From Stenotrophomonas maltophilia (lineage in GTDB: Bacteria; Pseudomonadota; Gammaproteobacteria; Xanthomonadales; Xanthomonadaceae), in the NCBI RefSeq assembly GCF_900186865.1, contig NZ_LT906480.1:3118001-3182000 (forward strand): 64,000 nt of DNA. The letters run 5' to 3'. The position numbers and the translations under genes are program-made. Positions 1 to 64,000 of the stretch are shown here, piece after piece. Under the pieces are notes generated by a model. That model had not been told where the DNA came from. It saw only the letters and a program-made list of their open reading frames with translations, and ran no database searches. Position 1 is the stretch's first letter. Each line of letters begins with the position of its first letter.

Positions 1-41
1 ACCTCGTGGAGCGGGTGCCTATGCACCTGCCCCAAGCGGCG

Positions 42-842
42 TCAGTCGACGTGCAAAGCGCGTTCCAATGCGGCCGTCTTGACCAGCTGCGAGATGACGC
101 CCGGCTTGCCCTTCAATGCCACGCGCGCCAGCACGCGCTGATTGGCCATCATTGACTCCTGATAGGCGTCGTAGGACCGCATGCGCGCCTCCCACTCCTG
201 CTGCAGCTTGGAAATATCGTTTGCCGTACGCAGGGAGTCACTGTTCACGGCCGAAAGAGTTCCCGCAAGATTGCCATCGGCGCCGCCTCGCCAGCCCATG
301 ATCTCAGACAACGACGCGTTGATGCTGGGAATGGTCTTCTCGATGAAATCCACCGTCTCGTTGCGCTTCCGGTTTTCCATCATCTGGATGTTGACGCACA
401 GCTGCTGCTGCTGCGCGTAGAGATCACCGGAGGTATCCAGCACAAACTTCTTCAGCAGGCTGCCAGCGCTGAAGCCCGCCGACGTACGGCAGAGGTCGGC
501 GACCATATAGTCGTCTGGAACCCGCTCCAATGTGGCGCCTGGCGGCAAGCCGAAGTTGTTGATCATGCCCTGGATCTGGACAAGCGCATTTTGGTACTCC
601 TGGAACGTCCTTCTCCACCGAGTTACCTGAGCCGCGTACTCCAGCCCGTCAGCCTTCATTTGCGCCTTCCCTTGGGCAAAGTCCTTCAGTGCCTGCATGA
701 GATTACTGAGGTCGAAGACAGGGTAACCACCGGCCGAAACCGACGTGGTGGAGAACATGACCATGCTCCCCAGCAGGATGGCTGCCAGGCGCTTCTGACG
801 CAGACCGCGGTGGCGCTTGTGATTTCGGGATGTCATGCTCAT
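42..842 (-). CDS. virB5: VirB5-like minor pilin/periplasmic T4SS component
   Basis: Last visible gene of the vir operon; VirB5 family proteins cap or assemble the T4SS pilus in the periplasm. A basic N-terminus is followed by a hydrophobic stretch (LAAILLGSMVMFSTTSVSAG) that ends in a plausible signal-peptidase site. The mature part is mostly helical, with long amphipathic stretches typical of VirB5/TrbJ. I chose the ATG at 842 (266 aa) because a GGAG lies 6-7 nt upstream; an in-frame ATG at 869 has no obvious ribosome site. It follows virB4 by about 50 nt. VirB5 sequences diverge strongly, so the name rests on position in the operon plus length and topology. virB6 would be expected just left of the window. 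Confidence 0.75.
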   Translation of the reverse strand: MSMTSRNHKRHRGLRQKRLAAILLGSMVMFSTTSVSAGGYPVFDLSNLMQALKDFAQGKAQMKADGLEYAAQVTRWRRTFQEYQNALVQIQGMINNFGLPPGATLERVPDDYMVADLCRTSAGFSAGSLLKKFVLDTSGDLYAQQQQLCVNIQMMENRKRNETVDFIEKTIPSINASLSEIMGWRGGADGNLAGTLSAVNSDSLRTANDISKLQQEWEARMRSYDAYQESMMANQRVLARVALKGKPGVISQLVKTAALERALHVD

Positions 843-893
843 GTTCTTCTCCAGGGGAATGGATTTCATTCGGCGCTGTCTGATCCAGGGCTT

Positions 894-3341
894 TCAAGCC
901 GCATCGGTTTCGGCAGAGGCCTTGGCTTTACCAGAGCCCTTTCGGTTCTTGTAGAAGTCCTCCAGCCACTGTTCCGGCGTGAGTTCGTCCACGGTGATCC
1001 GATTGCGGACTGCAGCCGTCTGCAGCACCCGATGCATGATGTCGATGTTGTCGGTCGAGGCCGAGATCACCGACAGGATGTCGTCCATGCCACGCAGGTT
1101 GAGCTGGCAGACACTGGAAGCATGGCCCTGCTTGACCAGGAAGCAGCGCGAGCGCTCGTCCAGTGCCGTGACCACCTTGAACTCCGCCTCGGTCAACTTC
1201 AGGCCATCCATGTAGTCGCTCTTGCTGGCGTTCGGGTTCGGCAGCAGGATGAGCGTGGCGGTCTGCTCGATCAGGGCAGCGGAGATATCACTCTTCAGCG
1301 CGTCTTCCGGGCTCTGCGTGGCGAAGATGCCCAGGCCGTTCTGCTTACGGATGGTCTTCTGCTTGTTCTTCGCGAACTCCTTCAGGCCACCCTCGCCGTC
1401 CAGGATCTTCCAGAATTCGTCCATCACATAGATCAGCGGTCGACCGTCGATCAGCGATTCCAGGCGGTGCAGCAGGTAATTGATGACCGGCACGCGCACT
1501 TCGGGATTGTCGATGATGTCGGTGTAGTCGAAGCCGATGATGTTGGCCTTGCTCAGATCCACCGTATCGATCGGATTGTCGAAGACCCAACCCAGCGAAT
1601 TGCCCGAAGTCCAACGGCGCATGCGCGCATAGAGGCCGTCGTCGCCCATGTTGGGCAGGCTCTTCTGGAAGTTGGTCATGCTGCGCAGATGCATCGGCGT
1701 ATCGAGCATGCTCTCCACCGCACGGTAGATGTCCTCTTCCTCGCGGGCGCTGTACTCGCGCTTGCCGGCCAGCACCTTGATCAGGTCGGCCAGGAACTGC
1801 ACGTTCGCTTCGTTGTTCTCGCACTGGAACGGGTTGAAGCCAGTCGGCGCACCGTTCTCCAGGGCCAGATAATTGCCACCGCAGGCACGCACGAAGATCT
1901 CCGCACCACGGTCCTTGTCGAAGAAGAAGATGGTCGGTGACGGCTCGTACTTCTGAACCTGGCTGAGCAGGAAGTTGATCAGCGCGGTCTTGCCGGTACC
2001 GGACTTGCCGATCACCATGGTGTTGGCGATCGCCTTCTCACCCAGCGAATTCTCGGATGGATGGGTGGCATGGAAATTGAAGTAATACGGCTGACCGTTG
2101 GTGGTCTGCAGCGTGGTCACGCAGTCGCCCCACGGGTTGTTGTGCTGCTTGCCGGTGGCGAAGTTGTGCAGCGGCGACAGGCCGAGGAAATTCAGCGAGC
2201 TGACGTTGGCCAGCCGCGTGCGGAAGCGCCAGTTGGCCGGCAGCTGCGAATAGAACGACGAGGTGACTGCCAGATCCTCCTTGGTCGACACGAAACCGGC
2301 GTTGGACAGCTCGGCACGGGTCGAGGCCACGTTCTGCGACAGCTTCGCCTGGCTGTCGCCATACACCGCGATGATGAAGTGGTATTCGCCCAGCACGAAG
2401 TTGCCTGACGACAGATGATCCATCGCCTGGTCGAGTTCGACGATCTGACTGACCGCCTTGTCGCCCGACGAGATCATCATGCCCTTGGTCCGGTCCAGCA
2501 CCTTCAATGCGTCCTGGCGCCCCATCGGGCTGAACGAATGGGTGATGACGTACTCGTAGTCCAGATACTTCAGACCATTGAGGATGCCCGGATAGGTCCC
2601 CTCGGCATATTCCTTGATATTCAGGATCGCGCCGAAATGATTGACGCCATTGGGCGTATTGATCACGAAATCGCCGGTCTTGGCCGAGAACATATGACGG
2701 CTGACCGGAAGATAGTCTTTCACAGGCGCCGACAGCACCGGTACCGGCTCATCGATGCGGTTGATCAGGTAGCCGAACAGCTCAAGCGTTTCGGAAAACA
2801 CCACGCCGTTCTTGGCTTCGTACATACCGAGCCGGTAAGGCGCGTAGTCGCGGATCACAGCCTCGACGTTGCCGGCGAGCTCCATCAGCTTCTCGACGGC
2901 CTGCTCCTGCTCGGCGCGCAGCTTGTCCACGTTCGCGGACTTCTCCACGAAGCGCTTTCCCGCCACCACCGGGCGATAGATCATCGTCAGGTACAGCTCG
3001 TTCTGCATGATGCGCTGGGAGGACAGCATGCCCATGTACTGGTCGGACACATCCTGGTTGAAGCGCTGCTTGTAGTAGCTCTTTCCCTTCAGGGTGCGAC
3101 GGCGCCGGATGTCATGCACCCAGAAGGCAACGTTGACGAAATCCGGCGCGCGCAGCGTCTGCAGCAACCGGTTGAAGGTGTTGTGCCGATGCTCAAGCTC
3201 CCATTCTTCGCGCCCCACGAACGGCAGCCCTTCCAGGTGCCACGTCAACAGGTAGTCGCCGCCCGTGGTCTTCACCACATTCGGAGCCACGTGCGACGAC
3301 AAGGGGATGAATTCGCTGATGGAGGTATCTGGGTTGAACAT
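894..3341 (-). CDS. virB4: VirB4 type IV secretion ATPase
   Basis: Largest cytoplasmic ATPase of the T4SS, energising pilus biogenesis and substrate transfer at the inner membrane. The protein (815 aa) has a CagE/TrbE/VirB4 N-terminal domain and a C-terminal RecA-like ATPase. Walker A (GKSGTGKT) is near residue 443 and a Walker B-like stretch (LIYVMDEFWKIL) near residue 639. Length is normal for VirB4. I chose the ATG at 3341 (MFNPDTSISEF), preceded by GGAAG at 7 nt. A longer reading frame to 3401 would start on TTG inside a strong hairpin (3386-3412), so it is less likely. Follows virB3 after an 84-nt gap. Confidence 0.95.
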   Translation of the reverse strand: MFNPDTSISEFIPLSSHVAPNVVKTTGGDYLLTWHLEGLPFVGREEWELEHRHNTFNRLLQTLRAPDFVNVAFWVHDIRRRRTLKGKSYYKQRFNQDVSDQYMGMLSSQRIMQNELYLTMIYRPVVAGKRFVEKSANVDKLRAEQEQAVEKLMELAGNVEAVIRDYAPYRLGMYEAKNGVVFSETLELFGYLINRIDEPVPVLSAPVKDYLPVSRHMFSAKTGDFVINTPNGVNHFGAILNIKEYAEGTYPGILNGLKYLDYEYVITHSFSPMGRQDALKVLDRTKGMMISSGDKAVSQIVELDQAMDHLSSGNFVLGEYHFIIAVYGDSQAKLSQNVASTRAELSNAGFVSTKEDLAVTSSFYSQLPANWRFRTRLANVSSLNFLGLSPLHNFATGKQHNNPWGDCVTTLQTTNGQPYYFNFHATHPSENSLGEKAIANTMVIGKSGTGKTALINFLLSQVQKYEPSPTIFFFDKDRGAEIFVRACGGNYLALENGAPTGFNPFQCENNEANVQFLADLIKVLAGKREYSAREEEDIYRAVESMLDTPMHLRSMTNFQKSLPNMGDDGLYARMRRWTSGNSLGWVFDNPIDTVDLSKANIIGFDYTDIIDNPEVRVPVINYLLHRLESLIDGRPLIYVMDEFWKILDGEGGLKEFAKNKQKTIRKQNGLGIFATQSPEDALKSDISAALIEQTATLILLPNPNASKSDYMDGLKLTEAEFKVVTALDERSRCFLVKQGHASSVCQLNLRGMDDILSVISASTDNIDIMHRVLQTAAVRNRITVDELTPEQWLEDFYKNRKGSGKAKASAETDAA

Positions 3342-3385
3342 ACGACTGCTTCCAAAAGGTACTGCCGACAAAGATGCGGAGTTGG

Positions 3386-3412
3386 CCAGGCGGGCGCTCA
3401 ACGCCCGCCTGG
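3386..3412 (-). promoter_or_regulatory. Intercistronic hairpin between virB3 and virB4
   Basis: Perfect 11-bp inverted repeat CCAGGCGGGCG/CGCCCGCCTGG with a 5-nt loop, in the gap between virB3 and virB4. No T-tract follows it on the transcribed (minus) strand, so it is not a standard intrinsic terminator. It may set mRNA stability or partial read-through within the operon. Confidence 0.5.
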
Positions 3413-3425
3413 CCGGATCCAGCCC

Positions 3426-3734
3426 TCAATCCCTGGGGGCTGGCTTGTTGCGGTAGTGATTCGGGTTGAACACCCACATGCCATCATGCTCCTGCACGTT
3501 GCGCACCTTGAGCTTGAACATCAGGCGCAGGCCCAGCAGGCGGAAGATCATCTCGTCACGCTTGGCCATCTGCCGCATGATGAAGATGGCCACCGGGATG
3601 GTCAGCAGAAACCAGAAGTTCGTGTACATGCTCAGCAGCAACAACCCACCCGCCACCATGAAAAATGGCAGGTAGGGAACGCCCAGGAACATCGCTGGGC
3701 GCGTGCATCCCCGGAACAGGACGTTCTTATGCAC
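3426..3734 (-). CDS. virB3: VirB3 inner-membrane T4SS protein
   Basis: Small (102 aa) inner-membrane protein of the T4SS that associates with VirB4. Two adjacent hydrophobic segments are visible at about residues 15-36 and 39-54, followed by a basic cytoplasmic tail, the standard VirB3/TrbD layout. The start overlaps the end of virB2 by 8 nt, as expected for translational coupling. Identification rests on size, topology and position between virB2 and virB4. Confidence 0.9.
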   Translation of the reverse strand: MHKNVLFRGCTRPAMFLGVPYLPFFMVAGGLLLLSMYTNFWFLLTIPVAIFIMRQMAKRDEMIFRLLGLRLMFKLKVRNVQEHDGMWVFNPNHYRNKPAPRD

Positions 3735-4146
3735 TGTAGTACTGGACGGCGTGCTTGATCATTTCAAACGCCATGCCAGCGCCGTCGCCACCACCGACCT
3801 TTTCGCAGCTGCCAGCCTCCTTGCCGAGCAGCATGCGCGCGATCTGGCCTGCCGCGCCGATCAGCACACCGCCGATGAGGATCGGGGCCACGTCACCGAT
3901 GCGCTTGTGGGCAAACGCAATCTGGTAACCGGCGAAGATCACGGCGATCGTGACCACGGCGATCGAGGCCATGTTCAGCAGACCGTTGATGTTGGAGAAG
4001 AAGCCGCAGACCTTGCCATCGGTACCACCGAAGTCAGTGCCGGCCAGGGCCTGGGGAGCGAACACAGCACCGGCGAATGCGACGGCCATCAGCATGGTCT
4101 TCAGCGTGCGCTGGGCCTGGACGAGGTCGAGATTGAATCGCTTCAT
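3727..4146 (-). CDS. virB2: VirB2 major pilin
   Basis: T4SS pilin subunit. The 139-aa precursor has a long basic/hydrophobic leader ending in PQALA-G at about residue 35. The mature 104-aa protein has two hydrophobic helices around a short polar loop with basic residues (HKRIGD), the VirB2/TrbC arrangement. Two cysteines in the mature part could form a disulphide. I chose the ATG at 4146, which has AAGGAAA upstream; a longer in-frame extension to 4326 overlaps virB1 and looks non-coding. Confidence 0.92.
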   Translation of the reverse strand: MKRFNLDLVQAQRTLKTMLMAVAFAGAVFAPQALAGTDFGGTDGKVCGFFSNINGLLNMASIAVVTIAVIFAGYQIAFAHKRIGDVAPILIGGVLIGAAGQIARMLLGKEAGSCEKVGGGDGAGMAFEMIKHAVQYYSA

Positions 4147-4219
4147 GGATTGATTTCCTTGTTGATGGACTAACACAACTGAATCGACCAGCCGGGGGAC
4201 CGGTCGCACCACGACTTCG

Positions 4220-5185
4220 TCAGAACACGAAGGCCGCATCCCCTGCGGGAATCTGCTGCACCGGCGCACGGGGCGCCGGTGCGTTGTAGAAATTCTGGGT
4301 GTCCGCTGCCGGCGCGTTACGCTCATTCCACGGGCGCAGCATCACCGGCGCGTTCGCCCCGGCAGCCATCCCGGGAAGCTGTTGCGGCATGGCGGCCCCG
4401 CCCTGCGCCGCACCAGGCTGCTGATACGGCTGTGGAGCCTGCTGCGGCATGTCGTTTCCACCCTGTGCCTGTGGCTGCATCATTCGATCGACCGAGCCCA
4501 GCACCACGCGCGATACCGCCTGGTCGGCGATGTTCAGCAGGCTGCCGCGGGCCATCGCACCGGTGGATGGGTAAACGGTGTAGGCCCGGGCCGGGTCATT
4601 GGACGGCACGTACACCGGCGCGCTGGCCTGGGCGACGATGCGTGCCTGGGCCGGCGAGGCCGTCTGCGGATGATGTTCGACCCTGACCACCCGACGCTCG
4701 CCGCGGCTGACCACGTCAATCGGCGCGACGCCGTTGCTTGCGACCTGCTGACCGCGGCGGATCGAGTCATAGATCTTCTGCACGTACCCGTGACGGAAGC
4801 CGGTCTCGAAGTTGCCCGAGTAGTAGCAGCTGAACGACTTGCCCCAGTCACCACCGGAGCGCTTGTAGCAATCGGCGAGGATGCGCGAACCAGCCTGCAG
4901 GTTCGGGCACTGCTGGAAGGCCTTCTCGTAGGAATCCAGCCCGTACTTGCCCAGGTTGTAACGGTTGACCTGGGCCAGGCCAATGGAGAAGTTGTAGCCC
5001 TTCTCCTCCAGCATGCGAACGGTGGCCAGCGCCTCGTCGAGGGCCTTGGGCTGGCGCACCAGGGCGCCGCCGACCACGCCGATGGCATAGGGGTTGCGCG
5101 ACGATTCCACGTTGATGACGTGCTGCATCACGTCCATCGAGACGGCCATTTCCGGGCACGCCATCATTTCCAGTCCTGGCAGCAT
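4220..5185 (-). CDS. virB1: VirB1 lytic transglycosylase
   Basis: Murein-cutting enzyme that opens peptidoglycan for T4SS assembly. The N-terminal ~160 residues match the SLT/lysozyme-like fold: the motif INVESSRNPYAIGVVGG supplies the catalytic Glu (E27), and SIGLAQVNRYNLGKYGL is the usual GLxQxN motif. The C-terminal half is Pro/Gln/Ala-rich and probably disordered. No classical signal peptide is visible at the N-terminus. The start codon lies 3 nt from the end of virB11. Confidence 0.92.
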   Translation of the reverse strand: MLPGLEMMACPEMAVSMDVMQHVINVESSRNPYAIGVVGGALVRQPKALDEALATVRMLEEKGYNFSIGLAQVNRYNLGKYGLDSYEKAFQQCPNLQAGSRILADCYKRSGGDWGKSFSCYYSGNFETGFRHGYVQKIYDSIRRGQQVASNGVAPIDVVSRGERRVVRVEHHPQTASPAQARIVAQASAPVYVPSNDPARAYTVYPSTGAMARGSLLNIADQAVSRVVLGSVDRMMQPQAQGGNDMPQQAPQPYQQPGAAQGGAAMPQQLPGMAAGANAPVMLRPWNERNAPAADTQNFYNAPAPRAPVQQIPAGDAAFVF

Positions 5186-5188
5186 TGG

Positions 5189-6232
5189 TCAGCCCTCCTG
5201 CCCCTGGGCACGCCCAGGATTGAAGTCGATGCCGGTGATGTAGCGCGAGCCGGCATGCGCCTTGATATGCACGACGATGTCGATGGTCATCATCAACAGT
5301 CGCTTGATCACGTTGAACTCCAGGCCCGAACCCTCGGCCGAGGCCTTCACCATCAGCGCCAGCTGATCCCAGGTCTGCTCCGGGCTACCGGCATGGCAAC
5401 TGGTGATCGAGCCCGGGTGGCCCGATGCGCAGTTGCGGATGAAGTAGAACGCCTCGTCACCGCGCAGCTCGGCCAGGATGATGCGTTCTGGCTTCATGCG
5501 CAGGCAGGCTTCCATGCAACTCTTTGCGCTGACATTGCTGGTGCTCTGCCCGCCCTTGGAGTACAGCAGGTGCACCACATTGGGTTGGGTCAGAAACAGC
5601 TCGCGTGCGTCCTCGATCGTGACCAGGCGCTCGTTGTCCGGGATATGATTGACCAGCGCTTTCATGAAGGTGGTCTTGCCGCTACCGGTCGCACCGGAGA
5701 CCACGATGTTCTTGCGGTACATCACCGCACGACGGAAGAACTCTGCGTACTCGCGCTGCTGGCGCAGTTCCAGCAGCTCGCGGTCCTGCTCGCTCAGACT
5801 GCCATCCTGTTCCAGGATCTGGTTGAAGAAACCATCCTCGTGGTACTGGGTGAGCGACTTGGTGTGCTTGGACGGCAGGCGGATCGTGATCGAAACCTTG
5901 CCGGCATCACAGGCAGGTGGAATCACGAACTGCGCACGCTGGCCGGTGGGGAACGTGAGCGACACCACCGGATCGGCATCGGTGATGCGCTGGCCGGTGT
6001 TGCTTTCGTTCACTACGGCGGTGCAGAACTGCCGGGCCCGCTCGAAGGTCAGGCCCGGCACGTCCACCCGCTGCCACCCGGCCCGGGTTTCCAGGTACAG
6101 CTCACCGGGACGGTTGATGCAGATTTCCGTCACTTCCGGGGATGTCATGTACTCGGCGATGCCCAGCACTTCGTACTGATAGCGCAGGAAATCGCTGGAA
6201 ACGAGGGCGAGGGGTGACACTTCGGCGTCCAT
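5189..6232 (-). CDS. virB11: VirB11 hexameric traffic ATPase
   Basis: Cytoplasmic secretion ATPase of the VirB11/GspE/PulE superfamily. The protein (347 aa) has an N-terminal domain, then Walker A GATGSGKT near residue 179, an Asp-box region (RLVTIEDARELFL), Walker B-like ERIILAELRGDEAF and a His box (GHPGSITSCHAGSPEQ). All expected motifs are intact. It sits 14 nt downstream of virB10 and 3 nt upstream of virB1. Placing virB11 before virB1 is characteristic of the Xanthomonadaceae X-T4SS order. Confidence 0.96.
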   Translation of the reverse strand: MDAEVSPLALVSSDFLRYQYEVLGIAEYMTSPEVTEICINRPGELYLETRAGWQRVDVPGLTFERARQFCTAVVNESNTGQRITDADPVVSLTFPTGQRAQFVIPPACDAGKVSITIRLPSKHTKSLTQYHEDGFFNQILEQDGSLSEQDRELLELRQQREYAEFFRRAVMYRKNIVVSGATGSGKTTFMKALVNHIPDNERLVTIEDARELFLTQPNVVHLLYSKGGQSTSNVSAKSCMEACLRMKPERIILAELRGDEAFYFIRNCASGHPGSITSCHAGSPEQTWDQLALMVKASAEGSGLEFNVIKRLLMMTIDIVVHIKAHAGSRYITGIDFNPGRAQGQEG

Positions 6233-6246
6233 GGTTGTTCTTCGGG

Positions 6247-7500
6247 TTACCGGCGCGGGTTGAGCACGTTGGTGAAGTCAACGTCCTTGGCGACGTAGAC
6301 GTTCACGATGGTGCCCTGGTTGATGGTGACAGTCGGCGGGCGATTCGAACTGGTGAGGGCTTCGTTGGCGAGACGCTCCATCGTGCGCGCGGTGGCGCTT
6401 TCATAGGGCGAACGAACGGCGAAACCATTGCTGGAAACCGTCGTCGACTCTGGGCCATGCTCGGCTGCGGCGTACTTGAAGGCGTCGGCGATCAGGCTGA
6501 TCATCAACGCCGACGCAATGCGACTACCCCAGTGCGCGCTGTACTGGCCGGGATGACCAGCACCACCCAGCTGATCCACGCCCGGGCTGGACATGGCCAC
6601 GTCGATGCCATTGGGCGTGGTGATGCGATCCCAGATCACTTCCACGCGCTTGCCCTTGGGACCGCCACCGTACGCACCATAGATCTTGGACCCCTTGGGC
6701 AGCAGCAGGCTGCGGCCGTTGATCGAGTAGACCGGCTCGGTCAACAGGCACGACGTATAACCTGCAAGATCGGTGATGATGCGGGTCTCGAGTACACAAC
6801 GCAGATAGGTGCCACGCACCAGCAGCGCGTCGGGGCTCCGGATGTAGGAAGCATTGGACACATCCTCCACATCAGGCCCGCGGCGCACCTTGGCCGGCGG
6901 AGCATTGCCGTTCTGCGCCTGCAGCGCAGCCAACGTGGCCTGCATGTAGGGATCGTCGTTGTCCCCTGCTGCGGCCTGGCCGCCAGCGTCGCCCGTGCCC
7001 ACGCCTGCGCCACCACTACCGGCAATGCGGCGATCCAGCAGACTCGGGCCACGCTCGACCTCGCGCTCGGGTTCGGCACGAGGAATGAACGTCGGGCCCA
7101 TCGTTTCCTGCGGCGGTGGCGGCAGCATCGGAATGGGCTCGGCGGCTTCCCGGGCAGCCTCGCGAATCGCGGAGGGTGCAATGATCGGCAGGTCGGGGGT
7201 GCTCGAACGTGCAACCTGCGGCGGCGCCTTGGCTTCTTCAGCGTCTTCCTTGCCCTTGCGCAGCAGCAGGAAGCCCATGGCCAGCAACAACACCAGGATG
7301 CCGCCGAGGAACAACAGCGCCTTGCGGTTCAAGCGCTGCTCTTCCGCAGAGCGAAGCTGTGGGGCACTGGCATCCAGATCCGGCGCCGCCTCTGCCTGCG
7401 CGTGCCCGTAGTAGGGGTTCGCCGATGGCTCCTGAGCCGCAGGCCCCTGTCCGTACGGAGACGGATTCGGATCGTTTTCGGGAGTGTTCTGCTGGCTCAT
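6247..7500 (-). CDS. virB10: VirB10 inner/outer membrane scaffold
   Basis: Core-complex protein spanning from the cytoplasm to the outer-membrane pore. The protein (417 aa) has a cytoplasmic Pro/Ala/Gln-rich N-terminus (1-58), one transmembrane helix (about 61-80), a Pro-rich periplasmic linker and a C-terminal TrbI/VirB10 beta-barrel domain from about residue 200 (GYTSCLLTEPVYSINGRSLL). Its ATG overlaps the virB9 stop (ATGA), so translation is coupled. Confidence 0.95.
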   Translation of the reverse strand: MSQQNTPENDPNPSPYGQGPAAQEPSANPYYGHAQAEAAPDLDASAPQLRSAEEQRLNRKALLFLGGILVLLLAMGFLLLRKGKEDAEEAKAPPQVARSSTPDLPIIAPSAIREAAREAAEPIPMLPPPPQETMGPTFIPRAEPEREVERGPSLLDRRIAGSGGAGVGTGDAGGQAAAGDNDDPYMQATLAALQAQNGNAPPAKVRRGPDVEDVSNASYIRSPDALLVRGTYLRCVLETRIITDLAGYTSCLLTEPVYSINGRSLLLPKGSKIYGAYGGGPKGKRVEVIWDRITTPNGIDVAMSSPGVDQLGGAGHPGQYSAHWGSRIASALMISLIADAFKYAAAEHGPESTTVSSNGFAVRSPYESATARTMERLANEALTSSNRPPTVTINQGTIVNVYVAKDVDFTNVLNPRR

Positions 7501-8276
7501 TTCTTCACGTTCCTTCGCAGGCCGACGACGAAGTCGCCGTGGCGGATGACCAGGTACGGGTACGTCCCGTGCACGATCAGCGTATTGCCTTCAACCGTGG
7601 TGTTGACCACGAAATCCTCGCCATACTCCTTCTCGCGACCGAATACGGCCGGGAAGATACCGGTCTTGTACTCGGGCGAGTTGGGCAGTTTCAGATAGGT
7701 GAAACGGCCATCGTCGTAGGCGTTGACCGGGACCAGCCATCCCATCTTCTTGGCCTTGCTGGTCGAATAGGAGTAGTTGAAGTTGTATTGGCGATCCTTG
7801 GCCAGCTCGGTACTGAGCAGCGGCTGCGCCTCCTCCTCGACCGCCGACTGGGCAGGGCCGAACACAGTGTCATTCGGATAGACGAATGCGATCTTGTACT
7901 GCACGCCGGCGCGACGGGCCTGCTCAAGCTGGCGCCAGTCGGTGGCAACGACCTTCAGCTCGAAAATGTACGAATGGGTCTCGGTACGCACCATCATGTT
8001 GGTGTCGACGTCGACGTTCTTCGGCTTGAGATAGAACACGTTCTCGCGACGGGTGAGTTCCCAGCCGCTGCTGAAGCCGGTGCTGTAGTCGAGGATCTTC
8101 TCGTTCGGGCTCAGCTCGATCTGGGTGGTGAGGCCCAGGCCGGTGCGAACCGGGTAGATGCGGTCCTTCTCATACTCGTAGTGGTCAACTGCCTGTGCCA
8201 TCGCCGCGCTGGAAAACACCAGCGACAGCAACGACAGCAGCGCCCACGCGCTTCCCCTGATTTTTCGACTACTCAT
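7497..8276 (-). CDS. virB9: VirB9 outer-membrane core-complex protein
   Basis: Part of the VirB7-VirB9-VirB10 outer-membrane core complex. The 259-aa precursor has a clear signal peptide cleaved after AMA (about residue 27), then an N-terminal CagX/VirB9 domain and a C-terminal beta-sandwich that binds VirB7 in the family. It overlaps virB8 by 4 nt and virB10 by 4 nt. Confidence 0.94.
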   Translation of the reverse strand: MSSRKIRGSAWALLSLLSLVFSSAAMAQAVDHYEYEKDRIYPVRTGLGLTTQIELSPNEKILDYSTGFSSGWELTRRENVFYLKPKNVDVDTNMMVRTETHSYIFELKVVATDWRQLEQARRAGVQYKIAFVYPNDTVFGPAQSAVEEEAQPLLSTELAKDRQYNFNYSYSTSKAKKMGWLVPVNAYDDGRFTYLKLPNSPEYKTGIFPAVFGREKEYGEDFVVNTTVEGNTLIVHGTYPYLVIRHGDFVVGLRRNVKK

Positions 8277-9319
8277 CGGTTGCTTGCTCCATCAGCATTT
8301 CCGGTGGAATGGTTCGGTGCCGGCATCATTGCCGGCTGTCCCGGCGCGCCCTGCCCCGGCATCGGCTGCCCCTGGACCGGCTGCCCCTGCATGGGCGCAC
8401 CCTGCATCGGCTGCATCTGCCCATTGGCCGGCACTGCGACAGGCTGACCGGTGGCGGGATCGATCATGGTGGCAGCGGCCGGATTGTTCGGAACGTACAT
8501 GCCCTGCGCCTGCTGCGCGGCGAGCTGTGCCTGTTGCGCGGCATCCTGGGCCTGCTGCTGCATGGCACCGTCATCCGGCACGGGCACGCCGCGCGCATAG
8601 TCGTTGTCGACACGGTACTCCGTGACCTGGAACGCCAATGGGTTGAGCACGCGGTCCTGTTCGGAGAGCGCCAGATTCTGGTTGTACTGGAAGCGCATGG
8701 TGACCAGCTGGTTGTCCAGATAGGTCGACACACCGCTGCGCTTGTCGAGCAGGCTGCGCTGGATGCGCACGGACGCGCCACGGAAGCTGCCGTTCGCCTG
8801 CACGCCCAGCGGGGTGATGCTGAGGATCTTGACCCTGATCGCCTTGCCCCGGCCGTACATCACGAACGGATTCTGCGGATTGTTGCTGGCATAGCGCTGC
8901 TTCATGCTTGCGGCCACGGCATCACTGGACATGACGAACACCAGCTCCCAGTCGCGCAACCCCATCACCGCGGAGTCGTACGACTCGCGCGCCAGCACGT
9001 ACTGGGCGACATTGCTGCGGTTGACCGCTTCACTGGAGGTGATCGTCTCGCCCTGGAACGTGCCCCTCAGGCGCGCCACCGTGGCGGTACCCGTGTAGGC
9101 ATCAGCCATCACCAGGAACGGCACCTTCTCCTTCAGCGGCAGCATGTAGTAGTAGCCGCCAGCCAGTGCCAGCGACATCAGCAATGAGCCGGTGGCGACC
9201 CACCAGGCGCGGCGCTCACTGCGACGCGCCATGTCGGCCACGGTGATCTCGTAGCTGACCGCCTTGGCGACCGACTGCTCGACCTTGGGACTATTGCCGG
9301 GATCCTTCTTGCGGAACAT
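8273..9319 (-). CDS. virB8: VirB8 inner-membrane T4SS protein with long low-complexity tail
   Basis: Bitopic assembly factor of the T4SS. A short cytoplasmic N-terminus and a transmembrane helix (about 39-60) precede the periplasmic NTF2-like VirB8 domain (to about residue 250). Residues 251-348 form a Gln/Met/Pro/Ala-rich tail, including a repeated run (MQGAPMQGQPVQGQPMPGQ), about 98 residues beyond a typical VirB8 of roughly 230-240 aa. The tail is in frame and its stop overlaps the virB9 start, so it is not an annotation artefact. It follows virB7 after an 89-nt gap. Confidence 0.93.
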   Translation of the reverse strand: MFRKKDPGNSPKVEQSVAKAVSYEITVADMARRSERRAWWVATGSLLMSLALAGGYYYMLPLKEKVPFLVMADAYTGTATVARLRGTFQGETITSSEAVNRSNVAQYVLARESYDSAVMGLRDWELVFVMSSDAVAASMKQRYASNNPQNPFVMYGRGKAIRVKILSITPLGVQANGSFRGASVRIQRSLLDKRSGVSTYLDNQLVTMRFQYNQNLALSEQDRVLNPLAFQVTEYRVDNDYARGVPVPDDGAMQQQAQDAAQQAQLAAQQAQGMYVPNNPAAATMIDPATGQPVAVPANGQMQPMQGAPMQGQPVQGQPMPGQGAPGQPAMMPAPNHSTGNADGASNR

Positions 9320-9408
9320 GGATTCTTCCGTACTGCTGAAACATCAATGGGCGTGGCACCCCTGCGACAGGCGCGGGGAGCGGCACGTTCGATGATTTCG
9401 AGGTGGAC

Positions 9409-9855
9409 TCAGGTGCCGCTGTTGGAATCAGCGCCCTGTGCCGACGCGGTCGGCGTCGAACCAGCGCTCTGCACAACGATCTGGTTGCCAACGATGGAGA
9501 CGGAGATGCCCTGCGCTGCATAGGCCGCCGTCAGATCGATCACGGCCTGCTGAGCGTTGGTGGTGTCGATGTTGGAAACCGCGCCGTACAGGGTGAAGTC
9601 CGAGCTCAGGCGGTAATCCAGCGTGCGTCCGGAATCCTTGGCCCAGCGCTCGAGCATGGCTTTGAGCGTGCCATCCATCGGCGAGGCCTGGTAGACGTAG
9701 CTGGAGTACAGCGGGATCTCGGTGGTTGCCGCAGCAAAGCGGTTCACCGGCTTCCAGCGGCCTCCGAAATCGGGAGCGGACTTGGTGGCGCAACCGGCCA
9801 CCATCAACGCCGCCACTGCGGCGATGGACATTTTCGCGATAAACGCCTGATTCAT
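9409..9855 (-). CDS. virB7: VirB7 lipoprotein with extra C-terminal (N0-like) domain
   Basis: First gene of the virB operon. The 148-aa precursor has a lipoprotein signal (AALMVAGC, lipidated Cys22), a short VirB9-binding region, then a globular domain at about 55-135 (SGRTLDYRLSSDFTLYG; AVIDLTAAYAAQGISVSIVG) resembling the N0/secretin short domain. Classical VirB7 is only about 45-60 aa; the extra domain is known for Xanthomonadaceae X-T4SS VirB7. I chose the ATG at 9855 because it starts the signal peptide; the open frame continues upstream to 10044 but looks non-coding. Confidence 0.9.
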   Translation of the reverse strand: MNQAFIAKMSIAAVAALMVAGCATKSAPDFGGRWKPVNRFAAATTEIPLYSSYVYQASPMDGTLKAMLERWAKDSGRTLDYRLSSDFTLYGAVSNIDTTNAQQAVIDLTAAYAAQGISVSIVGNQIVVQSAGSTPTASAQGADSNSGT

Positions 9856-10279
9856 ACGGGCTTCACTTTGACGTACGAAAAAGCAGTCCCGAGCATTGGT
9901 CCCCTGGTCGTCCGGCGCTGCGTCGCGCACGCCGGAATCGGAGCGACGCACTGACTGGCAGCACACCCACTCCGGCTCCCCTGCAGCCAACGGCTGCCAA
10001 CCAAGTCGCGGGGCCGCCAGACACTCCCGGCGACACACCCGCATACCTCACCAACGTCGAAACCATCCATGTTTCATGGCACAAACTCCTGGCCACCCTG
10101 CTCTACAACATCTGCCATCCATCACACATTTCTGAACGGCATGCACAGGGTCGCACAACCACGCGTCAATTCCATGTCAGACAAGTCTGAAAATCTATGA
10201 ACAAATGCCGAATTCTTGACTCAACTCACGTTTTCACGTCAGTGAATATGAATCTACGTCACAAATTTAACGACGTGAA
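9856..10279 (-). promoter_or_regulatory. 424-bp non-coding leader between virD4 and virB7, with operator-like palindrome
   Basis: No convincing gene lies here; the short open frames lack ribosome sites and coding character. The virD4-proximal part is AT-rich compared with its surroundings and holds the inverted repeat TCAGAC-AA-GTCTGA at 10177-10190, plus repeated ACGTCA/ACGTGA words between 10229 and 10277. The length and base composition suggest the main promoter of the virB7-B5 operon and a long 5' leader. In X. citri this operon is reported to be under CpxR control; I could not identify a clear CpxR box here. Confidence 0.5.
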
Positions 10280-11959
10280 TTAGACGTTAAGCATGGGAAC
10301 GTCGACTTTCGGCAGCAGCCGCGAGGTGAAGTAGCGATCCTTGTAGTAGCGGATCTTGTCGCATTTCACCGGATGCGGTATGCCCTCGTACAGGAACACT
10401 TCCTTGTCCGGCCCCATCGCCTTCAGCTCCTGCGGCAGCATCAGTGCCCGCCGCTCCTCGGTGAAGCTGTGGGTCTTCTCGCGGGCGTGCGTGACGTTCT
10501 TCTTGCGGATGGTGGTGTAGCCCAGCATGTCCGAATAGTCGTTGGCGTCCTGCTGCTCGCGCGGCGCGTACAGGATCTGCAGCGCGTGGTTGGTGATGAT
10601 CGTGCGCGAGACTTCCCGGCCGTAGGTGGCATCGAGCTGGGACATGCTCTGGATGATCGGCAGCAGGCGGATGTTGTAACCGGCCATGTAGGACACCGCC
10701 GAGGCGATGATCTCGACCTTGCCGATCGAGGTGAATTCGTCCATCAGCAGCAGGCACTGGTACTTCAGGTCCGGGTTGGACTTGGGCAGTTCCTTGGTGT
10801 TGAGGTTGATCAGCTGGCTGAAGAACAGGTTGATGATCAGCCGGCTCTCGGCCAGCTTGTTCGGCTGGATGCCGATGTAGATGGTCATCTTCTTCTTGCG
10901 CACGTCGGTCAGCAGGAAGTCGTTGCTGCTGGTGGCCTTGTCCAGCACCGGGTTGATCCAGGGATTGAGCGGTTCCTTGAAGGTGCCCAGGATCGAGGCG
11001 AAGGTCTCGTCGGCCTGGGACAGCATGTTGGCGAACGCCGATCGCGCGTTGCCACTGAGGAACGAACGCTCCGACAAGGCCTTGAGGTACTTCTTCAGAT
11101 CGGTGCCATCGCCGGATGACAACCGGTAGACAGAACCCAGCGTCGGCGTGCCCGAGCCGCCCGGGAAGCCGCTGCTGCGCTCGTCGTCCCAGTTTTCGAA
11201 CAGATACAGGGTGAAGGCCATGAACGCGTTGCGCGCCTGGCTGACCCAGAACTTCTGGTCCTCGGCGCCGTCCGGATACAGCATCGCGGCGATGCTCATC
11301 AGGTCCGACACCCGGAATGCCGGATCATCGGAGACATAGCTGAGCGGGTTCCAGCGGTGCGTGCGCCGATCCTCGGCGAAGGGATTGAACAGGTAGATCT
11401 CCTGGCCCTGGCTGGCGCGCCAGCCGCTGGTCAGGTCGAAGTTCTCCTGCTTGATGTCCAGCACCACCAGCGATTCGCCGTATTCCAGCAGGTTCGGGAT
11501 GACCACGCCCACGCCCTTGCCTGAACGGGTGGGTGCCGCAAGAATCACGAACTGCTGGCCATCCAGCCGCACCAGTTTGCCGCCATGGCTGCCGACCACG
11601 ATGCTCTGGCCGGTCTTCTTGAACATGCCATGCCTGGACAGGTCGGCGCCGGTGGCGAAACGCGCGTCGCCATGCAGCGAGCGCTTGTCCTTCTTCAGCA
11701 GCAGCACCAGACCGGTCACCAGCAGGACCAGCAGCGGCAAGCCGAAGCCCACGTAGCCGGCCCACTTGATCTTGCCCACGAACGTCGCAACCTGCGGTTG
11801 GCCGATGGCGTGGTAGTACTGGTAGTACGTGTTCCAGGTGAACAGCTTGGTGTCCAACCCCAGGAACAACAGGGTCAGGTAGCCGGAAAACGCGAAACCA
11901 AGCAGCAGGGTCGCCAGCGTGACGATGGCGATGAGCAGATACTTCTTACTGGGCAACAC
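10280..11959 (-). CDS. virD4: VirD4 type IV coupling protein
   Basis: Coupling ATPase that selects substrates for the T4SS; in X-T4SS it binds the XVIPCD domain of effectors. The protein (559 aa) has two N-terminal transmembrane helices (about 7-28 and 48-68), Walker A (PTRSGKGVG, near 142-150) and Walker B (CLLLMDEFTSIGK, near 402). An all-alpha domain lies between the nucleotide motifs, as in TraG/VirD4. It is upstream of virB7 on the same strand, as in Xanthomonas. Confidence 0.96.
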   Translation of the reverse strand: MLPSKKYLLIAIVTLATLLLGFAFSGYLTLLFLGLDTKLFTWNTYYQYYHAIGQPQVATFVGKIKWAGYVGFGLPLLVLLVTGLVLLLKKDKRSLHGDARFATGADLSRHGMFKKTGQSIVVGSHGGKLVRLDGQQFVILAAPTRSGKGVGVVIPNLLEYGESLVVLDIKQENFDLTSGWRASQGQEIYLFNPFAEDRRTHRWNPLSYVSDDPAFRVSDLMSIAAMLYPDGAEDQKFWVSQARNAFMAFTLYLFENWDDERSSGFPGGSGTPTLGSVYRLSSGDGTDLKKYLKALSERSFLSGNARSAFANMLSQADETFASILGTFKEPLNPWINPVLDKATSSNDFLLTDVRKKKMTIYIGIQPNKLAESRLIINLFFSQLINLNTKELPKSNPDLKYQCLLLMDEFTSIGKVEIIASAVSYMAGYNIRLLPIIQSMSQLDATYGREVSRTIITNHALQILYAPREQQDANDYSDMLGYTTIRKKNVTHAREKTHSFTEERRALMLPQELKAMGPDKEVFLYEGIPHPVKCDKIRYYKDRYFTSRLLPKVDVPMLNV

Positions 11960-11995
11960 CCGAATCCTCCATGATGCGCACGAGGGCGCGACGGC

Positions 11996-12253
11996 CTAGC
12001 GGCGGCGCCAGCGCGACGCCTTCTTCCGCAGGTTGTTTTCGTTCTCCAGCCCGGGCTCTTCGCCCTCTTCACGCACCCGCTGCAACAGCAGTTGGCGCGC
12101 TTCGGCCAGTGATACCAGGTCGGTCAGACGATCCCCATCGTCGGCGACGACCGCATGGCCGACCACATCGCCCGGAGCGTACACCGGCTCGTAGGACACT
12201 GCTACCAGCTGATAGCGGCCACGGGTTTCCAGCACATGCCTGAATTCCTGCAT
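11996..12253 (-). CDS. Small hypothetical protein upstream of virD4
   Basis: An 85-aa soluble protein starting MQEFRHVLETRGRYQLVAVS and ending in a basic Lys/Arg-rich tail. I do not recognise the family. The ATG at 12253 fits the start of coding character; the open frame upstream to 12445 runs over a divergent gene. It sits 36 nt before virD4 on the same strand and is probably the first gene of the vir transcription unit, so a T4SS-related role is possible but unproven. Confidence 0.65.
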   Translation of the reverse strand: MQEFRHVLETRGRYQLVAVSYEPVYAPGDVVGHAVVADDGDRLTDLVSLAEARQLLLQRVREEGEEPGLENENNLRKKASRWRRR

Positions 12254-12383
12254 CGCATTCCTCCTTGTCGGGGCAACACTGCGTCCCCTGCCCCGCCATG
12301 ATGCCCATCGCAGTGTCATCGGCGTATGCACAAGCGCTACGGTTTCTGCGCGAAACTGTCTGCGGATATCCAAGGAGACTGCA

Positions 12384-12803
12384 ATGGACTGGGTAGCACT
12401 TGCACGCACGCTGGCCACCGAGGCCCACGCGGGCCAGACGGACAAGGCCGGCCAGCCTTACATCTGCCATGTGGCGCGGGTGGCGGCCGCGGTGCGCGGC
12501 GACGATGACGCCGAAGTGGTGGCCTGGCTGCATGACGTAGCCGAAGACTGCCCGGCGTTTGCCGCACGGATCGAGGTCTTTCCCGCCCCGCTGCGCGAGG
12601 CGGTGCACCTGCTCAACCGCGACGCGGCCCCCGACGCGGACAGCTACTACGCGCGCATTGCCGCCCACCCGCTGGCACTGAAGGTGAAGCAGGCCGATCT
12701 GGATGACAACGCCGATCCGCAGCGCCTGGCGATGCTCGACGCGGCGACGGCCGGGCGCCTGCGCGGCAAGTATGCGCACGCCCGGGCAGCGCTGGGCATC
12801 TGA
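12384..12803 (+). CDS. Small HD-domain phosphohydrolase (RelA/SpoT HD-like)
   Basis: A 139-aa protein with the metal-binding pattern of HD hydrolases: HAGQTDK (15-21), YICHV (His29) and WLHDVAED with H50-D51. This resembles the stand-alone (p)ppGpp hydrolase/SpoT HD module in its N-terminal half, but it is shorter than the usual ~180 aa. Substrate cannot be read from sequence. It is transcribed away from the vir locus; the 130-bp intergenic region with the divergent gene should hold both promoters. Confidence 0.75.
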   Translation: MDWVALARTLATEAHAGQTDKAGQPYICHVARVAAAVRGDDDAEVVAWLHDVAEDCPAFAARIEVFPAPLREAVHLLNRDAAPDADSYYARIAAHPLALKVKQADLDDNADPQRLAMLDAATAGRLRGKYAHARAALGI

Positions 12804-12935
12804 TCGCGCCGCGCGGTGGCCGGTGGCCGGTGGGCGAACGTGTCACCGATCAAACGCTGATTTACCCTGAGTGCTGCTGCCCTTGTTGCGGTGCAGCAGT
12901 ACAATGACCGGCTCCCCGCCCCCATCGCGCCCCGC

Positions 12936-14147
12936 ATGAGCCCCAACTCTTCCCTGGCTGCGCGGCTGACGCCCCGTCAGCGCACCCTGATCATCCTTGC
13001 CCTGTCGCTGGGCGGCTTCGCCATCGGCACCAGTGAATTCGCCAGCATGGGCCTGATGCTGGAGATCAGCCGCGGCCTGTCGATTTCCGAAACCCAGGTC
13101 GGCCACCTGATCAGCGCCTACGCCATCGGCGTGGTCGTCGGCGCCCCGATCCTCGCCTTCGTCGGCGCCAGCTTCCCTCGCCGCAAGCTGCTGCTGGCAC
13201 TGATGGGCTTCTATGCCGTCGGCAACCTGGCCAGCGCACTGGCGCCGAACTACGGCACGATGCTCATTGCGCGTTTCGTCGCCGGCCTGCCGCATGGCGC
13301 CTACTTCGGCGTGGCGATGCTGGTGGCCGCCGCGATCAGCCCTGCCGGCCAGCGCGGCCAGGCGATGTCGCGCGTGTTGCTGGGCCTGTCGATCGCGATC
13401 CTGGTCGGCAATCCGCTGACCACCTGGCTGGGCCAGCAGCTGAGCTGGCGCACCGCCTTTGCCCTGGTCAGCGTGCTGGCCATCGCCACCGTGGCGATGA
13501 TCGCGCGCTTCCTGTTGCCGGACCCGGACGAGGTCCGTACCTCGCCGATGCGCGAACTGCGCGCCTTCAACACCACCCAGGTGTGGCTGGCGCTGGCGAT
13601 CGGCGCCGTTGGCTTCGCTGGTATGTTCTGCGTGTTCACCTACCTGGCACCGACCCTGGTGCAGGTCACCGGCGTGGCCGAATCGTGGATGCCGCTGGCG
13701 GTGGGCGTGTTCGGCATCGGCGCGATCATCGGCAACATCGCCGGTGGCTGGCTGGTGGACAAGTTCCACTTCAAGGCCGCCGCGGTGGTGCTGCTGTGGT
13801 CGATCGTGATGCTGCTGCTGTATCCGCTGGCCGCGCAGTCGGTGTGGACGATCGGTCCGATGATCATCACCGTCGGCACCATGGGCGCGCTGGCGGCGGT
13901 GCTGCAGACGCGCCTGATGGACGTGGCCGGCGAAGCACAGACCCTGGCCGCCGCCTCCAACCATGCCGCCTTCAATACCGCCAATGCGCTGGGGCCGTGG
14001 CTGGGCGGCATGGCGATCAGTGCCGGCTTCAGCCCGGCCAGCACCGGCTATGTCGGTGCCGCCACCGCCATCGGCGGCCTGCTGCTGTGGTGCGTGGCGG
14101 TGATGCTGGACAGGAAGCGCAAGACAGCCGGCGTGGGCAGCCACTGA
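12936..14147 (+). CDS. MFS transporter, AraJ/sugar-efflux-like
   Basis: A 403-aa, 12-helix major facilitator transporter. The N-terminal half has the signature LSLGGFAIGTSEFASMGLM and the loop SFPRRKLLLALMG between helices 2 and 3, typical of the DHA1 AraJ/YdhP group of drug or sugar effluxers. I prefer the ATG at 12936 over the one at 12891, since the extra 15 residues are polar and variable. Monocistronic by spacing; convergent with the MerR gene downstream (16 nt apart). Confidence 0.88.
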   Translation: MSPNSSLAARLTPRQRTLIILALSLGGFAIGTSEFASMGLMLEISRGLSISETQVGHLISAYAIGVVVGAPILAFVGASFPRRKLLLALMGFYAVGNLASALAPNYGTMLIARFVAGLPHGAYFGVAMLVAAAISPAGQRGQAMSRVLLGLSIAILVGNPLTTWLGQQLSWRTAFALVSVLAIATVAMIARFLLPDPDEVRTSPMRELRAFNTTQVWLALAIGAVGFAGMFCVFTYLAPTLVQVTGVAESWMPLAVGVFGIGAIIGNIAGGWLVDKFHFKAAAVVLLWSIVMLLLYPLAAQSVWTIGPMIITVGTMGALAAVLQTRLMDVAGEAQTLAAASNHAAFNTANALGPWLGGMAISAGFSPASTGYVGAATAIGGLLLWCVAVMLDRKRKTAGVGSH

Positions 14148-14163
14148 CCTTCGCGCCGGATTG

Positions 14164-14643
14164 TCAGCTGCTGCCCGCGCGGCGGCGGCGATCCGGCCGC
14201 AGCAACGCCGTATCGCCGGCCGCAAGTGTCGGGCGCGCCAGCTCACCGCGCTTGACGCGCTCCAGCACCCGCCGCGAGTTGGCCGCGCAGTCGATGCCCT
14301 CCGGCCGCGCCTGGATGTCCTCGATCAGGGCCAGCAGGTGCGCCCGGCTCTCTGCCAGCCGCAACTGCAGCGCCTCGATGTCGGCCACCTTCTGCTGCAG
14401 CATTGAGATCAATGCGTCGTGCTGCCAGTGGCCCATGTCCGGTGGCAGCAAGGCGCGTATCTCCTCCAGGCTGAAGCCGGCGCGCTGCGCACCGGTAATC
14501 AGCTCCAGCAGCAGCACCGCCTGCTCCGGGTAGTCGCGGTAGCCGTTGGCCTGCCGCTGGACGACCAGCAACCCTGCCTCCTCATAGAAGCGGATGCGTG
14601 ACGCCGCCAGGCCCGTGCGGCGGGCCAGCTCACCGATCTTCAT
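14164..14643 (-). CDS. MerR-family transcriptional regulator
   Basis: A 159-aa MerR-type activator. The N-terminal winged HTH is clear (MKIGELARRTGLAASRIRFY), followed by the second helical motif and a long dimerisation coiled coil (about 80-125). No metal-binding cysteine set is present, so an organic or redox ligand is more likely than a metal. It is divergent from an Old Yellow Enzyme gene, whose promoter has the 19-bp spacer and inverted repeat expected for MerR control. Start chosen at 14643. Confidence 0.92.
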   Translation of the reverse strand: MKIGELARRTGLAASRIRFYEEAGLLVVQRQANGYRDYPEQAVLLLELITGAQRAGFSLEEIRALLPPDMGHWQHDALISMLQQKVADIEALQLRLAESRAHLLALIEDIQARPEGIDCAANSRRVLERVKRGELARPTLAAGDTALLRPDRRRRAGSS

Positions 14644-14671
14644 CTGCCTGAATTCTCGACATCGGAACCCA

Positions 14672-14702
14672 TTGACCTTCAATAAAACTTGAAGGTTAGC
14701 GT
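14672..14702 (+). promoter_or_regulatory. MerR-class promoter/operator of the Old Yellow Enzyme gene
   Basis: A -35 box TTGACC (14672-14677) and a -10-like TAGCGT (14697-14702) are separated by exactly 19 bp (TTCAATAAAACTTGAAGGT). The spacer region holds a perfect 8-bp inverted repeat ACCTTCAA-N6-TTGAAGGT. This is the hallmark of MerR-family activated promoters, where bound regulator untwists an overlong spacer. Confidence 0.85.
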
Positions 14703-14732
14703 AGCGCCATTCCCCTGTCCTGGAGCTGTCCC

Positions 14733-15971
14733 ATGTCGCTGTTCTCGCCCCTGGCGCTGCCTTCCGGCGCCCTCATCCGCAACCGCATCGCCAAGGCGGC
14801 GATGGAGGAGAACATGGCCGACGCCGACCACGCCCCCTCCGAAGCGCTGCTGCAGTTGTACCAGCGCTGGGCCGACGGCGGCGCCGGACTGATCATCACC
14901 GGCAACGTGATGGTCGATGGCCGCGCCATGACCGGCCCCGGCGGCGTGGTGCTGGAGGACGATCGCCACCTGGAGCGTTTCATCGCCTGGGCCGACGCCG
15001 CGCGCTCGCGCGGGGTGCAGATGTGGATGCAGATCAACCACCCCGGGCGGCAGATGCCGGCCGCGCTCGGCCAGCCGGCATTGGCGCCTTCGGCGGTCCC
15101 CTTGGACATGGGCGCACTGTCCAAACAGTTCGCGCCGCCGCGGGCGATGACCGAGGCGGATATTGAAGACGTGATCGCTCGCTTCATCCGCAGTGCCGAG
15201 CTGGCCGAGCGCGCCGGTTTCAGCGGCGTGGAGATCCATGCCGCGCACGGCTACCTGCTCAGCCAGTTCCTGTCGCCGCTGTCGAACCGCCGCGATGACC
15301 GCTGGGGTGGCAGCCTGCAGAACCGTGCGCGCCTGCTGCTGGAGATCGTGCAGGGTGTGCGCGCGACGGTGGCGCCCACGTTCGTGGTGGCGGTGAAGCT
15401 CAACTCCGCCGATTTCCAGCGCGGCGGCTTCTCGCCCGAGGACGCGCGCGACGTGGTCGAGATGCTGGCGCCCCTCGGCGTGGATCTGGTCGAACTGTCC
15501 GGCGGCAGCTATGAAGCACCGGCCATGACCGGCGCCGCACGCGACGAACGCAGCGTGGCCCGCGAAGCGTACTTCCTCGAATTCGCGCGCGAGATCGCCA
15601 CGGTGGCAACGATGCCGCTGATGGTCACCGGCGGCATCCGCCGCCGCGAAGTGGCAGAGCAGGTGCTGGCCAGCGGCGTGGCCATGGTCGGCATCGCCAC
15701 CGCGCTGGCGATCGAGCCGGATCTGCCGCAGCACTGGCAGCAGGGCCGCGATCCGGTGCCGACACTGCGCGACATCAACTGGCGCAGCAAGCCGCTGGCG
15801 GCCAGCGCGCACATGGCCGCAGTGAAGTATCAGCTGGGCCGGTTGAGCCGGCGCCGCCCCACCGCACCCACGGTCTCACCGGTATGGGCACTGCTGCTGG
15901 CACAGGCGGCCGCAAAGTGTCGGACCCGCCGCTACCGGCGCTGGATCGGCGCCCGCGCCATCGCACACTGA
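14733..15971 (+). CDS. Old Yellow Enzyme family NADH:flavin oxidoreductase
   Basis: A 412-aa FMN-dependent ene-reductase of the OYE/2,4-dienoyl-CoA reductase N-terminal-domain family. Visible motifs are the N-terminal LIRNRIAKAAMEENMADAD, the substrate-binding EIHAAHGYLLSQFLSPLSN and the FMN-phosphate region LMVTGGIRRREVAEQ. No C-terminal FeS/FAD domain is present, so it is the single-domain type. It is likely induced by electrophilic or redox-active compounds through the divergent MerR regulator. Confidence 0.9.
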   Translation: MSLFSPLALPSGALIRNRIAKAAMEENMADADHAPSEALLQLYQRWADGGAGLIITGNVMVDGRAMTGPGGVVLEDDRHLERFIAWADAARSRGVQMWMQINHPGRQMPAALGQPALAPSAVPLDMGALSKQFAPPRAMTEADIEDVIARFIRSAELAERAGFSGVEIHAAHGYLLSQFLSPLSNRRDDRWGGSLQNRARLLLEIVQGVRATVAPTFVVAVKLNSADFQRGGFSPEDARDVVEMLAPLGVDLVELSGGSYEAPAMTGAARDERSVAREAYFLEFAREIATVATMPLMVTGGIRRREVAEQVLASGVAMVGIATALAIEPDLPQHWQQGRDPVPTLRDINWRSKPLAASAHMAAVKYQLGRLSRRRPTAPTVSPVWALLLAQAAAKCRTRRYRRWIGARAIAH

Positions 15972-16065
15972 GCCGCGCGGTCTTCTCATCGCCGCAGCGA
16001 TGCTCCACCATCTGCAGGATCGGCGGCAGTTCCGCCGCCGGTCGCAGCATGGAGATGGAGCCCAC

Positions 16066-16542
16066 GTGGCAGCAGGATCGACCAGGAACCGCGAGAAGCT
16101 GCTCGATGACCTGCTCTCGCTGGGCCGTAACTGGGCGCTGGCGATCGCCATCGCAGGTGCCGGGGCAGCAGTTCACTACAGCGAGTCGGTGTACGAAGCA
16201 GGACTCTGGCGAGGCCTGCTGCCCACGCTCTGCTTCCTGGTCGCGATCATCTGGATCGTGCTCAGCATCATCCGCTTCGACCTGACCCTCCAGCAGCACT
16301 TCGAGCGCAAGCGCACGCGCTGGCTCAGCCGCCTGCTCTATGTCGTGCTGCTGGGTACCGGCATCACCGCCGTGTTCTTCGTGACAGAACTGGCGTCCAA
16401 CAACCACATCGCAAGGATGTGCGACGCCGTGGCCAACGAACCGGCCAGCCGGATCCACCGGTCCGCCGAGTGCCAGCGCCTGTACCAGCATCGGGCGGCG
16501 TACCGGCAGCGGTTGGAATCGGCCGAGGGCGAGTTCGACTGA
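16066..16542 (+). CDS. Hypothetical inner-membrane protein
   Basis: A 158-aa protein with three hydrophobic segments (WALAIAIAGAGAAVHY; LLPTLCFLVAIIWIVLSII; LLYVVLLGTGITAVFFVTEL) and a polar C-terminus with two Cys that could be periplasmic. I chose the GTG at 16066, preceded by GGAG at 5 nt; an ATG at 16000 gives an implausible Arg/His-rich start. Family not recognised. Confidence 0.6.
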   Translation: MAAGSTRNREKLLDDLLSLGRNWALAIAIAGAGAAVHYSESVYEAGLWRGLLPTLCFLVAIIWIVLSIIRFDLTLQQHFERKRTRWLSRLLYVVLLGTGITAVFFVTELASNNHIARMCDAVANEPASRIHRSAECQRLYQHRAAYRQRLESAEGEFD

Positions 16543-16675
16543 GCAGATGCGTGGGCGAAGGCGCACGAGGACTCACACAGGGGTCCAGCAAGGGTGGATT
16601 CGAAATAGTTGTATGGACTTCATTGCAACGCGACGCCACGCTTTCTTGCCGGAAAGCCGTGATCGAACGCAGTCC

Positions 16676-17320
16676 ATGAAGTCACCCACCGCCCGCTCCC
16701 GTCTCCCCGCCCGGCCGCGGAAAATCGGCAGCGAAGTACGCATCTTCAGGCGCTATCACCAGTACGCCATCGTTGCCGCCGGAGCCGGACCACTGGCAAT
16801 ACTCCTGTTTGCCGTCGCACCCGAACTTGGGCCGCTTCCGGCACTGGGCGCGGCAGCGATTTTCACGCTGTCGCCGCTGATTCTCGGCTTCGTTGTCTAT
16901 TCCCCACAACGGGACCGGGTGGTACTGGAACAGGATCGTCTGGTATTCCAGCACCGTCCTCCTCTCCCGTTCAAGCAGATCCGGTCCTACAACCTGGACG
17001 ATCATGTCGATCTGATCCTGATCGATGGACCGAGCGTGCTGCTGCAGCGCACGCGGGCATCGATGCATGATTTCCCAACCTTCCGGGACGCACTGGCAGA
17101 GGCGCTCGCAGATCGGCCCGCCAACGCTGCCGCGGCTCCGCAACGTCGCCACTTCTTCGGTGCCTGGCCCGCACGCGTTTGGGGTGCGGGCCTGTTGCTG
17201 GCGACGGCGGCACTGGTGATCACGGGCGTACTGCATGGCTGGCCGTTGTACAAAGCACCGATCCTTGGGATCGTGCCCGTGGTGGGCATTGGGCTATTGC
17301 TGTCGCGCCGCCGTCACTGA
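16676..17320 (+). CDS. Hypothetical membrane protein, PH-like
   Basis: A 214-aa protein with a basic N-terminus, two transmembrane helices (about 33-73), a soluble middle section (about 75-160: DRVVLEQDRLVFQHRPPLPF, then DDHVDLILIDGPSVLLQ) and two more C-terminal helices. The soluble part looks like a small beta-rich, bacterial-PH-like domain, but this is a weak impression. Start chosen at the ATG at 16676, after which the sequence is continuously protein-like. Confidence 0.6.
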   Translation: MKSPTARSRLPARPRKIGSEVRIFRRYHQYAIVAAGAGPLAILLFAVAPELGPLPALGAAAIFTLSPLILGFVVYSPQRDRVVLEQDRLVFQHRPPLPFKQIRSYNLDDHVDLILIDGPSVLLQRTRASMHDFPTFRDALAEALADRPANAAAAPQRRHFFGAWPARVWGAGLLLATAALVITGVLHGWPLYKAPILGIVPVVGIGLLLSRRRH

Positions 17321-17406
17321 TCGCGCCGTCGGCGAAGTACACATGGCGTGGATGTATGTTCGGGCACAGTACGCGCGCCGCTCACGCTTGGAACCATCCA
17401 GCCACC

Positions 17407-17676
17407 ATGCTCCACGCGCCTGCCCCCGCACATCACGATGCCATCGCCCTGCAGGCGGGCGTGCTCGGCAGCGTGTTGGGCGTGGCTCTGTACAAGGCCA
17501 TCGCGTTGTCGGCGCTGGCGACCGGATCCTTGATCGTGATCGGGCTGTGGCTGCTGGCCTGCGCGCTGCTGGCTGCCTGGGCACTGGCCGCCTGCCTGGC
17601 CTGCCTTGCGCTGAGCCGGCGCGTATTCGTGCTGATGCTGGCGCTGAGCATGATCCTGATGATCTGCGTCGCCTGA
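17407..17676 (+). CDS. Small hydrophobic membrane protein
   Basis: An 89-aa protein (starts MLHAPAPAHHDAIALQAG) with two or three closely spaced hydrophobic segments rich in Ala, Leu and Cys. Its function is not recognisable. Start at 17407 is the first ATG with sensible protein character; the upstream frame overlaps the preceding gene. Confidence 0.5.
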   Translation: MLHAPAPAHHDAIALQAGVLGSVLGVALYKAIALSALATGSLIVIGLWLLACALLAAWALAACLACLALSRRVFVLMLALSMILMICVA

Positions 17677-17801
17677 CAGCAGCAGGCGCCGGACTATCGC
17701 GCATCTGTTACAGAATAACAAGTGCGGTTGGACGGATTGCTCGTGCCCGGGGTCACGGATTTGAATTCCATGGCCAGCCCGGCACCACCCGAGACCTCCC
17801 C

Positions 17802-18047
17802 ATGATCCTGCAGCCCCTGCTTCGCGCCTCCCTCACCGCCTTTGCCCTGGCCACGCTCAGCGCCTGTGCCACGTATGACGACAGCAACATGCACCAGGCC
17901 TGCCAGGAGTCGCCGCATCTGAAGGACCTGCCGCCCGAAGTGGCTGCCCGCGAGAGCCGCTGCAACAAGAGCATGGAAGTGTGGTCGAGCGAGCGCAAGG
18001 GCAGTGACAGGCCGATCGACCTGAGCGGCAAGAAGAAGGATCTCTGA
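17802..18047 (+). CDS. Small lipoprotein
   Basis: An 81-aa precursor with a lipoprotein signal (LTAFALATLSAC, lipobox L-S-A-C) followed by a short polar, charged domain with two further cysteines. It encodes a typical small Xanthomonadaceae outer-membrane lipoprotein of unknown role. Neighbours give no functional clue. Confidence 0.7.
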   Translation: MILQPLLRASLTAFALATLSACATYDDSNMHQACQESPHLKDLPPEVAARESRCNKSMEVWSSERKGSDRPIDLSGKKKDL

Positions 18048-18144
18048 GCCGCCGGGCATCTTGATCGTTCCAATGCATGCGGATGACCAGCCCGTCACGA
18101 TCGGGGGGGCAGGATAAGGCCTCCCCATCACGACGACTTTCCCG

Positions 18145-18393
18145 ATGCCGGCCACTGGTCACCCTGTCATCCATGCCTTTGAAGCTGTGTTCGACCTGTC
18201 TGGCGGGGTGGAGCGCATTACGGCGCTCACTGTCATCTGCCGGCATTGCTCTGAAACCCGCTCGGCCAGCGAAGACAATCTGGTCCAGCTGCCGGGCGGC
18301 GCCTTGTTCCGCTGCGACGGATGCGGCAGTCATCAGGCGGTGAGCCATGCGCGGGTTGCCGATTGGCAGGTGAATTCGCTTCTGGGTGTCTGA
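18145..18393 (+). CDS. Small zinc-ribbon protein
   Basis: An 82-aa soluble protein with two CxxC knuckles (CRHC near residue 32 and CDGC near residue 57) about 20 residues apart, which suggests a single zinc ribbon. No DNA-binding or enzymatic motif is recognisable. Ribosome site is weak, so the exact start is uncertain. Confidence 0.55.
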   Translation: MPATGHPVIHAFEAVFDLSGGVERITALTVICRHCSETRSASEDNLVQLPGGALFRCDGCGSHQAVSHARVADWQVNSLLGV

Positions 18394-18574
18394 GGCTGCA
18401 ATACGACGGTGCCACGACGCAGGCCGTTGGCGCAGGGATGATGGTGCAGTCAGAGGCCGCCCCGTGAGCCACCTCGTCCGCCCGAAGGGCCGATGACGGC
18501 CGGGGCAAAGGAACTGTGCAGGGCGCAATGACATCACCTCGGCTAAGCTGCGGCACCTTTCTTCGCGCACGGCC

Positions 18575-20278
18575 ATGCATCCCTTCCCCCTTCCTGTCTC
18601 GGCACCCGATCAACTCGCCTACCGACTGCTGCAGGACAGCGACTGGGCCCGTTCCGCCGACGCGACCAACGCTCCTCCCGAACTTCGCGCTCTGCTGGCG
18701 ATGATCCTGGATTCTCCGGAGCCGCTGTGGATCGCATGGGGCCGCGACAACAAGGCGTTCTTCTTCAACGATGCCTACCTGCCGATGCTGGGCGGCAAGC
18801 TGCACGGCGCCATGGGCAGCCGATTGGAAGACGTCTGGGCGGACGTCTGGGTCGACGTCGTCGATGCTGTCAACGACGCCTTCGGCGGTACAAGCCGCAG
18901 TTTCAAGAACATGCCGTTGATGATGGACCGTGATGGCACGTTGCGCGAGACATTCTGGACGTTCTCCTACTCGCCGCTGCGTGCCGGTTGCGGAGGCGTG
19001 GCCGGCATCATCTGCATGGTCAGCGAGCAGACCGAACGGGTGATCGAACGCGACCGGCACACCCGCCAGGTGGCGGCCATCACCGAGCAGGCACGCGAGG
19101 CCCATCTTGAACTGGTACGCGCCCGCGAACAGCTGCGGCAGTCGCAGAAGCTGGAGGCCATCGGCCAGCTGACCGGCGGCGTTGCCCACGACTTCAACAA
19201 TCTGCTGCAGGTCATCACCGGTTCCGTGGACATGCTGCTGCATACCTGGCCGGCCGAAGATGCGCGCCTGCGCTATGTACAGGCGATCGAAACCGCCGCT
19301 GACCGCGCCACTCGCCTGACCGCCCAGCTTCTGGCGTTCTCGCGCAGGCAGAGCCTGTCGCCGCAGGTATTCGACCTCTGCGAGAGCGTACGCGCGCTTT
19401 CAGACATCATCACCACAGTGCTGGGTGCACGCATCTCCGTGTCGGTGAACCTGCCCGACGCCCCGTTGCCGGTGCTGCTGGACCGGACCCAGCTCGACAC
19501 CGCACTGATCAACATCGCGGTGAACGCGCGCGACGCCATCGACGGCCACGGCAAGGTGACGATCGATGTGGAACAGCTGACATCGGTGCCTTCCGTGCGG
19601 TTCGCGGCGCCGATGAAAGGCAACTTCGCTGCGATCAGCGTCAGCGACACCGGTGCCGGTATCGATCCGTCCGTGGTGGACCGGATCTTCGAGCCATTCT
19701 TCACCACCAAGGGAGTGGGCGCGGGCACCGGGCTTGGCCTCAGCCAGGTGTTCGGCTTCGTCAAGCAGTCCGAGGGCGAAGTGGACGTACAGAGCCAGGC
19801 CGGTGTCGGTACGCGCTTCACGCTGTATCTGCCGCTGGCGCAGGCTAACGCCTCCATCGAGCTGCCGACCGCGCAACCGGGATTGCTGCATGGTCACGGA
19901 TTGTGCGTGCTGGTGGTGGAAGACAATGTGGATGTGGCCGAATTTGCAGTCGGTGCGCTGCGCGAGCTTGAGTACAACGTCGTACTCGCGCGCAATGCCG
20001 ACGAAGCACTGGCGGAGCTCGAGCGCGACGCTGCGCGTTTCCACGTGGTGTTCAGCGACGTGGTCATGCCCGGGACCAATGGGCTGGATCTGGCCCGCAC
20101 CATCCGCAGCCGCCTGCCCGATCTTCCGATCATTCTCACCAGTGGCTACAGCGAACTGCTGGCCCGCGATCCAGGCCACGGTTTCACGCTGCTGCGCAAG
20201 CCCTACTCACTGAAGCAGCTGGCCTTGGTGATGACCGAGGCCAGCTGTCGCTCGCAGACGATGGTGACTGCGCATTAG
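18575..20278 (+). CDS. Hybrid sensor histidine kinase with PAS and receiver domains
   Basis: A 567-aa soluble hybrid kinase. An N-terminal PAS-like domain (about 40-155) is followed by a coiled linker and a HisKA domain with phosphoacceptor His205 (GGVAHDFNNLLQ). The HATPase domain shows N (NIAVNARDA), G1 (DTGAGID), F (FEPFFTTK) and G2 (GTGLGLS) boxes. The C-terminal receiver runs from about 443, with EDN acidic residues, phosphoacceptor Asp494 (FSDVVMPG) and a Lys in LLRKPYS. No transmembrane segment is visible, so the signal is probably cytoplasmic. No cognate regulator gene is adjacent. Confidence 0.93.
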   Translation: MHPFPLPVSAPDQLAYRLLQDSDWARSADATNAPPELRALLAMILDSPEPLWIAWGRDNKAFFFNDAYLPMLGGKLHGAMGSRLEDVWADVWVDVVDAVNDAFGGTSRSFKNMPLMMDRDGTLRETFWTFSYSPLRAGCGGVAGIICMVSEQTERVIERDRHTRQVAAITEQAREAHLELVRAREQLRQSQKLEAIGQLTGGVAHDFNNLLQVITGSVDMLLHTWPAEDARLRYVQAIETAADRATRLTAQLLAFSRRQSLSPQVFDLCESVRALSDIITTVLGARISVSVNLPDAPLPVLLDRTQLDTALINIAVNARDAIDGHGKVTIDVEQLTSVPSVRFAAPMKGNFAAISVSDTGAGIDPSVVDRIFEPFFTTKGVGAGTGLGLSQVFGFVKQSEGEVDVQSQAGVGTRFTLYLPLAQANASIELPTAQPGLLHGHGLCVLVVEDNVDVAEFAVGALRELEYNVVLARNADEALAELERDAARFHVVFSDVVMPGTNGLDLARTIRSRLPDLPIILTSGYSELLARDPGHGFTLLRKPYSLKQLALVMTEASCRSQTMVTAH

Positions 20279-20286
20279 CGGGCAGA

Positions 20287-21810
20287 TCACCGGATCGGAC
20301 CGGTCCAGGAAGCAAGCGCTGAATCGAGGCCGGACATATCCCCCCGTGTGCCACAGGCCCAGGCAACGATGCCATCCGGGCGCACCAGCACCGCCCCCAG
20401 GCCCGACGCCACATCCCCGGTATCTGCGGCGCAGGCGATGGAAGGCTGCCAGCGTTGGCCATGCTGCGGTGGCGAAGACGCCGGGTCGAAAACAAGCAGC
20501 GCCCCCTGCCCCGCTCTCAGCAGTTCGCCCAGGCGGCGGCCATCGACCAACCGGAAGTCCGGCGCGCTCCTGCCGACCAGCGGGTGGTCTCCGTCAAGAT
20601 CCAGCTGCTGCGAAACACCCCAGATCCGCTCGGCCAGATACGTGGCCCCATCGCGGGTGCCGGCCAGGTCGGCCATGATCGCTGCCAGCGCGCGCGAACC
20701 GGCCCCGGGTCGCATCAGCGCAACCTGCGCGCGCGACCAGTCCAGCACCTTGGCGCCCACCGGATGGCGCTCAGCCTGATAGCTGTCCAGCAGCGCCTCA
20801 TCGGCCTTGCCCCGCGCCACGGCGGCCAGCTTCCAACCGAGGTTCATCGCATCGCCGATGCCGAGGTTCAGTCCCTGGCCGCCCAACGGCGAATGCATGT
20901 GCGCGGCATCACCTGCCAACAGCACACGTCCGCTGCGATAGGCCGTCGCCTGGCGCGCAGCATCGGTCCATGTCGTGGCCAGGTGCAATGCGGTGATCGT
21001 TGCCTCGCGGCCAGACACCCGCCGCAGCAACGCTTGCGCGGTGTGCCGGTCCAGTGGCGTGCGATGGCCGGCGCCACCATCGAAATCGGCCAGCGCCAGC
21101 ATGCCTGGCGGGTTGAAATTGCACATCCCGTGATCGGTGAACTGTCGGCCTGGTGTGAGTACACACCCATCTGCCAGTTCGACCAGCAGCGTGTAACCGG
21201 TGAACTCTGGCCCGGTTCCAGCGAAGAGGAAGCCCGATTGCTTGCGTACCGTGCTGCGGGCCCCATCACAACCGACCAGCCAGCGGCCGTGGACCCTGCC
21301 GGAGCCGGTGTGCACGGCAACCTGCGCCTCGTGCGCATCCACCGTCTGTACCACACGCCCGCGTTCGATGCGCACGCCCAGCGCAGTCGCACGTTCGGCA
21401 AACACCGTTTCCAGGGCCTGCAATTCCACCGCCATCTGGGTGCCCACCGGCGTCGGCAGGCGCCAGGTCCAGCGCGTGTGGTCGACGTCGTCCAACGCAA
21501 ACGGTATTCCGGCGAAGTGGCCGCCCAACGCCCGCGGTTGCGCCAGCCAATGAGCGGTGCCGGGCGGCGGCGCGCCCTTGTCGGGCTTGAGCACCTGCGT
21601 CGCGGCGACCGCGTCCAACAGGCCGCGCCGATCAAGTGCCTCCAGCGTGGGGGCGTTGAGGCCGCGCAGCCCGGATGGCAGGCGCTTCAACGGCGAACCG
21701 GCGGACCCGGCCTGCTCCAGCACCAGCACCGAACACCCGGCCAGGGCCAGTTCGCAGGACAGGAACAGGCCAACCGGGCCAGCACCGGCAATGACGACGT
21801 CGTACAGCAT
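20287..21810 (-). CDS. FAD-dependent aromatic monooxygenase (PHBH family)
   Basis: A 507-aa group A flavoprotein hydroxylase. It has the N-terminal GxGxxG Rossmann motif (IAGAGPVGLFLSCELALAG), the DG motif (LVGCDGARSTVRKQSG) and the GD motif (VLLAGDAAHMHSPLGGQGLN), plus a C-terminal thioredoxin-like extension as in polyketide hydroxylases and rifampicin monooxygenases. It is divergent from a TetR regulator, and a shared operator lies between. Substrate unknown: a phenolic, antibiotic or polyketide compound is likely. Confidence 0.9.
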   Translation of the reverse strand: MLYDVVIAGAGPVGLFLSCELALAGCSVLVLEQAGSAGSPLKRLPSGLRGLNAPTLEALDRRGLLDAVAATQVLKPDKGAPPPGTAHWLAQPRALGGHFAGIPFALDDVDHTRWTWRLPTPVGTQMAVELQALETVFAERATALGVRIERGRVVQTVDAHEAQVAVHTGSGRVHGRWLVGCDGARSTVRKQSGFLFAGTGPEFTGYTLLVELADGCVLTPGRQFTDHGMCNFNPPGMLALADFDGGAGHRTPLDRHTAQALLRRVSGREATITALHLATTWTDAARQATAYRSGRVLLAGDAAHMHSPLGGQGLNLGIGDAMNLGWKLAAVARGKADEALLDSYQAERHPVGAKVLDWSRAQVALMRPGAGSRALAAIMADLAGTRDGATYLAERIWGVSQQLDLDGDHPLVGRSAPDFRLVDGRRLGELLRAGQGALLVFDPASSPPQHGQRWQPSIACAADTGDVASGLGAVLVRPDGIVAWACGTRGDMSGLDSALASWTGPIR

Positions 21811-21857
21811 CGAGATTCCTTGTGAGCGCCGGGTCGGCGCTCTGGCGGATCAAATGT

Positions 21858-21870
21858 TACACTCGGTGTA
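21858..21870. promoter_or_regulatory. TetR-type operator between monooxygenase and regulator
   Basis: Inverted repeat TACAC-TCG-GTGTA centred in the 82-bp gap between the two divergent genes. Its size, symmetry and location are those of TetR-family operators controlling both the regulator and its target. Confidence 0.65.
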
Positions 21871-21892
21871 CGTTTTCACAAGTGAACCGCCC

Positions 21893-22537
21893 ATGACCCC
21901 GCCTCCTGGCCGCCGCGAACAACGCAAGGCCGTGACTCGACAAACGATTTCGGACGTCGCCACCGAGCTGATCATCCGGCGCGGCTTCGAGGCCGTCTCC
22001 ATGTCCGAGATCGCCGAAGCCGCGGGCGTCTCACGCAAGACGGTCTTCAACTACTTCGCCAGCAAGGAAGACCTGGTGTTCGACCGGGATGAGGAGGCGC
22101 GCACGCTGCTGCGCGAGGGCATGATGGCGCGCAGCGGCCTGACCCCGCTCGCGGCCTTCCAGTCGCTCGTTCGTGAGCTGCTGGAGGCTGGCCATCCGCT
22201 GCTGCGCATCAATGCCGGCGCTGTCGCCTTCTGGGGCACCGTGGCGGAGAGCCCGGTACTGGTCGCGCACGCGCGACGGCTGCAGGCGCAGTTGACTGAC
22301 GATCTGGCGCGATTGATGGCCCACGCTGTCGGCCGGCCCGAACATGACGCCGAAGCGCGACTGGGCGCGGCCATGCTGCTGGCGTCGATGGTGGCGGCCT
22401 ATGAGAAAGGACTGGCAAGCCAGCTGGAGGGCGAGGACCCGCGTGAGGCCATGCGGCAGCTGATCGTGCGCGGTGCCACCGGGGTACTGGTGGCCTTGGC
22501 GGGCACCCCGTATACGGACCCCGGCGCGCGTCCATAG
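21893..22537 (+). CDS. TetR-family transcriptional repressor
   Basis: A 214-aa one-domain repressor: the N-terminal HTH is clear (ISDVATELIIRRGFEAVSMS, then GVSRKTVFNYFASKEDLVF) and the C-terminal helical ligand-binding domain is variable. It probably represses the divergent FAD monooxygenase and itself through the TACAC/GTGTA operator. The open frame extends to 21557, but the ATG at 21893 begins the TetR homology. Confidence 0.92.
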   Translation: MTPPPGRREQRKAVTRQTISDVATELIIRRGFEAVSMSEIAEAAGVSRKTVFNYFASKEDLVFDRDEEARTLLREGMMARSGLTPLAAFQSLVRELLEAGHPLLRINAGAVAFWGTVAESPVLVAHARRLQAQLTDDLARLMAHAVGRPEHDAEARLGAAMLLASMVAAYEKGLASQLEGEDPREAMRQLIVRGATGVLVALAGTPYTDPGARP

Positions 22538-22571
22538 CGCATCCGGGGAATAGGCGCCGAAGTATCGCAAA

Positions 22572-22586
22572 TGCTAATCTTTCTCA
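22572..22586 (+). promoter_or_regulatory. Fur-box-like site upstream of siderophore receptor
   Basis: TGCTAATCTTTCTCA matches the 7-1-7 Fur consensus TGATAAT-N-ATTATCA at 11 of 14 positions and lies about 40-50 nt before the receptor start. Iron repression is the expected control for such receptors. Confidence 0.6.
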
Positions 22587-22598
22587 TTTGCAGACACG

Positions 22599-22645
22599 TG
22601 CCCCTCCCCAATGCCCCTCCCCAATGCCCCTGCCCATGCCCCTGC
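22599..22645 (+). repeat. Tandem C-rich repeat carrying several candidate start codons
   Basis: Two perfect 13-bp copies of TGCCCCTCCCCAA are followed by two degenerate 12-bp copies (TGCCCCTGCCCA and a close variant). Copies end/begin with ATG at 22611, 22624 and 22636, of which only the last two are in the receptor frame. Copy-number change of the 13-bp unit would alter spacing and the frame of the first ATG. Confidence 0.7.
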
Positions 22646-24765
22646 AACGCACCCTGTGCCTGACACTGACCCTGCACGTGGCGACCCTTGCGCATGCAGC
22701 TGAGCCCTCCGCTGCCGCACCCAGGGATCTGGACAAGGTCGAAGTCCGCGGACGCGCACAGACACTGTATCGGGTAGACGATGCCGCGGTCGGTACCCGC
22801 ACGGATACGCCGCTGGAACTGGTCCCACAGTCGATCCAGGTCATCCCGCGTGAACTGATCGACGACCAGGCCGCGCGCCAGGTGACCGATCTCTATCGCA
22901 GCATCAGCGGCATCAGCTATTTCAGCTATGCCGGGGTGACCCTGCGCGGCTTCCGCCAGGAGAACGTGCTGTATGACGGTCTGCGCGGTGACCCGTATGC
23001 AGGATTTTCGGTGCCGCAGCTGTTCAACATCGAGCGCGTGGAAGTGCTGAAGGGGCCGGCAGGTGCACTGTATGGCGGGGGTGATGCGGGCGGTGTCATC
23101 AACTACGTGAACCGCAAGCCGAAAGCCAGCGCCGAACGCCGCATCGAGGTCCAGCTGGGCGACAAGGACTTCCGTGCCGGATCGATCGAGGGTACCGGGC
23201 CATTGAATGCCGCCGGCAGCGTGCGCTATCGCGCCGGGCTCTATGCCGACAGTGAACAGGGCGTGCGCTGGAATACCGACAGCGAGAGCGTGATCGGCGA
23301 TGCCTCGCTGGCCTTCGACGTCGGCCAGACCGGCGAACTGGTGCTGCAGTTCACCGACATTACCCAGAACCTTGGCGGCAACCGCCTGCGCGGCGTGCCG
23401 GTCAACGATGCAGGCACGTTCCTGACCGACCGCCGCTGGAACCACAACGAGGCCAGCGACTTCCTCGACATGCGCGCCAAGGTGGCGCTGGCGCAGTATC
23501 GTTTCGCGCCGAGCGACACTCTGGACCTGGACTTCGCCGCCCGCTGGTTCAGCAACAACGAACACCAGATGTACCACGAGCCGATGGGCCTGATCGATCG
23601 TGACCGCGATGGCGTGGCCGAGTGGATGACCCGCCAGCTGCGCAACCAGATCCGCGACAACGAAGCATTCACTGCCAACGGCAATGCCGTCTGGCGGGTG
23701 GCCACCGGCACGGTTGAGCACAAGGTGCTGTTCGGCGCCGATGTGTACCAGCTGGATGCGGATTTCACCGCACAGACCGCGAACAGCGCTGACCTTGCGC
23801 GTGGCGCCGGGCCGGTGCGCGGCATCGACCTGTTCAATCCCATGTACGGCGCCAGTACCTGGCACGACTACAACCTGGCGGCCCTGCCCTGGCGCAGCAC
23901 GTCCACCCGCAGCAAGCGCCATGGCGGCTATCTGCAGGACGAACTGGCACTGGGCCCACGCTGGCATGTGCTGGCCGGGCTGCGCTGGGATGGCTTCAAG
24001 GATGAGGATCGCATCACTGGCAACAGTGTGGATGGCAACGATCTCAGCTGGCGGCTGGGCAGCACGTTCACCGTGCGCGAGGGCCTGAACGTCTACGCCA
24101 ACGTCGCCAGTGGTTTCGTGCCGCAGAGTGCCGCCAACCAGAACCCGGCCGCTGGCGGACCGTTCGATGCCGAGCGCAGCAAGCAGTGGGAAGTAGGCAT
24201 GAAGTCGCTGCTGGCCGACCGTGTGGCCTTGAACATGGCGGTCTACCGGATCGACCGCAGCAACATCGTGCAGGCCACCGGCGAGGTGATCGGTGGCGTG
24301 AACCAGTTGGCCGCGCTGGGCCTGGTACGCAGCACCGGCATGGAGCTTGACCTGCTGGCCGACCTCAGCGAGCGCTGGGTGCTGAATCTGACGTACGCCT
24401 ACAACGATGCGCGGGTGAAGGACGCCGGACCGAATGGCATCACCAACGCCTCAGGCGACCGATTCGCCAATGCGCCGCGCAACAAGCTGGGGTTGTGGAC
24501 GCGCTATGACCTGCCGGCGATCAACTCCGCCATCGGTTTTGGCGCCGATCACGTCGGCGAGCGCGTCAGCCTGGATGGGCAGACAGTCAAGGCCTACACC
24601 GTGTTCGACATGAGCTGGAAGACCACGTGGAGGCAGTGGCAGTTCCAGGCCAACGTCAAGAACCTGTTCGACAAGGTGTACGCGGCCAGTGGCTTCATTG
24701 AACGCAACGGGCATTTCCCCGGCGAGCCACGGCGGGTGTATGTGCAGGCGGCCTACAGCTTCTGA
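22624..24765 (+). CDS. TonB-dependent siderophore receptor
   Basis: Outer-membrane ferric-siderophore receptor, 713 aa from the ATG at 22624 (or 709 from 22636). A signal peptide ends at HVATLAHA, a TonB-box-like DKVEVRG follows, then the plug domain (ELVPQSIQVIPRELIDDQ; VEVLKGPAGALYGGGDAGGV) and a 22-strand-type barrel ending in aromatic AYSF. Length and motifs match the FhuA/FpvA-like group, without an N-terminal signalling domain. The Fur-box-like site upstream fits iron control. The start is unusual because it lies in a tandem repeat with no clear Shine-Dalgarno sequence. Confidence 0.93.
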   Translation: MPLPMPLQRTLCLTLTLHVATLAHAAEPSAAAPRDLDKVEVRGRAQTLYRVDDAAVGTRTDTPLELVPQSIQVIPRELIDDQAARQVTDLYRSISGISYFSYAGVTLRGFRQENVLYDGLRGDPYAGFSVPQLFNIERVEVLKGPAGALYGGGDAGGVINYVNRKPKASAERRIEVQLGDKDFRAGSIEGTGPLNAAGSVRYRAGLYADSEQGVRWNTDSESVIGDASLAFDVGQTGELVLQFTDITQNLGGNRLRGVPVNDAGTFLTDRRWNHNEASDFLDMRAKVALAQYRFAPSDTLDLDFAARWFSNNEHQMYHEPMGLIDRDRDGVAEWMTRQLRNQIRDNEAFTANGNAVWRVATGTVEHKVLFGADVYQLDADFTAQTANSADLARGAGPVRGIDLFNPMYGASTWHDYNLAALPWRSTSTRSKRHGGYLQDELALGPRWHVLAGLRWDGFKDEDRITGNSVDGNDLSWRLGSTFTVREGLNVYANVASGFVPQSAANQNPAAGGPFDAERSKQWEVGMKSLLADRVALNMAVYRIDRSNIVQATGEVIGGVNQLAALGLVRSTGMELDLLADLSERWVLNLTYAYNDARVKDAGPNGITNASGDRFANAPRNKLGLWTRYDLPAINSAIGFGADHVGERVSLDGQTVKAYTVFDMSWKTTWRQWQFQANVKNLFDKVYAASGFIERNGHFPGEPRRVYVQAAYSF

Positions 24766-24926
24766 CCGGAAGCACTTTTAGCGCTGATCCAATGCCGGCA
24801 AGCAGATCGTTGCCTGGCACTGGCCCACGCGTGTCCGAAACCGTCGGCACTTCCAGTCACTTGTGCACGATCTCCTCCGCCTGTAGCGTTGCCGTTGCCC
24901 AAGGAGGGCTATCAACGGAGTGAAGC

Positions 24927-25124
24927 ATGAAGATTGGATTCAAGCTGTCTGTTGCTATCGCGGCTGCTGCACTGACCCTGGGAATCGGCAGTGCCTCCGC
25001 GCAGTCCCGCTGTACCCCTTGCTACACCGCGTATGACGCGTGCCTGGCGGCGGGTAATGGCGAGAAGGTCTGTTACCCGGCGTTTGCTCGTTGCCTGCGG
25101 AACAGCGGCTGCACCATCCCGTAA
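24927..25124 (+). CDS. Small secreted cysteine-rich protein
   Basis: A 65-aa precursor: signal peptide MKIGFKLSVAIAAAALTLG... cleaved after ASA, leaving a ~40-residue mature peptide with six cysteines (CTPC, DAC, VCY, RCL, SGC). It has a good ribosome site (GGAG about 8 nt before ATG) and is isolated, 160 nt after the receptor. It could be a periplasmic or extracellular disulphide-rich peptide; family not recognised. Confidence 0.65.
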   Translation: MKIGFKLSVAIAAAALTLGIGSASAQSRCTPCYTAYDACLAAGNGEKVCYPAFARCLRNSGCTIP

Positions 25125-25234
25125 GCCACGCACTGCCGTGATGCGTGCCGGCCCCCATTTCGGGGGCTGGCATTGGCTGGCAGGCGCTGCGCCTTACTAC
25201 TGAAAAGGTTCCATACGCGACTGGCGGTGTGATT

Positions 25235-26557
25235 TCATCCCATCCGCATCGCATGGTTCTCGCGCGCCTGCACATCAATTTCCTGCTGGCGTTGCCCGGC
25301 AGTCTGCTGGCGCTCCAGGTCGACCGCTTTCATCTGCTGCAACGACTGCGTAACCGGCGTCTGTACTGCTATATCCGTGGGCATTGAAACGCGCAGGTGG
25401 GCGGGGTCGGTCATCTCGCCCTGCACCACGAACACGTTCCGCCCTGCGGGAGCGTCGCCCGTCTGGGCGCTCAGCAGCACGTGATCGGCGCGTTCAAGCT
25501 GGTTGCGGCGGGCCAAGGCCATCACGCTCGCCACAAGACGCTCGCTGTTCTCATCGTGGGTACGCCCCGCGCTGGCATCGATCGCGGCCACGCCTTCGCG
25601 CACCTGCTGCAGCAATGTGTACTCACGGTGGCCAGGACCAATGTCGGCCAGACGGGTCGGCGCCTGTGAGGGATCCGGCACGTCGTCCACGGCTGCGGTA
25701 AGCGGGCTGCGGGTAATGGTCCGATACGGGTCGTCCGGGTGGAACTGGGTTCGCTTCTCCAGGCGCTCCAGACGAACCTCGCGCGCGTCGTTGAGTTCGG
25801 CGATACGTGAGGGATCGGTGATCTCGCGCAGCGACATGTGACCGCCGCCCGCACTGATGCTGGCCCATTTCCTGTCCGCCTCGAAGTACATCGCGTAGTA
25901 GCTGTTGCCACCGATGACGTTCGGATCGACCGCCGAGCGCCCTTCCAGGGCCTGGGTGGCTTCCAGCACGCTCAACCGGGTGAGGTACTGGCCGCCTTTC
26001 GTCCATCCCATCTGGCTGATGGCATCGACGCTGGTGTTGCCTACACGCGGGCCTCCGGCGTAGTCATTGTTGAGCATGTTGGTCCAGATCTGTTCCAGCT
26101 TCGCGGGGCCGCTCTTCTGCTCAGCCGCCTGCAGCAACACGCGCGGCGTCCAGCAGTTGGGATCGAGTTCATGCCGTTCAAATGCCCGATCGTGAGCCAG
26201 CATTACATCCTTGCCGGGAAGATTCAGTGCCAGGTCTGGGCGGCGCTCGTTCATCCACTGCTGCCGCAACTCAAGATCTCTTTCGAGCAGGGTCTGCCCA
26301 AAGGACTCCCATTGCCGCTCCGTCAACTGTGCATTTGGAAACCGGGATCCCTCGTCCTGCTGAGTCTTCGCGTAGCTTTGTGCATACACGTTCGCGACGC
26401 GTCCCGGCAGGCTGTCATTGCGTACAACACCCAGTGCCAGTGTCCCGTATCCATCGGCTCCCGGCAGTTGCGACAGGTAGTTCCAGTAAAGCTCGCGGTT
26501 ACCGTCTCTGGCGTAGCTGCCAAGGACGCTCAGATCTCGCTCGGTCAATCCACTCAT
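25235..26557 (-). CDS. Putative X-T4SS effector with C-terminal XVIPCD-like domain
   Basis: A 440-aa protein. Residues about 300-415 match the pattern of the Xanthomonas VirD4-interacting protein conserved domain: GHREYTLLQQVREGV, a GRTHDENSERLVASVMALAR segment, RADHVLLS, NVFVVQG and MPTDIAVQTPVTQS, then a Gln-rich tail (405-435). This domain is the secretion signal read by VirD4 in X-T4SS. The N-terminal ~280 residues, presumably the toxic part, show no enzymatic motif I recognise. No signal peptide is present, as expected for direct transfer. The gene just upstream on the same strand is a likely immunity gene. Gene order relative to virD4 agrees with my memory of the S. maltophilia K279a effector Smlt3024; that identity is not confirmed here. 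Confidence 0.8.
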   Translation of the reverse strand: MSGLTERDLSVLGSYARDGNRELYWNYLSQLPGADGYGTLALGVVRNDSLPGRVANVYAQSYAKTQQDEGSRFPNAQLTERQWESFGQTLLERDLELRQQWMNERRPDLALNLPGKDVMLAHDRAFERHELDPNCWTPRVLLQAAEQKSGPAKLEQIWTNMLNNDYAGGPRVGNTSVDAISQMGWTKGGQYLTRLSVLEATQALEGRSAVDPNVIGGNSYYAMYFEADRKWASISAGGGHMSLREITDPSRIAELNDAREVRLERLEKRTQFHPDDPYRTITRSPLTAAVDDVPDPSQAPTRLADIGPGHREYTLLQQVREGVAAIDASAGRTHDENSERLVASVMALARRNQLERADHVLLSAQTGDAPAGRNVFVVQGEMTDPAHLRVSMPTDIAVQTPVTQSLQQMKAVDLERQQTAGQRQQEIDVQARENHAMRMG

Positions 26558-26588
26558 ACCCTACCCCTTCTCTTCCTTGAATCACCGA

Positions 26589-27452
26589 TCACTTGGACCG
26601 GGTGCGCGCGATGACGTCCCTGACGGCCTCTTCCATGCGCTTCCAGTCCTTCAGAAACGCTCTCTTGTAGTCCAGGCTGACGGACAGCTTGTTGTCGATG
26701 TCCACGAAGTAATGAACGCAGCCCGCTGCCACTTCCCCGGGCTCACTGATCACCTCGCGCCCCTCCAGCCGCACGCCGTCGCGTCGGAATTCCTCGCCGT
26801 CACATTTGATGAACGAGCTGATCCGACCATCGCCCTGGCGTGCGATGTACCAGTCTCTCTCGTAGGCGGGATTGCGCACAGGCGGCTTCCCGTACCGCGC
26901 CTCATACTTCTTCGCGTACACCACCATCTTCGCTTCATCGATTGCATAGGGCGTCAGGCCCAAGGTCTGCGGCTTTGCAACGCGTTGATCGAGACGGTCC
27001 CTGGGATCCTCCCTTTCCACAGAGCCCTCCTCCGTGATGGCTTCATTTGACGACAGCCTTGAAAGCAGTGTTTCGACGGGAACGCGATCGACGTAGTTGA
27101 TCCGAATGGGAATCTCCTTCCGGAAATCATTCGTACGCGGATTCGCCCGCGCACCCGGCGGTGTCGGCTTCATGTCCGGCCACTCGATGACCAGCGTCAC
27201 GCCCTCGCCCGGCCACGGTGCGATCTGGCTGTCCCGGTAGTTGGCTGGAATGCGGAAGGTATTCGGCCCGAGCTTCACGTCCACGGGCGCATCGGTATAG
27301 GTGTGGCCGTTGATCGTGCGGCCGGTCTGGGTTGCGCCGGACATGGCGGGATTCCTTTCGTGTTCGTTGGACGGTGGCCGCGCACAGGCGCCGGCACTCA
27401 CTGCAACGGCAAGTGCAAGCGTCAGACACCGGCTGGGGGACATCACGTGCAT
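26589..27452 (-). CDS. Probable exported immunity protein for the adjacent effector
   Basis: A 287-aa precursor with an N-terminal export signal (SRCLTLALAVAVSAGAC) and a possible but imperfect lipobox (S-A-G-A-C). The C-terminal part (ISSFIKCDGEEFR; GCVHYFVDIDNKLSVSL; FLKDWKRMEEAVRDVIART) resembles Tli4-type immunity proteins. It lies 31 nt upstream of the effector gene in the same operon. An exported immunity protein implies that the effector acts in the periplasm or envelope. Start at 27452 is favoured by a GGAA upstream; 27443 is an alternative. Confidence 0.7.
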   Translation of the reverse strand: MHVMSPSRCLTLALAVAVSAGACARPPSNEHERNPAMSGATQTGRTINGHTYTDAPVDVKLGPNTFRIPANYRDSQIAPWPGEGVTLVIEWPDMKPTPPGARANPRTNDFRKEIPIRINYVDRVPVETLLSRLSSNEAITEEGSVEREDPRDRLDQRVAKPQTLGLTPYAIDEAKMVVYAKKYEARYGKPPVRNPAYERDWYIARQGDGRISSFIKCDGEEFRRDGVRLEGREVISEPGEVAAGCVHYFVDIDNKLSVSLDYKRAFLKDWKRMEEAVRDVIARTRSK

Positions 27453-27603
27453 GGGCATTCCATTGCAGGGTTCCAGCGTCACTATAGGCAACCGGGCGTC
27501 CACGGAACAGGAACCGCATCGCAGCCCTTCATGGAACCAGGCGGCGCTCCACATACGCTGCCGGCAGTACTGCGGATACTGCTTCGGCACTCCACTCCAG
27601 GTC

Positions 27604-27951
27604 TCAGCCGTTGCTGTCCGTGCCTTTATGGCCGCGATAGGTTTCACCCCACTCGCGCATGGCAAGCAGCACCGGCACCAGCGTGCGGCCGAATTCGGAA
27701 AGCTCGTACTCCACCTTCGGCGGCACTTCCGGGTACACGTGGCGGATCACCACGCCGTCAGCCTCCAGTTCCCGCAGCTGGCTGGTCAGCATGGACTGGG
27801 TGGCGTTGGGCACACGCCGCGTCAGCTCCATGAAGCGTCGCTTGCCTGTCATCAGGTGAAACAGAATGATCGGCTTCCACACGCCGCCCATCACCGACAG
27901 CGTGACTTCCACCGCGCAACCGCTCTTGCCGTCCCAACGCCTGCTACGCAT
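27604..27951 (-). CDS. HxlR-family transcriptional regulator
   Basis: A 115-aa winged-helix regulator. The N-terminal Cys12 (KSGCAVEVTLSVMGGVWKP) is the conserved redox/quinone-sensing position of many HxlR/YodB proteins, followed by GKRRFMELTRRVPNATQSML, the recognition helix region. It is divergent from an NADPH-dependent reductase, the common arrangement for quinone/electrophile detoxification. Confidence 0.92.
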   Translation of the reverse strand: MRSRRWDGKSGCAVEVTLSVMGGVWKPIILFHLMTGKRRFMELTRRVPNATQSMLTSQLRELEADGVVIRHVYPEVPPKVEYELSEFGRTLVPVLLAMREWGETYRGHKGTDSNG

Positions 27952-27959
27952 GCATACTC

Positions 27960-27989
27960 CGGAAAACCATAGTACCTACGGAAAATCAT
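27960..27989. promoter_or_regulatory. HxlR operator candidate
   Basis: Direct repeat CGGAAAACCAT/CGGAAAATCAT (10 of 11 identical) with a 19-bp period, in the 101-bp gap between the HxlR gene and the divergent reductase. The AGTACCTAC core between the copies resembles YodB/HxlR-type GTAC boxes. Confidence 0.5.
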
Positions 27990-28052
27990 CGTTCTTGTTG
28001 CGATAACGGTGCGAGCCTAGCATGACCCCATTCCTTGAATGTGAGGCCCAGC

Positions 28053-29042
28053 ATGACGTTCAAAGCACTGCTCACCCGCAAGACGAACAACCAGGTTTCG
28101 ACCGAGCTGGTCGATTTTGATGAAGCCGATCTGATGGACGGCGACGTTCTGGTGGACGTCGAGTACTCCACGCTGAACTACAAGGATGCGCTCGCCCTGA
28201 CCGGCAAGAGTCCGGTCATCCGGACGTTCCCGCTCATTCCCGGCATCGATCTGGCAGGTGTGGTGCTGGAATCCAGTAGAGCCGACTTCCAGCCAGGCGA
28301 CCGCGTTGTGCTCAATGGCTGGGACCTGAGCATGGGACATCACGGCGGGCTGGCCCAGCGCGCGCGCGTGCGGGGCGAATGGCTCAACCGGATTCCGGGC
28401 AACTTCAGCACCCGCGACGCCATGGCCATCGGTACCGCAGGCTATACCGCCATGCTGTGCGTACTGGCCCTCGAACATGCGGGGCTGACGCCCGAAAAGG
28501 GCGATGTGCTGGTGACCGGCGCCAACGGTGGCGTCGGTTCGATCGCGGTGGCGATCCTCTCAAAGCTGGGCTATCGCGTGGTGGCTGCCACTGGGCGACC
28601 TGAACACGCCGAGTATCTGCACAGCCTGGGTGCCGCCGAGATCATCGACCGCGCGCGGCTTTCAGAACCGCGCGAGCGGCCGGTGAGCGCCGAACGCTGG
28701 GCCGGGGTGGTGGATGTGGCCGGTGGCCCTACCCTCGTCAACGCCATTGCCGAGACGAAATACCGAGGCGCCGTGGCCGCCTGCGGGCTGGCGCAGAGTG
28801 ATGAGCTGCATGGCTCGGTGCTGCCCTTCATTCTCCGCAACGTGACGCTTGCCGGTGTGGATTCGGTGAATGCGCCGCAGGACATCCGACAGCGCGCGTG
28901 GGACCGGCTTGCCACCGACCTGGATCCGCAGAAGCTCGAAAGTACCGTGCAGTTGATCGGGCTTGCCGAGGTGCTGGACGTCTACGACCAGATCATCCCG
29001 GGCAAGGTGCGTGGGCGGATTGTGGTGAATGTGAATGCGTGA
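28053..29042 (+). CDS. acuI: AcuI/YhdH-type NADPH acrylyl-CoA (quinone) reductase, MDR family
   Basis: A 329-aa zinc-free medium-chain reductase. It has the YhdH/AcuI signatures STLNYKDALALTGKSPVI, PGIDLAGVV, GDRVVLNGWDLSMGHHGGLA and the nucleotide-binding VTGANGGVGSIAVAIL. Family members reduce acrylyl-CoA or quinone-like enones using NADPH. Control by the divergent HxlR regulator suggests a role in electrophile stress. Start at 28053 gives the standard length. Confidence 0.9.
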   Translation: MTFKALLTRKTNNQVSTELVDFDEADLMDGDVLVDVEYSTLNYKDALALTGKSPVIRTFPLIPGIDLAGVVLESSRADFQPGDRVVLNGWDLSMGHHGGLAQRARVRGEWLNRIPGNFSTRDAMAIGTAGYTAMLCVLALEHAGLTPEKGDVLVTGANGGVGSIAVAILSKLGYRVVAATGRPEHAEYLHSLGAAEIIDRARLSEPRERPVSAERWAGVVDVAGGPTLVNAIAETKYRGAVAACGLAQSDELHGSVLPFILRNVTLAGVDSVNAPQDIRQRAWDRLATDLDPQKLESTVQLIGLAEVLDVYDQIIPGKVRGRIVVNVNA

Positions 29043-29188
29043 GGAGATAGTCTGGATCAACTGCATCTGATGCAGCTTCCATGCTGCGGCGAATGGTGAA
29101 CATGCAGTGAAACGACGCGGGCGGTGGTGTCCCCAAGCCACTGCCGCTCGCATACGCTCGGGTTCCCATCGCTGCCTGGACACCCGAC

Positions 29189-29509
29189 ATGCCAATGACC
29201 GCGTTCGCACTTGCCGCTGCGCTTTCGGGCCTGCCCGACATCACCTGGGAGCGCGAGCGCGCCGAGGATGCGCACCAGCTCATGCTGTGCCAGATCCATC
29301 GCGATGCGCTGAAGCAGAACGAGGGCAAGGACGATGCCTATCCGCGTGCCAAAGCGGTCTGCGACCTGCTGGCACGCGAGTACAAGGACAAGTGGGATTT
29401 CGATGCGCAGGATGCCCTGGCCGCTTCGGCGGTGGATCTGGACGAGCTGATCCGACGCGGTGATGTGGTGGAAGTACCGCCGACGAAGCAGGATCGCGCC
29501 TACGAGTGA
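29189..29509 (+). CDS. Hypothetical protein
   Basis: A 106-aa soluble protein (MPMTAFALAAALSGLPDITW) with a mildly hydrophobic start, then charged helical sequence with two cysteines. Family not recognised. An in-frame ATG at 29195 is an alternative start. It is followed by a helicase gene after about 100 nt and may be unrelated. Confidence 0.5.
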   Translation: MPMTAFALAAALSGLPDITWERERAEDAHQLMLCQIHRDALKQNEGKDDAYPRAKAVCDLLAREYKDKWDFDAQDALAASAVDLDELIRRGDVVEVPPTKQDRAYE

Positions 29510-29610
29510 TGCCTTGCCCGCGAGCGAGGACGCACGCATCTTCAAGGGCCCTTATCATGTGGGCCTGGGGGCGCTGTACGCCCCACTGAGGCTTGCGGGG
29601 CAGTATCTGG

Positions 29611-32364
29611 ATGTCTATGGAATGGCGCCCTTCGGGCTGGGGCCGACGCGTGACCCGTTCGCCCCATTGGTCGCTGCGGCTTGATGGCGAGTACGTTGAA
29701 CTCAGTGTCTCCGGCCAGCAGTACCGGCTGCGCGTGGATGATGATCAGCAGGTGCAGGTCCATCGAGGGGTCTGCTGGTCACGGGTCGAACTGCAGACCG
29801 GCGATGCTGCCGGGCTGTGCGTGGACGGGCTCCCCAACGGACCAGCGTCCCGGCTTGCGGGGGCCCTGCAGCACCTGCTCTTTGCGCGAACCACGCGCGG
29901 ACGCAAGGCCCTGTTCGACACGATTCTGGAGCAGATCCAGTCCTGGTTGAGCGACGCGGATGCCCTCATTGATCGTGGCAGTGCCGGCCGCCGCTGGATC
30001 ACCCATGAGCAGCAGCAGGCGCTGCTGGCTAAGCGCTCAGACCTGCCCCTGCAGCCGCCTGAGCTGGAGCAGCTGTTCCGCGATGAAGACGTGCATGAAG
30101 ATCTGCATGCGGACAGCCATCGCGCAGCGCTGGACGCCCTGCGCGACTGGAACCTGGATTGGCCCGCTGCCTGGGCCGAAGCCAATGAGGCCATGACCCT
30201 GCGCGAGCTGGTGTTGGCCAAGGGCTTCCTGGGCCAGGTCGAGAGCAAGCCGCTGACAGAGGAACAGGCCCGCGCCGTCATCTGCTTCGACAATCGGGTG
30301 CAGGTCGTGGCCGCGGCCGGCTCCGGCAAGACCTCCACGATGGTCGCCAAGGCCGCTTATGCCATTGACCGCGGCTTTGTCGAGCCCGAACGCATCGTGA
30401 TGCTCGCCTTCAACAAGGATGCTGCCAAGGAACTGGAGGAGCGTGCGCAGCGAACCTTCGATCGACTCGGCATGGGCAACACCGTGGTTGAGGCCCGGAC
30501 CTTCCACGCCCTGGGCCTGGCCATCATCGCCAAGGCCACCGGCCGCAAGCCCGACATCCCCGAATGGGCCATTGACGCCACGCTGGGCTTCAACAAGCTG
30601 GCCGAACTGGTGGACGACCTGAAGGATCGCTCGATCCACTTCCGCACCCAGTGGGACATGTTCCGCCTGGTGTTCGGGCGCGACCTGCCGGCATTCGGCG
30701 CGGAAATGGAGGCCGATGGCTACGACCGCGATGGCACGCCCTACATCCGCACCCTGCAGGGTGAGCGGGTGAAGAGCCTGGAAGAATGCGTGATCGCCGA
30801 CTGGCTGTTCTACAACGGCGTGACGTACGACTACGAGCGACGCTACGAGTTCGATACTGCGACGGACACCCATCGCCATTATCGCCCGGACTTCTACTAC
30901 CCGGACGCCCGGATGTATCACGAGCACTTTACGCTGGATGCCGATGGCCAACCGCCGCCGCACTTCGCCCATTACGCCGATGGCATGCACTGGAAGCGCC
31001 AGCAGCATGCGGCACGCGGCACCGCCCTTGTCGAAACCACTTCGTTTGGTCTGCGCAGTGGACATGCCCTGCAGGATCTTGCGGAGAGGCTTGGCGAGTC
31101 CGGTGTCGAACTCGACCCCAACCCCGACCGCGAGCTGCCCGAGCAAGGCGCAAAGCCCATGCCGGACGCGGACCTGATCGGGCTGATGCGCACCTTCATT
31201 GCCCATGCCAAGAGCAACTGCCTGACGCTGGACGATATGGCGGAGCGCCTGCGACAGATGCCCGAAGACCAGTTCAAGGAACGGCATCGGCGCTTCCTGG
31301 AAATCGCCAGCCCTGTTTTCCAGGCCTGGGACAACGCACTGGCTGACGAGCACGGCATCGATTTCGAAGACATGCTCAACATGGCGGCCGGACTGCTGGA
31401 ACAGGGCCGCTATGAATCGCCCTACGAACTGGTGATGGCCGACGAATTCCAGGATGCCTCGCGCGCCCGCGCCCGGCTCTGCCGTGCCTTGGTCAGCCGC
31501 CCCGGCCGCTATCTGTTTGCGGTGGGCGATGACTGGCAATCGATCAATCGCTTCGCCGGTGCCGACGTTTCGGTGATGACCGGATTCCGCGAGTGGATGG
31601 GTCATGGCCAAGTGCTGAAACTGGAGCAGACATTCCGCTGCCCCCAGGCGCTCTGCCATGCGTCCAGCCGTTTCGTCAGCCGGAATCCAGCGCAGATTGC
31701 CAAGGCGGTTCGTTCTGCCGCACCGGCAATGGGGCCAGTGCTGCAAGCGTTCCAGATGAATCGTCGCGAGGAGCTGCAGGATGGCGTTCGCCAGTACCTC
31801 GCCAGGCTGCATCAGCAGCTGTTGTCAGGCGCGATGCCGCAGGGCCGCAGTGGGCGCGTGACTGTATTCATCCTGGGGCGGTATCGCGCCGATCGCAGCG
31901 CGGTACCACCGGATTGGAAGACTGCCTTCGGCAGCACGATGGACGTGGAGTTCCTCACGGTCCATCGGTCGAAGGGATGCGAGGCGGACTACGTGATTCT
32001 GCCGGGCATGATCAACCGCAGCTTCCCGAGCCTGCGCTCGGATGACCCGGTGCTTTCCCTGGCAATGCCGGAGGGTGATACCTACCCGCTGAGCGAAGAG
32101 CGGCGGTTGTTCTATGTCGCGCTGACGCGTGCGCGACGCTCGGTGGCCATGTTCACCCTACAGGGGAAGCGTTCGCCGTTCCTGGACGAGCTGGTGAAGG
32201 ACGGCGCGGTGGAAGTGACCGCGATTTCAGGCGCGGCCATCCACGAAGAACGCTGCCCGGTGTGCAAGGTCGGCGTGTTCGTGGACCGCAATGGGCCGCA
32301 TGGGGCGTTCCGGTCGTGCTCCAGTTACCCGTTGTGCCATAACAAGCCGAAGGGTGGGCGTTAG
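29611..32364 (+). CDS. UvrD/Rep-type superfamily 1 DNA helicase with C-terminal zinc ribbon
   Basis: About 917 aa. The N-terminal ~230 residues are a helicase-IV-like region; then come SF1A motifs: Q/I (LTEEQARAVICFDNR; AAAGSGKTSTMV near residue 235), Ia (ERIVMLAFNKDAAKEL), II (VMADEFQDASRARARL), III (FAVGDDWQSINRFAGAD), IV (LEQTFRCP), V (TVHRSKGCEADYVILP) and VI (RLFYVALTRARRSV). The C-terminus carries a topoisomerase-type zinc ribbon (CPVCKVG ... CSSYPLC). Overall closest to HelD/helicase IV. The start is uncertain: ATGs at 29611 and 29617 are both possible. Confidence 0.88.
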   Translation: MSMEWRPSGWGRRVTRSPHWSLRLDGEYVELSVSGQQYRLRVDDDQQVQVHRGVCWSRVELQTGDAAGLCVDGLPNGPASRLAGALQHLLFARTTRGRKALFDTILEQIQSWLSDADALIDRGSAGRRWITHEQQQALLAKRSDLPLQPPELEQLFRDEDVHEDLHADSHRAALDALRDWNLDWPAAWAEANEAMTLRELVLAKGFLGQVESKPLTEEQARAVICFDNRVQVVAAAGSGKTSTMVAKAAYAIDRGFVEPERIVMLAFNKDAAKELEERAQRTFDRLGMGNTVVEARTFHALGLAIIAKATGRKPDIPEWAIDATLGFNKLAELVDDLKDRSIHFRTQWDMFRLVFGRDLPAFGAEMEADGYDRDGTPYIRTLQGERVKSLEECVIADWLFYNGVTYDYERRYEFDTATDTHRHYRPDFYYPDARMYHEHFTLDADGQPPPHFAHYADGMHWKRQQHAARGTALVETTSFGLRSGHALQDLAERLGESGVELDPNPDRELPEQGAKPMPDADLIGLMRTFIAHAKSNCLTLDDMAERLRQMPEDQFKERHRRFLEIASPVFQAWDNALADEHGIDFEDMLNMAAGLLEQGRYESPYELVMADEFQDASRARARLCRALVSRPGRYLFAVGDDWQSINRFAGADVSVMTGFREWMGHGQVLKLEQTFRCPQALCHASSRFVSRNPAQIAKAVRSAAPAMGPVLQAFQMNRREELQDGVRQYLARLHQQLLSGAMPQGRSGRVTVFILGRYRADRSAVPPDWKTAFGSTMDVEFLTVHRSKGCEADYVILPGMINRSFPSLRSDDPVLSLAMPEGDTYPLSEERRLFYVALTRARRSVAMFTLQGKRSPFLDELVKDGAVEVTAISGAAIHEERCPVCKVGVFVDRNGPHGAFRSCSSYPLCHNKPKGGR

Positions 32365-32430
32365 GAATGGGCCCGTGGAATCTCTTGCAACCCGCTGTGC
32401 GGGCGTTCAAGTGGACCTTGTCCGAAATGC

Positions 32431-32452
32431 AAAACGCCCCTTCCGGGGCGTT
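32431..32452 (-). terminator. Terminator of the original tRNA-Ser gene
   Basis: Hairpin AACGCCCC-GGAA-GGGGCGTT followed by TT on the minus strand, 8 nt beyond the CCA end of the truncated tRNA. It would have terminated the intact host tRNA-Ser and may also stop the helicase transcript on the plus strand. Confidence 0.65.
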
Positions 32453-32459
32453 CGCGTTA

Positions 32460-32517
32460 TGGCGGAGAGAGTGGGATTCGAACCCACGGAAGGTTTAACC
32501 CTTCGCCGGTTTTCAAG
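32460..32517 (-). pseudogene. 3' half of a disrupted host tRNA-Ser(UGA)
   Basis: On the minus strand this reads from the anticodon loop (CTTGAAAAC) through the variable arm (GAAGG...CCTTC), T-arm (GTGGG-TTCGAAT-CCCAC), acceptor strand TCTCTCC, discriminator G and encoded CCA. The 5' half is absent here and is found at 41002-41042. Joined at the shared 9-bp core they give a 90-nt tRNA with a perfect 7-bp acceptor stem (GGAGAGA/TCTCTCC). The fragment cannot function as a tRNA. Confidence 0.9.
32509..32517. repeat. Left attachment core (attL-like) of the integrative element
   Basis: The 9-bp sequence GTTTTCAAG (complement CTTGAAAAC) is the tRNA-Ser anticodon loop plus two stem bases. The same 9 bp occurs at 41002-41010, at the other junction, and once inside the element's own tRNA gene (40954-40962). 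Confidence 0.85.
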
Positions 32518-32781
32518 TTTCCCGCACCCAGACTCTGCGCAACTGTGCGCCTCTTTAGTAAGCCATACGCACCTTTACAGGTCAATGAGTTGCGTTCGCT
32601 TTTTGTTTTGTGGAACTTGTCGTAACTTTACCTGTGGCGCTTACGAACTGCTTATGAGCGCCTGAAAAGATGCGGCCGGCGACTGCGCCAACAGTCCCGA
32701 CCGCGTGGTCAACTCCCTTAAGTACGAAGGAAGCCAACGTGACGATAGTAACCACAACCGCACCAGTCAGCGAGGCGCTAT
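32518..32781. other. Left end of the element, no gene
   Basis: This stretch lies between the left attachment core and the integrase. I see no coding frame. It holds one copy of the 13-bp repeat CGAACTGCTTATG (32644-32656) and related words (GTAAGCC, GCTTACG), the expected location of integrase and excisionase binding sites. Confidence 0.6.
32644..32656 (+). repeat. Putative integrase arm-type site, left copy
   Basis: CGAACTGCTTATG, identical and in the same orientation to 40776-40788 near the other end. The copies sit about 130 and 220 bp inside the two attachment cores, as arm-type sites of tyrosine integrases usually do. Confidence 0.5.
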
Positions 32782-34014
32782 ATGCCTAAGCTGACGAAGA
32801 ACTACATCGACAAGATCACCGCGCCCGCTGACAAAGAGGCGTTCCACTGGGACGACTCGCTCAAGGGGTTCGGCCTTCGGGTCACTCCTACCGGCAAGAT
32901 CACCTACATCGTGCAGGGGCGCGTCAATGGCAGTTCGCCCCGCATCAGTATCGGCCCGCATGGGGTCTTCACCGTCGATCAAGCCCGTGATGTTGCGCGC
33001 GAGCACCTGCGCAGCATGCGCATGGGCATCGACCCGCGCGCCGTCGCCAAGAAGGAAGCAGCCCAGCGCGTGACCCTCCGCGACGTGGCCGACGCCTACA
33101 AGCGCGACCGCCCCTTGAAGGACAGCAGCAAGGCCGAGATTGAACGCCATGTGACCACAACCTTTGAGGCATGGCTCAAGAAGCCGCTCAGGGACATCAA
33201 CCGCGAGATGGTCACGAAGCGGTTCAACGACATCAAAAACAACGGCACGCGCGGCGATGGGCCAGCCCCAGCGCAGGCGAACCAGTCAATGGCGGTGCTT
33301 CGCGCCTTGTTCAACTACGCCATCCGTGAATACCGCGAGCCGGACGGGTCGCCAGTTCTGACGGATAACCCCGTCGATGTGCTCTATAAGAAGTGGGTGC
33401 CGCTCAAGCCCCGCACCAGCCGCGTGCCGGATAGCAAGGTCGGCGCGGTGTGGTCATTCCTTACCCATGCCCGCGACCAAGCCTACAACCGCGACACGCT
33501 GGCAAGCATCGACCTCGTGATGCTGCTCATACTCACCGGCCTGCGGATTGGCGAGTGCAGCGAACTGACATGGGACAGGGTCAACCTTGAGGAAGGCTGG
33601 ATTCACATACCCGACCCGAAGAACAGCAACCCCGTATGGCTGCCGCTATCCACGCAGGCGGTGCAGTTGCTGACCACGCGCCAGCGGGTCAAAGGTAGCC
33701 CGTTCGTGTTCTCGTCCTGGGGCAAGGCTGGACACATCAAAGACCCGCGCGACACCATGAAGAAGGTTAGCGAGGCGGCAGGTACGAAGATCACGCCGCA
33801 CGACCTGCGCCGCACCTTTACGACCATCGGCATCGCCAATTGCGGCATCGACTTGCACAAGGTCGAATTGCTGACGAACCATGTGCCCAAGGGTGTAACC
33901 GCACGCCACTACCTTGAGACTTCGCACCTGCAATATCTCAAGCCTGAAACGCAACGCATATCCGACTGGATTGAGCAGCAGGCAGCGGCCTTAAACGACT
34001 GTTCAGAAAGCTAA
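32782..34014 (+). CDS. int: Tyrosine recombinase integrase (P4-type, DUF4102 N-terminus)
   Basis: A 410-aa tRNA-targeting integrase. N-terminal DUF4102 arm-binding domain (DDSLKGFGLRVTPTGKITYI), SAM-like core-binding domain (about 100-190) and C-terminal catalytic domain with Arg255 (TGLRIGECSELTWD), His340-x-x-Arg343 (HDLRRTFTTIG) and nucleophile Tyr377 (ARHYLE). The catalytic set looks complete, so the element may still be able to recombine. It reads inward from the left attachment core. Confidence 0.94.
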   Translation: MPKLTKNYIDKITAPADKEAFHWDDSLKGFGLRVTPTGKITYIVQGRVNGSSPRISIGPHGVFTVDQARDVAREHLRSMRMGIDPRAVAKKEAAQRVTLRDVADAYKRDRPLKDSSKAEIERHVTTTFEAWLKKPLRDINREMVTKRFNDIKNNGTRGDGPAPAQANQSMAVLRALFNYAIREYREPDGSPVLTDNPVDVLYKKWVPLKPRTSRVPDSKVGAVWSFLTHARDQAYNRDTLASIDLVMLLILTGLRIGECSELTWDRVNLEEGWIHIPDPKNSNPVWLPLSTQAVQLLTTRQRVKGSPFVFSSWGKAGHIKDPRDTMKKVSEAAGTKITPHDLRRTFTTIGIANCGIDLHKVELLTNHVPKGVTARHYLETSHLQYLKPETQRISDWIEQQAAALNDCSES

Positions 34015-34051
34015 ACAGTTAAAAATATCAAACACTTAGCGTAAAGCTGCG

Positions 34052-34140
34052 TTATAGTTGCGCCAACTTAGCCAGCCCCGTGCAACGCGGGGCGGCTCGG
34101 TGCCGGAGACGGGGCACCTAAATATCTGTCTCCGTTAGCC
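34052..34140 (+). ncRNA. Structured RNA candidate upstream of the AlpA-like gene
   Basis: In a 270-bp gap without ORFs. A hairpin GCCCCG/CGGGGC (34075-34093) is followed by stem GGTGCC/GGCACC (34099-34118). The loop of the second stem contains GGAGAC, which is complementary to GTCTCC at 34128-34133, so an H-type pseudoknot or a two-state switch can form. A -10-like TTATAG lies at about 34052. It could be a small regulatory RNA or a leader of the downstream genes. I do not recognise an Rfam family. Confidence 0.4.
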
Positions 34141-34213
34141 GGTGGAGCAAGAGTAACCAGCCTCCCAGGACCCGGACACCCCATCCCGTCGGGCAGGTGA
34201 CAACATAAATGAC

Positions 34214-34284
34214 GGCAAGCATTCGCCTTGCCTGACGCTCCCTATTGCATGCGCTGGCAAGGCTCAGTCTGAGGACTACTTGCC
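34214..34284 (+). promoter_or_regulatory. Paired GGCAAG/CTTGCC inverted repeats over the AlpA-like gene's ribosome site
   Basis: Two inverted repeats with the same half-site: GGCAAG-N7-CTTGCC (34214-34232) and GGCAAG-N17-CTTGCC (34256-34284). The second ends exactly at the ATG and encloses the GAGG ribosome site (34271-34274). These could be operators for the AlpA-like protein or an RNA hairpin masking the ribosome site. Confidence 0.5.
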
Positions 34285-34530
34285 ATGACCACAATTTCCG
34301 CGCTCGACCCGAACCTGCGCACTAACAAAGAAGCTGCCAAGCGGCTCAAGATCAAGCCCAACACCCTCGAAATCTGGCGGGGCAAGGGCAAAGGCCCGAA
34401 GTTCATCAAGCTGGGCGATTCAAAGCAGGCTCCCATCCGCTATCGGGATTCCGATATTGACGAGTGGTTGGAGCAGCAATCCTTCCGCAGTACCAGCGCC
34501 TACGCGCCGAACGCCAAACAAGCTGTTTGA
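34285..34530 (+). CDS. AlpA/excisionase-like HTH protein
   Basis: An 81-aa protein with a MerR-type winged HTH: LRTNKEAAKRLKIKPNTLEI is the helix-turn-helix, followed by WRGKGKGPKFIKLG and RYRDSDIDEWLEQQ. This is the HTH_17/AlpA pattern of regulators and excision factors in P4-like and satellite elements. It likely controls integrase or excision. Located between the integrase and the replication ATPase. Confidence 0.88.
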   Translation: MTTISALDPNLRTNKEAAKRLKIKPNTLEIWRGKGKGPKFIKLGDSKQAPIRYRDSDIDEWLEQQSFRSTSAYAPNAKQAV

Positions 34531-34660
34531 CGTTCATGGCGACGAAAACCCAATGCAGCCGCGCAACGTGCCCACCCCGCACCCTCGTTGGCAAGCCCAC
34601 CGTAACTTCATCAAGAAAAAAGCTCGCGGGTCAGGCGAGCTTTGAAGAGGAACAACTGCA

Positions 34661-36007
34661 ATGGACGAACACACTGTAGGACATGCCGGTTCAGGCGGCT
34701 CTGATATTTTGCAGGCGGCACAGCCGCCGCTACAGCACGGCCAGCATGCGGGCCAATGGGGTAACGGCGGCCAACATGCAAACGTGGCCCCAGCCGCCGC
34801 ACAGCCGCCCAGCAGCCCCGAAAGCCAAGGGTTCTTTTGGAAAGATAACGTAGGCTTTGCCAGTAGCTTCCTTGACGAGGTGGAGCGCAGGGCGCAGCGG
34901 GCACAAACGGAGCTATTCAAGCTCGGTGCCGCAATATCAACCGAAGAGTGGTGGCATGCACGGGTTGCACAGCCTGCCATTGTGGAAGACTGGTTCCACG
35001 AGGACGTTGGCGTATTCGTCGCACCGGGCGGCACGGGCAAGACGACGCTGCTGCTGTTTCAGGTCATCCATATCGTGCTTGGGCGCGATCTGTTCGGTCA
35101 CCGAGTGCTGAATCCCGGCCCGGTCATCATTCTCACAGCAGAGGACAGCCGTGAAACGCTGGTTGCCCGCCTGCGGCACATGTGCCAGCAACTTCGTCTG
35201 TCGCAGGACGAGGAACGGCAAGTCCGTGAAGAAGTGAATATCACAGACGTATCAGGCAAAGGGTTCAAACTCACCACAGTGGAAAAGGATGTGGTGGCAC
35301 CGAGCAAGCTCCTTGACCGATTCGTCGTCAATGCCTCCGAACTGCACCCGTCGCTAATCATCATTGACCCAATGGTGTCGTTCGGCGTCGGTGAAAGCCG
35401 TATCAACGATTCTGAGCAGGGTCTGATTGATGCCGCGCGGCGGATCAAGAACGAACTGCGGTGCGCGGTGCTCTACGTTCATCACACCGGCAAGGCGAAC
35501 GCGCGGGATGCGTCGCTAGACCAGTACAGCGGGCGCGGCGGCAGCGCGCTGGCAGACGGGGCGCGCATGGTGCATGTGCTTCAGCGGCTTGACCACGAAG
35601 CATGGACGGAAGCAACCGGCGACGAACTGACGGACGACGATTCGGGGTTCGTGCTTGCGCGGCCAAAGATGACATGGTGCGCACCACAGCCCCACGTCTA
35701 TCTCAAGAGGCGCGGCTATTTGTTTGAGCGGTTTGACGCTGTTGCAGCGACCGAAGGTGCTGGCGCTGTGATTGACAGAGATGCGGAAAAGATTTTCCAG
35801 TTCGTGCGCGAGGAATACCTACACGGCAAGAAGTACAGCCAGAACGACCTTATTCATATGAAGCTGGTTGGCTCACAGAGCAGGCTGCGCGCCGCCGTGT
35901 CGCGGCTGAAGGCTGACAACCGGCTGATGGACGAGAAACTAACCACAACCGGCCAAGGCGGCGCACGGCAGTTCCTACGACCGATGGAGCTACCGCAGCA
36001 GGCCTAA
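34661..36007 (+). CDS. RepA-like/AAA_25 ATPase, replication helicase
   Basis: A 448-aa protein. The N-terminal ~70 residues are Gly/Gln/His/Ala-rich and probably disordered. The ATPase core shows Walker A PGGTGKTTLL (near 122-131), VIILTAEDSRETLVARL, Walker B LIIIDPMVSF (Asp near 236) and the sensor-like AVLYVHHTGK, the signature of RepA/hexameric DnaB-like helicases (AAA_25). The C-terminus (about 370-440) is a winged-helix-like region. It probably drives autonomous replication of the excised element; GTGTTG repeats directly downstream could be its origin. Confidence 0.85.
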   Translation: MDEHTVGHAGSGGSDILQAAQPPLQHGQHAGQWGNGGQHANVAPAAAQPPSSPESQGFFWKDNVGFASSFLDEVERRAQRAQTELFKLGAAISTEEWWHARVAQPAIVEDWFHEDVGVFVAPGGTGKTTLLLFQVIHIVLGRDLFGHRVLNPGPVIILTAEDSRETLVARLRHMCQQLRLSQDEERQVREEVNITDVSGKGFKLTTVEKDVVAPSKLLDRFVVNASELHPSLIIIDPMVSFGVGESRINDSEQGLIDAARRIKNELRCAVLYVHHTGKANARDASLDQYSGRGGSALADGARMVHVLQRLDHEAWTEATGDELTDDDSGFVLARPKMTWCAPQPHVYLKRRGYLFERFDAVAATEGAGAVIDRDAEKIFQFVREEYLHGKKYSQNDLIHMKLVGSQSRLRAAVSRLKADNRLMDEKLTTTGQGGARQFLRPMELPQQA

Positions 36008-36009
36008 AC

Positions 36010-36205
36010 GGCCTTGGTGTGTTGCTGTGTTTTTGGTGTGTTGGTGGTGTGTTACCACAGCAAGGAAGGGAACACATGCAAACACGGTTTTTGCCGTGTT
36101 GCTGTGTAATTCCCTTAGGGCAACACAGCAAACCAAAGCGGCGGCGTCCCACATGCCAAAGCGGCCTTGTGCTGGTCGGTCGCCGTTTTGGTGTGTTGCC
36201 CGTGG
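36010..36205 (+). other. Iteron-like repeats and hairpin: candidate replication origin of the element
   Basis: Immediately after the RepA-like gene, TTGGTGTGTTG or close variants occur at about 36014, 36033, 36043, 36093 and 36188, with inverted forms between 36070 and 36130. A hairpin pairs TTGCTGTGT (36099-36107) with ACACAGCAA (36123-36131), with CCC-TTA-GGG in its loop. No ORF is present. Such direct and inverted repeats beside a replication helicase gene suggest an origin; a regulatory region is the alternative. Confidence 0.45.
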
Positions 36206-36688
36206 TCACCCAATTGCAGCGGTGGCGCGTGACAGCCCGTTAAATCGCCTCCAGACGTAAAACTCGCAGGCCACGTTGTTCTCGTTCCAACCGTGGTCAG
36301 TGGCGGCAGCTTTCGCGTCCTTGATCGTTGCGCCCGGGTGCGCGTCCAGCCACGCCCAGACCGCAGCGCACAGGCCACCCGCACGCGGGCGCTTGACGCC
36401 GTTGCGTTCTTCACGCTCCACCTTCGGGGCGGCTGCTTTCTTCGCCTTGCTTGTGGTCACCCCCTGCACGGCGACAGCGGGCGCTACAGGCTCGCTTTCG
36501 GTAGCGGTCGCCGCTGGGGTACTGGCCGCACCCTGCGCAGCGCTTGCGGGCGGCTGCTTCGCCTTCCAGCCAAAGCGCACCTCGTCGCCGTTCTTATGCA
36601 CGGTGATTTCCACCAGTTCAGCGGGCACCCCTGCGGCAACACCAGCGCGGCGGGCGTTGTTCCGGTTCGTGTAGGTCTTGGCTTCCAT
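36206..36688 (-). CDS. Hypothetical protein with C-terminal HTH-like region
   Basis: A 160-aa protein on the opposite strand to its neighbours. Start MEAKTYTNRNNARRAG, a middle Ala/Pro/Thr-rich linker, then a conserved-looking C-terminus (GGLCAAVWAWLDAHPGATIK, then DHGWNENNVACEFYVWRRFNG) that could fold as a small helical DNA-binding module. Similar layouts occur in phage and island proteins. Start at 36688 has an appropriate GGAGCAA upstream. Family name not known to me. Confidence 0.65.
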   Translation of the reverse strand: MEAKTYTNRNNARRAGVAAGVPAELVEITVHKNGDEVRFGWKAKQPPASAAQGAASTPAATATESEPVAPAVAVQGVTTSKAKKAAAPKVEREERNGVKRPRAGGLCAAVWAWLDAHPGATIKDAKAAATDHGWNENNVACEFYVWRRFNGLSRATAAIG

Positions 36689-36939
36689 CGTCGTTGCTCC
36701 TGTGCGGGTTGTAGATGGGGCAACGCTAAGACGCATCTCCGAGACTCGGCAACGACTTTTTGGATGCACCCGACAGCGCCTTTGATGCCGAACGAATAAC
36801 GCCCAATTACTTGTTCCCAGTTTGTTCTTGAACTGTAGAGCGTTGTTTTAAATAAATATTCCTTGCGGACCTTCGCTGATATTTCCCAGCATGTAAGCAA
36901 TGCGTACCAGTTACGCGCCTTTTATCAAGGAGTTTGCAC

Positions 36940-37656
36940 ATGCCTACCGAAATTGATGCCCGTATCACGCCCACGCTGCACCCCGACAACGTCGCAAGCA
37001 TTGACGGCTTTGACGAGCAGACCGCGCCGTATCTCGCGCCCACCATGACCGCGTTCAGCACCGCCTATGAAGGCATTCGTGCTGTCCATGAGGCGCGGGA
37101 GAAAGCCAAAACCAATCCGACTTGGAATGAAGCGCATCAGATCATTCACACGGACGACTTCGCGCAAAAGCACCTCGCTCGTATCACCAAAAGTTTCGAC
37201 GTAACCCGCTCGAACTTGGAGAAGGGTATTGCGATGCTGGAGCAGCAGCTTGCAACGCCACTTGAATCCAAGGCAGCGCAGAGCGTCAGCGCTGAGATTC
37301 GCGCCTACGCCAAGAACCTGCCCAGCGAACAGCGCCACAAGTTCATCCAGCAAGCCATTGACGAGGGTGACCACACTTCAGTCGCGGCGCTTCTGGGTGC
37401 CCCGCCATATCTGTCCGGCCTCGATGCGAACTTCCAGCAGACCTATGTTCGTTTCTGGAACGAGCGCAGCGCTCCCGAAGTTGCCCAGCGCCTCAAGGCG
37501 ATGAAGGGTGCCAAGCAGATGATCGAAGAGCGGGCCGGATTGGTGTTCAAAGAGCTTGAGAAGGCTGTTGGCGCGCCCCCGCACAAGGCCGCCGCTCTTC
37601 GGAAAGCCAAGACGGAAGCGGAGCAAGCCTTCGTCCTCAAGGACATTGGCCAGTGA
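36940..37656 (+). CDS. Hypothetical phage/island protein
   Basis: A 238-aa soluble, mostly helical protein with no motif I recognise. The ATG at 36940 is preceded by AAGGAG at 7 nt. It is the first of six same-strand genes with short gaps or overlaps, and is probably part of a late or packaging-like module with the DUF5681 gene that follows. Confidence 0.7.
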   Translation: MPTEIDARITPTLHPDNVASIDGFDEQTAPYLAPTMTAFSTAYEGIRAVHEAREKAKTNPTWNEAHQIIHTDDFAQKHLARITKSFDVTRSNLEKGIAMLEQQLATPLESKAAQSVSAEIRAYAKNLPSEQRHKFIQQAIDEGDHTSVAALLGAPPYLSGLDANFQQTYVRFWNERSAPEVAQRLKAMKGAKQMIEERAGLVFKELEKAVGAPPHKAAALRKAKTEAEQAFVLKDIGQ

Positions 37657-37701
37657 CCTTGTTGGCCCCTGCAATCAACAACATCAAGCGGAGGTAATCA
37701 A

Positions 37702-38175
37702 GTGTCCGAATCCCAAACGCCTGAATGGCTCAAGACATGGCAGGACTCCCCTGCTGCGCAGGAGCCGCCGCACCGTGGCGGGTTCTTGCCCGGAGTGAGC
37801 GGAAATCCTCGGGGCAGGCCGGTCGGGTCGCGGAACAAGAAGAACGTCATCGCTGACGAGCTTGCCAAGGAAGGTAGCGCGGTGGCCCGTGTGGTCATGG
37901 ACGCTGCGCTTGCCGGTGATATGCAGGCCGCCAACATGGTGCTGCAACGTCTGTCGCCTCCGCTCCGTGCCCGCGCTGAAAAGGTGACGTTTGAACTGAC
38001 CCCGGACGCGCCCCTGCACGAGCAGGCCAATCAGGTGCTCGCGTCGGTGGCGGAAGGCGCGATTGACCCGGAGACCGGAAAGCTGCTTATCGACTGTATC
38101 CAGTCGGTGGCGGGCATCCGTGCCGTTGATGAACTGGAAGCGCGCCTTATCGCGCTGGAGGAGAAACAAGCATGA
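37702..38175 (+). CDS. DUF5681 protein, small-terminase-like
   Basis: A 157-aa protein with the DUF5681 signature FLPGVSGNPRGRPVGSRNKK near the N-terminus, common in phage and satellite genomes near packaging genes. The start is GTG at 37702 with GGAGGT at 7 nt upstream. The stop overlaps the next ATG (ATGA). No large terminase or portal gene accompanies it in this element. Confidence 0.8.
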   Translation: MSESQTPEWLKTWQDSPAAQEPPHRGGFLPGVSGNPRGRPVGSRNKKNVIADELAKEGSAVARVVMDAALAGDMQAANMVLQRLSPPLRARAEKVTFELTPDAPLHEQANQVLASVAEGAIDPETGKLLIDCIQSVAGIRAVDELEARLIALEEKQA

Positions 38176-38384
38176 GCATCTATGACACCGACAGCATTCC
38201 GCTGAATGGCTGGGCGCGGCCAAAGATCGAGCGCCCGATCGACACGCCGCAGGGGCAAGCCGATCTCAAGCTGATTGTCGAGACCTGCTACGCCGCGATC
38301 CTCAACTGCGACGACCCTGCCGTGCGCTGGCAGGCCGCGCGCCTGTTGCAAGCAATCGGCCCATTGAAAGGAACCCTGCAATGA
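38172..38384 (+). CDS. Small hypothetical island protein
   Basis: A 70-aa protein (MSIYDTDSIPLNGWARPKIE) overlapping its upstream and downstream neighbours by 4 nt each, so it is translationally coupled within the module. Function not recognised. Confidence 0.65.
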   Translation: MSIYDTDSIPLNGWARPKIERPIDTPQGQADLKLIVETCYAAILNCDDPAVRWQAARLLQAIGPLKGTLQ

Positions 38385-38563
38385 AGAACCTGCACACCGA
38401 CCCGCGCGAGAACGCGCCCGTCAAGCACACGGTAACGCCCGACGACCTGCAACAGATTCAGCAGCGCCGCATCGAGGCGCATGCAGCCCGCGAGACTAGC
38501 GACGCGCTGAACCTGCTCCGCGCTTTCAAGCTGGGCGAGGCGCTGCGCGAGGCACGGGAGTAA
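38381..38563 (+). CDS. Small hypothetical island protein
   Basis: A 60-aa highly charged protein (VTPDDLQQIQQRRIEAHAAR) predicted to be helical. Coupled to the preceding ORF by an ATGA overlap. Function not recognised. Confidence 0.6.
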   Translation: MKNLHTDPRENAPVKHTVTPDDLQQIQQRRIEAHAARETSDALNLLRAFKLGEALREARE

Positions 38564-38567
38564 CCAC

Positions 38568-38795
38568 ATGAGCATCAGCAGCGCCAAGGGCATGCTCGCC
38601 CGCCTCAAGCACTTGGAGCGCTCGCAAGGTGCGACCGACGAGATGCGAGGCTGGGTCAGTGACATGCTCGGCGCTGCCATTGCTGACGGTCGCATGTGCC
38701 CGGTCGATGGCCCTGTGGTGCTGCACTGCGTGATGAACTGGATCGACGACGGCACCGCACGCGCCGGGACTGCTGGCTGGGGGTTGCTGCGATGA
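38568..38795 (+). CDS. Small hypothetical island protein
   Basis: A 75-aa protein (MSISSAKGMLARLKHLERSQ) starting 4 nt after the previous stop and overlapping the next start by 4 nt. No motif recognised. Confidence 0.6.
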   Translation: MSISSAKGMLARLKHLERSQGATDEMRGWVSDMLGAAIADGRMCPVDGPVVLHCVMNWIDDGTARAGTAGWGLLR

Positions 38796-39034
38796 AGCCG
38801 AATTTCCAAGGCTTCGTAGAGCCGCGCATGTGGCCGCAGGACGACGGAGCGCGACGCGAACCCGTGCTTGATGCTGACCACAAGCCGCCGCGCGTGGTGC
38901 GCTATGTCGGCTGGCGGAAGTGCATGCGCTGTGGTCAGCTCTTTTGGTCGGAGGACGTGCAGCGCTTGCGCCTATGCACCCCGCAACCGAACCGGCAAGG
39001 ATGCAGGAGCAGACAAGACGACGACGGCATCTGA
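38792..39034 (+). CDS. Small zinc-finger-like island protein
   Basis: An 80-aa protein with a CMRC knuckle and further cysteines (LCTP, GC) that could bind zinc (WRKCMRCGQLFWSEDVQRLR). Start overlaps the preceding stop (ATGA). It is the last gene of the module; a perfect hairpin follows about 150 nt later. Confidence 0.65.
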   Translation: MKPNFQGFVEPRMWPQDDGARREPVLDADHKPPRVVRYVGWRKCMRCGQLFWSEDVQRLRLCTPQPNRQGCRSRQDDDGI

Positions 39035-39422
39035 AAAACCCTGCACCGCCCTTATCGTCGTCAGCGGTGCAGCGGTGCCCGGTACTAGAGAAGCCGGGCC
39101 GTGCCACAGCATGCCGATGCACGTTAATCAATCGGATGCAGCAGCGAGGCGGGTTGTGCTCCTACCTGTCCGACGCTGCCTTCAACGGGTGCCGCTGGCA
39201 CCCGTTGTCGTTTGTGCGGCTGCGCGAGCGTAGCGGGCGGCTGGGGCGACGATCACCACACCGCCGCCGCTAGGGTACTAGCGAGCACGGCAAGTGGCCT
39301 GCAGCGGCGCGCATGCCAGCGGATAAGGAACGACAAACACGGAGTTATTCGGGCTTGCCCGCTAACCGATTGATGGGCTTGTGGTTAGCTCGGTTCAACC
39401 GGGAGCGCATAAGCCCAGCGTA
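39035..39422. other. 388-bp gap without a gene between phage-like module and mer genes
   Basis: No frame here has convincing coding character. It contains a perfect 11-bp hairpin CAACGGGTGCC-GCT-GGCACCCGTTG (39183-39207) followed by TCGTTT, a plausible terminator of the small-ORF module, and a GTGGTTAG/CTAACCAC inverted repeat (39381-39430) overlapping the end of the mer operon. I found no transposon ends. Confidence 0.5.
39183..39207 (+). terminator. Hairpin ending the small-ORF module
   Basis: Perfect 11-bp stem with a 3-nt loop, followed by a short T-rich stretch (TCGTTT). Strong stem but weak T-tract. Confidence 0.45.
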
Positions 39423-39635
39423 CTAACCACAGCACTGTTTCTGAGTCTGGATCGGCGGGCAAGGCACTGATCCGAACGAGCAGAATACGCAGCAGTCACC
39501 CGGCTTTGGGCGCAGCAGAATTTTGCAATTCTCGCACTCGTAGTAGAACTGGCACGCATCGGTTGGCATGGTTTCCTTCTTTGCGAAGCCACAATGCGGA
39601 CACGTAAGCACAGACTCAAGGACAACGGCATCCAT
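39423..39635 (-). CDS. GDCCVxC-domain small cysteine protein of the mer operon
   Basis: A 70-aa protein with eleven cysteines, including two CxxC pairs (CPHC, CENC) and the hallmark GDCCVFCSFG (Cys48, 49, 52). Such GDCCVxC (seleno)proteins recur next to merT/merP; their biochemical role is not established, though metal or mercury binding is likely. Third gene of the merT-merP operon, 7 nt after merP. Here Cys, not selenocysteine, occupies the motif. Confidence 0.85.
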   Translation of the reverse strand: MDAVVLESVLTCPHCGFAKKETMPTDACQFYYECENCKILLRPKPGDCCVFCSFGSVPCPPIQTQKQCCG

Positions 39636-39642
39636 AGTAGTA

Positions 39643-39918
39643 TCACTTCCGCACTGTGGAGGGATAACCGGCGTTTGTCGTCGCTGTAGTCAGCACCTGC
39701 GGCTGCGCCTTGTCAGGGTCATACGTCACCGTGGCGGTCTTCGAGTCGTAATCAACTTTCACCGCGCTCACGCCAACGACCTTTTCGAGCGACTTCTTGA
39801 CCGTGATTGGGCATGTGCCACAGGTCATGTTCTGGACATCAAGAGTGACCGTCTTCGGCGTACCGGCGAACACCGCCAACGGAAGCGCTGCAAGCGTGGT
39901 AATTAACAATCGGCGCAT
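39643..39918 (-). CDS. merP: MerP periplasmic mercury-binding protein
   Basis: A 91-aa precursor: signal peptide to about residue 19 (LAALPLAVFAG), then an HMA domain with the Hg(II)-binding GMTCxxC-type motif (MTCGTCPITVKKSLEKV, Cys33 and Cys36). It captures Hg(II) in the periplasm and passes it to MerT. 15 nt downstream of merT. Confidence 0.95.
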   Translation of the reverse strand: MRRLLITTLAALPLAVFAGTPKTVTLDVQNMTCGTCPITVKKSLEKVVGVSAVKVDYDSKTATVTYDPDKAQPQVLTTATTNAGYPSTVRK

Positions 39919-39933
39919 GGGAACAACCTCCTA

Positions 39934-40281
39934 TCAGTAGAACAGTGGGGCCAGCCACGGCACCGACAACAAGGCGAAGAGCAGCACAGTAACGATCCAG
40001 AACACTAGTCGCTGGCGCTTGCGCGTTCGTGCATCAACGCAAGGCGTGTCTGGCGCGCAGGCCTGAGGCACTAGATAGAGCTTGCGGAACGCAAGCCCGA
40101 GGAACACCAGTGTCAGTCCGATGAGGATCGGTCGATATGGCTCAAGTGCGGTCAGGCTGCTGACCCATGCACCGCCGATGCCGAGGGTCAACAGCACGAG
40201 AGGGCCGACGCAGCACACCGAGGCACCGATTGCGGCCAAGGCACCCGCAATCAATGAGCCGTTGCCGGTGAGTTGTGCCAT
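39934..40281 (-). CDS. merT: MerT mercuric ion transporter
   Basis: A 115-aa inner-membrane protein with three transmembrane helices. Cys23-Cys24 (GASVCCVGPLV) in helix 1 and the cytoplasmic pair Cys75/Cys81 (ACAPDTPC) match the Hg relay of Tn501/Tn21 MerT. First gene of the operon driven by the MerR-controlled promoter. Confidence 0.95.
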   Translation of the reverse strand: MAQLTGNGSLIAGALAAIGASVCCVGPLVLLTLGIGGAWVSSLTALEPYRPILIGLTLVFLGLAFRKLYLVPQACAPDTPCVDARTRKRQRLVFWIVTVLLFALLSVPWLAPLFY

Positions 40282-40314
40282 AAGAGTCTCCTTGAACCTA
40301 TCTGCCTGGTGCTA

Positions 40315-40345
40315 CTCTAAATGCTGTACCTAGGTACGGGATCAA
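40315..40345 (-). promoter_or_regulatory. MerR-controlled merT promoter and operator
   Basis: On the minus strand: -35 TTGATC (40340-40345), a 19-bp spacer CCGTACCTAGGTACAGCAT and -10 TTAGAG (40315-40320). The spacer holds the dyad GTACCTAGGTAC (40326-40337), the mer operator core. The same region must serve the divergent merR promoter. Confidence 0.88.
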
Positions 40346-40355
40346 GGGGAATTTG

Positions 40356-40754
40356 ATGGCGGCAGAGCTAACTATCGGCAAGCTGGCAAATGCGGCTGGC
40401 GTGAACATCGAGACGATCCGGTACTACCAGAGGCGAGGCTTGCTGGATGAGCCACCCAAGCCTCTGGGCGGTCATCGCCGCTATGCGCCGCAGCAAGTCA
40501 AGCGTCTACGATTTATCCGCCGCGCGCAGGTTCTAGGATTCACACTGGACGAGATCGCCGGTCTCTTGAGGCTCGAGGAAGCGTGCGCATGCGCAGAGAC
40601 GCTCGACCTTGCTGCTCACAAGCTCCAAATCATTGATGCCAAGCTCGCGGACTTGACTGCGATGCGCAAGGCGCTTGCTGACCTGATGCGCGAGTGCGAA
40701 TCGTCTGGCATGAAAGGGGCATGCCCGATCATTCACACACTGGCAGCAGACTGA
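40356..40754 (+). CDS. merR: MerR mercury-responsive regulator
   Basis: A 132-aa metalloregulator: winged HTH (LTIGKLANAAGVNIETIRYY), dimerisation helix and Cys79, Cys114 and Cys123. Their 35/9 spacing equals that of the Hg-binding Cys82, Cys117 and Cys126 of Tn501 MerR. Start at 40356 with AGGGGA about 6 nt upstream. Divergent from merT over a 74-bp operator region. Confidence 0.95.
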   Translation: MAAELTIGKLANAAGVNIETIRYYQRRGLLDEPPKPLGGHRRYAPQQVKRLRFIRRAQVLGFTLDEIAGLLRLEEACACAETLDLAAHKLQIIDAKLADLTAMRKALADLMRECESSGMKGACPIIHTLAAD

Positions 40755-40775
40755 GCTTCGTAGGTAGTTGTCACG

Positions 40776-40788
40776 CGAACTGCTTATG
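40776..40788 (+). repeat. Putative integrase arm-type site, right copy
   Basis: CGAACTGCTTATG, identical to 32644-32656, located between merR and the element's tRNA gene. Confidence 0.5.
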
Positions 40789-40823
40789 GTGTGCTTACGC
40801 CACACCTTTTGCCCAACTACAAG

Positions 40824-40848
40824 AAAGCCCCGACTGGCGGGGCTTTTT
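40824..40848. terminator. Bidirectional terminator between merR and the element's tRNA-Ser
   Basis: AAAGCCCCG-ACTGG-CGGGGCTTT followed by further Ts on the plus strand, and by TTTCTT on the minus strand. It can end merR on the plus strand and the tRNA-Ser transcript on the minus strand. Confidence 0.85.
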
Positions 40849-40906
40849 GTCGCTTTTGACAAACCCTTTGCGCGCTCACAGAACTGCGCTAAGTGTTTGT
40901 TTTTAT

Positions 40907-40994
40907 TGGCGGAAGCTCAGGGATTCGAACCCTGGAACCCTTGCGGGTTGCCGGTTTTCAAGACCGGTGCAATCGACCACTCTGCCAAGCTTCC
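40907..40994 (-). tRNA. tRNA-Ser(UGA), complete copy carried by the element
   Basis: An 88-nt tRNA with encoded CCA: acceptor GGAAGCT/AGCTTCC, D-arm, anticodon stem CCGGT/ACCGG with loop CTTGAAA (anticodon TGA at 40958-40960), long class II variable arm AACCC-GCAA-GGGTT and T-arm CAGGG-TTCGAAT-CCCTG. All stems pair. It shares only the anticodon arm region with the interrupted host tRNA and differs in acceptor, variable and T stems, so it is a foreign isoacceptor rather than a duplication. It lies 7 nt from the broken host 5' half and in the same orientation. Confidence 0.97.
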
Positions 40995-41001
40995 TACAAC
41001 T

Positions 41002-41010
41002 GTTTTCAAG
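41002..41010. repeat. Right attachment core (attR-like) of the element
   Basis: GTTTTCAAG, identical to the left core at 32509-32517. To its right is host tRNA sequence, to its left element sequence. Confidence 0.85.
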
Positions 41011-41042
41011 ACCGGTGCCTTAAACCGCTCGGCCATCTCTCC
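41002..41042 (-). pseudogene. 5' half of the disrupted host tRNA-Ser(UGA)
   Basis: On the minus strand: GGAGAGATGGCCGAGCGG, D-arm, CCGGT and anticodon loop CTTGAAA, then two stem bases before it diverges into the element. The complementary 3' anticodon stem, variable arm, T-arm and acceptor strand are missing here and lie at 32460-32517. It still has its promoter, so it is transcribed as the leader of the element's tRNA. Confidence 0.92.
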
Positions 41043-41072
41043 GCATCGGCCCAGCCTGCTGGCCGGGCACGC

Positions 41073-41101
41073 ATTCTCGCACGGCCGGGCGATTTGCCCA
41101 A
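41073..41101 (-). promoter_or_regulatory. Host tRNA-Ser promoter, now driving the element's tRNA-Ser
   Basis: Minus strand -35 TTGGGC (41096-41101), 17-bp spacer and -10 GAGAAT (41073-41078), about 30 nt upstream of the tRNA 5' end, with a GC-rich discriminator. It is the only promoter-like sequence seen upstream of the element's tRNA. Confidence 0.6.
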
Positions 41102-41192
41102 GACCCCTACGCCACGTCCATCTGCAACTAATCCGATAGCCTTCCCACGCCCCGGCTGGCTAGAGTGACCAATTCCCTCTAGTTCCACCCGC

Positions 41193-42539
41193 ATGGACAA
41201 CTCCAGCCTCCTGAACATACGCCCGGGCATGCCTTCAGGCGCCTTGGCCCAACTTCTGGGCGCCCGATGGAAGGAGCCGGATGAACAAGGTCATCTGACT
41301 TGCCTGAGCAAGGACGTCTTCGTTCGACTGGATAGCGATCGAGTCATTGGATACGTCATTTTCGCCTGTTCAATGCCCAAGACGGTGCTGGTCGAGGACC
41401 TGCGTACGGGCATGGCCATCGGCGACGCTCTCGCCAACACTCCTCGTCTCGCTGTACTGCCGGAAGAGCCAGAGGACGCATGCGAGGGATGGGCGACCTA
41501 CGGCTTCATCACGGATGACGGATTGCAGGTGGCCGCGAACGTGAACACGCGGGACAACACGGTAAAGAGCATTCGTCTAGAGAACCCGAACGCCACCTAC
41601 TGTGAGCCTGCATCGCCCATATTCGATCCGACGTTGACCAAGGCCTTTGACATAGCGCTTGGCCCCCAGCGCGTGCTCCCCAAAGCAGGCCGGGGCAGCG
41701 AATGGGCCGGAGGCTGGACGCTGGGCCTTCCTCCAGGCATCACCGCTGAACAATGGCCTTTGAGTTCCAGCAACGGGCACCCGCTGCGGCACGCCTTTAC
41801 GCTGCACCTGCCCTCGGAGTACCGAACCAAGGGAAATGATCTGGTTGCTATCTCCCTGTTCGTCGACGATCAGCAGGAGGAGCTCTGCACCGTCGAGGAA
41901 ATCGCGAAGTACTTCGCCTCTCCCCTTTCCACAACCCCGCCAGAGGGTAGCGACCTGCTGCCCTTCTGGCAGCATCGCCAAGCCAAGCATGCGCACAGCC
42001 GCAGCATGGAAGACATCCTTGGAACGCAATTCTGCGCCATCTGCCTTACACAGCAGGAGTTTGATGGCGAGCTGAGCCTGCCGCCCAAGCTGAATTCAGC
42101 CCTGCTGGATGCCCCTCCGAGCTGGATCGGGCAGGACTACGCGAGCTATTTCTACGAGCGATGGCTGTACACCGGGAACGGAAATGCCGTCATCCCGGGC
42201 GCAGGAATCGGAGGCGTCTCCAGCGAGGCCGTTGCATTGCCGATCAGCACAGGCATCCGCGCTGACGATCCCAACGTTGGGAGATCACCGCGGGAGTGGG
42301 AAAGCGAATGCGCCATCAGTGGATACATCGAAGCATTCAGCGAGCGCGGTGAGGAACTGAACCTGAGTCGATGGGATTCCATTGCCCACCTCGGTGGAAC
42401 GATGCAGCCCCAGCAGGGCTACCCTGAGTTCGGCCCCTACTACCTCGAATTCGAGGAGGGTTTTGGCGGCTTCAATTTCGGTGGCGGCAACGCACAGTTG
42501 GATCTGCAGCAGATGAAGATCGACTGGGCGTGCGGATGA
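41193..42539 (+). CDS. Hypothetical protein
   Basis: A 448-aa soluble protein, no signal peptide. It is acidic and beta-rich in appearance, ending in a Gly/Phe-rich stretch (EEGFGGFNFGGGNAQLDLQQ) reminiscent of DUF1963/YwqG-like proteins. That resemblance is weak and I do not assign a function. It lies just outside the element and is followed by a strong bidirectional terminator. Confidence 0.75.
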   Translation: MDNSSLLNIRPGMPSGALAQLLGARWKEPDEQGHLTCLSKDVFVRLDSDRVIGYVIFACSMPKTVLVEDLRTGMAIGDALANTPRLAVLPEEPEDACEGWATYGFITDDGLQVAANVNTRDNTVKSIRLENPNATYCEPASPIFDPTLTKAFDIALGPQRVLPKAGRGSEWAGGWTLGLPPGITAEQWPLSSSNGHPLRHAFTLHLPSEYRTKGNDLVAISLFVDDQQEELCTVEEIAKYFASPLSTTPPEGSDLLPFWQHRQAKHAHSRSMEDILGTQFCAICLTQQEFDGELSLPPKLNSALLDAPPSWIGQDYASYFYERWLYTGNGNAVIPGAGIGGVSSEAVALPISTGIRADDPNVGRSPREWESECAISGYIEAFSERGEELNLSRWDSIAHLGGTMQPQQGYPEFGPYYLEFEEGFGGFNFGGGNAQLDLQQMKIDWACG

Positions 42540-42557
42540 CACCGTCGCATTGAAGCA

Positions 42558-42586
42558 AAAAGCCCCGGAACCTCGCCGGGGCTTTT
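42558..42586. terminator. Bidirectional terminator
   Basis: AAAAGCCCCGG/CCGGGGCTTTT, 11-bp stem with 7-nt loop between convergent genes (hypothetical protein on plus, LysR regulator on minus). Confidence 0.9.
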
Positions 42587-42611
42587 CTTCACGGAAGCGG
42601 TGCAGCAGCCC

Positions 42612-43604
42612 TCAGCCCGCGTCCACCGCCAACGCGCCCAGCGCACTGGCCTTGATCCGCTCCTTGGCCTTTTCACAGGCGCCACCGCAATCCAGACGCG
42701 AGGCCTCCAGTTGCGGCGGCAGATGTTCGGCCAGGAAGTCGATGAACACGCGTACCGCCGGCAGCAGGCCGCGGCGCGAGGCGAACACGGCATGGCACAC
42801 GCCCTGCGGCAGCGACCAGTCCGGCAGCACCACTTCCAGCTCGCCGTTGCGCACGGCGTCGGCGCACACGGTTTCCGGCAGCATGGTGATGCCGAAACCG
42901 TCCTTCACCATGCTCTGCAGCAACGGGAAGTCGAAGCCGGCCACGCGCGGCTGCAGGTCGACCCGGCGCACTTCGCCTTCCGGCCCGTGCAGCTCCCAGC
43001 GTTGGCGGGCTTCGTCTTCGCTGATGCTGAGGGTGACGTGCTGGGTCAGCTCTTCCGGGTCCTTGGGGCGACCGGCGCGGTCCAGGTACTTCGGGCTGGC
43101 CACCAGCAATTCCTGCACCTGGCCGAAGCTGCGCATCACCAGGCTGCCGTCATCGTCCAAGCGCGAACGCACGCGCAGGGCCACGTCGTAGCCTTCATTG
43201 ATGATGTCCACGCGGCGGTTGCTGATGTTCAGCTGCAGGCGCACCTTCGGGTACTGCTCAAGGAACTTGGGCAGCAGCTTGGGCAGCTGCATCTGCGCCA
43301 GCGACACCGGCACGCTGGCGCGGACCACGCCGCGCGGTTCCGCGCTGAGCCGGTCCACCACTTCGCGCGCGGCCTGGGCCTCGGCCAGCATCGTCTGCGC
43401 ATGGCGGTGCACGCTGGTGCCGACATCGGTGACCGCGAAACGGCGCGTGGAGCGCTGCAGCAGGCGCACGCCCAGGTCGGTTTCCAGCTGGCTGATGCGG
43501 CGGCTCAGTCGCGACTTGGGGATACCCAAGGCGCGCTCGGCGGCGGCGAATCCGCCGTGGTCGACCACCATCGCGAAGTAGTACAGATCATTCAGGTCAT
43601 GCAT
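42612..43604 (-). CDS. LysR-family transcriptional regulator
   Basis: A 330-aa LTTR: N-terminal winged HTH (DLYYFAMVVDHGGFAAAERA; GIPKSRLSRRISQLETDLGV) and a C-terminal periplasmic-binding-protein-like effector domain. The C-terminal ~35 residues include three Cys/Ala-rich motifs (LDCGGACEKAKERIKASALG) that extend beyond the usual ~300 aa. It is divergent from azoR and probably controls it, as in the common LysR/reductase pairs. Confidence 0.93.
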   Translation of the reverse strand: MHDLNDLYYFAMVVDHGGFAAAERALGIPKSRLSRRISQLETDLGVRLLQRSTRRFAVTDVGTSVHRHAQTMLAEAQAAREVVDRLSAEPRGVVRASVPVSLAQMQLPKLLPKFLEQYPKVRLQLNISNRRVDIINEGYDVALRVRSRLDDDGSLVMRSFGQVQELLVASPKYLDRAGRPKDPEELTQHVTLSISEDEARQRWELHGPEGEVRRVDLQPRVAGFDFPLLQSMVKDGFGITMLPETVCADAVRNGELEVVLPDWSLPQGVCHAVFASRRGLLPAVRVFIDFLAEHLPPQLEASRLDCGGACEKAKERIKASALGALAVDAG

Positions 43605-43731
43605 GCCCGAGTTCCATATCTAGAACAATACGTGGCATTCAATCACCTTTATCCCGCCTTTGCAACAACCTATCGTTCTCTCCGTCGGCGGGGCCACCCC
43701 GCCCCTTCCCTCCAGAACATAGGTGACTGCC

Positions 43732-44319
43732 ATGAAGCTTCTGCATCTCGACGCCAGCGTGCTTGGCGACAATTCCGTCTCGCGCCAGCTGTCGGCCGCC
43801 GTGGTCGCCCGCTTCACGGGCCAGATCGATGGCCTGCAGGTCGATTATCGCGATCTTGACGCCAATCCGGTACCGCATCTGCGCAGCAGCTCGCTGGCCA
43901 AGACCGATGCCGCCGAGGCGACCGATGCTGAACAGGTGATGCAGCAGTTCCTGGAGGCTGACATCGTGGTGATCGGCGCGCCGATGTACAACTTCAGCAT
44001 TCCTTCCACGCTGAAGGCCTGGATCGACCGCGTGGCCGTGGCCGGCCGCACCTTCAAGTACACCGAGAACGGCCCGGTGGGCCTGGCCGGTGGCAAGCGG
44101 GTGATCATCGCCAGCAGCCGCGGCGGCATCTACACCGACTCGCCGGCCGACTTCCAGGAGCCGTTCCTGCGCCAGGTGTTCGCCTTCATGGGCGTCAACG
44201 AGGTCGAGTTCGTGCGCGCCGAGGGCATCGCCTACTCGCCGCAGCACCGCGAAGACGCGATTGCCGGTGCACTGGCAGCCCTGCCGTCGCACGAAGTGGT
44301 CGAAGCCGTCGCTGCATAA
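43732..44319 (+). CDS. azoR: FMN-dependent NADH:quinone/azo reductase
   Basis: A 195-aa flavodoxin-fold enzyme. Motifs: MKLLHLDASVLGDNSVSRQL (FMN-phosphate loop), GAPMYNFSIPSTLKAWIDRV and SSRGGIY. It reduces azo dyes and quinones with NADH. It is divergent from the LysR regulator and ends before a strong intrinsic terminator. Confidence 0.95.
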   Translation: MKLLHLDASVLGDNSVSRQLSAAVVARFTGQIDGLQVDYRDLDANPVPHLRSSSLAKTDAAEATDAEQVMQQFLEADIVVIGAPMYNFSIPSTLKAWIDRVAVAGRTFKYTENGPVGLAGGKRVIIASSRGGIYTDSPADFQEPFLRQVFAFMGVNEVEFVRAEGIAYSPQHREDAIAGALAALPSHEVVEAVAA

Positions 44320-44405
44320 GCGTTCCAGCGTTCGGCGCCGCTCTCTCCTCGTCGAGGCGCTGAACGCGGGCCGTGGATCCCCTCCCCCATCCCGGCCCAC
44401 CCTGG

Positions 44406-44434
44406 CGGCCCCGCTTTGCGGGGCCGTTTTTTTT
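44406..44434 (+). terminator. Terminator after azoR
   Basis: CGGCCCCG-CTTTG-CGGGGCCG followed by eight Ts. Confidence 0.93.
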
Positions 44435-44440
44435 GCATCA

Positions 44441-44463
44441 GTAGATCCACGCCATGCGTGGAT
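44441..44463 (+). repeat. SMAG/REP palindrome
   Basis: Single GTAG-headed palindrome (GTAGATCCACG...CGTGGAT) of the S. maltophilia GTAG repeat family, directly after the azoR terminator. Confidence 0.85.
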
Positions 44464-44505
44464 CGGTGCCATGCGCGGCGCTCACCAGCACGTTAGGCTG
44501 GGGCC

Positions 44506-44856
44506 ATGAACTACATCGTGACCACTGCGCACCGCAGCGAATTTCGGCACCCGATCACCCTGCGCCGCGGCCAGGCGCTGGTAGTGGGCGAACGCCATGA
44601 AGGCCCGGAGGGCTGGGATGACTGGTTCCTGTGCGAGGCCGAGGGGCAGCACCCCGGTTTCGTGCCGGCGCCGGTGATCGGTCGCGACGCGCAGGGTGGC
44701 GCGTTTGCCACGGAGGACTACTGCGCGCGGGAACTGGATGTGGATCCCGGGCAGCTGCTGCGTGGGCAGCGCACGCTCAATGGCTGGGCGTGGTGCGTGC
44801 CGGAGGCCGGCGACCCGGGATGGGTGCCGTTGGAGAAGTTGCGCGCTGTGGAGTGA
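44506..44856 (+). CDS. SH3-like domain protein
   Basis: A 116-aa cytosolic protein made of two variant SH3-like beta units: VVGERHEGPEGWDDWFLCEA...PGFVPAPVIG and LNGWAWCVPEAGDPGWVPLE. This is the variant-SH3 pattern of small bacterial ligand-binding proteins. Role unknown; flanked by REP elements. Confidence 0.75.
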   Translation: MNYIVTTAHRSEFRHPITLRRGQALVVGERHEGPEGWDDWFLCEAEGQHPGFVPAPVIGRDAQGGAFATEDYCARELDVDPGQLLRGQRTLNGWAWCVPEAGDPGWVPLEKLRAVE

Positions 44857-44868
44857 TCACGGCGGTTC

Positions 44869-44958
44869 ATCCACGCACGGCGTGGATCTGCTGGGGCATC
44901 GGTGAAATCATGCCGAGCGCCTGCAACATCCTCCAGTAGATCCACGCCATGCGTGGAT
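44869..44958. repeat. Inverted pair of SMAG/REP palindromes
   Basis: One copy in reverse orientation (44869-44887, tail CTGC instead of CTAC) and one forward GTAG copy (44936-44958), a dimeric SMAG. It is followed by a perfect hairpin GGTGCCATGC-AA-GCATGGCACC (44961-44982) near the serS 3' end that could act as transcript end. Confidence 0.8.
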
Positions 44959-45014
44959 TCGGTGCCATGCAAGCATGGCACCCACCGGAGCCGCAGCACC
45001 GCCCGATCAGGGAA

Positions 45015-46337
<1,323 letters not shown>

Positions 46338-46408
46338 TTATACGGATTTCTGCCGCCCGGTTCATTCCCGCCGTGGCAGAATCGAGCCATTCCGTACTGG
46401 TCCGGTCC

Positions 46409-47047
46409 ATGTCTGCACCCCGCTCGTCGTCCGCCAAGTCGTTCACTGTGCATATCCCGCGCAACGCCCTGAAGATCGCCGGCATCGCCTTCGGCGTGGG
46501 CGTACTGCTGTTCGTGCTGGTCTGGCTGACCGGTCGCGACAAGGAGTTCTTCCGCGCCGATCCGGCTGCCCAGACCCCGCAGGAAACCGCCCAGATCGAG
46601 CCCCTGCCGGAACCGCTGGCCGCTGCCGCCGGTTCCAGCGACATGCCCGATGCCAAGCCGGCACCGGTAGAGGAAGAAGCGCCGAAGCTGGTGGAAACGG
46701 CCCCGCCACCGCCCGCTCCCGTGGCTGAAGCGGCTCCGGCTGCACCGGGCCCTGCGCCGGCGGCCACCGGCAACAGCCAGCCGATGCCGATTGCCGGCCA
46801 GTCGCCGCCGCCGTCCTATCCCGCCGCCGCCCTGCGCGCCGGTGAAACCGGCACGGTGGTGGTACGCGTGGACGTGGACGCCACCGGCTATCCGAACAAT
46901 GCCACGGTGATCCAGCGCAGCGGTTCACGCGAGCTCGACCGTGCCGCCACCGACGCTGTGCGCCGCTGGCGCTTCACTCCGGCGCAGAGCAACGGCCAGG
47001 CCGTACCCGGCAGCATTGAAGTGCCGTTCGACTTCAAGACGCAATAA
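46409..47047 (+). CDS. TonB-like energy transducer
   Basis: A 212-aa protein: short cytoplasmic N-terminus, one transmembrane helix (about 24-42), a Pro/Ala/Glu-rich periplasmic linker and a C-terminal TonB domain (SYPAAALRAGETGTVVVRVD; RWRFTPAQSNGQAVPGS). It could serve outer-membrane receptors, but no exbB/exbD is adjacent. Start at 46409 chosen because it gives the compact TonB layout. Confidence 0.9.
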   Translation: MSAPRSSSAKSFTVHIPRNALKIAGIAFGVGVLLFVLVWLTGRDKEFFRADPAAQTPQETAQIEPLPEPLAAAAGSSDMPDAKPAPVEEEAPKLVETAPPPPAPVAEAAPAAPGPAPAATGNSQPMPIAGQSPPPSYPAAALRAGETGTVVVRVDVDATGYPNNATVIQRSGSRELDRAATDAVRRWRFTPAQSNGQAVPGSIEVPFDFKTQ

Positions 47048-47166
47048 CTGAACACTTCCCGGCAGGCAAACTGAACCCTGCCGGTGGCGTTGACGCAACG
47101 CTGACACTTCCCGTCCGTGGCTCGGGCAACACTGCCCACGTCGTCCATTGACGGAAGGAGTTTGCG

Positions 47167-47739
47167 ATGACCGCCACCACCCACGAAGACCTTCATTCGC
47201 CGCAGCTGCCGGAGGATTCAAGCGCGCAGCACAAGCCCACGTCGCTCTGGATGTGGATCGCGCTGATCGTGGCGATGTTTGCCGGCGCCCTGCTCTGGCT
47301 GCGTCATTCGAACCAGGAAGACGTGGCACCGGCGCCGGTCGGTGAGCGCATGCTGCCGGCCCCTGAGCAGCCCGCGGTGACGGATGCAGCGGCCCCTGCC
47401 GCGCGCCAGGCAACCCCGGCTACTGCTTCGCGGAAGGCCGCGCCGGTAGTGCGCAATCGTGAAGCCCGCCCGCTGGCCAGCAACCGCATGCCCACCTACC
47501 CCGCCGCCGCGCTGCGTAGCGGCGTGCAGGGCAGCGTGATCGCCAGCCTGAATGTCGATACCCGCGGCAATGTCGCCAGCGCTGCGATCGTCTCGCGCAG
47601 CGGCGAGCGCAGTCGCGATCTGGATCGTGCGGTGCTCAATACCGTGCAGAACTGGAAGTTCCAGCCGGCGGTGCATGACGGCCGCGCAGTAGCAAGCGTA
47701 GTGCGGGTCCCGGTGGATTTCCGTACCGAGCAGCGTTGA
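47167..47739 (+). CDS. TonB-like protein (second copy)
   Basis: A 190-aa protein with the same layout as its upstream neighbour: a transmembrane helix (about 22-42), a linker and a TonB C-terminal domain (TYPAAALRSGVQGSVIASLN; NWKFQPAVHDGRAVASV). Good ribosome site (GGAAGGAG) before the ATG. The two genes appear to be a divergent tandem duplication; a UUCG-loop terminator follows. Confidence 0.9.
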   Translation: MTATTHEDLHSPQLPEDSSAQHKPTSLWMWIALIVAMFAGALLWLRHSNQEDVAPAPVGERMLPAPEQPAVTDAAAPAARQATPATASRKAAPVVRNREARPLASNRMPTYPAAALRSGVQGSVIASLNVDTRGNVASAAIVSRSGERSRDLDRAVLNTVQNWKFQPAVHDGRAVASVVRVPVDFRTEQR

Positions 47740-47766
47740 TCGCGGACGAGGGGTTCGTGATGTTTA

Positions 47767-47793
47767 GACGGAGGCTTCGGCCTCCGTCCTTTT
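47767..47793 (+). terminator. Terminator after the second TonB-like gene
   Basis: GACGGAGGC-TTCG-GCCTCCGTC with a UUCG tetraloop, followed by TTTT. Confidence 0.9.
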
Positions 47794-47806
47794 ATGCGGG
47801 AAAGCA

Positions 47807-47867
47807 TGCCAACCAAGGTTGGCACCTACCAGAAGATGTGAGCATGCCAACCAAGGTTGGCACCTGC
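47807..47867 (-). repeat. Tandem pair of SMAG-like palindromes
   Basis: Two same-orientation copies of TGCCAACCAAGGTTGGCACC ending in CTAC (47807-47829) and CTGC (47845-47867); reverse complements start with GTAG/GCAG. A different stem subfamily from the CCACG type elsewhere in the window. Confidence 0.8.
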
Positions 47868-47913
47868 CGGGCATTGCGATCCGCCGGGCATGACCCGGCG
47901 GATGCAGTGACGA

Positions 47914-49221
47914 TCAGGCCAGGTTGAATCCGGCGCTGCGGGCCAGGCCGTCGAAGTCCGGGAAGGACGTGGCGACGTTGGCGATATCGTTGATGCGCAC
48001 TTCCCCGTCACTGATCTGGCCGGCAATGGCGAACGCCATGGCGATGCGGTGGTCGCCGTGGCTTTCGATGGTGCCGCTGCCCAGGCGCACGCCACCATGC
48101 AGGGTGGCGCCATCTTCGGTTTCGTCCACCTGCATGCCGAGCGCGCGCAGGCCGGTGGCCATCGCTGCGAGACGATCGGATTCCTTCACCCGCAGCTCGG
48201 CGGCGCCGGTCACCACGGTCTGGCCTTCTGCAGCAGCTGCCGCCACGAACAGCGCCGGGAACTCGTCGATCATGTCCGGCACCAGTTCTTCCGGAATGCG
48301 TGCACCCTTCAGCGGGGCATAGCGCACCACCAGGTCCGCCACCGGTTCACCGCCCTGCTCGGCCGGATTCTCTTCGGTGATGTCGGCACCCATCAGGCGC
48401 AGCGCGTGCAGCAGGCCGGTACGGCGCGGATTCAGGCCAACCTGCTTCAGGCGCAGCTCGGAGCCCGGAATGATGCTGGCAGCCACCAGATAGAACGCCG
48501 CAGACGAGAAGTCGGCCGGCACCACGATATCCGTGGCACGAAGGCGTTGGCCGCCGCGCAGGCGCGCCTTGCCCGGCGAGAATTCGATGTCCACGCCGAA
48601 CGCGGACAGCATGCGTTCGGTGTAGTCGCGGGTCGGGTGCGGCTCGACAACGCTGGTTTCGCCCTGTGCGTACAGGCCTGCCAGCAACACCGCCGACTTG
48701 ATCTGCGCGCTGGCCACCGGCGAGGCGAAGTCGATGCCGTGCAGCGTCTGGCCGCCATGCACGTGCAGCGGCGGCGTGCCGTCATCCTGGGTGTCGATCT
48801 TCGCGCCCATCTGCGACAGCGGGCCGGTGACGCGGCGCATCGGTCGGCCCGACAGCGACTCATCGCCGATCAGCGTGCAGTCGAACGCCTGGCCCGCCAG
48901 CAACCCGGCCAGCAGGCGCATGCCGGTACCGGCGTTGCCGCAGTCCAGCGGCGCATCCGGCGCCTTCAGGCCGTCGATACCGACGCCGTGCACGATGCGC
49001 TGCGACGCGCTGGGGGTTTCGATGCGCACGCCCAGCTGACTGAAGATGCGCGCGGTAGCGCGGGTGTCTTCGCCTTCCAGGAAGCCTTCGATATGCGAGG
49101 TGCCATCGGCCAGCGCGGCGAACATCACCGAGCGGTGCGAGACCGACTTGTCGCCGGGAATGGTCAGGCTGCCCTGCAGCGGCTGGCCCTTGCGGGCAAT
49201 CCAGTGTTGCGCGTTGCTCAT
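47914..49221 (-). CDS. aroA: 3-phosphoshikimate 1-carboxyvinyltransferase (EPSP synthase)
   Basis: Sixth step of the shikimate pathway: shikimate-3-phosphate + PEP to EPSP. The protein (435 aa) shows LTIPGDKSVSHRSVMFAALA, LDCGNAGTGMRLLAGLLAG and the C-terminal RVKESDRLAAMATGLRALG motif. GDKSVSHR plus NAGTGMR are the substrate-binding signatures. Start at 49221 gives the normal N-terminus. Third gene of a serC-pheA-aroA operon. Confidence 0.96.
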   Translation of the reverse strand: MSNAQHWIARKGQPLQGSLTIPGDKSVSHRSVMFAALADGTSHIEGFLEGEDTRATARIFSQLGVRIETPSASQRIVHGVGIDGLKAPDAPLDCGNAGTGMRLLAGLLAGQAFDCTLIGDESLSGRPMRRVTGPLSQMGAKIDTQDDGTPPLHVHGGQTLHGIDFASPVASAQIKSAVLLAGLYAQGETSVVEPHPTRDYTERMLSAFGVDIEFSPGKARLRGGQRLRATDIVVPADFSSAAFYLVAASIIPGSELRLKQVGLNPRRTGLLHALRLMGADITEENPAEQGGEPVADLVVRYAPLKGARIPEELVPDMIDEFPALFVAAAAAEGQTVVTGAAELRVKESDRLAAMATGLRALGMQVDETEDGATLHGGVRLGSGTIESHGDHRIAMAFAIAGQISDGEVRINDIANVATSFPDFDGLARSAGFNLA

Positions 49222-49269
49222 CGTTCGATCATTCCGTAAACACCGGCAGCGCCGGCGATGCATCAGGGA

Positions 49270-49289
49270 GCGGCGGCCATGGCCGCCGC
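49270..49289 (-). promoter_or_regulatory. Perfect palindrome between pheA and aroA
   Basis: GCGGCGGCCATGGCCGCCGC, a 20-bp perfect palindrome in the 76-bp gap, without a T-tract. Probably an mRNA-stability or partial-termination hairpin. Confidence 0.45.
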
Positions 49290-49297
49290 AGCAGCAC

Positions 49298-50503
49298 TCA
49301 GGGCACGGCCACCGGATAGGAGCCCAGCACCTTGATCTGCGCCGAGTGCGCTTCCAGTTCGGCCAGTGCGGCCTGCATCGGCGCGTCGTCGATGTGGCCG
49401 GCCAGGTCGATGAAGAAGCCGTACTCCCACTTGCCGTGGTGCGAAGGCCGCGACTCGATGCGGTTCATGCTGATGCCGTGGCGGGCGAACGGGCTGAGCA
49501 CGTCGAACAGCGCACCGGGCTTGTCATGGATGAACACCAGCACCGAGGTGCGGTCGTGGCCGGAGGTCGGGAAGATGTTACGGCCCACCACCAGGAAGCG
49601 GGTGGTGTTGTCGGCATCGTTCTGGATCGGCTTGGTGACCACCTTCTTCAGGCCGTACACGTGGCCGGCACTCTCGCCGCCGATGGCAGCCGCGTCGTCG
49701 GCGTTGCGCGCACGGCGCGCACCTTCGGCGTTGCTGGATACCGGAATCTTCTCGGCCTTCGGCAGGTTGGCGCGCAGCCACGCCGAGGTCTGCATGAACG
49801 ACTGCGGGTGTGCGTAGATGCGCTCGATGTCCTCGATGCGGCCGCTGCGCGACATCAGGTACTGCTGCACGCGCAGTTCCACTTCGCCACAGATCTTCAG
49901 GTTGGAGGTCAGGAACATGTCCAGGGTGATCTGGATGGTGCCCTGCCCCGAATTCTCCACCGGCACCACGCCGAAATCGGCGTTGCCCGCTTCCACTTCC
50001 TGGAACACTTCCTCGATGCTGGCCATCGGCAGGCCCAGCGCGGAGCGGCCGAAGTGCTTGAGCACCGCCTGCTGGCTGAAGGTGCCTTCCGGGCCGAGGT
50101 AGCCGATCTTCAGCGGCTCCTGCTGGGCCAGGCAGGCCGACATGATCTCGCGGTAGACGTGCACCAGCAGCTCATCGCTGAGCGGGCCTTCGTTGCGGTC
50201 CACCACCATGCGCAGCACCTGCGCTTCGCGCTCGGGGCGGTAGTAGTCGACGGCAGCGGCCAGCTTGCCCTTGGCCTTGCCGACCTGGTGGGCGAAACGT
50301 GCGCGCTCGGCGATCAGGCTCTGGATGTCGCGGTCGATCTGGTCGATCTTCGAACGCACATCGGCCAGCGCCAGCGGCGCCAGGGTGGGCGCCGGGTTCG
50401 ACGCAGCCTTGGACGTGCTCTTGCCCTTGGCCTTGGTGGAGGCGCTGTCCTTGGCCGGTTCGGCCTTCTTCGGCACCTTCTTGCTGGATTTGCTGCTTGC
50501 CAT
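49298..50503 (-). CDS. pheA: Bifunctional chorismate mutase/prephenate dehydratase (P-protein)
   Basis: A 401-aa P-protein for phenylalanine synthesis. A Lys/Ala/Ser-rich, probably disordered N-terminal extension (1-45) precedes the chorismate mutase helices (about 48-130), the prephenate dehydratase domain (IGYLGPEGTFSQQAVLKHFG; TRFLVVGR) and the C-terminal ACT regulatory domain with the ESRP motif. The low-complexity extension is unusual compared with E. coli PheA. Start at 50503. Confidence 0.94.
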   Translation of the reverse strand: MASSKSSKKVPKKAEPAKDSASTKAKGKSTSKAASNPAPTLAPLALADVRSKIDQIDRDIQSLIAERARFAHQVGKAKGKLAAAVDYYRPEREAQVLRMVVDRNEGPLSDELLVHVYREIMSACLAQQEPLKIGYLGPEGTFSQQAVLKHFGRSALGLPMASIEEVFQEVEAGNADFGVVPVENSGQGTIQITLDMFLTSNLKICGEVELRVQQYLMSRSGRIEDIERIYAHPQSFMQTSAWLRANLPKAEKIPVSSNAEGARRARNADDAAAIGGESAGHVYGLKKVVTKPIQNDADNTTRFLVVGRNIFPTSGHDRTSVLVFIHDKPGALFDVLSPFARHGISMNRIESRPSHHGKWEYGFFIDLAGHIDDAPMQAALAELEAHSAQIKVLGSYPVAVP

Positions 50504-50554
50504 CGGAATTCCCTGTTGCGGGGCACGCACCCGACGGTGCGCGCCGTTCATTGC

Positions 50555-51640
50555 TCAACCGTGACGCTGCTGGAAATCGGCCATGAAGGCGACCAGCGCC
50601 TCGGCCCCGGCCAGCGGCATGGCGTTGTACAGCGAAGCCCGGATGCCGCCGACCACCTTGTGACCCTTCAGCGCCAGCAGGCCAGCGGCCTTGGCTTCGG
50701 CGACGAAGCGGGCGTCGAGTTCGGCATCGGGCAGGAAGAACGGAATGTTCATGCGCGAACGGGCCGCATGTGCGACTTCATTGCGGTAGAAGCCGCCGGA
50801 GCCGTCGATGGCGCCGTACACCAGCGCGGCCTTGGCGGCGTTGCGCTTGGCGAATTCGGTCACGCCGCCCTCGGCCAGCATCCACTTGAACACCAGGCCG
50901 GCCAGATACCAGTTCCAGGTCGGCGGGGTGTTGAGCATCGAATCGCGGGCGACGTGCGAGCGGTAATCGAAGATGTCCGCGCGCGGCTGGCCACTGCGCT
51001 CGAGCAGGTCGCGGCGGATGATCATCACCGCGATGCCGACCGGGCCCAGGTTCTTCTGCGCGCCGGCGTAGATCACGCCATAACGGCGCACATCCAGCGG
51101 TTCGCTGGCGATGGACGAGCTGAAGTCGGCGATCAGCGGGACGTTGCCGGTATCGGGCACATCACGGAATTCGACGCCGTGGATGGTCTCGTTGGCGGTG
51201 ATGTGCACGTAGGCGGCATCGCGCGACAGCTGCCAGTCGGCACGCGCCGGCAGCTCGCGGTAGCCGTGGGCCTCGCTGCTGGCGGCGATGTTGACGTCGA
51301 CGTAGACCCCGGCCTGCTTGACCGCGGTCTTGCCCCAGTGACCACTGACCACGTAGTCGGCACGCTGGCCGGGGCTGGCGAAGTTGAGCGGGATCAGCGC
51401 CTGCTGGGTGGTGGCGCCACCGGACAGGAACAGCACCGCATAGTCGTCGGGGATGTCGAGCAGGCGACGCAGGTCGGCCTCGGCTTCGGCAGCCACGGAC
51501 ATGAATTCCGCGCCGCGATGGCTCATTTCCACGATCGAAGCGCCGGACCCGTGCCAGTCCAGCATTTCCGCCTGCGCCTGGCGCAGGACCGATTCCGGCA
51601 AGGTCGCAGGGCCGGCACTGAAGTTGAACGCGCGCGTCAT
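50555..51640 (-). CDS. serC: Phosphoserine aminotransferase
   Basis: A 361-aa PLP enzyme converting 3-phosphohydroxypyruvate to phosphoserine; also used in pyridoxine synthesis. N-terminus [23 protein letters not shown]-lysine region [19 protein letters not shown] (Lys near 195) and the C-terminal [20 protein letters not shown] are diagnostic. First gene of the serC-pheA-aroA operon, the usual gammaproteobacterial arrangement. Confidence 0.96.
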
Positions 51641-51748
51641 GTCACACCTGTGGGGCAAGACCCCTAGTATGCCGCAGTGCACCAGCCTTGCGGCCTTGTG
51701 GCGCAAGGGAAATTTGGTTTCATTGGAATCCATTGGCGACGCGACCGG

Positions 51749-51818
51749 GTAGTGCCGGCCGCTGGCCGGCAACCTCATGGATTCGGGGCGGCGGTTGCCG
51801 GCCAGCGGCCGGCACTAC
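51749..51818. repeat. Head-to-head SMAG dimer
   Basis: GTAGTGCCGGCCGCTGGCCG... (51749-51772) and its inverted copy ending CTAC (51795-51818), 22 bp apart, upstream of serC and downstream of the FHA gene. Confidence 0.88.
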
Positions 51819-51834
51819 CGTCACCGCGCGACCG

Positions 51835-52641
51835 TCAGCGCGCGCCGAACCAGAGCAGCAGGCTGAGCACTGCCGCCAGCAACAAGGCGCTGGCCAGCAG
51901 CCACGGCCAGCGCCGGACCCTGCGCGGCGTCACCGGCAGCACCGGCGCCTGTTCCGCGTCCTCGCCGGACTCGTCCTCGGCCGGCAACGGCCGCCGACGT
52001 GGATCATGCGGCACTTCCAGCACAAAACGATGCTGGCCATCGAACACCACCTGGTCGCCGGCCTGCAGCCAGCAGTGGCGCACGGCTACGCCGCTGACCC
52101 GGGTGCCGTCGGCACTGCCGAGGTCGCGCAGCAGCACACGATCACCGTGCACTTCCACGCGGGCGTGCTGTTCGGCGAAGGCCGGATCGTCGATGGCGAT
52201 GTCGGCGTCGCTGCCGCGGCCGATCAACCGTGCCCGCGACAGCGTATAGCTGCGGCCATGATGCAGGCCGCCGACACCGCGCAGCAGGCGCTGCTGCTCA
52301 TCGGTGCCATCGTCGTTCTTCGGCGCGGGTGCCTGCAGCAGGCTCTCGACCTCGCCCTGCAGCACCATCTCCACGCCGTCCACATAGACCGCATCGCCTG
52401 CACGCAGCAGCGCCATGCGGCGCACCGGCCTACCATTCACGTGGATGCCACGGATACCGTTGCCGACCTGCAGCCACAGGCCGCGATCGTCCATGCAGAA
52501 CTGCGCCAGCAGCAGGGCGCCGTGGCCGGCGTCGCCGAGCCGCACGCTGCCGTTGGCCTGGCGCACGATGCGTTGCACCCCGGGCCGCAGCGGCTGGTCG
52601 GGCTGTTGTTGTTGACTGAAGTGAACAAGCAGGTTCTGCAC
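51835..52641 (-). CDS. FHA-domain membrane protein
   Basis: About 268 aa. Two FHA-like units: a degenerate one (about 20-95, GIRGIHVNGRPVRRMALLRA) and a canonical one (about 120-205: LIGRGSDADIAIDDPAFAEQHARV with G-R-S-H/N positions partly changed, then LGSADGTRVSGVAV). A single C-terminal transmembrane helix follows (WPWLLASALLLAAVLSLLLW). It probably reads phosphothreonine signals at the membrane. The start is uncertain: I use GTG at 52641; ATG at 52722 gives a poor N-terminus. Confidence 0.75.
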   Translation of the reverse strand: MQNLLVHFSQQQQPDQPLRPGVQRIVRQANGSVRLGDAGHGALLLAQFCMDDRGLWLQVGNGIRGIHVNGRPVRRMALLRAGDAVYVDGVEMVLQGEVESLLQAPAPKNDDGTDEQQRLLRGVGGLHHGRSYTLSRARLIGRGSDADIAIDDPAFAEQHARVEVHGDRVLLRDLGSADGTRVSGVAVRHCWLQAGDQVVFDGQHRFVLEVPHDPRRRPLPAEDESGEDAEQAPVLPVTPRRVRRWPWLLASALLLAAVLSLLLWFGAR

Positions 52642-52766
52642 GCGGCGCAGCCTAGCAGGTTGGCCGCCAACGAAGAAGAACCTGCGATGAGTGCTTGGCG
52701 CGACGGCCCTCGATGCGCACAATGCTCGCCCTCATTGATCATCCCCGCCCTGCGCCAGGAGCCTGC

Positions 52767-53042
52767 ATGTCCACCATCGATGTCCGCCACGCCCACGCCC
52801 TGCCCGACGCACAGGCACGCGCCGCGATCGAACAGGTCGCCGCCAAGCTGTCCGAGCGCTTCGGCCTGAAGTCGTCCTGGGCCGCCGACGTGCTGAACTT
52901 CTCTGGCAGCGGCGTGGACGGTGCGATCGAACTGCAGCCGGGCGCCGTGCGCGTGACCGCCAAGCTGGGCTTCCTGCTGTCGGCGATGAAGGGCATGGTC
53001 GAGGGCGAGATCCAGCGCGTCCTGAAGGAAAAGCTGGGCTGA
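52767..53042 (+). CDS. Polyhydroxyalkanoic acid granule-region protein (PHA_gran_rgn)
   Basis: A 91-aa protein (MSTIDVRHAHALPDAQARAA) with the compact pattern of the polyhydroxyalkanoic acid system family. The ATG at 52767 is preceded by AGGAG. It lies just upstream of a phasin-like gene, which supports a granule-related role. Confidence 0.82.
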   Translation: MSTIDVRHAHALPDAQARAAIEQVAAKLSERFGLKSSWAADVLNFSGSGVDGAIELQPGAVRVTAKLGFLLSAMKGMVEGEIQRVLKEKLG

Positions 53043-53122
53043 ACCCCGGCGGCGGCCGTCACGGCCGTGCAACGCCAGTGCGCGCTACTCTCGGGGCAGG
53101 CCCAACTCCCACGGGAAGTGCG

Positions 53123-53614
53123 ATGAACCAGTACGAAAACGATGACCGCCGCAACGACGACGCCTCGTTCGGTGACCAGGCCGAGCGCTTCTCGCGCAAG
53201 CTGAGTGACTCGGCGCAGCAGGTCTGGCTGGCCGGCCTGGGCGCTCTTGGCCGTGCACAGGCCGAAGGCAGCCGCTTCTTCGACGGCCTGGTGAAGGAAG
53301 GCGAAGCCTGGGAGGCCCGCCGCCGTGAACGCCACGGCGAACAGGGTCCGGGCTGGCGCGACAACGTGGAATCCTCGCTGGATGAGGCCCGCGAGAAGGC
53401 CTCTGGCACCTGGAACAAGGTCGAAAAGGCCTTCGATGACCAGGTGCAGGGCGTGCTCAAGCGCCTGCATGTCCCAACTGCGGACGAGGTGACCGCGCTG
53501 GAAGCCCGTATCGACGCCCTGCACGCGCGGCTGGCCAAGCTGGAAAACCGTGCGGCCTCGGGCGCCGATGCTCCCGCCCCGGGCAGCCATCAGTCGCCAG
53601 GCAGCGTGCCCTGA
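53123..53614 (+). CDS. Phasin-family protein
   Basis: A 163-aa helical protein with the PhaF/PhaI-like core (QVWLAGLGALGRAQAEGSRF; FFDGLVKEGEAWE) and a C-terminal coiled coil (VTALEARIDALHARLAKLEN). Phasins coat polyhydroxyalkanoate granules. 80 nt downstream of the PHA_gran_rgn gene; likely the same transcription unit. Confidence 0.85.
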   Translation: MNQYENDDRRNDDASFGDQAERFSRKLSDSAQQVWLAGLGALGRAQAEGSRFFDGLVKEGEAWEARRRERHGEQGPGWRDNVESSLDEAREKASGTWNKVEKAFDDQVQGVLKRLHVPTADEVTALEARIDALHARLAKLENRAASGADAPAPGSHQSPGSVP

Positions 53615-53624
53615 CCGGCCATTG

Positions 53625-53653
53625 TTGCAATGCAATAAAATTTGATTGACAAT
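53625..53653 (+). promoter_or_regulatory. Candidate promoter of an intergenic small RNA
   Basis: -35-like TTGCAA (53625-53630), 17-bp AT-rich spacer, -10-like GACAAT (53648-53653). It lies in an unusually AT-rich island right before a long-loop hairpin. Confidence 0.4.
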
Positions 53654-53659
53654 CGCGAG

Positions 53660-53726
53660 CAACCCGCCAATCACTTCGGCTGCCGTTTGTTCCCTCCCCT
53701 CACGGCTTCAGGATTGGCGGGTTTTT
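53660..53726 (+). ncRNA. Candidate small RNA or long-loop terminator
   Basis: A perfect 12-bp stem AACCCGCCAATC (53661-53672) / GATTGGCGGGTT (53712-53723) closes a 39-nt loop and is followed by a T5 tract. A promoter-like sequence with 17-bp spacing ends 7 nt before the stem. The arrangement predicts a ~65-nt RNA whose ends pair, leaving a pyrimidine-rich single-stranded loop (TTCCCTCCCCTCAC). The alternative is a simple terminator for the phasin transcript. Confidence 0.4.
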
Positions 53727-53851
53727 CGTGCTCGCCGTATGCCGATCTGAGCGTTCCATCACGCTTCCTGTCAGGAACGTCCTGACCCAGCCGGATAGTG
53801 CGACCTTTACACTGTCGTCTTCCGCATTCGCCCCTTCCGCGCACCTCCTGC

Positions 53852-54862
53852 ATGCTCCCTTGGATCCTGGCCCTGCTGTCGGCCCTGCTTACCTGTTCCC
53901 TGGCTGTTGTCTATCTGTGGTGGATCAAGCGGCGGCAGAAGGAGATGCAACTCGGCCTGCAAGCGCTGGCCGGCATGCACTGGCGCGAGTTCTCGGTACT
54001 GGTCAAGCGCATGCTGCGCGAACAGCGCGGCCTGCGTGAACTGAATGACCCGGCGGAGGAGTCCCGCGAGCCAAGCAGCGACTTCCTGCTCAGCGACGGC
54101 CCCAACCAGTGGCTGGTGTCCTGCAAGCATGGCCTTGCCTACCGTATCGGCACCGCCGCAGTGAACGAGCTGGGGGCTGCTGCGCGCCTGGCCGGCGCCA
54201 AGGGCGGCGTGCTGCTGACCGAAGGCCGGATGGAACGCGACGGGCGCAGCGCTGCCGAGAAGCAGGCGGTCGAGGTGCTGGACGGTCCACGCCTGTGGCC
54301 GCTGCTGCAGCCCTACCTGCCGGCGGAAATCGAAACCCGTGTGCGTGCCAGCGCCCGCCATGAAGCCCTGCGCCGGATCGCCATTGCCGCGCTCGGCGCG
54401 GTCACGCTGGGCCTGCTGGTGGGATTGAGCCTGCAAGGCTTGCATGTGCAGGACACCCCGCCTGTTGCCGAGGTGGCGGACACCCCCGCGCCGGTTGCAC
54501 CTGCGGTTGAAGCGGCGCCCGAACCGGCGCCGGCCCCCGCCACCACGCCGCCGGCCGCTGCGCCTGCACCGGCCGCGCCCTCAGCCGACGCGCGCAGCAA
54601 CCCCAACCCGGATGCCGCCACGCTGGAGCGCTTCCAGGCCGATCTGTCCCGCGCCTTGGCCGGCAAGCCCGGTATCGCCAGCGGGGTCTGGCTGACCCGG
54701 CAGACGCTGGCGATCAACCGCACGGGCGAGCTGGACGCGGTCTGGCCGCAGGTCTGCGAGGAAGTGCTGCACTACCCCGCCCTGCGCAACGTGCGCATCC
54801 AGCTCAACGCCCGCCCCGGCGTGGATGAGCCGGTGCGCTGGCGGCAGTGCGCCACGTACTGA
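53852..54862 (+). CDS. Mrr-like restriction-endonuclease-fold membrane protein
   Basis: A 336-aa protein with an N-terminal transmembrane helix (about 4-25), then a PD-(D/E)XK/Mrr-type domain (MHWREFSVLVKRMLREQRGL; SDFLLSDGPNQWLVSCKHG; GAKGGVLLTEG) in which the catalytic region reads D...SCK. A second transmembrane helix (about 190-210), a Pro/Ala-rich linker and a C-terminal domain follow. DNA cleavage by a membrane-anchored Mrr fold is uncertain; similar proteins are common in Xanthomonadaceae without known role. Confidence 0.75.
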   Translation: MLPWILALLSALLTCSLAVVYLWWIKRRQKEMQLGLQALAGMHWREFSVLVKRMLREQRGLRELNDPAEESREPSSDFLLSDGPNQWLVSCKHGLAYRIGTAAVNELGAAARLAGAKGGVLLTEGRMERDGRSAAEKQAVEVLDGPRLWPLLQPYLPAEIETRVRASARHEALRRIAIAALGAVTLGLLVGLSLQGLHVQDTPPVAEVADTPAPVAPAVEAAPEPAPAPATTPPAAAPAPAAPSADARSNPNPDAATLERFQADLSRALAGKPGIASGVWLTRQTLAINRTGELDAVWPQVCEEVLHYPALRNVRIQLNARPGVDEPVRWRQCATY

Positions 54863-54870
54863 TGGGGCCG

Positions 54871-54941
54871 CATCCACGCGTGGCGTGGATTTACTGAACC
54901 CCGATGCGCGACCCCTTGGTAGATCCACGCCACGCGTGGAT
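54871..54941. repeat. SMAG dimer
   Basis: Inverted copy (54871-54890) and forward GTAG copy (54919-54941) of the CCACGC palindrome type, in the gap after the Mrr-like gene. Confidence 0.82.
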
Positions 54942-55008
54942 GCCTTTGCAGAGTTGAGCCACACGCGAACAGCAGCCGAGCATCGGCTCGGCTCCACATG
55001 GCGCCAGC

Positions 55009-55401
55009 TCAGCCCAATGCCGCGAGATGGGCGATGTAACTGGAGCGCGATTCACCCGCCGCTCTGGCCTGCGCATCCAGCCTCGCCAGGATCCGGCGTG
55101 GCAGGCTGATATTGACCCGCTCGATGGTATCGTCCAGCAGAGCCGGATCAATGCAGATGTACGCAAGAATCCAACGGATGTCCTTGGATGCCTCGGCGGC
55201 GATCTTCTGTGGCGCGGAAGGTGTCGGAATCGAGCGCCCCTCATCCAGGGCCGCATCAATCCAGGCGAGTGCAGCTTCCTCGGCAGCGCTGAGCGCATCA
55301 TCAAGCGTGTCGGCCGCCGAGAAGCACCCCGGCAGATCTGGAACGACCACACCCCACGCGGTGCGCTCATCGCCTGCCTCGATCAGGACTGGATATCGCA
55401 T
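55009..55401 (-). CDS. hicB: HicB-family antitoxin
   Basis: A 130-aa antitoxin: N-terminal partial RNase H-like HicB domain (MRYPVLIEAGDERTAWGVVV; PDLPGCFSAADTLDDALSAA) and a C-terminal ribbon-helix-helix (RVNISLPRRILARLDAQARA) that binds DNA and represses the operon. It follows hicA closely; an intact hicA would end 8 nt before this start. Confidence 0.93.
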   Translation of the reverse strand: MRYPVLIEAGDERTAWGVVVPDLPGCFSAADTLDDALSAAEEAALAWIDAALDEGRSIPTPSAPQKIAAEASKDIRWILAYICIDPALLDDTIERVNISLPRRILARLDAQARAAGESRSSYIAHLAALG

Positions 55402-55409
55402 GGGCCCTC

Positions 55410-55591
55410 CTACGTCAGTCCTGCGAGCTTCCGCAACGCCTGCACCAGCCCTTCCCCAGATCCTTCCTTGGGTGAGGAACGGTGATGATGTGAGGGTGCT
55501 GCGGGTGCACGAATACATGATGGGATCCGCGGATCCGACGACAGATCCAACATGCCGCTTCCAGATCCCGGATGAGGTCCCTGCTCTTCAT
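55410..55591 (-). pseudogene. hicA: hicA toxin gene with a C-terminal frameshift
   Basis: HicA mRNA-interferase: the reading frame from 55591 gives MKSRDLIRDLEAACWICRRI, the catalytic-His segment GSHHVFVH and TVPHPRKDLGKG. At about 55453-55457 the frame then shifts: the expected LVQALRKLAGLT and stop at 55410 are found one frame over, while the actual frame reads WCRRCGSSQD and stops at 55415. One G appears to be missing from a GGGG run. The shift comes after the catalytic His, so the shortened protein could keep some activity or be dead. Confidence 0.8.
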
Positions 55592-55655
55592 GCAGGGACG
55601 ATACACATCGCACACACGCCCCGACAGAGTTCAAGGCGACAGTCGTTCCGGCCCA

Positions 55656-55678
55656 GTAGATCCACGCCATGCGTGGAT
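55656..55678 (+). repeat. SMAG/REP palindrome
   Basis: Single forward GTAG copy of the CCACGC type, between the hicAB locus and hutC. Confidence 0.85.
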
Positions 55679-55685
55679 GGAATCC

Positions 55686-56414
55686 CTATCGCGCGCCCGG
55701 CGCGAAGCGCGCCACCAGGTCCCAGGCATCCCCCAGGAACACCTGGCGCACGCGGGTGATCGGCTGTTCGCCACGCCAGGTCAGGCGTTCGATCACCAGG
55801 CAGGCGGTACCGGGCTTCACGTCCAGCAGCTTGGCGGTGGCGGTATCTGCCCCCCAGGCACTGATGCGGTGCTGGGCACGGGTCCACGACACGTTCTGCA
55901 GCAGCCAGCTGCCCGGCGCGGTAGTGCTGAAGTCGACTTCCAGTACCTCAGGCACGCCCACCGGGCTGATCAGGCGATGCTCCAGCGCCAGCGGGCGACC
56001 ATCGGCCAGATGCAGGCAGCGCATCGCCAGCAGGTTTTCCTGTCCGGCCAGCTCGACTTCACCGGCATTGCCGGCATCGGCAAGGCGCAGGTCGCGCTGC
56101 AGCAGGCGATAGGTGTACTGGTGGCCGCGCGAGCCAACCTCCATCGCGATATCGGGGATCTCCAGCGCCACCTGCTCCAGGTGCGGGGGTTGCCGCGCCA
56201 CGAACGAACCGGCACGGCGGCGACGCTCGATCATGCCGCTCTCGGCCAACGCGGTCAGCACCTTGTTCACCGTCATCCGCGAGCAGCCGTACTGCTCCAT
56301 CAGCTCGTGTTCGTACGGAATCCGGAAGCCCGGCGCCCACTCTCCACTGAGGATGCGGCTTTCCAGATCGCTGCGGATACGCTGGTTGAGCGTGGCGGAC
56401 TTGCTGGCCTTCAC
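55686..56414 (-). CDS. hutC: Histidine utilisation repressor HutC (GntR family)
   Basis: A 242-aa repressor: N-terminal GntR winged HTH (LNQRIRSDLESRILSGEWAP; EHELMEQYGCSRMTVNKVLT) and C-terminal UTRA ligand domain (FSTTAPGSWLLQNVSWTRAQ; IERLTWRGEQPITRVRQVFL), which binds urocanate in this family. I chose the GTG at 56414 because the protein pattern starts there; the frame continues upstream inside hutF. Second gene of the hutF-hutC operon. Confidence 0.92.
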   Translation of the reverse strand: MKASKSATLNQRIRSDLESRILSGEWAPGFRIPYEHELMEQYGCSRMTVNKVLTALAESGMIERRRRAGSFVARQPPHLEQVALEIPDIAMEVGSRGHQYTYRLLQRDLRLADAGNAGEVELAGQENLLAMRCLHLADGRPLALEHRLISPVGVPEVLEVDFSTTAPGSWLLQNVSWTRAQHRISAWGADTATAKLLDVKPGTACLVIERLTWRGEQPITRVRQVFLGDAWDLVARFAPGAR

Positions 56415-56442
56415 GTAATGGGGTCTCGGTGGCGGGAGGCGA

Positions 56443-57813
56443 TCAGCCCAGCACGCCACGCAGGGCGGCGGTAAAGGTGGTGGTGATCGCCTCGCGCTGC
56501 AGGTGGCGGCCCTCGGCCACGCATTGGCGGCCATGGCGCCAGACCGATCGCAGCGCGCCATTACGTGCGGCGAACACCCAGCTGTCAAGCCATGCGTCAT
56601 CCTGTCGCGCCTGCAGCGCCGGGTGCCCGGCATCCAGTTCGACCAGGTCGGCACTGGCGCCCACCTGCAGGCCAGCGGCCACGCCCAGCGCCTGTGCACC
56701 ACCGTGCAGTGCGCCTTCGAACAGGAAGCGGCCGGTGCTGCGGGTGGCATCCGGGGCCAGTACGTTGCGCCCACGCAGGGTCAGGCGCTGGCCGTATTCG
56801 AGCAGGCGCAGTTCTTCGGCCGCATCGATCAGCACATTGGAATCGGAGCCGACACCGAAGCGCCCGCCCTCGCGCGCGAACGCCTGCATCGGGAACAGGC
56901 CGTCGCCCAGATTGGCTTCGGTGATCGGGCACAGGCCGGCCACGGCCTGGCTGGCCACGATGGCGGCGCGCTCATCGTCGGTGATGTGGGTGGCGTGCAC
57001 CAGGCACCAGCGCGCATCCACCGGTGCATGGTCGTACAGCCACTGCACCGGACGCTGGCCGCTCCAGGCCAGGCAGGCCTCGACTTCACGCACCTGCTCG
57101 GCGATATGGATGTGCACCGGGCCGTCGGTCAGCGGCAGCAACGCACTCAATTCCTCGCCGGTGACTGCACGCAGGCTGTGCGGCGCGATGCCGAGCACCG
57201 CATCCGGCAGCGCGGCCAGTGCCGGCTTGGCGGCGTCCAGCAGCTGCGCGAAACCGTCCACATCGTGGATCAGGCGACGCTGCGCCGGATTCGGCGGCGC
57301 GCCACCGAAATCGGCGTGCGCATAGAACACCGGCAGCAGGGTCAGGCCGATACCGGTCTGATCGGCGGCGGCAGCAATCCGTGCACTCATCTCGGCGCGG
57401 TTGGCATAGGCGCGACCATCGGCGTCGTGGTGCAGGTAATGGAATTCGCCGACGCGGGTGAAGCCGCTTTCCAGCATTTCCATGTAGGCCTGGGCGGCGA
57501 TGGCCTGCACTGCGTCCGGGCGCAGATGGGCCAGGAAGCGGTACATCAGCTCACGCCAGCTCCAGAAGCTGTCACCGTCACCGCCGCCGATCTCGGTCAG
57601 CCCGGCCATGCCGCGCTGGAAGGCGTGGCTGTGCAGGTTGGGCAGGCCCGGCACCAGGATGCCGACGCAGGTGTCGCCGTGCTGGGCGCCCTGCCCCATG
57701 TGGATCGCCGTGATGCGGCCGTCCTGCATCTGCAGGCGGACATCGCGGGCCCAGCCCTCGGCCAGCAGGGCGTGGGCGGCATGGAAACAGTGTGGGGAAC
57801 GCGAATCGGACAT
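56443..57813 (-). CDS. hutF: Formimidoylglutamate deiminase
   Basis: A 456-aa amidohydrolase: metal ligands in PGLPNLHSHAFQRGMAG (HxH), HIHIAEQ, HATHITDDE and GVGSDSNV, as in HutF. It converts N-formimino-glutamate to N-formyl-glutamate and ammonia, so this organism uses the five-step hut route with HutG. Divergent from hutI. Confidence 0.95.
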   Translation of the reverse strand: MSDSRSPHCFHAAHALLAEGWARDVRLQMQDGRITAIHMGQGAQHGDTCVGILVPGLPNLHSHAFQRGMAGLTEIGGGDGDSFWSWRELMYRFLAHLRPDAVQAIAAQAYMEMLESGFTRVGEFHYLHHDADGRAYANRAEMSARIAAAADQTGIGLTLLPVFYAHADFGGAPPNPAQRRLIHDVDGFAQLLDAAKPALAALPDAVLGIAPHSLRAVTGEELSALLPLTDGPVHIHIAEQVREVEACLAWSGQRPVQWLYDHAPVDARWCLVHATHITDDERAAIVASQAVAGLCPITEANLGDGLFPMQAFAREGGRFGVGSDSNVLIDAAEELRLLEYGQRLTLRGRNVLAPDATRSTGRFLFEGALHGGAQALGVAAGLQVGASADLVELDAGHPALQARQDDAWLDSWVFAARNGALRSVWRHGRQCVAEGRHLQREAITTTFTAALRGVLG

Positions 57814-57842
57814 GGCTGGACAACCCGAAATGGACGCCTATA

Positions 57843-57859
57843 TTGTATAGACATATAAG
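57843..57859. promoter_or_regulatory. Candidate HutC operator between divergent hut arms
   Basis: TTGTATAGACATATAAG, an imperfect AT-rich inverted repeat in the 58-bp gap between hutF and hutI. It resembles the TTGTATATACAA-type sites reported for HutC in pseudomonads. Its position can block both divergent promoters. Confidence 0.65.
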
Positions 57860-57871
57860 CACAGCCGCGTT

Positions 57872-59104
57872 GTGGATGCCATGCACGTCGATACCCTCTG
57901 GTCCAATGTCCACCTGATGACCCTCGATGGCGAGGGGCTGGGTGTCATCCGCGATGGCGTACTGGCCTGCGCTGGCGGCCGCATCGTCCATGTCGGCCCG
58001 GCCGGCAGCGACGCCCACCTGCAGCCGACCACCCGCATCGATGGCGAAGGCCGCTGGATCTCGCCCGGCCTGATCGACTGCCACACCCACCTGGTCTACG
58101 CCGGCAACCGCGCCAACGAATTCGAGCAGCGCCTGCAGGGCGTCAGTTATGCCGAGATCGCCCGTGCCGGCGGCGGCATCGTCTCCACCGTGCGCGCCAC
58201 CCGTGCTGCCACCCCGGAACAGCTGGCCAGCGAAAGCCGGCCGCGCCTGCTGGCGATGCGTGCCGAAGGCGTGACCACGATCGAGATCAAGTCCGGCTAC
58301 GGCCTGACCCTGCCCGACGAACGCAAGCAGCTGCAGGTAGCGCGTGCGCTGGGCGAGGAGTGCCGGGTCAACGTGGTGACCACATTCCTCGGCGCACACG
58401 CGATTCCGCCAGGCCGCGAGGCGCAGGAATACACCGGCGAGGTGTGCAACGTGATGATTCCGGCCATCGCCGCCGAAGGCCTGGCCGAAGCGGTGGACGT
58501 ATTCTGCGAGAACATCGCCTTCTCGCCGGCGCAGGCGCGGCAGGTCTTCGAAGCGGCGCGCGCCAACGGGCTGGCGGTGAAGATTCATGCCGAGCAGCTG
58601 AGCAACCAGCATGGCGCCGAACTGGCCGCCAGCTTCGGTGCCCTCTCGGCCGACCATATCGAACATCTGGACGATGCCGGCATCGCCGCGATGGCCGCCG
58701 CCGGCACCGTCGCCGTGCTGTTGCCTGGCGCCTTCTATTTCACCCGCGATACCACCCTGCCGCCGATCGCTGCGCTGCGTGCGGCCGCCGTGCCGCTGGC
58801 GCTGGCCACCGACAGCAATCCGGGCACTTCGCCGCTGACCAGCCCGCTGCTGGCGATGAACATGGGCGCCACCCTGTTCCGCCTGACCGTGGATGAGTGC
58901 ATCGCCGGCTTCACCCGTGAAGCGGCGCGCGCGCTCGGACGCAGCGACCGCATCGGCCGCCTCGCCGTGGGCCTGGACTGCGACCTGGCGATCTGGGACA
59001 TCGATGCCCCCGCCGACCTGGTCTATCGCATTGGATTCAACCCGCTGCACGCGCGCGTGGTGCGCGGACAGCCCGACCTGCCTGCCTCCTGGAGCAACAC
59101 ATGA
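57872..59104 (+). CDS. hutI: Imidazolonepropionase
   Basis: A 410-aa amidohydrolase opening the imidazolone ring to N-formimino-L-glutamate. Motifs: [59 protein letters not shown] and [19 protein letters not shown]. The ATG at 57881 is an alternative start. Stop overlaps hutH start by 4 nt. Confidence 0.97.
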
Positions 59105-60642
59105 GCAACACCCTGGTTCTTCGCCCCGGCCATGTCACTCTTGCCCAGTGGCGGCAGGTCTATCGCGGTGCGCCGCTTGCACTGGACCCGGCCGCGCTGC
59201 CGGTGGTGCGCGCCAGTGCTGCGGCGGTGGCCGCCATCGTCGCCAAGGGCGCGCCGGTGTATGGCATCAACACCGGTTTCGGCAAGCTGGCCAGCGTGCG
59301 CATCGAGCGCGAAGATCTGGCCACCCTGCAGCGGAACATCGTGCTCTCGCATGCCGCCGGCGTGGGCGAGCCGATGCCGGCCAGCGTGGTGCGCCTGATG
59401 ATGGCGCTTAAGCTGGTCAGCCTGGCGCAGGGTGCGTCAGGCATTCGCGAGGAGACCCTGCTGCTGCTGGAAGCGATGCTGGTCAAGGGCGTGCTGCCGG
59501 TGGTGCCCGCACAGGGTTCGGTGGGTGCCTCGGGCGATCTGGCGCCGCTCTCGCACCTGGCCAGCGTGATGCTGGGCGTTGGCGAAGCCTTCATCGGTGA
59601 CGAGCGCCTACCGGCAGCCGACGCACTGGCACGTGCCGGCCTGCAGCCGATCGAACTGGGCGCGAAGGAAGGCCTGGCGCTGCTCAACGGCACCCAGTTC
59701 TCCACCGCCTATGCGCTGGCGGGCCTGTTCGAGATCGAGACCGTGTTCCAGGCCGCACTGGTCACCGGCGCGCTGTCGGTGGAAGCTGCCAAGGGTTCCG
59801 ACACGCCCTTCGACCCGCGCATACACGCGATCCGCGGCCAGCGCGGGCAGATCGCCACCGCCGCCACCCTGCGCGCGCTGATGCAGGGCTCGGACATCCG
59901 CGAGTCGCATCGCGACAACGACGTGCGCGTGCAGGACCCGTACTGCCTGCGCTGCCAGCCGCAGGTGATGGGCGCGGCGCTGGACATCCTGCGCCAGGCC
60001 GCGACCACGCTGGAAATTGAAGCCAACGGCGTGTCCGACAATCCGCTGGTGTTCACCGACACCGGCGAAGCGCTGTCCGGTGGCAACTTCCACGCCGAGC
60101 CGGTGGCCTTCGCCGCCGACATGCTGGCGATGGCGGTGTGCGAGATCGGTTCGATCAGCGAGCGCCGCCTGGCGATGCTGGTGGACCCGGCCCTGTCCGG
60201 CCTGCCGGCGTTCCTAACCCCGCGCCCGGGCCTGAATTCCGGCTTCATGATTCCGCAGGTGACCGCCGCCGCGCTGGTCTCGGAAAACAAGCAGCGCGCC
60301 TACCCGGCCAGCGTTGATTCGATTCCGACCTCGGCCAACCAGGAAGACCATGTGTCGATGGCCGCGCATGGCGCGCGCCGGCTGATGCAGATGGCCGAGA
60401 ACGCCGCCAACGTGATCGGCATCGAGCTGCTGGCCGCCGCGCAGGGCTGTGATTTCCATGCGCCGCTGCGCTCCAGCGCCGCGCTGGAAACGGTGCGCGC
60501 CACCCTGCGTGCGCAGGTGCCGACGCTGGAAGAAGACCGCTATTTCCACCCCGACATGGTGACCGCCACGAATCTTGTGCGCAGTGGCGCGCTGGCGCAG
60601 GGCCTGGGCGATCTGTTGCCGACTGTGGAACCGCAGGCATGA
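59101..60642 (+). CDS. hutH: Histidine ammonia-lyase
   Basis: A 513-aa enzyme making urocanate and ammonia from histidine. The Ala143-Ser144-Gly145 triad ([14 protein letters not shown]) forms the MIO electrophile; [11 protein letters not shown] and [19 protein letters not shown] are the other signatures. Overlaps hutG by 4 nt. Confidence 0.98.
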
Positions 60643-61489
60643 CGACCCTTCCTGAATGGTTGACGGTGCACGAGGGCGATGCCCCCCTCATCGTCAGCTT
60701 CCCGCATACCGGCAGCGAGCTGCCGCACGACCTGATCGGCGACTACCACTCGCCGTGGCTGGCCCGCCGCGATGCCGACTGGTGGGTGCACGAGCTGTAC
60801 GACTTCGTGCGCGGCATGGGCGCGACCACGGTGCGCTCGGCGATCTCGCGTTCGGTGATCGACCTCAACCGCGATCCCAGCGGCGTGTCGCTGTACCCGG
60901 GCCAGAACACCACCGGCCTGTGTCCGCTGACCACCTTCGACAACCAGCCGCTGTACCACGCCGGGCGCGAACCGGACGAAGCAGAAATCGCCCGTCGTCG
61001 CGACACGTATTTCCTGCCTTACCACGATGCGCTGGCTTCGCAGATCACGCGCCTGCGTGCACGCCACGGCACCGTGGTGGTGTACGACGCGCACTCGATC
61101 CGCTCGCATATCCCGCACCTGTTCGAGGGCGAACTGCCGCAGTTCAACCTGGGGACTGCCGGTCCGTCCGGCGCACCGGACACCTCCTGCGACAACGCCC
61201 TGAGCGACGTGGTGGAAAACCTGCTGAAGATCAGCGGCATGAGCCAGGTGCGCAACGGCCGCTTCAAGGGCGGCTGGATCACCCGCCACTACAGCAACAT
61301 CGCCGGCGGCGTGCACAGCCTGCAGATGGAACTGGCCTGCCGCGGCTACATGCACGAACCCCTGCCGGACCAGGTGGACGAACACAGCTGGCCCACCCCG
61401 CTCGACCCCGACCTCGCCGCACCACTGCGCCACACCCTGGCGCAGGTGCTCAACGCCTGCCTTGATTTCGCTACGAACCGGAGCGCCGC

Positions 61490-61493
<4 letters not shown>
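60639..61493 (+). CDS. hutG: N-formylglutamate deformylase
   Basis: A 284-aa metal hydrolase giving glutamate and formate, the last step of the pathway that includes HutF. Motifs: [23 protein letters not shown]-type [20 protein letters not shown] and [19 protein letters not shown]. Overlaps both hutH and hutU by 4 nt. Confidence 0.96.
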
Positions 61494-63157
<1,664 letters not shown>

Positions 63158-63165
63158 TCGCAGGG

Positions 63166-63223
63166 GTGCCGGCCAGCGGCCGGCACTACCGAAAACGTGT
63201 GGTAGTGCCGGCCGCTGGCCGGC
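63166..63223. repeat. SMAG dimer after hutU
   Basis: Inverted copy ending CTAC (63166-63189) and forward GTAGTGCCGGCC copy (63202-63223), immediately after the hut operon, where it may act as 3' mRNA stabiliser or terminator-like structure. Confidence 0.88.
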
Positions 63224-63306
63224 TCTCCCTGATGCGGGAATCGGTGCCCTTGACCCGCTCTTCCGACGTGACCAACATGCGCCATCACCGCTGACGGATC
63301 ACCGCG

Positions 63307-64000
63307 ATGTACCGCACCCTGGCTGCTGCATTGCTCTGCACGCTGTTTGCGATCCCACCCGTTTCGGCGCTTGAAACTGCCGGCGATCTTTCCAAGCAGC
63401 TCAGCACCCAGCTGCAGGCCAACCGCGAACGCTACGGCATCGCCGGCCAGGCGGTACTGGTCGCCCACAACGGCCAGGTGCTGTACCAGGGCGCCAGCGG
63501 TGAAAGTGATCCCGCTACCCATGCGCCCGCCACCGTCGAGACCATCTTCGCCGCGCAGTCGATGGCCAAGCTGCTGACCAGCACGCTGGTGATGCAATTG
63601 GTCGACCAGGGCAAGGTGGATCTGGACGCGCCGGCCAGCCACTATGTGCCGGACCTGCCATCAGCATGGCAGACCATTCACGTACGCGATTTCCTCAACC
63701 ACAGCTCGGGTATCGGCGAGTACTACGACCGGGTGGACAACCGCTGGGTGAGTAAGGGCTACACCGGAGTGGCGCCGGACCTTGCAGCAGCACTGAAGGT
63801 GGCCGGCGCGACACCGATGCAGTTCGCCACCGGCAGCCGCGTGCAGTACACCCAGGCCAACTACCTGGTGCTGACCGCCTTGCTGGAAGCGCATTACCGC
63901 AAGCCTTACCCAGCCATCGCGCACGAACGCATCCTGCAGCCATTGAAGATGGCCAGCACCTCGTGGGGCGGTGCCAGCGTGCCAGCCACGCGCGCGGCGG
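63307..64000 (+). CDS. Serine hydrolase, beta-lactamase/class C family (partial, runs off window)
   Basis: The first 231 codons of an exported serine hydrolase. Signal peptide LAAALLCTLFAIPPVSA is followed by the beta-lactamase-like fold: SMAK gives the SxxK catalytic pair (near residue 85-88), DFLNHSSGI the HTSG-like turn and QYTQANYLVL the YxN-type box (altered to Y-T-Q-A-N). These proteins include esterases, DD-peptidases and AmpC relatives; the substrate cannot be told. The 3' end is beyond the window. Confidence 0.88.
   Translation, partial: MYRTLAAALLCTLFAIPPVSALETAGDLSKQLSTQLQANRERYGIAGQAVLVAHNGQVLYQGASGESDPATHAPATVETIFAAQSMAKLLTSTLVMQLVDQGKVDLDAPASHYVPDLPSAWQTIHVRDFLNHSSGIGEYYDRVDNRWVSKGYTGVAPDLAAALKVAGATPMQFATGSRVQYTQANYLVLTALLEAHYRKPYPAIAHERILQPLKMASTSWGGASVPATRAA

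What the first reader, a model, noticed from the sequence alone, without database searches (positions are those of the whole stretch)
32460..41042. Integrative element splits tRNA-Ser(UGA) in the anticodon loop and brings its own replacement tRNA
Seen directly: the 3' half of a tRNA-Ser at 32460-32517 and the 5' half at 41002-41042 share the 9-bp core GTTTTCAAG and join to a perfect 90-nt tRNA-Ser(UGA). Between them is an 8.5-kb element whose right end carries a complete, well-paired tRNA-Ser(UGA) that differs in acceptor, variable and T stems. Established knowledge: tRNA-targeting tyrosine integrases normally carry the displaced 3' part of the tRNA so that the gene is restored. Here only 9 bp are shared and the host gene stays broken, so function would have to come from the foreign isoacceptor. 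Inference: the element addicts its host by owning a tRNA that is essential unless another UCA reader exists; excision would restore the original tRNA and remove the substitute.
Basis: partly seen in the sequence, partly recalled or inferred. Interest (0 to 1): 0.88.

Follow-up and report, generated by a model that had tools for sequence, protein, structure and literature searches.

The report
Mobile element replaces host serine tRNA
A small mobile DNA element breaks its bacterial host's only detected copy of one serine tRNA gene and supplies a foreign replacement, a survival trick known from some phages and found here in a family of elements that do not look like phages.

Summary
The two tRNA-Ser(UGA) halves join into a perfect gene that is whole in same-genus genomes; two relatives show the empty site. 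The 8.5-kb insert carries a different, complete tRNA-Ser(UGA), the only one detected in the genome. It belongs to a family: of 18 related elements (Beta-, Gamma-, Alphaproteobacteria), 17 show the tRNA end and 16 of these have a broken host 5' half followed by a whole element tRNA. In 15 of 16 host genomes searched no other tRNA-Ser(UGA) was detected. Integrase relatives in tRNA-Lys/Pro/Asn rebuild the host gene as usual, and the replacing clade nests among them. The principle is published for actinobacteriophages ('tRNA-dependent lysogeny', PMC10865867), and tRNA substitution by prophage-like sequences for Sinorhizobium. What I found in no paper searched is this non-phage family, its nesting among restorers, and the tRNA's place 7-20 nt behind the host's broken 5' half (12 of 16), where the host promoter could drive it (inferred). 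'Addiction' is only partly right: precise excision would rebuild the host gene. A same-genus genome without any detected tRNA-Ser(UGA) is an unexplained caution about essentiality. New variant of a known kind.

The parts
32460..32517 (-). 3' half of the host tRNA-Ser(UGA), anticodon loop to encoded CCA (att junction on the integrase side)
   Evidence: the gene is whole in same-genus genomes
32509..32517 (-). 9-bp core at the integrase end; 7 of its bases (32511-32517) are the whole anticodon loop CTTGAAA
   Evidence: in five relatives the shared stretch ends with the loop
32644..32656 (+). CGAACTGCTTATG, left copy of a 13-bp direct repeat, possible arm-type integrase site
   Evidence: six overlapping shared 8-mers; role inferred
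32782..34014 (+). tyrosine integrase, Arm-DNA-bind_3 + Phage_integrase, 410 aa
   Evidence: 93-100% identical in L045-L048, L054 and G427
34285..34530 (+). AlpA-like HTH protein (possible excisionase/regulator; the name AlpA is recalled)
   Evidence: HTH_17, phrog_66 excisionase and regulator
34661..36007 (+). AAA_25 RepA/primase-helicase-like protein
36206..36706 (-). ORF of unknown function with relatives in the family (frame used in the scans; start codon not assigned)
36940..37656 (+). 238-aa ORF, also in tRNA-Lys/Pro/Asn relatives at 36-47%
37702..38175 (+). DUF5681 protein, also in tRNA-Lys/Pro relatives
38172..39034 (+). four small ORFs (38172-38384, 38381-38563, 38568-38795, 38792-39034) with relatives in several family members
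39643..39918 (-). merP
   Evidence: TIGR02052 above cut-off; no match in the 34 loci compared, many of them cut by contig ends
39934..40281 (-). merT
   Evidence: PF02411
40356..40754 (+). merR
   Evidence: TIGR02051 above cut-off
40776..40788 (+). CGAACTGCTTATG, right copy of the 13-bp repeat, possible arm-type site
   Evidence: role inferred
40822..40848 (.). terminator-like hairpin, found on both strands, downstream of the element tRNA
   Evidence: 2 found, 0.8 expected from shuffles
40907..40994 (-). complete replacement tRNA-Ser(UGA), 88 nt with encoded CCA, same direction as the broken host gene
   Evidence: (58.1 bits); identical to joined host tRNAs of L053 and L055
40995..41001 (-). 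7-nt spacer AGTTGTA between host 5' half and element tRNA
   Evidence: same 7 nt in L049, L054, L056 and G454
41002..41042 (-). 5' half of the host tRNA-Ser(UGA), still behind the host's upstream region

Best explanation
This is an integrative element of about 8.5 kb whose tyrosine integrase recombines at the anticodon loop of tRNA-Ser(UGA). It does not rebuild the target; it brings a whole tRNA-Ser(UGA) gene beside its attP core. Integration therefore breaks the host's only detected UCA-reading tRNA gene and in the same step places the element's tRNA, in the same orientation, 7 nt behind the host's own 5' half and upstream region (shown by sequence: split, single foreign copy, position, orientation). 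The element tRNA is then most likely transcribed from the host promoter, processed and used for UCA codons (inferred). Because little more than the anticodon loop has to match, the element can settle in hosts whose tRNA-Ser stems would not pair with its own 3' half (the mispairing is shown; the host-range effect is inferred). In principle this is the tRNA-dependent integration known from actinobacteriophages, here in an element without phage genes, within a family whose other members restore their targets.
For: Split and empty site. Only UGA copy detected. Family: 18 serine-clade loci, 17 with the tRNA end in view, 16 of 17 with a host 5' half directly before a whole element tRNA; 14 of 14 joined host tRNAs and 16 of 16 element tRNAs fully paired. 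No second intact tRNA-Ser(UGA) found in 15 of 16 host genomes. Host 5' + element 3' halves fully paired in only 1 of 14; in the window 4 of 7 acceptor pairs. Integrases 99-100% identical to the window's occur in a Stutzerimonas, a betaproteobacterium and G427. Restoring relatives: the tRNA's last 44 nt recur beside the integrase with 0-2 mismatches in 8 of 10. Tree: the replacing mode is one clade among restoring types, one change, support 92/97. Promoter scan: 0 of 12 short-spacer elements show a site at P<0.1 within host 5' half plus spacer; host upstream DNA is at P<=0.14 in 10 of 12. Precedent with experiments: PMC10865867.
Against: No expression or excision data. The stricter consensus scan found no promoter on either side in the window region, and my matrix is recalled and home-made. 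A single-contig same-genus genome, G490, has no tRNA-Ser(UGA) that Rfam plus ARAGORN, a pattern or BLAST could find, so either it is faulty or incomplete, or the gene is less indispensable than assumed. L071's element has the tRNA but its core is not preceded by a tRNA half. MAG G456 has two further tRNA-Ser(UGA) genes on small contigs. The clade support is not starred and the root rests on one long row.
Confidence: 0.85

Rival explanations
1. Addiction module: the tRNA mainly serves to stop the host losing the element.
For: No other tRNA-Ser(UGA) detected in 15 of 16 hosts. In L063 the integrase gene looks broken (stop after 95 codons of the match, only residues 11-255 matched) yet tRNA and halves persist. 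In L047/G454 the host 3' half is truncated beside an inverted segment, so clean excision could not rebuild it.
Against: In 14 of 14 elements with both halves, precise excision would rebuild a perfect host gene, so clean loss is not punished; no toxin-like family among the ten proteins scanned in each of three libraries.
Confidence: 0.1
2. The host tRNA is still made from its two halves (split gene, joined in trans) and the element tRNA is a passenger.
For: Halves are intact in 14 of 14.
Against: Trans-spliced split tRNAs are known to me only from archaea (recalled). The 3' half lies 8.5 kb downstream of the 5' half, beyond a terminator-like hairpin and the whole element. Intactness is expected simply from recent insertion.
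Confidence: 0.01
3. The element tRNA has its own promoter, as in phage Fionnbharth, and the location next to attP is incidental.
For: In the four long-spacer elements promoter-like sites lie in host 5' half plus spacer (P 0.02, 0.09, 0.12, 0.32). In the circular form, 4 of 10 short-spacer elements with both ends (L048, L054, G427, G453) have a site at P<=0.08 upstream of the tRNA, which integration would separate from it; the window's is at P=0.18. The Fionnbharth tRNA has a demonstrated promoter (PMC10865867).
Against: In the integrated state 12 of 16 elements leave only 7-20 nt, and none of the 12 shows a site at P<0.1 across host 5' half plus spacer.
Confidence: 0.25
4. Assembly or sequence artefact.
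For: A same-genus genome, G490, looks odd at this gene.
Against: Same arrangement in a second single-contig genome (G427) and in 14 further genomes or MAGs of other organisms.
Confidence: 0.01

Closest known systems
tRNA-dependent lysogeny of actinobacteriophages (Fionnbharth, Gaia, Mollymur and others; Guerrero-Bustamante and Hatfull 2024, PMC10865867; abstract, sections 6, 10, 11 and passages seen)
   Same: Tyrosine integrase with arm domain; core of 8-17 bp at a host tRNA gene; host tRNA not rebuilt; element brings the same isotype; related integrases that do rebuild the target.
   Different: No phage genes found here; Proteobacteria; tRNA-Ser(UGA), a target not in their Table 2; tRNA sits at the attP core and lands behind the host's 5' half, whereas Fionnbharth's overlaps another gene and has its own promoter (I did not check where the other phages' tRNAs lie); no experiment yet.
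Prophage-like sequences replacing tRNA genes in Sinorhizobium meliloti (PMC11476347; abstract start and passages seen)
   Same: Inactivated host tRNA replaced by an element tRNA that resembles those of unrelated bacteria; an alphaproteobacterial host, and sequences as small as 3.24 kb among those studied.
   Different: Described as phage-related, in one species; att anatomy, tRNA position and integrase relationship to the present family not compared.
Canonical tRNA islands (Islander, PMC4383910; abstract and passages seen)
   Same: Anticodon-loop crossover, tyrosine integrase, displaced 3' tRNA fragment beside the integrase.
   Different: The island does not regenerate the target; a 5' fragment also remains, and the complete tRNA is of another sequence.
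Lactobacillus johnsonii prophage Lj965 (known to me only as cited in PMC10865867)
   Same: tRNA not rebuilt, cognate tRNA on the prophage.
   Different: Phage, Firmicutes.
Tycheposons (only passages in PMC10872708 seen; defining paper not read)
   Same: tRNA-associated tyrosine-recombinase elements.
   Different: Defining features not examined here.

Membership tests
tRNA-dependent lysogeny | Tyrosine integrase | tested here: met
   PF00589 and PF13356
tRNA-dependent lysogeny | attB overlaps a host tRNA gene, short common core, no functional tRNA rebuilt | tested here: met
   9-bp core; neither junction gives a tRNA, ARAGORN finds only the element's own
[quoted passage not shown]
tRNA-dependent lysogeny | Disrupted host tRNA has no other copy | tested here: met
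tRNA-dependent lysogeny | Disrupted tRNA is essential | tested here: inconclusive
   Only gene able to read UCA by the usual rules (recalled); but G490 seems to lack it
tRNA-dependent lysogeny | Element is a temperate phage | tested here: not met
   No structural, lysis or packaging family among the proteins scanned; integrase under 60% identity to every match in phage records
tRNA-dependent lysogeny | Element tRNA required for establishment | not testable with these tools
   needs deletion experiments
Canonical tDNA-restoring island | Island fragment rebuilds the target tRNA | tested here: not met
   the Lys/Pro/Asn relatives have the canonical signature
Integrative and conjugative/mobilizable element | Relaxase or conjugation genes | tested here: not met
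   none among the ten proteins scanned with Pfam and NCBIfam; three small ORFs were scanned with PHROGs only and 39423-39635 not at all

The most novel reading that the evidence does not exclude
The element carries its tRNA gene as a promoter trap: integrase places it behind the promoter of the very tRNA gene it destroys, so that correct integration and survival are coupled and the host tRNA's stems need not match. The mode arose once from tRNA-restoring ancestors and has let a non-phage element family move foreign tRNA-Ser genes between bacterial orders, in some hosts apparently for good.
Probability: 0.38. Interest if true: 0.78.

Novelty: new variant of a known kind. Interest (0 to 1): 0.62.

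Why it matters
The 2024 phage paper left open how common tRNA-dependent integration is outside actinobacteriophages and how it relates to the usual target-restoring mode. This family bears on both: it has no recognisable phage genes, lives in Proteobacteria, and its replacing clade nests among restoring relatives that share part of its gene backbone. It also documents natural replacement of a single-copy tRNA gene by one from another order, and offers a testable architecture (expression from the destroyed gene's own promoter). Tools that look for one intact tRNA plus one fragment could misread such islands.

Tried and rejected
Addiction as the main function: weakened, since excision would rebuild the gene. 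Chance similarity of halves: rejected (14 of 14 true against 12 of 182 swapped pairs). A second tRNA-Ser(UGA) in the genome: none found. Element tRNA as host 5' half plus element 3' half (canonical): rejected, it agrees with the host's at only 60 of 90 positions and its 5' half differs too. Repeated 5' halves in G049, G055 and G050 as the same phenomenon: 1.0-1.3 kb of each was read and set aside as local duplications; no integrase search was made there. Protection of the element tRNA from its own integrase by altered anticodon stems: 8 of 16 element tRNAs (L050-L053, L055, L057, L063, G466) carry compensated stem changes (CTGGT-ACCAG or CTAGT-ACTAG), the other 8 keep CCGGT-ACCGG, so left as an idea. 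A tRNA silent in the circle: not borne out in general. Phage or plasmid homes for the integrase: every match under 60% identity. Frequency: 4 of 398 phylum genomes at E<=1e-60 (the own genome, G427 and two distant restoring types) and 1 of 349 in the order around G455, which is the known case itself. Rows dropped: L063 from the tree (translated integrase under 250 aa); L046, L047/G454, L056 and L071 from the 14-element pairing count (one end missing or damaged); L072 (24% identity) altogether.
Full report
OBSERVATION. The window holds the 3' half (32460-32517, -) and the 5' half (41002-41042, -) of one tRNA-Ser(UGA) gene, with the 9-bp core GTTTTCAAG at both ends. The joined 90-mer has 7/7 acceptor and 5/5 anticodon pairs. 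It occurs with 100% identity in 11 of the 36 other same-genus genomes; 31 of 36 match over the full length at 97-100%, the other five over most of it at 94-97%. A 390-nt joined probe was searched in 91 genus genomes: 87 match at E<=1e-30, the own genome (in two pieces) included. In G036 and G016 a single alignment (83%, 81%) covers 62 nt upstream, the tRNA and all 150 nt downstream, i.e. the empty site; G025 keeps nearly all of the upstream flank and the tRNA. Four genomes had no match (G490, G506, G508, G509; see AGAINST).

ELEMENT tRNA. ARAGORN and Rfam find a whole tRNA-Ser(UGA) at 40907-40994 (-). It agrees with the host gene at 60 of 90 positions and equals the joined host tRNA of a Rhodocyclaceae MAG (L053) and of a Brachymonas MAG (L055); the Zoogloea element L048 carries the same one. 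In the own genome (5,004,261 bases, one contig) Rfam finds 65 tRNAs; I read the 13 long ones outside the window and one odd one, and the serine genes are CGA, GCT and GGA, so the element's is the only UGA. UCA is used: 47 of 13,707 codons in ORFs of 200 aa or more outside the element (ORFs picked greedily, not annotated genes).

FAMILY. The integrase query gave 26 genome loci and 2 viral-contig loci, and G427 by genome search. Eighteen loci form the serine clade: window, G453 (L045+L080), L046, G454 (L047+L081), L048-L057, L063, G466 (L058+L082), L071, G427 (L077). The tRNA end is in view in 17 (not L046). In 16 of 17 a host 5' half lies directly before a whole element tRNA-Ser(UGA) in the same orientation; the exception is L071, whose core has no tRNA half before it. 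In 14 of 14 with both halves, the halves join to a fully paired tRNA-Ser(UGA), and 16 of 16 element tRNAs are fully paired. The invariant core is the 7-nt anticodon loop CTTGAAA. Of the 15 elements with both cores in view, ten share nine bases; in L051, L055, L057, L063 and G466 the shared stretch ends with the loop. A pattern search for tRNA-Ser(UGA) 5' arms in 16 genomes (L046's and L071's were not searched) found exactly two perfect matches, broken half and element copy, in 15; MAG G456 has two further copies on 6- and 15-kb contigs. Most of these are drafts or MAGs; G000 and G427 are single contigs. Core-to-core sizes of the window and seven relatives are 8.2-9.4 kb.

WHY A WHOLE tRNA. A canonical island would supply only a 3' half. 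Pairing the host 5' half with the element's own 3' half gives a fully paired molecule in 1 of 14 cases; in the window only 4 of 7 acceptor pairs form. A complete gene thus removes the need for matching stems. In keeping with this, integrases 99-100% identical to the window's sit in a Stutzerimonas, a betaproteobacterium and G427, and near-identical integrases travel with different tRNAs (window against G453/G427), so the tRNA part is exchangeable.

ORIGIN. Integrase relatives at about 40-48% identity, most from sphingomonads, sit in tRNA-Lys(CUU), tRNA-Pro(GGG) or tRNA-Asn(GUU) with the usual anatomy: a whole tRNA at the far end and a 3' block beside the integrase. In ten such loci with the whole tRNA in view, its last 44 nt recur beside the integrase with 0-2 mismatches in eight; L065 has a damaged block (12) and L067's contig ends first. 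None shows a 5' half like the tRNA's own upstream (best 11-18 of 30 mismatched; L070 has only 35 nt in view). As a control, the same measure gives 0-8 in ten serine loci but 12 in L051, so a divergent half could be missed; reading 300 nt upstream in seven of the ten showed none. Eleven of the 13 restoring-type loci share the 238-aa ORF with the window and ten share DUF5681 (the two without either, L061 and L068, are cut by contig ends). In a 30-row tree the replacing state is one clade among restoring ones, with the tRNA-Pro pair as sister, one change of mode, support 92/97. That is good but not starred, and the outgroup row is long. The deepest replacing member, Sphingomonas L057, carries a tRNA 88/90 identical to its host's.

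EXPRESSION. In 12 of 16 elements 7-20 nt separate the shared core from the element tRNA, in four (L050, L052, L053, L057) about 116-145 nt. Using a recalled sigma-70 matrix and 300 mononucleotide shuffles, no short-spacer element has a site at P<0.1 within host 5' half plus spacer (lowest 0.17), whereas host upstream DNA scores P<=0.14 in 10 of 12 and P<=0.05 in 6 of 12; L048 (0.86) and L049 (0.41) do not. The stricter tool scan of the window region found no promoter on either side. In the circular form, 4 of 10 short-spacer elements with both ends (L048 0.08, L054 0.01, G427 <1/300, G453 0.03) have a promoter-like site before the tRNA; the window's best is at P=0.18. Host-promoter expression after integration is therefore likely but inferred, and silence before integration is not established.

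ELEMENT KIND. Arm-domain integrase, AlpA-like HTH protein, AAA_25 RepA-like protein, DUF5681, small family ORFs, and merR-merT-merP cargo matched in none of 34 compared loci. No phage structural gene and no relaxase appeared among the proteins scanned. Integrase matches in phage and plasmid records are all under 60% identity. How it transfers is unknown. A 13-bp direct repeat inside both ends (32644, 40776) may be an arm-type integrase site.

PERMANENCE. L063's integrase gene looks broken and G454/L047's host 3' half is truncated beside an inverted segment, yet the element tRNA remains the only one detected: these hosts may be locked in. Both are draft sequences.

LITERATURE. PMC10865867 (abstract, sections 6, 10, 11 and passages) established tRNA-dependent lysogeny, with phage tRNA deletion abolishing normal lysogeny, and says that its prevalence elsewhere and its relation to canonical systems are unclear. 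PMC11476347 (passages) reports tRNA substitution by prophage-like sequences in S. meliloti, an alphaproteobacterium; PMC12429752 (passages) found restoration, not substitution, for another prophage group there. PMC4383910 (passages) gives the canonical rule. My seven searches listed no report that I could recognise as this element family or as a non-phage version in Beta- or Gammaproteobacteria; only listings were seen for most papers, and the library holds open-access papers only.

AGAINST. No experiment; L071; G456; and G490, a single-contig same-genus genome (completeness 100) in which Rfam finds 64 tRNAs, the long ones read by ARAGORN include only Ser CGA, GGA and GCT, and pattern and BLAST searches find no tRNA-Ser(UGA); its promoter region runs straight into the last 18 nt of the gene. 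G509 (99% complete, draft) and the two incomplete genomes G506 and G508 also gave none. If G490 is real, essentiality needs rethinking; an assembly fault or an unseen replicon is as likely.

Noticed in passing
L120 (G490:C1:1834000-1842000) near 3973 and L121 near 4175: A single-contig same-genus genome seems to lack tRNA-Ser(UGA): the promoter region runs straight into the last 18 nt of the gene, and a second 3'-end copy lies 46 kb away, as at the ends of a canonical 3'-end island.
   Followed up: partly
L095 (G055:C49), L094 (G049:C17), L096 (G050:C32): Short repeats of tRNA-Ser(UGA) 5' parts in front of the intact gene in three same-order genomes; in G055 two of them end at the core CTTGAAAAC (a run of N follows one).
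   Followed up: partly
L047 9689-9970: The att end of the Lampropedia element is inverted relative to the integrase and the host tRNA 3' half is truncated.
   Followed up: partly
L063 1589-6916: Propionivibrio element of about 5.3 kb with a broken-looking integrase gene but intact replacement tRNA and host halves.
   Followed up: partly
L071 8314-8480: Same element type whose core is not next to a tRNA half: secondary site or rearrangement.
   Followed up: no
window 39423-40754: Partial mer set (merR, merT, merP and a small ORF; no merA seen among the ORFs) as cargo not matched in the relatives compared.
   Followed up: partly
L064 18178-18292: A further tRNA-Lys 3' block upstream of the complete tRNA-Lys suggests tandem or past insertions in Sphingobium chlorophenolicum.
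   Followed up: no
window 53677-53725: Rfam sX5 sRNA, described from Xanthomonadaceae; the only clue used here to the host's family.
   Followed up: no
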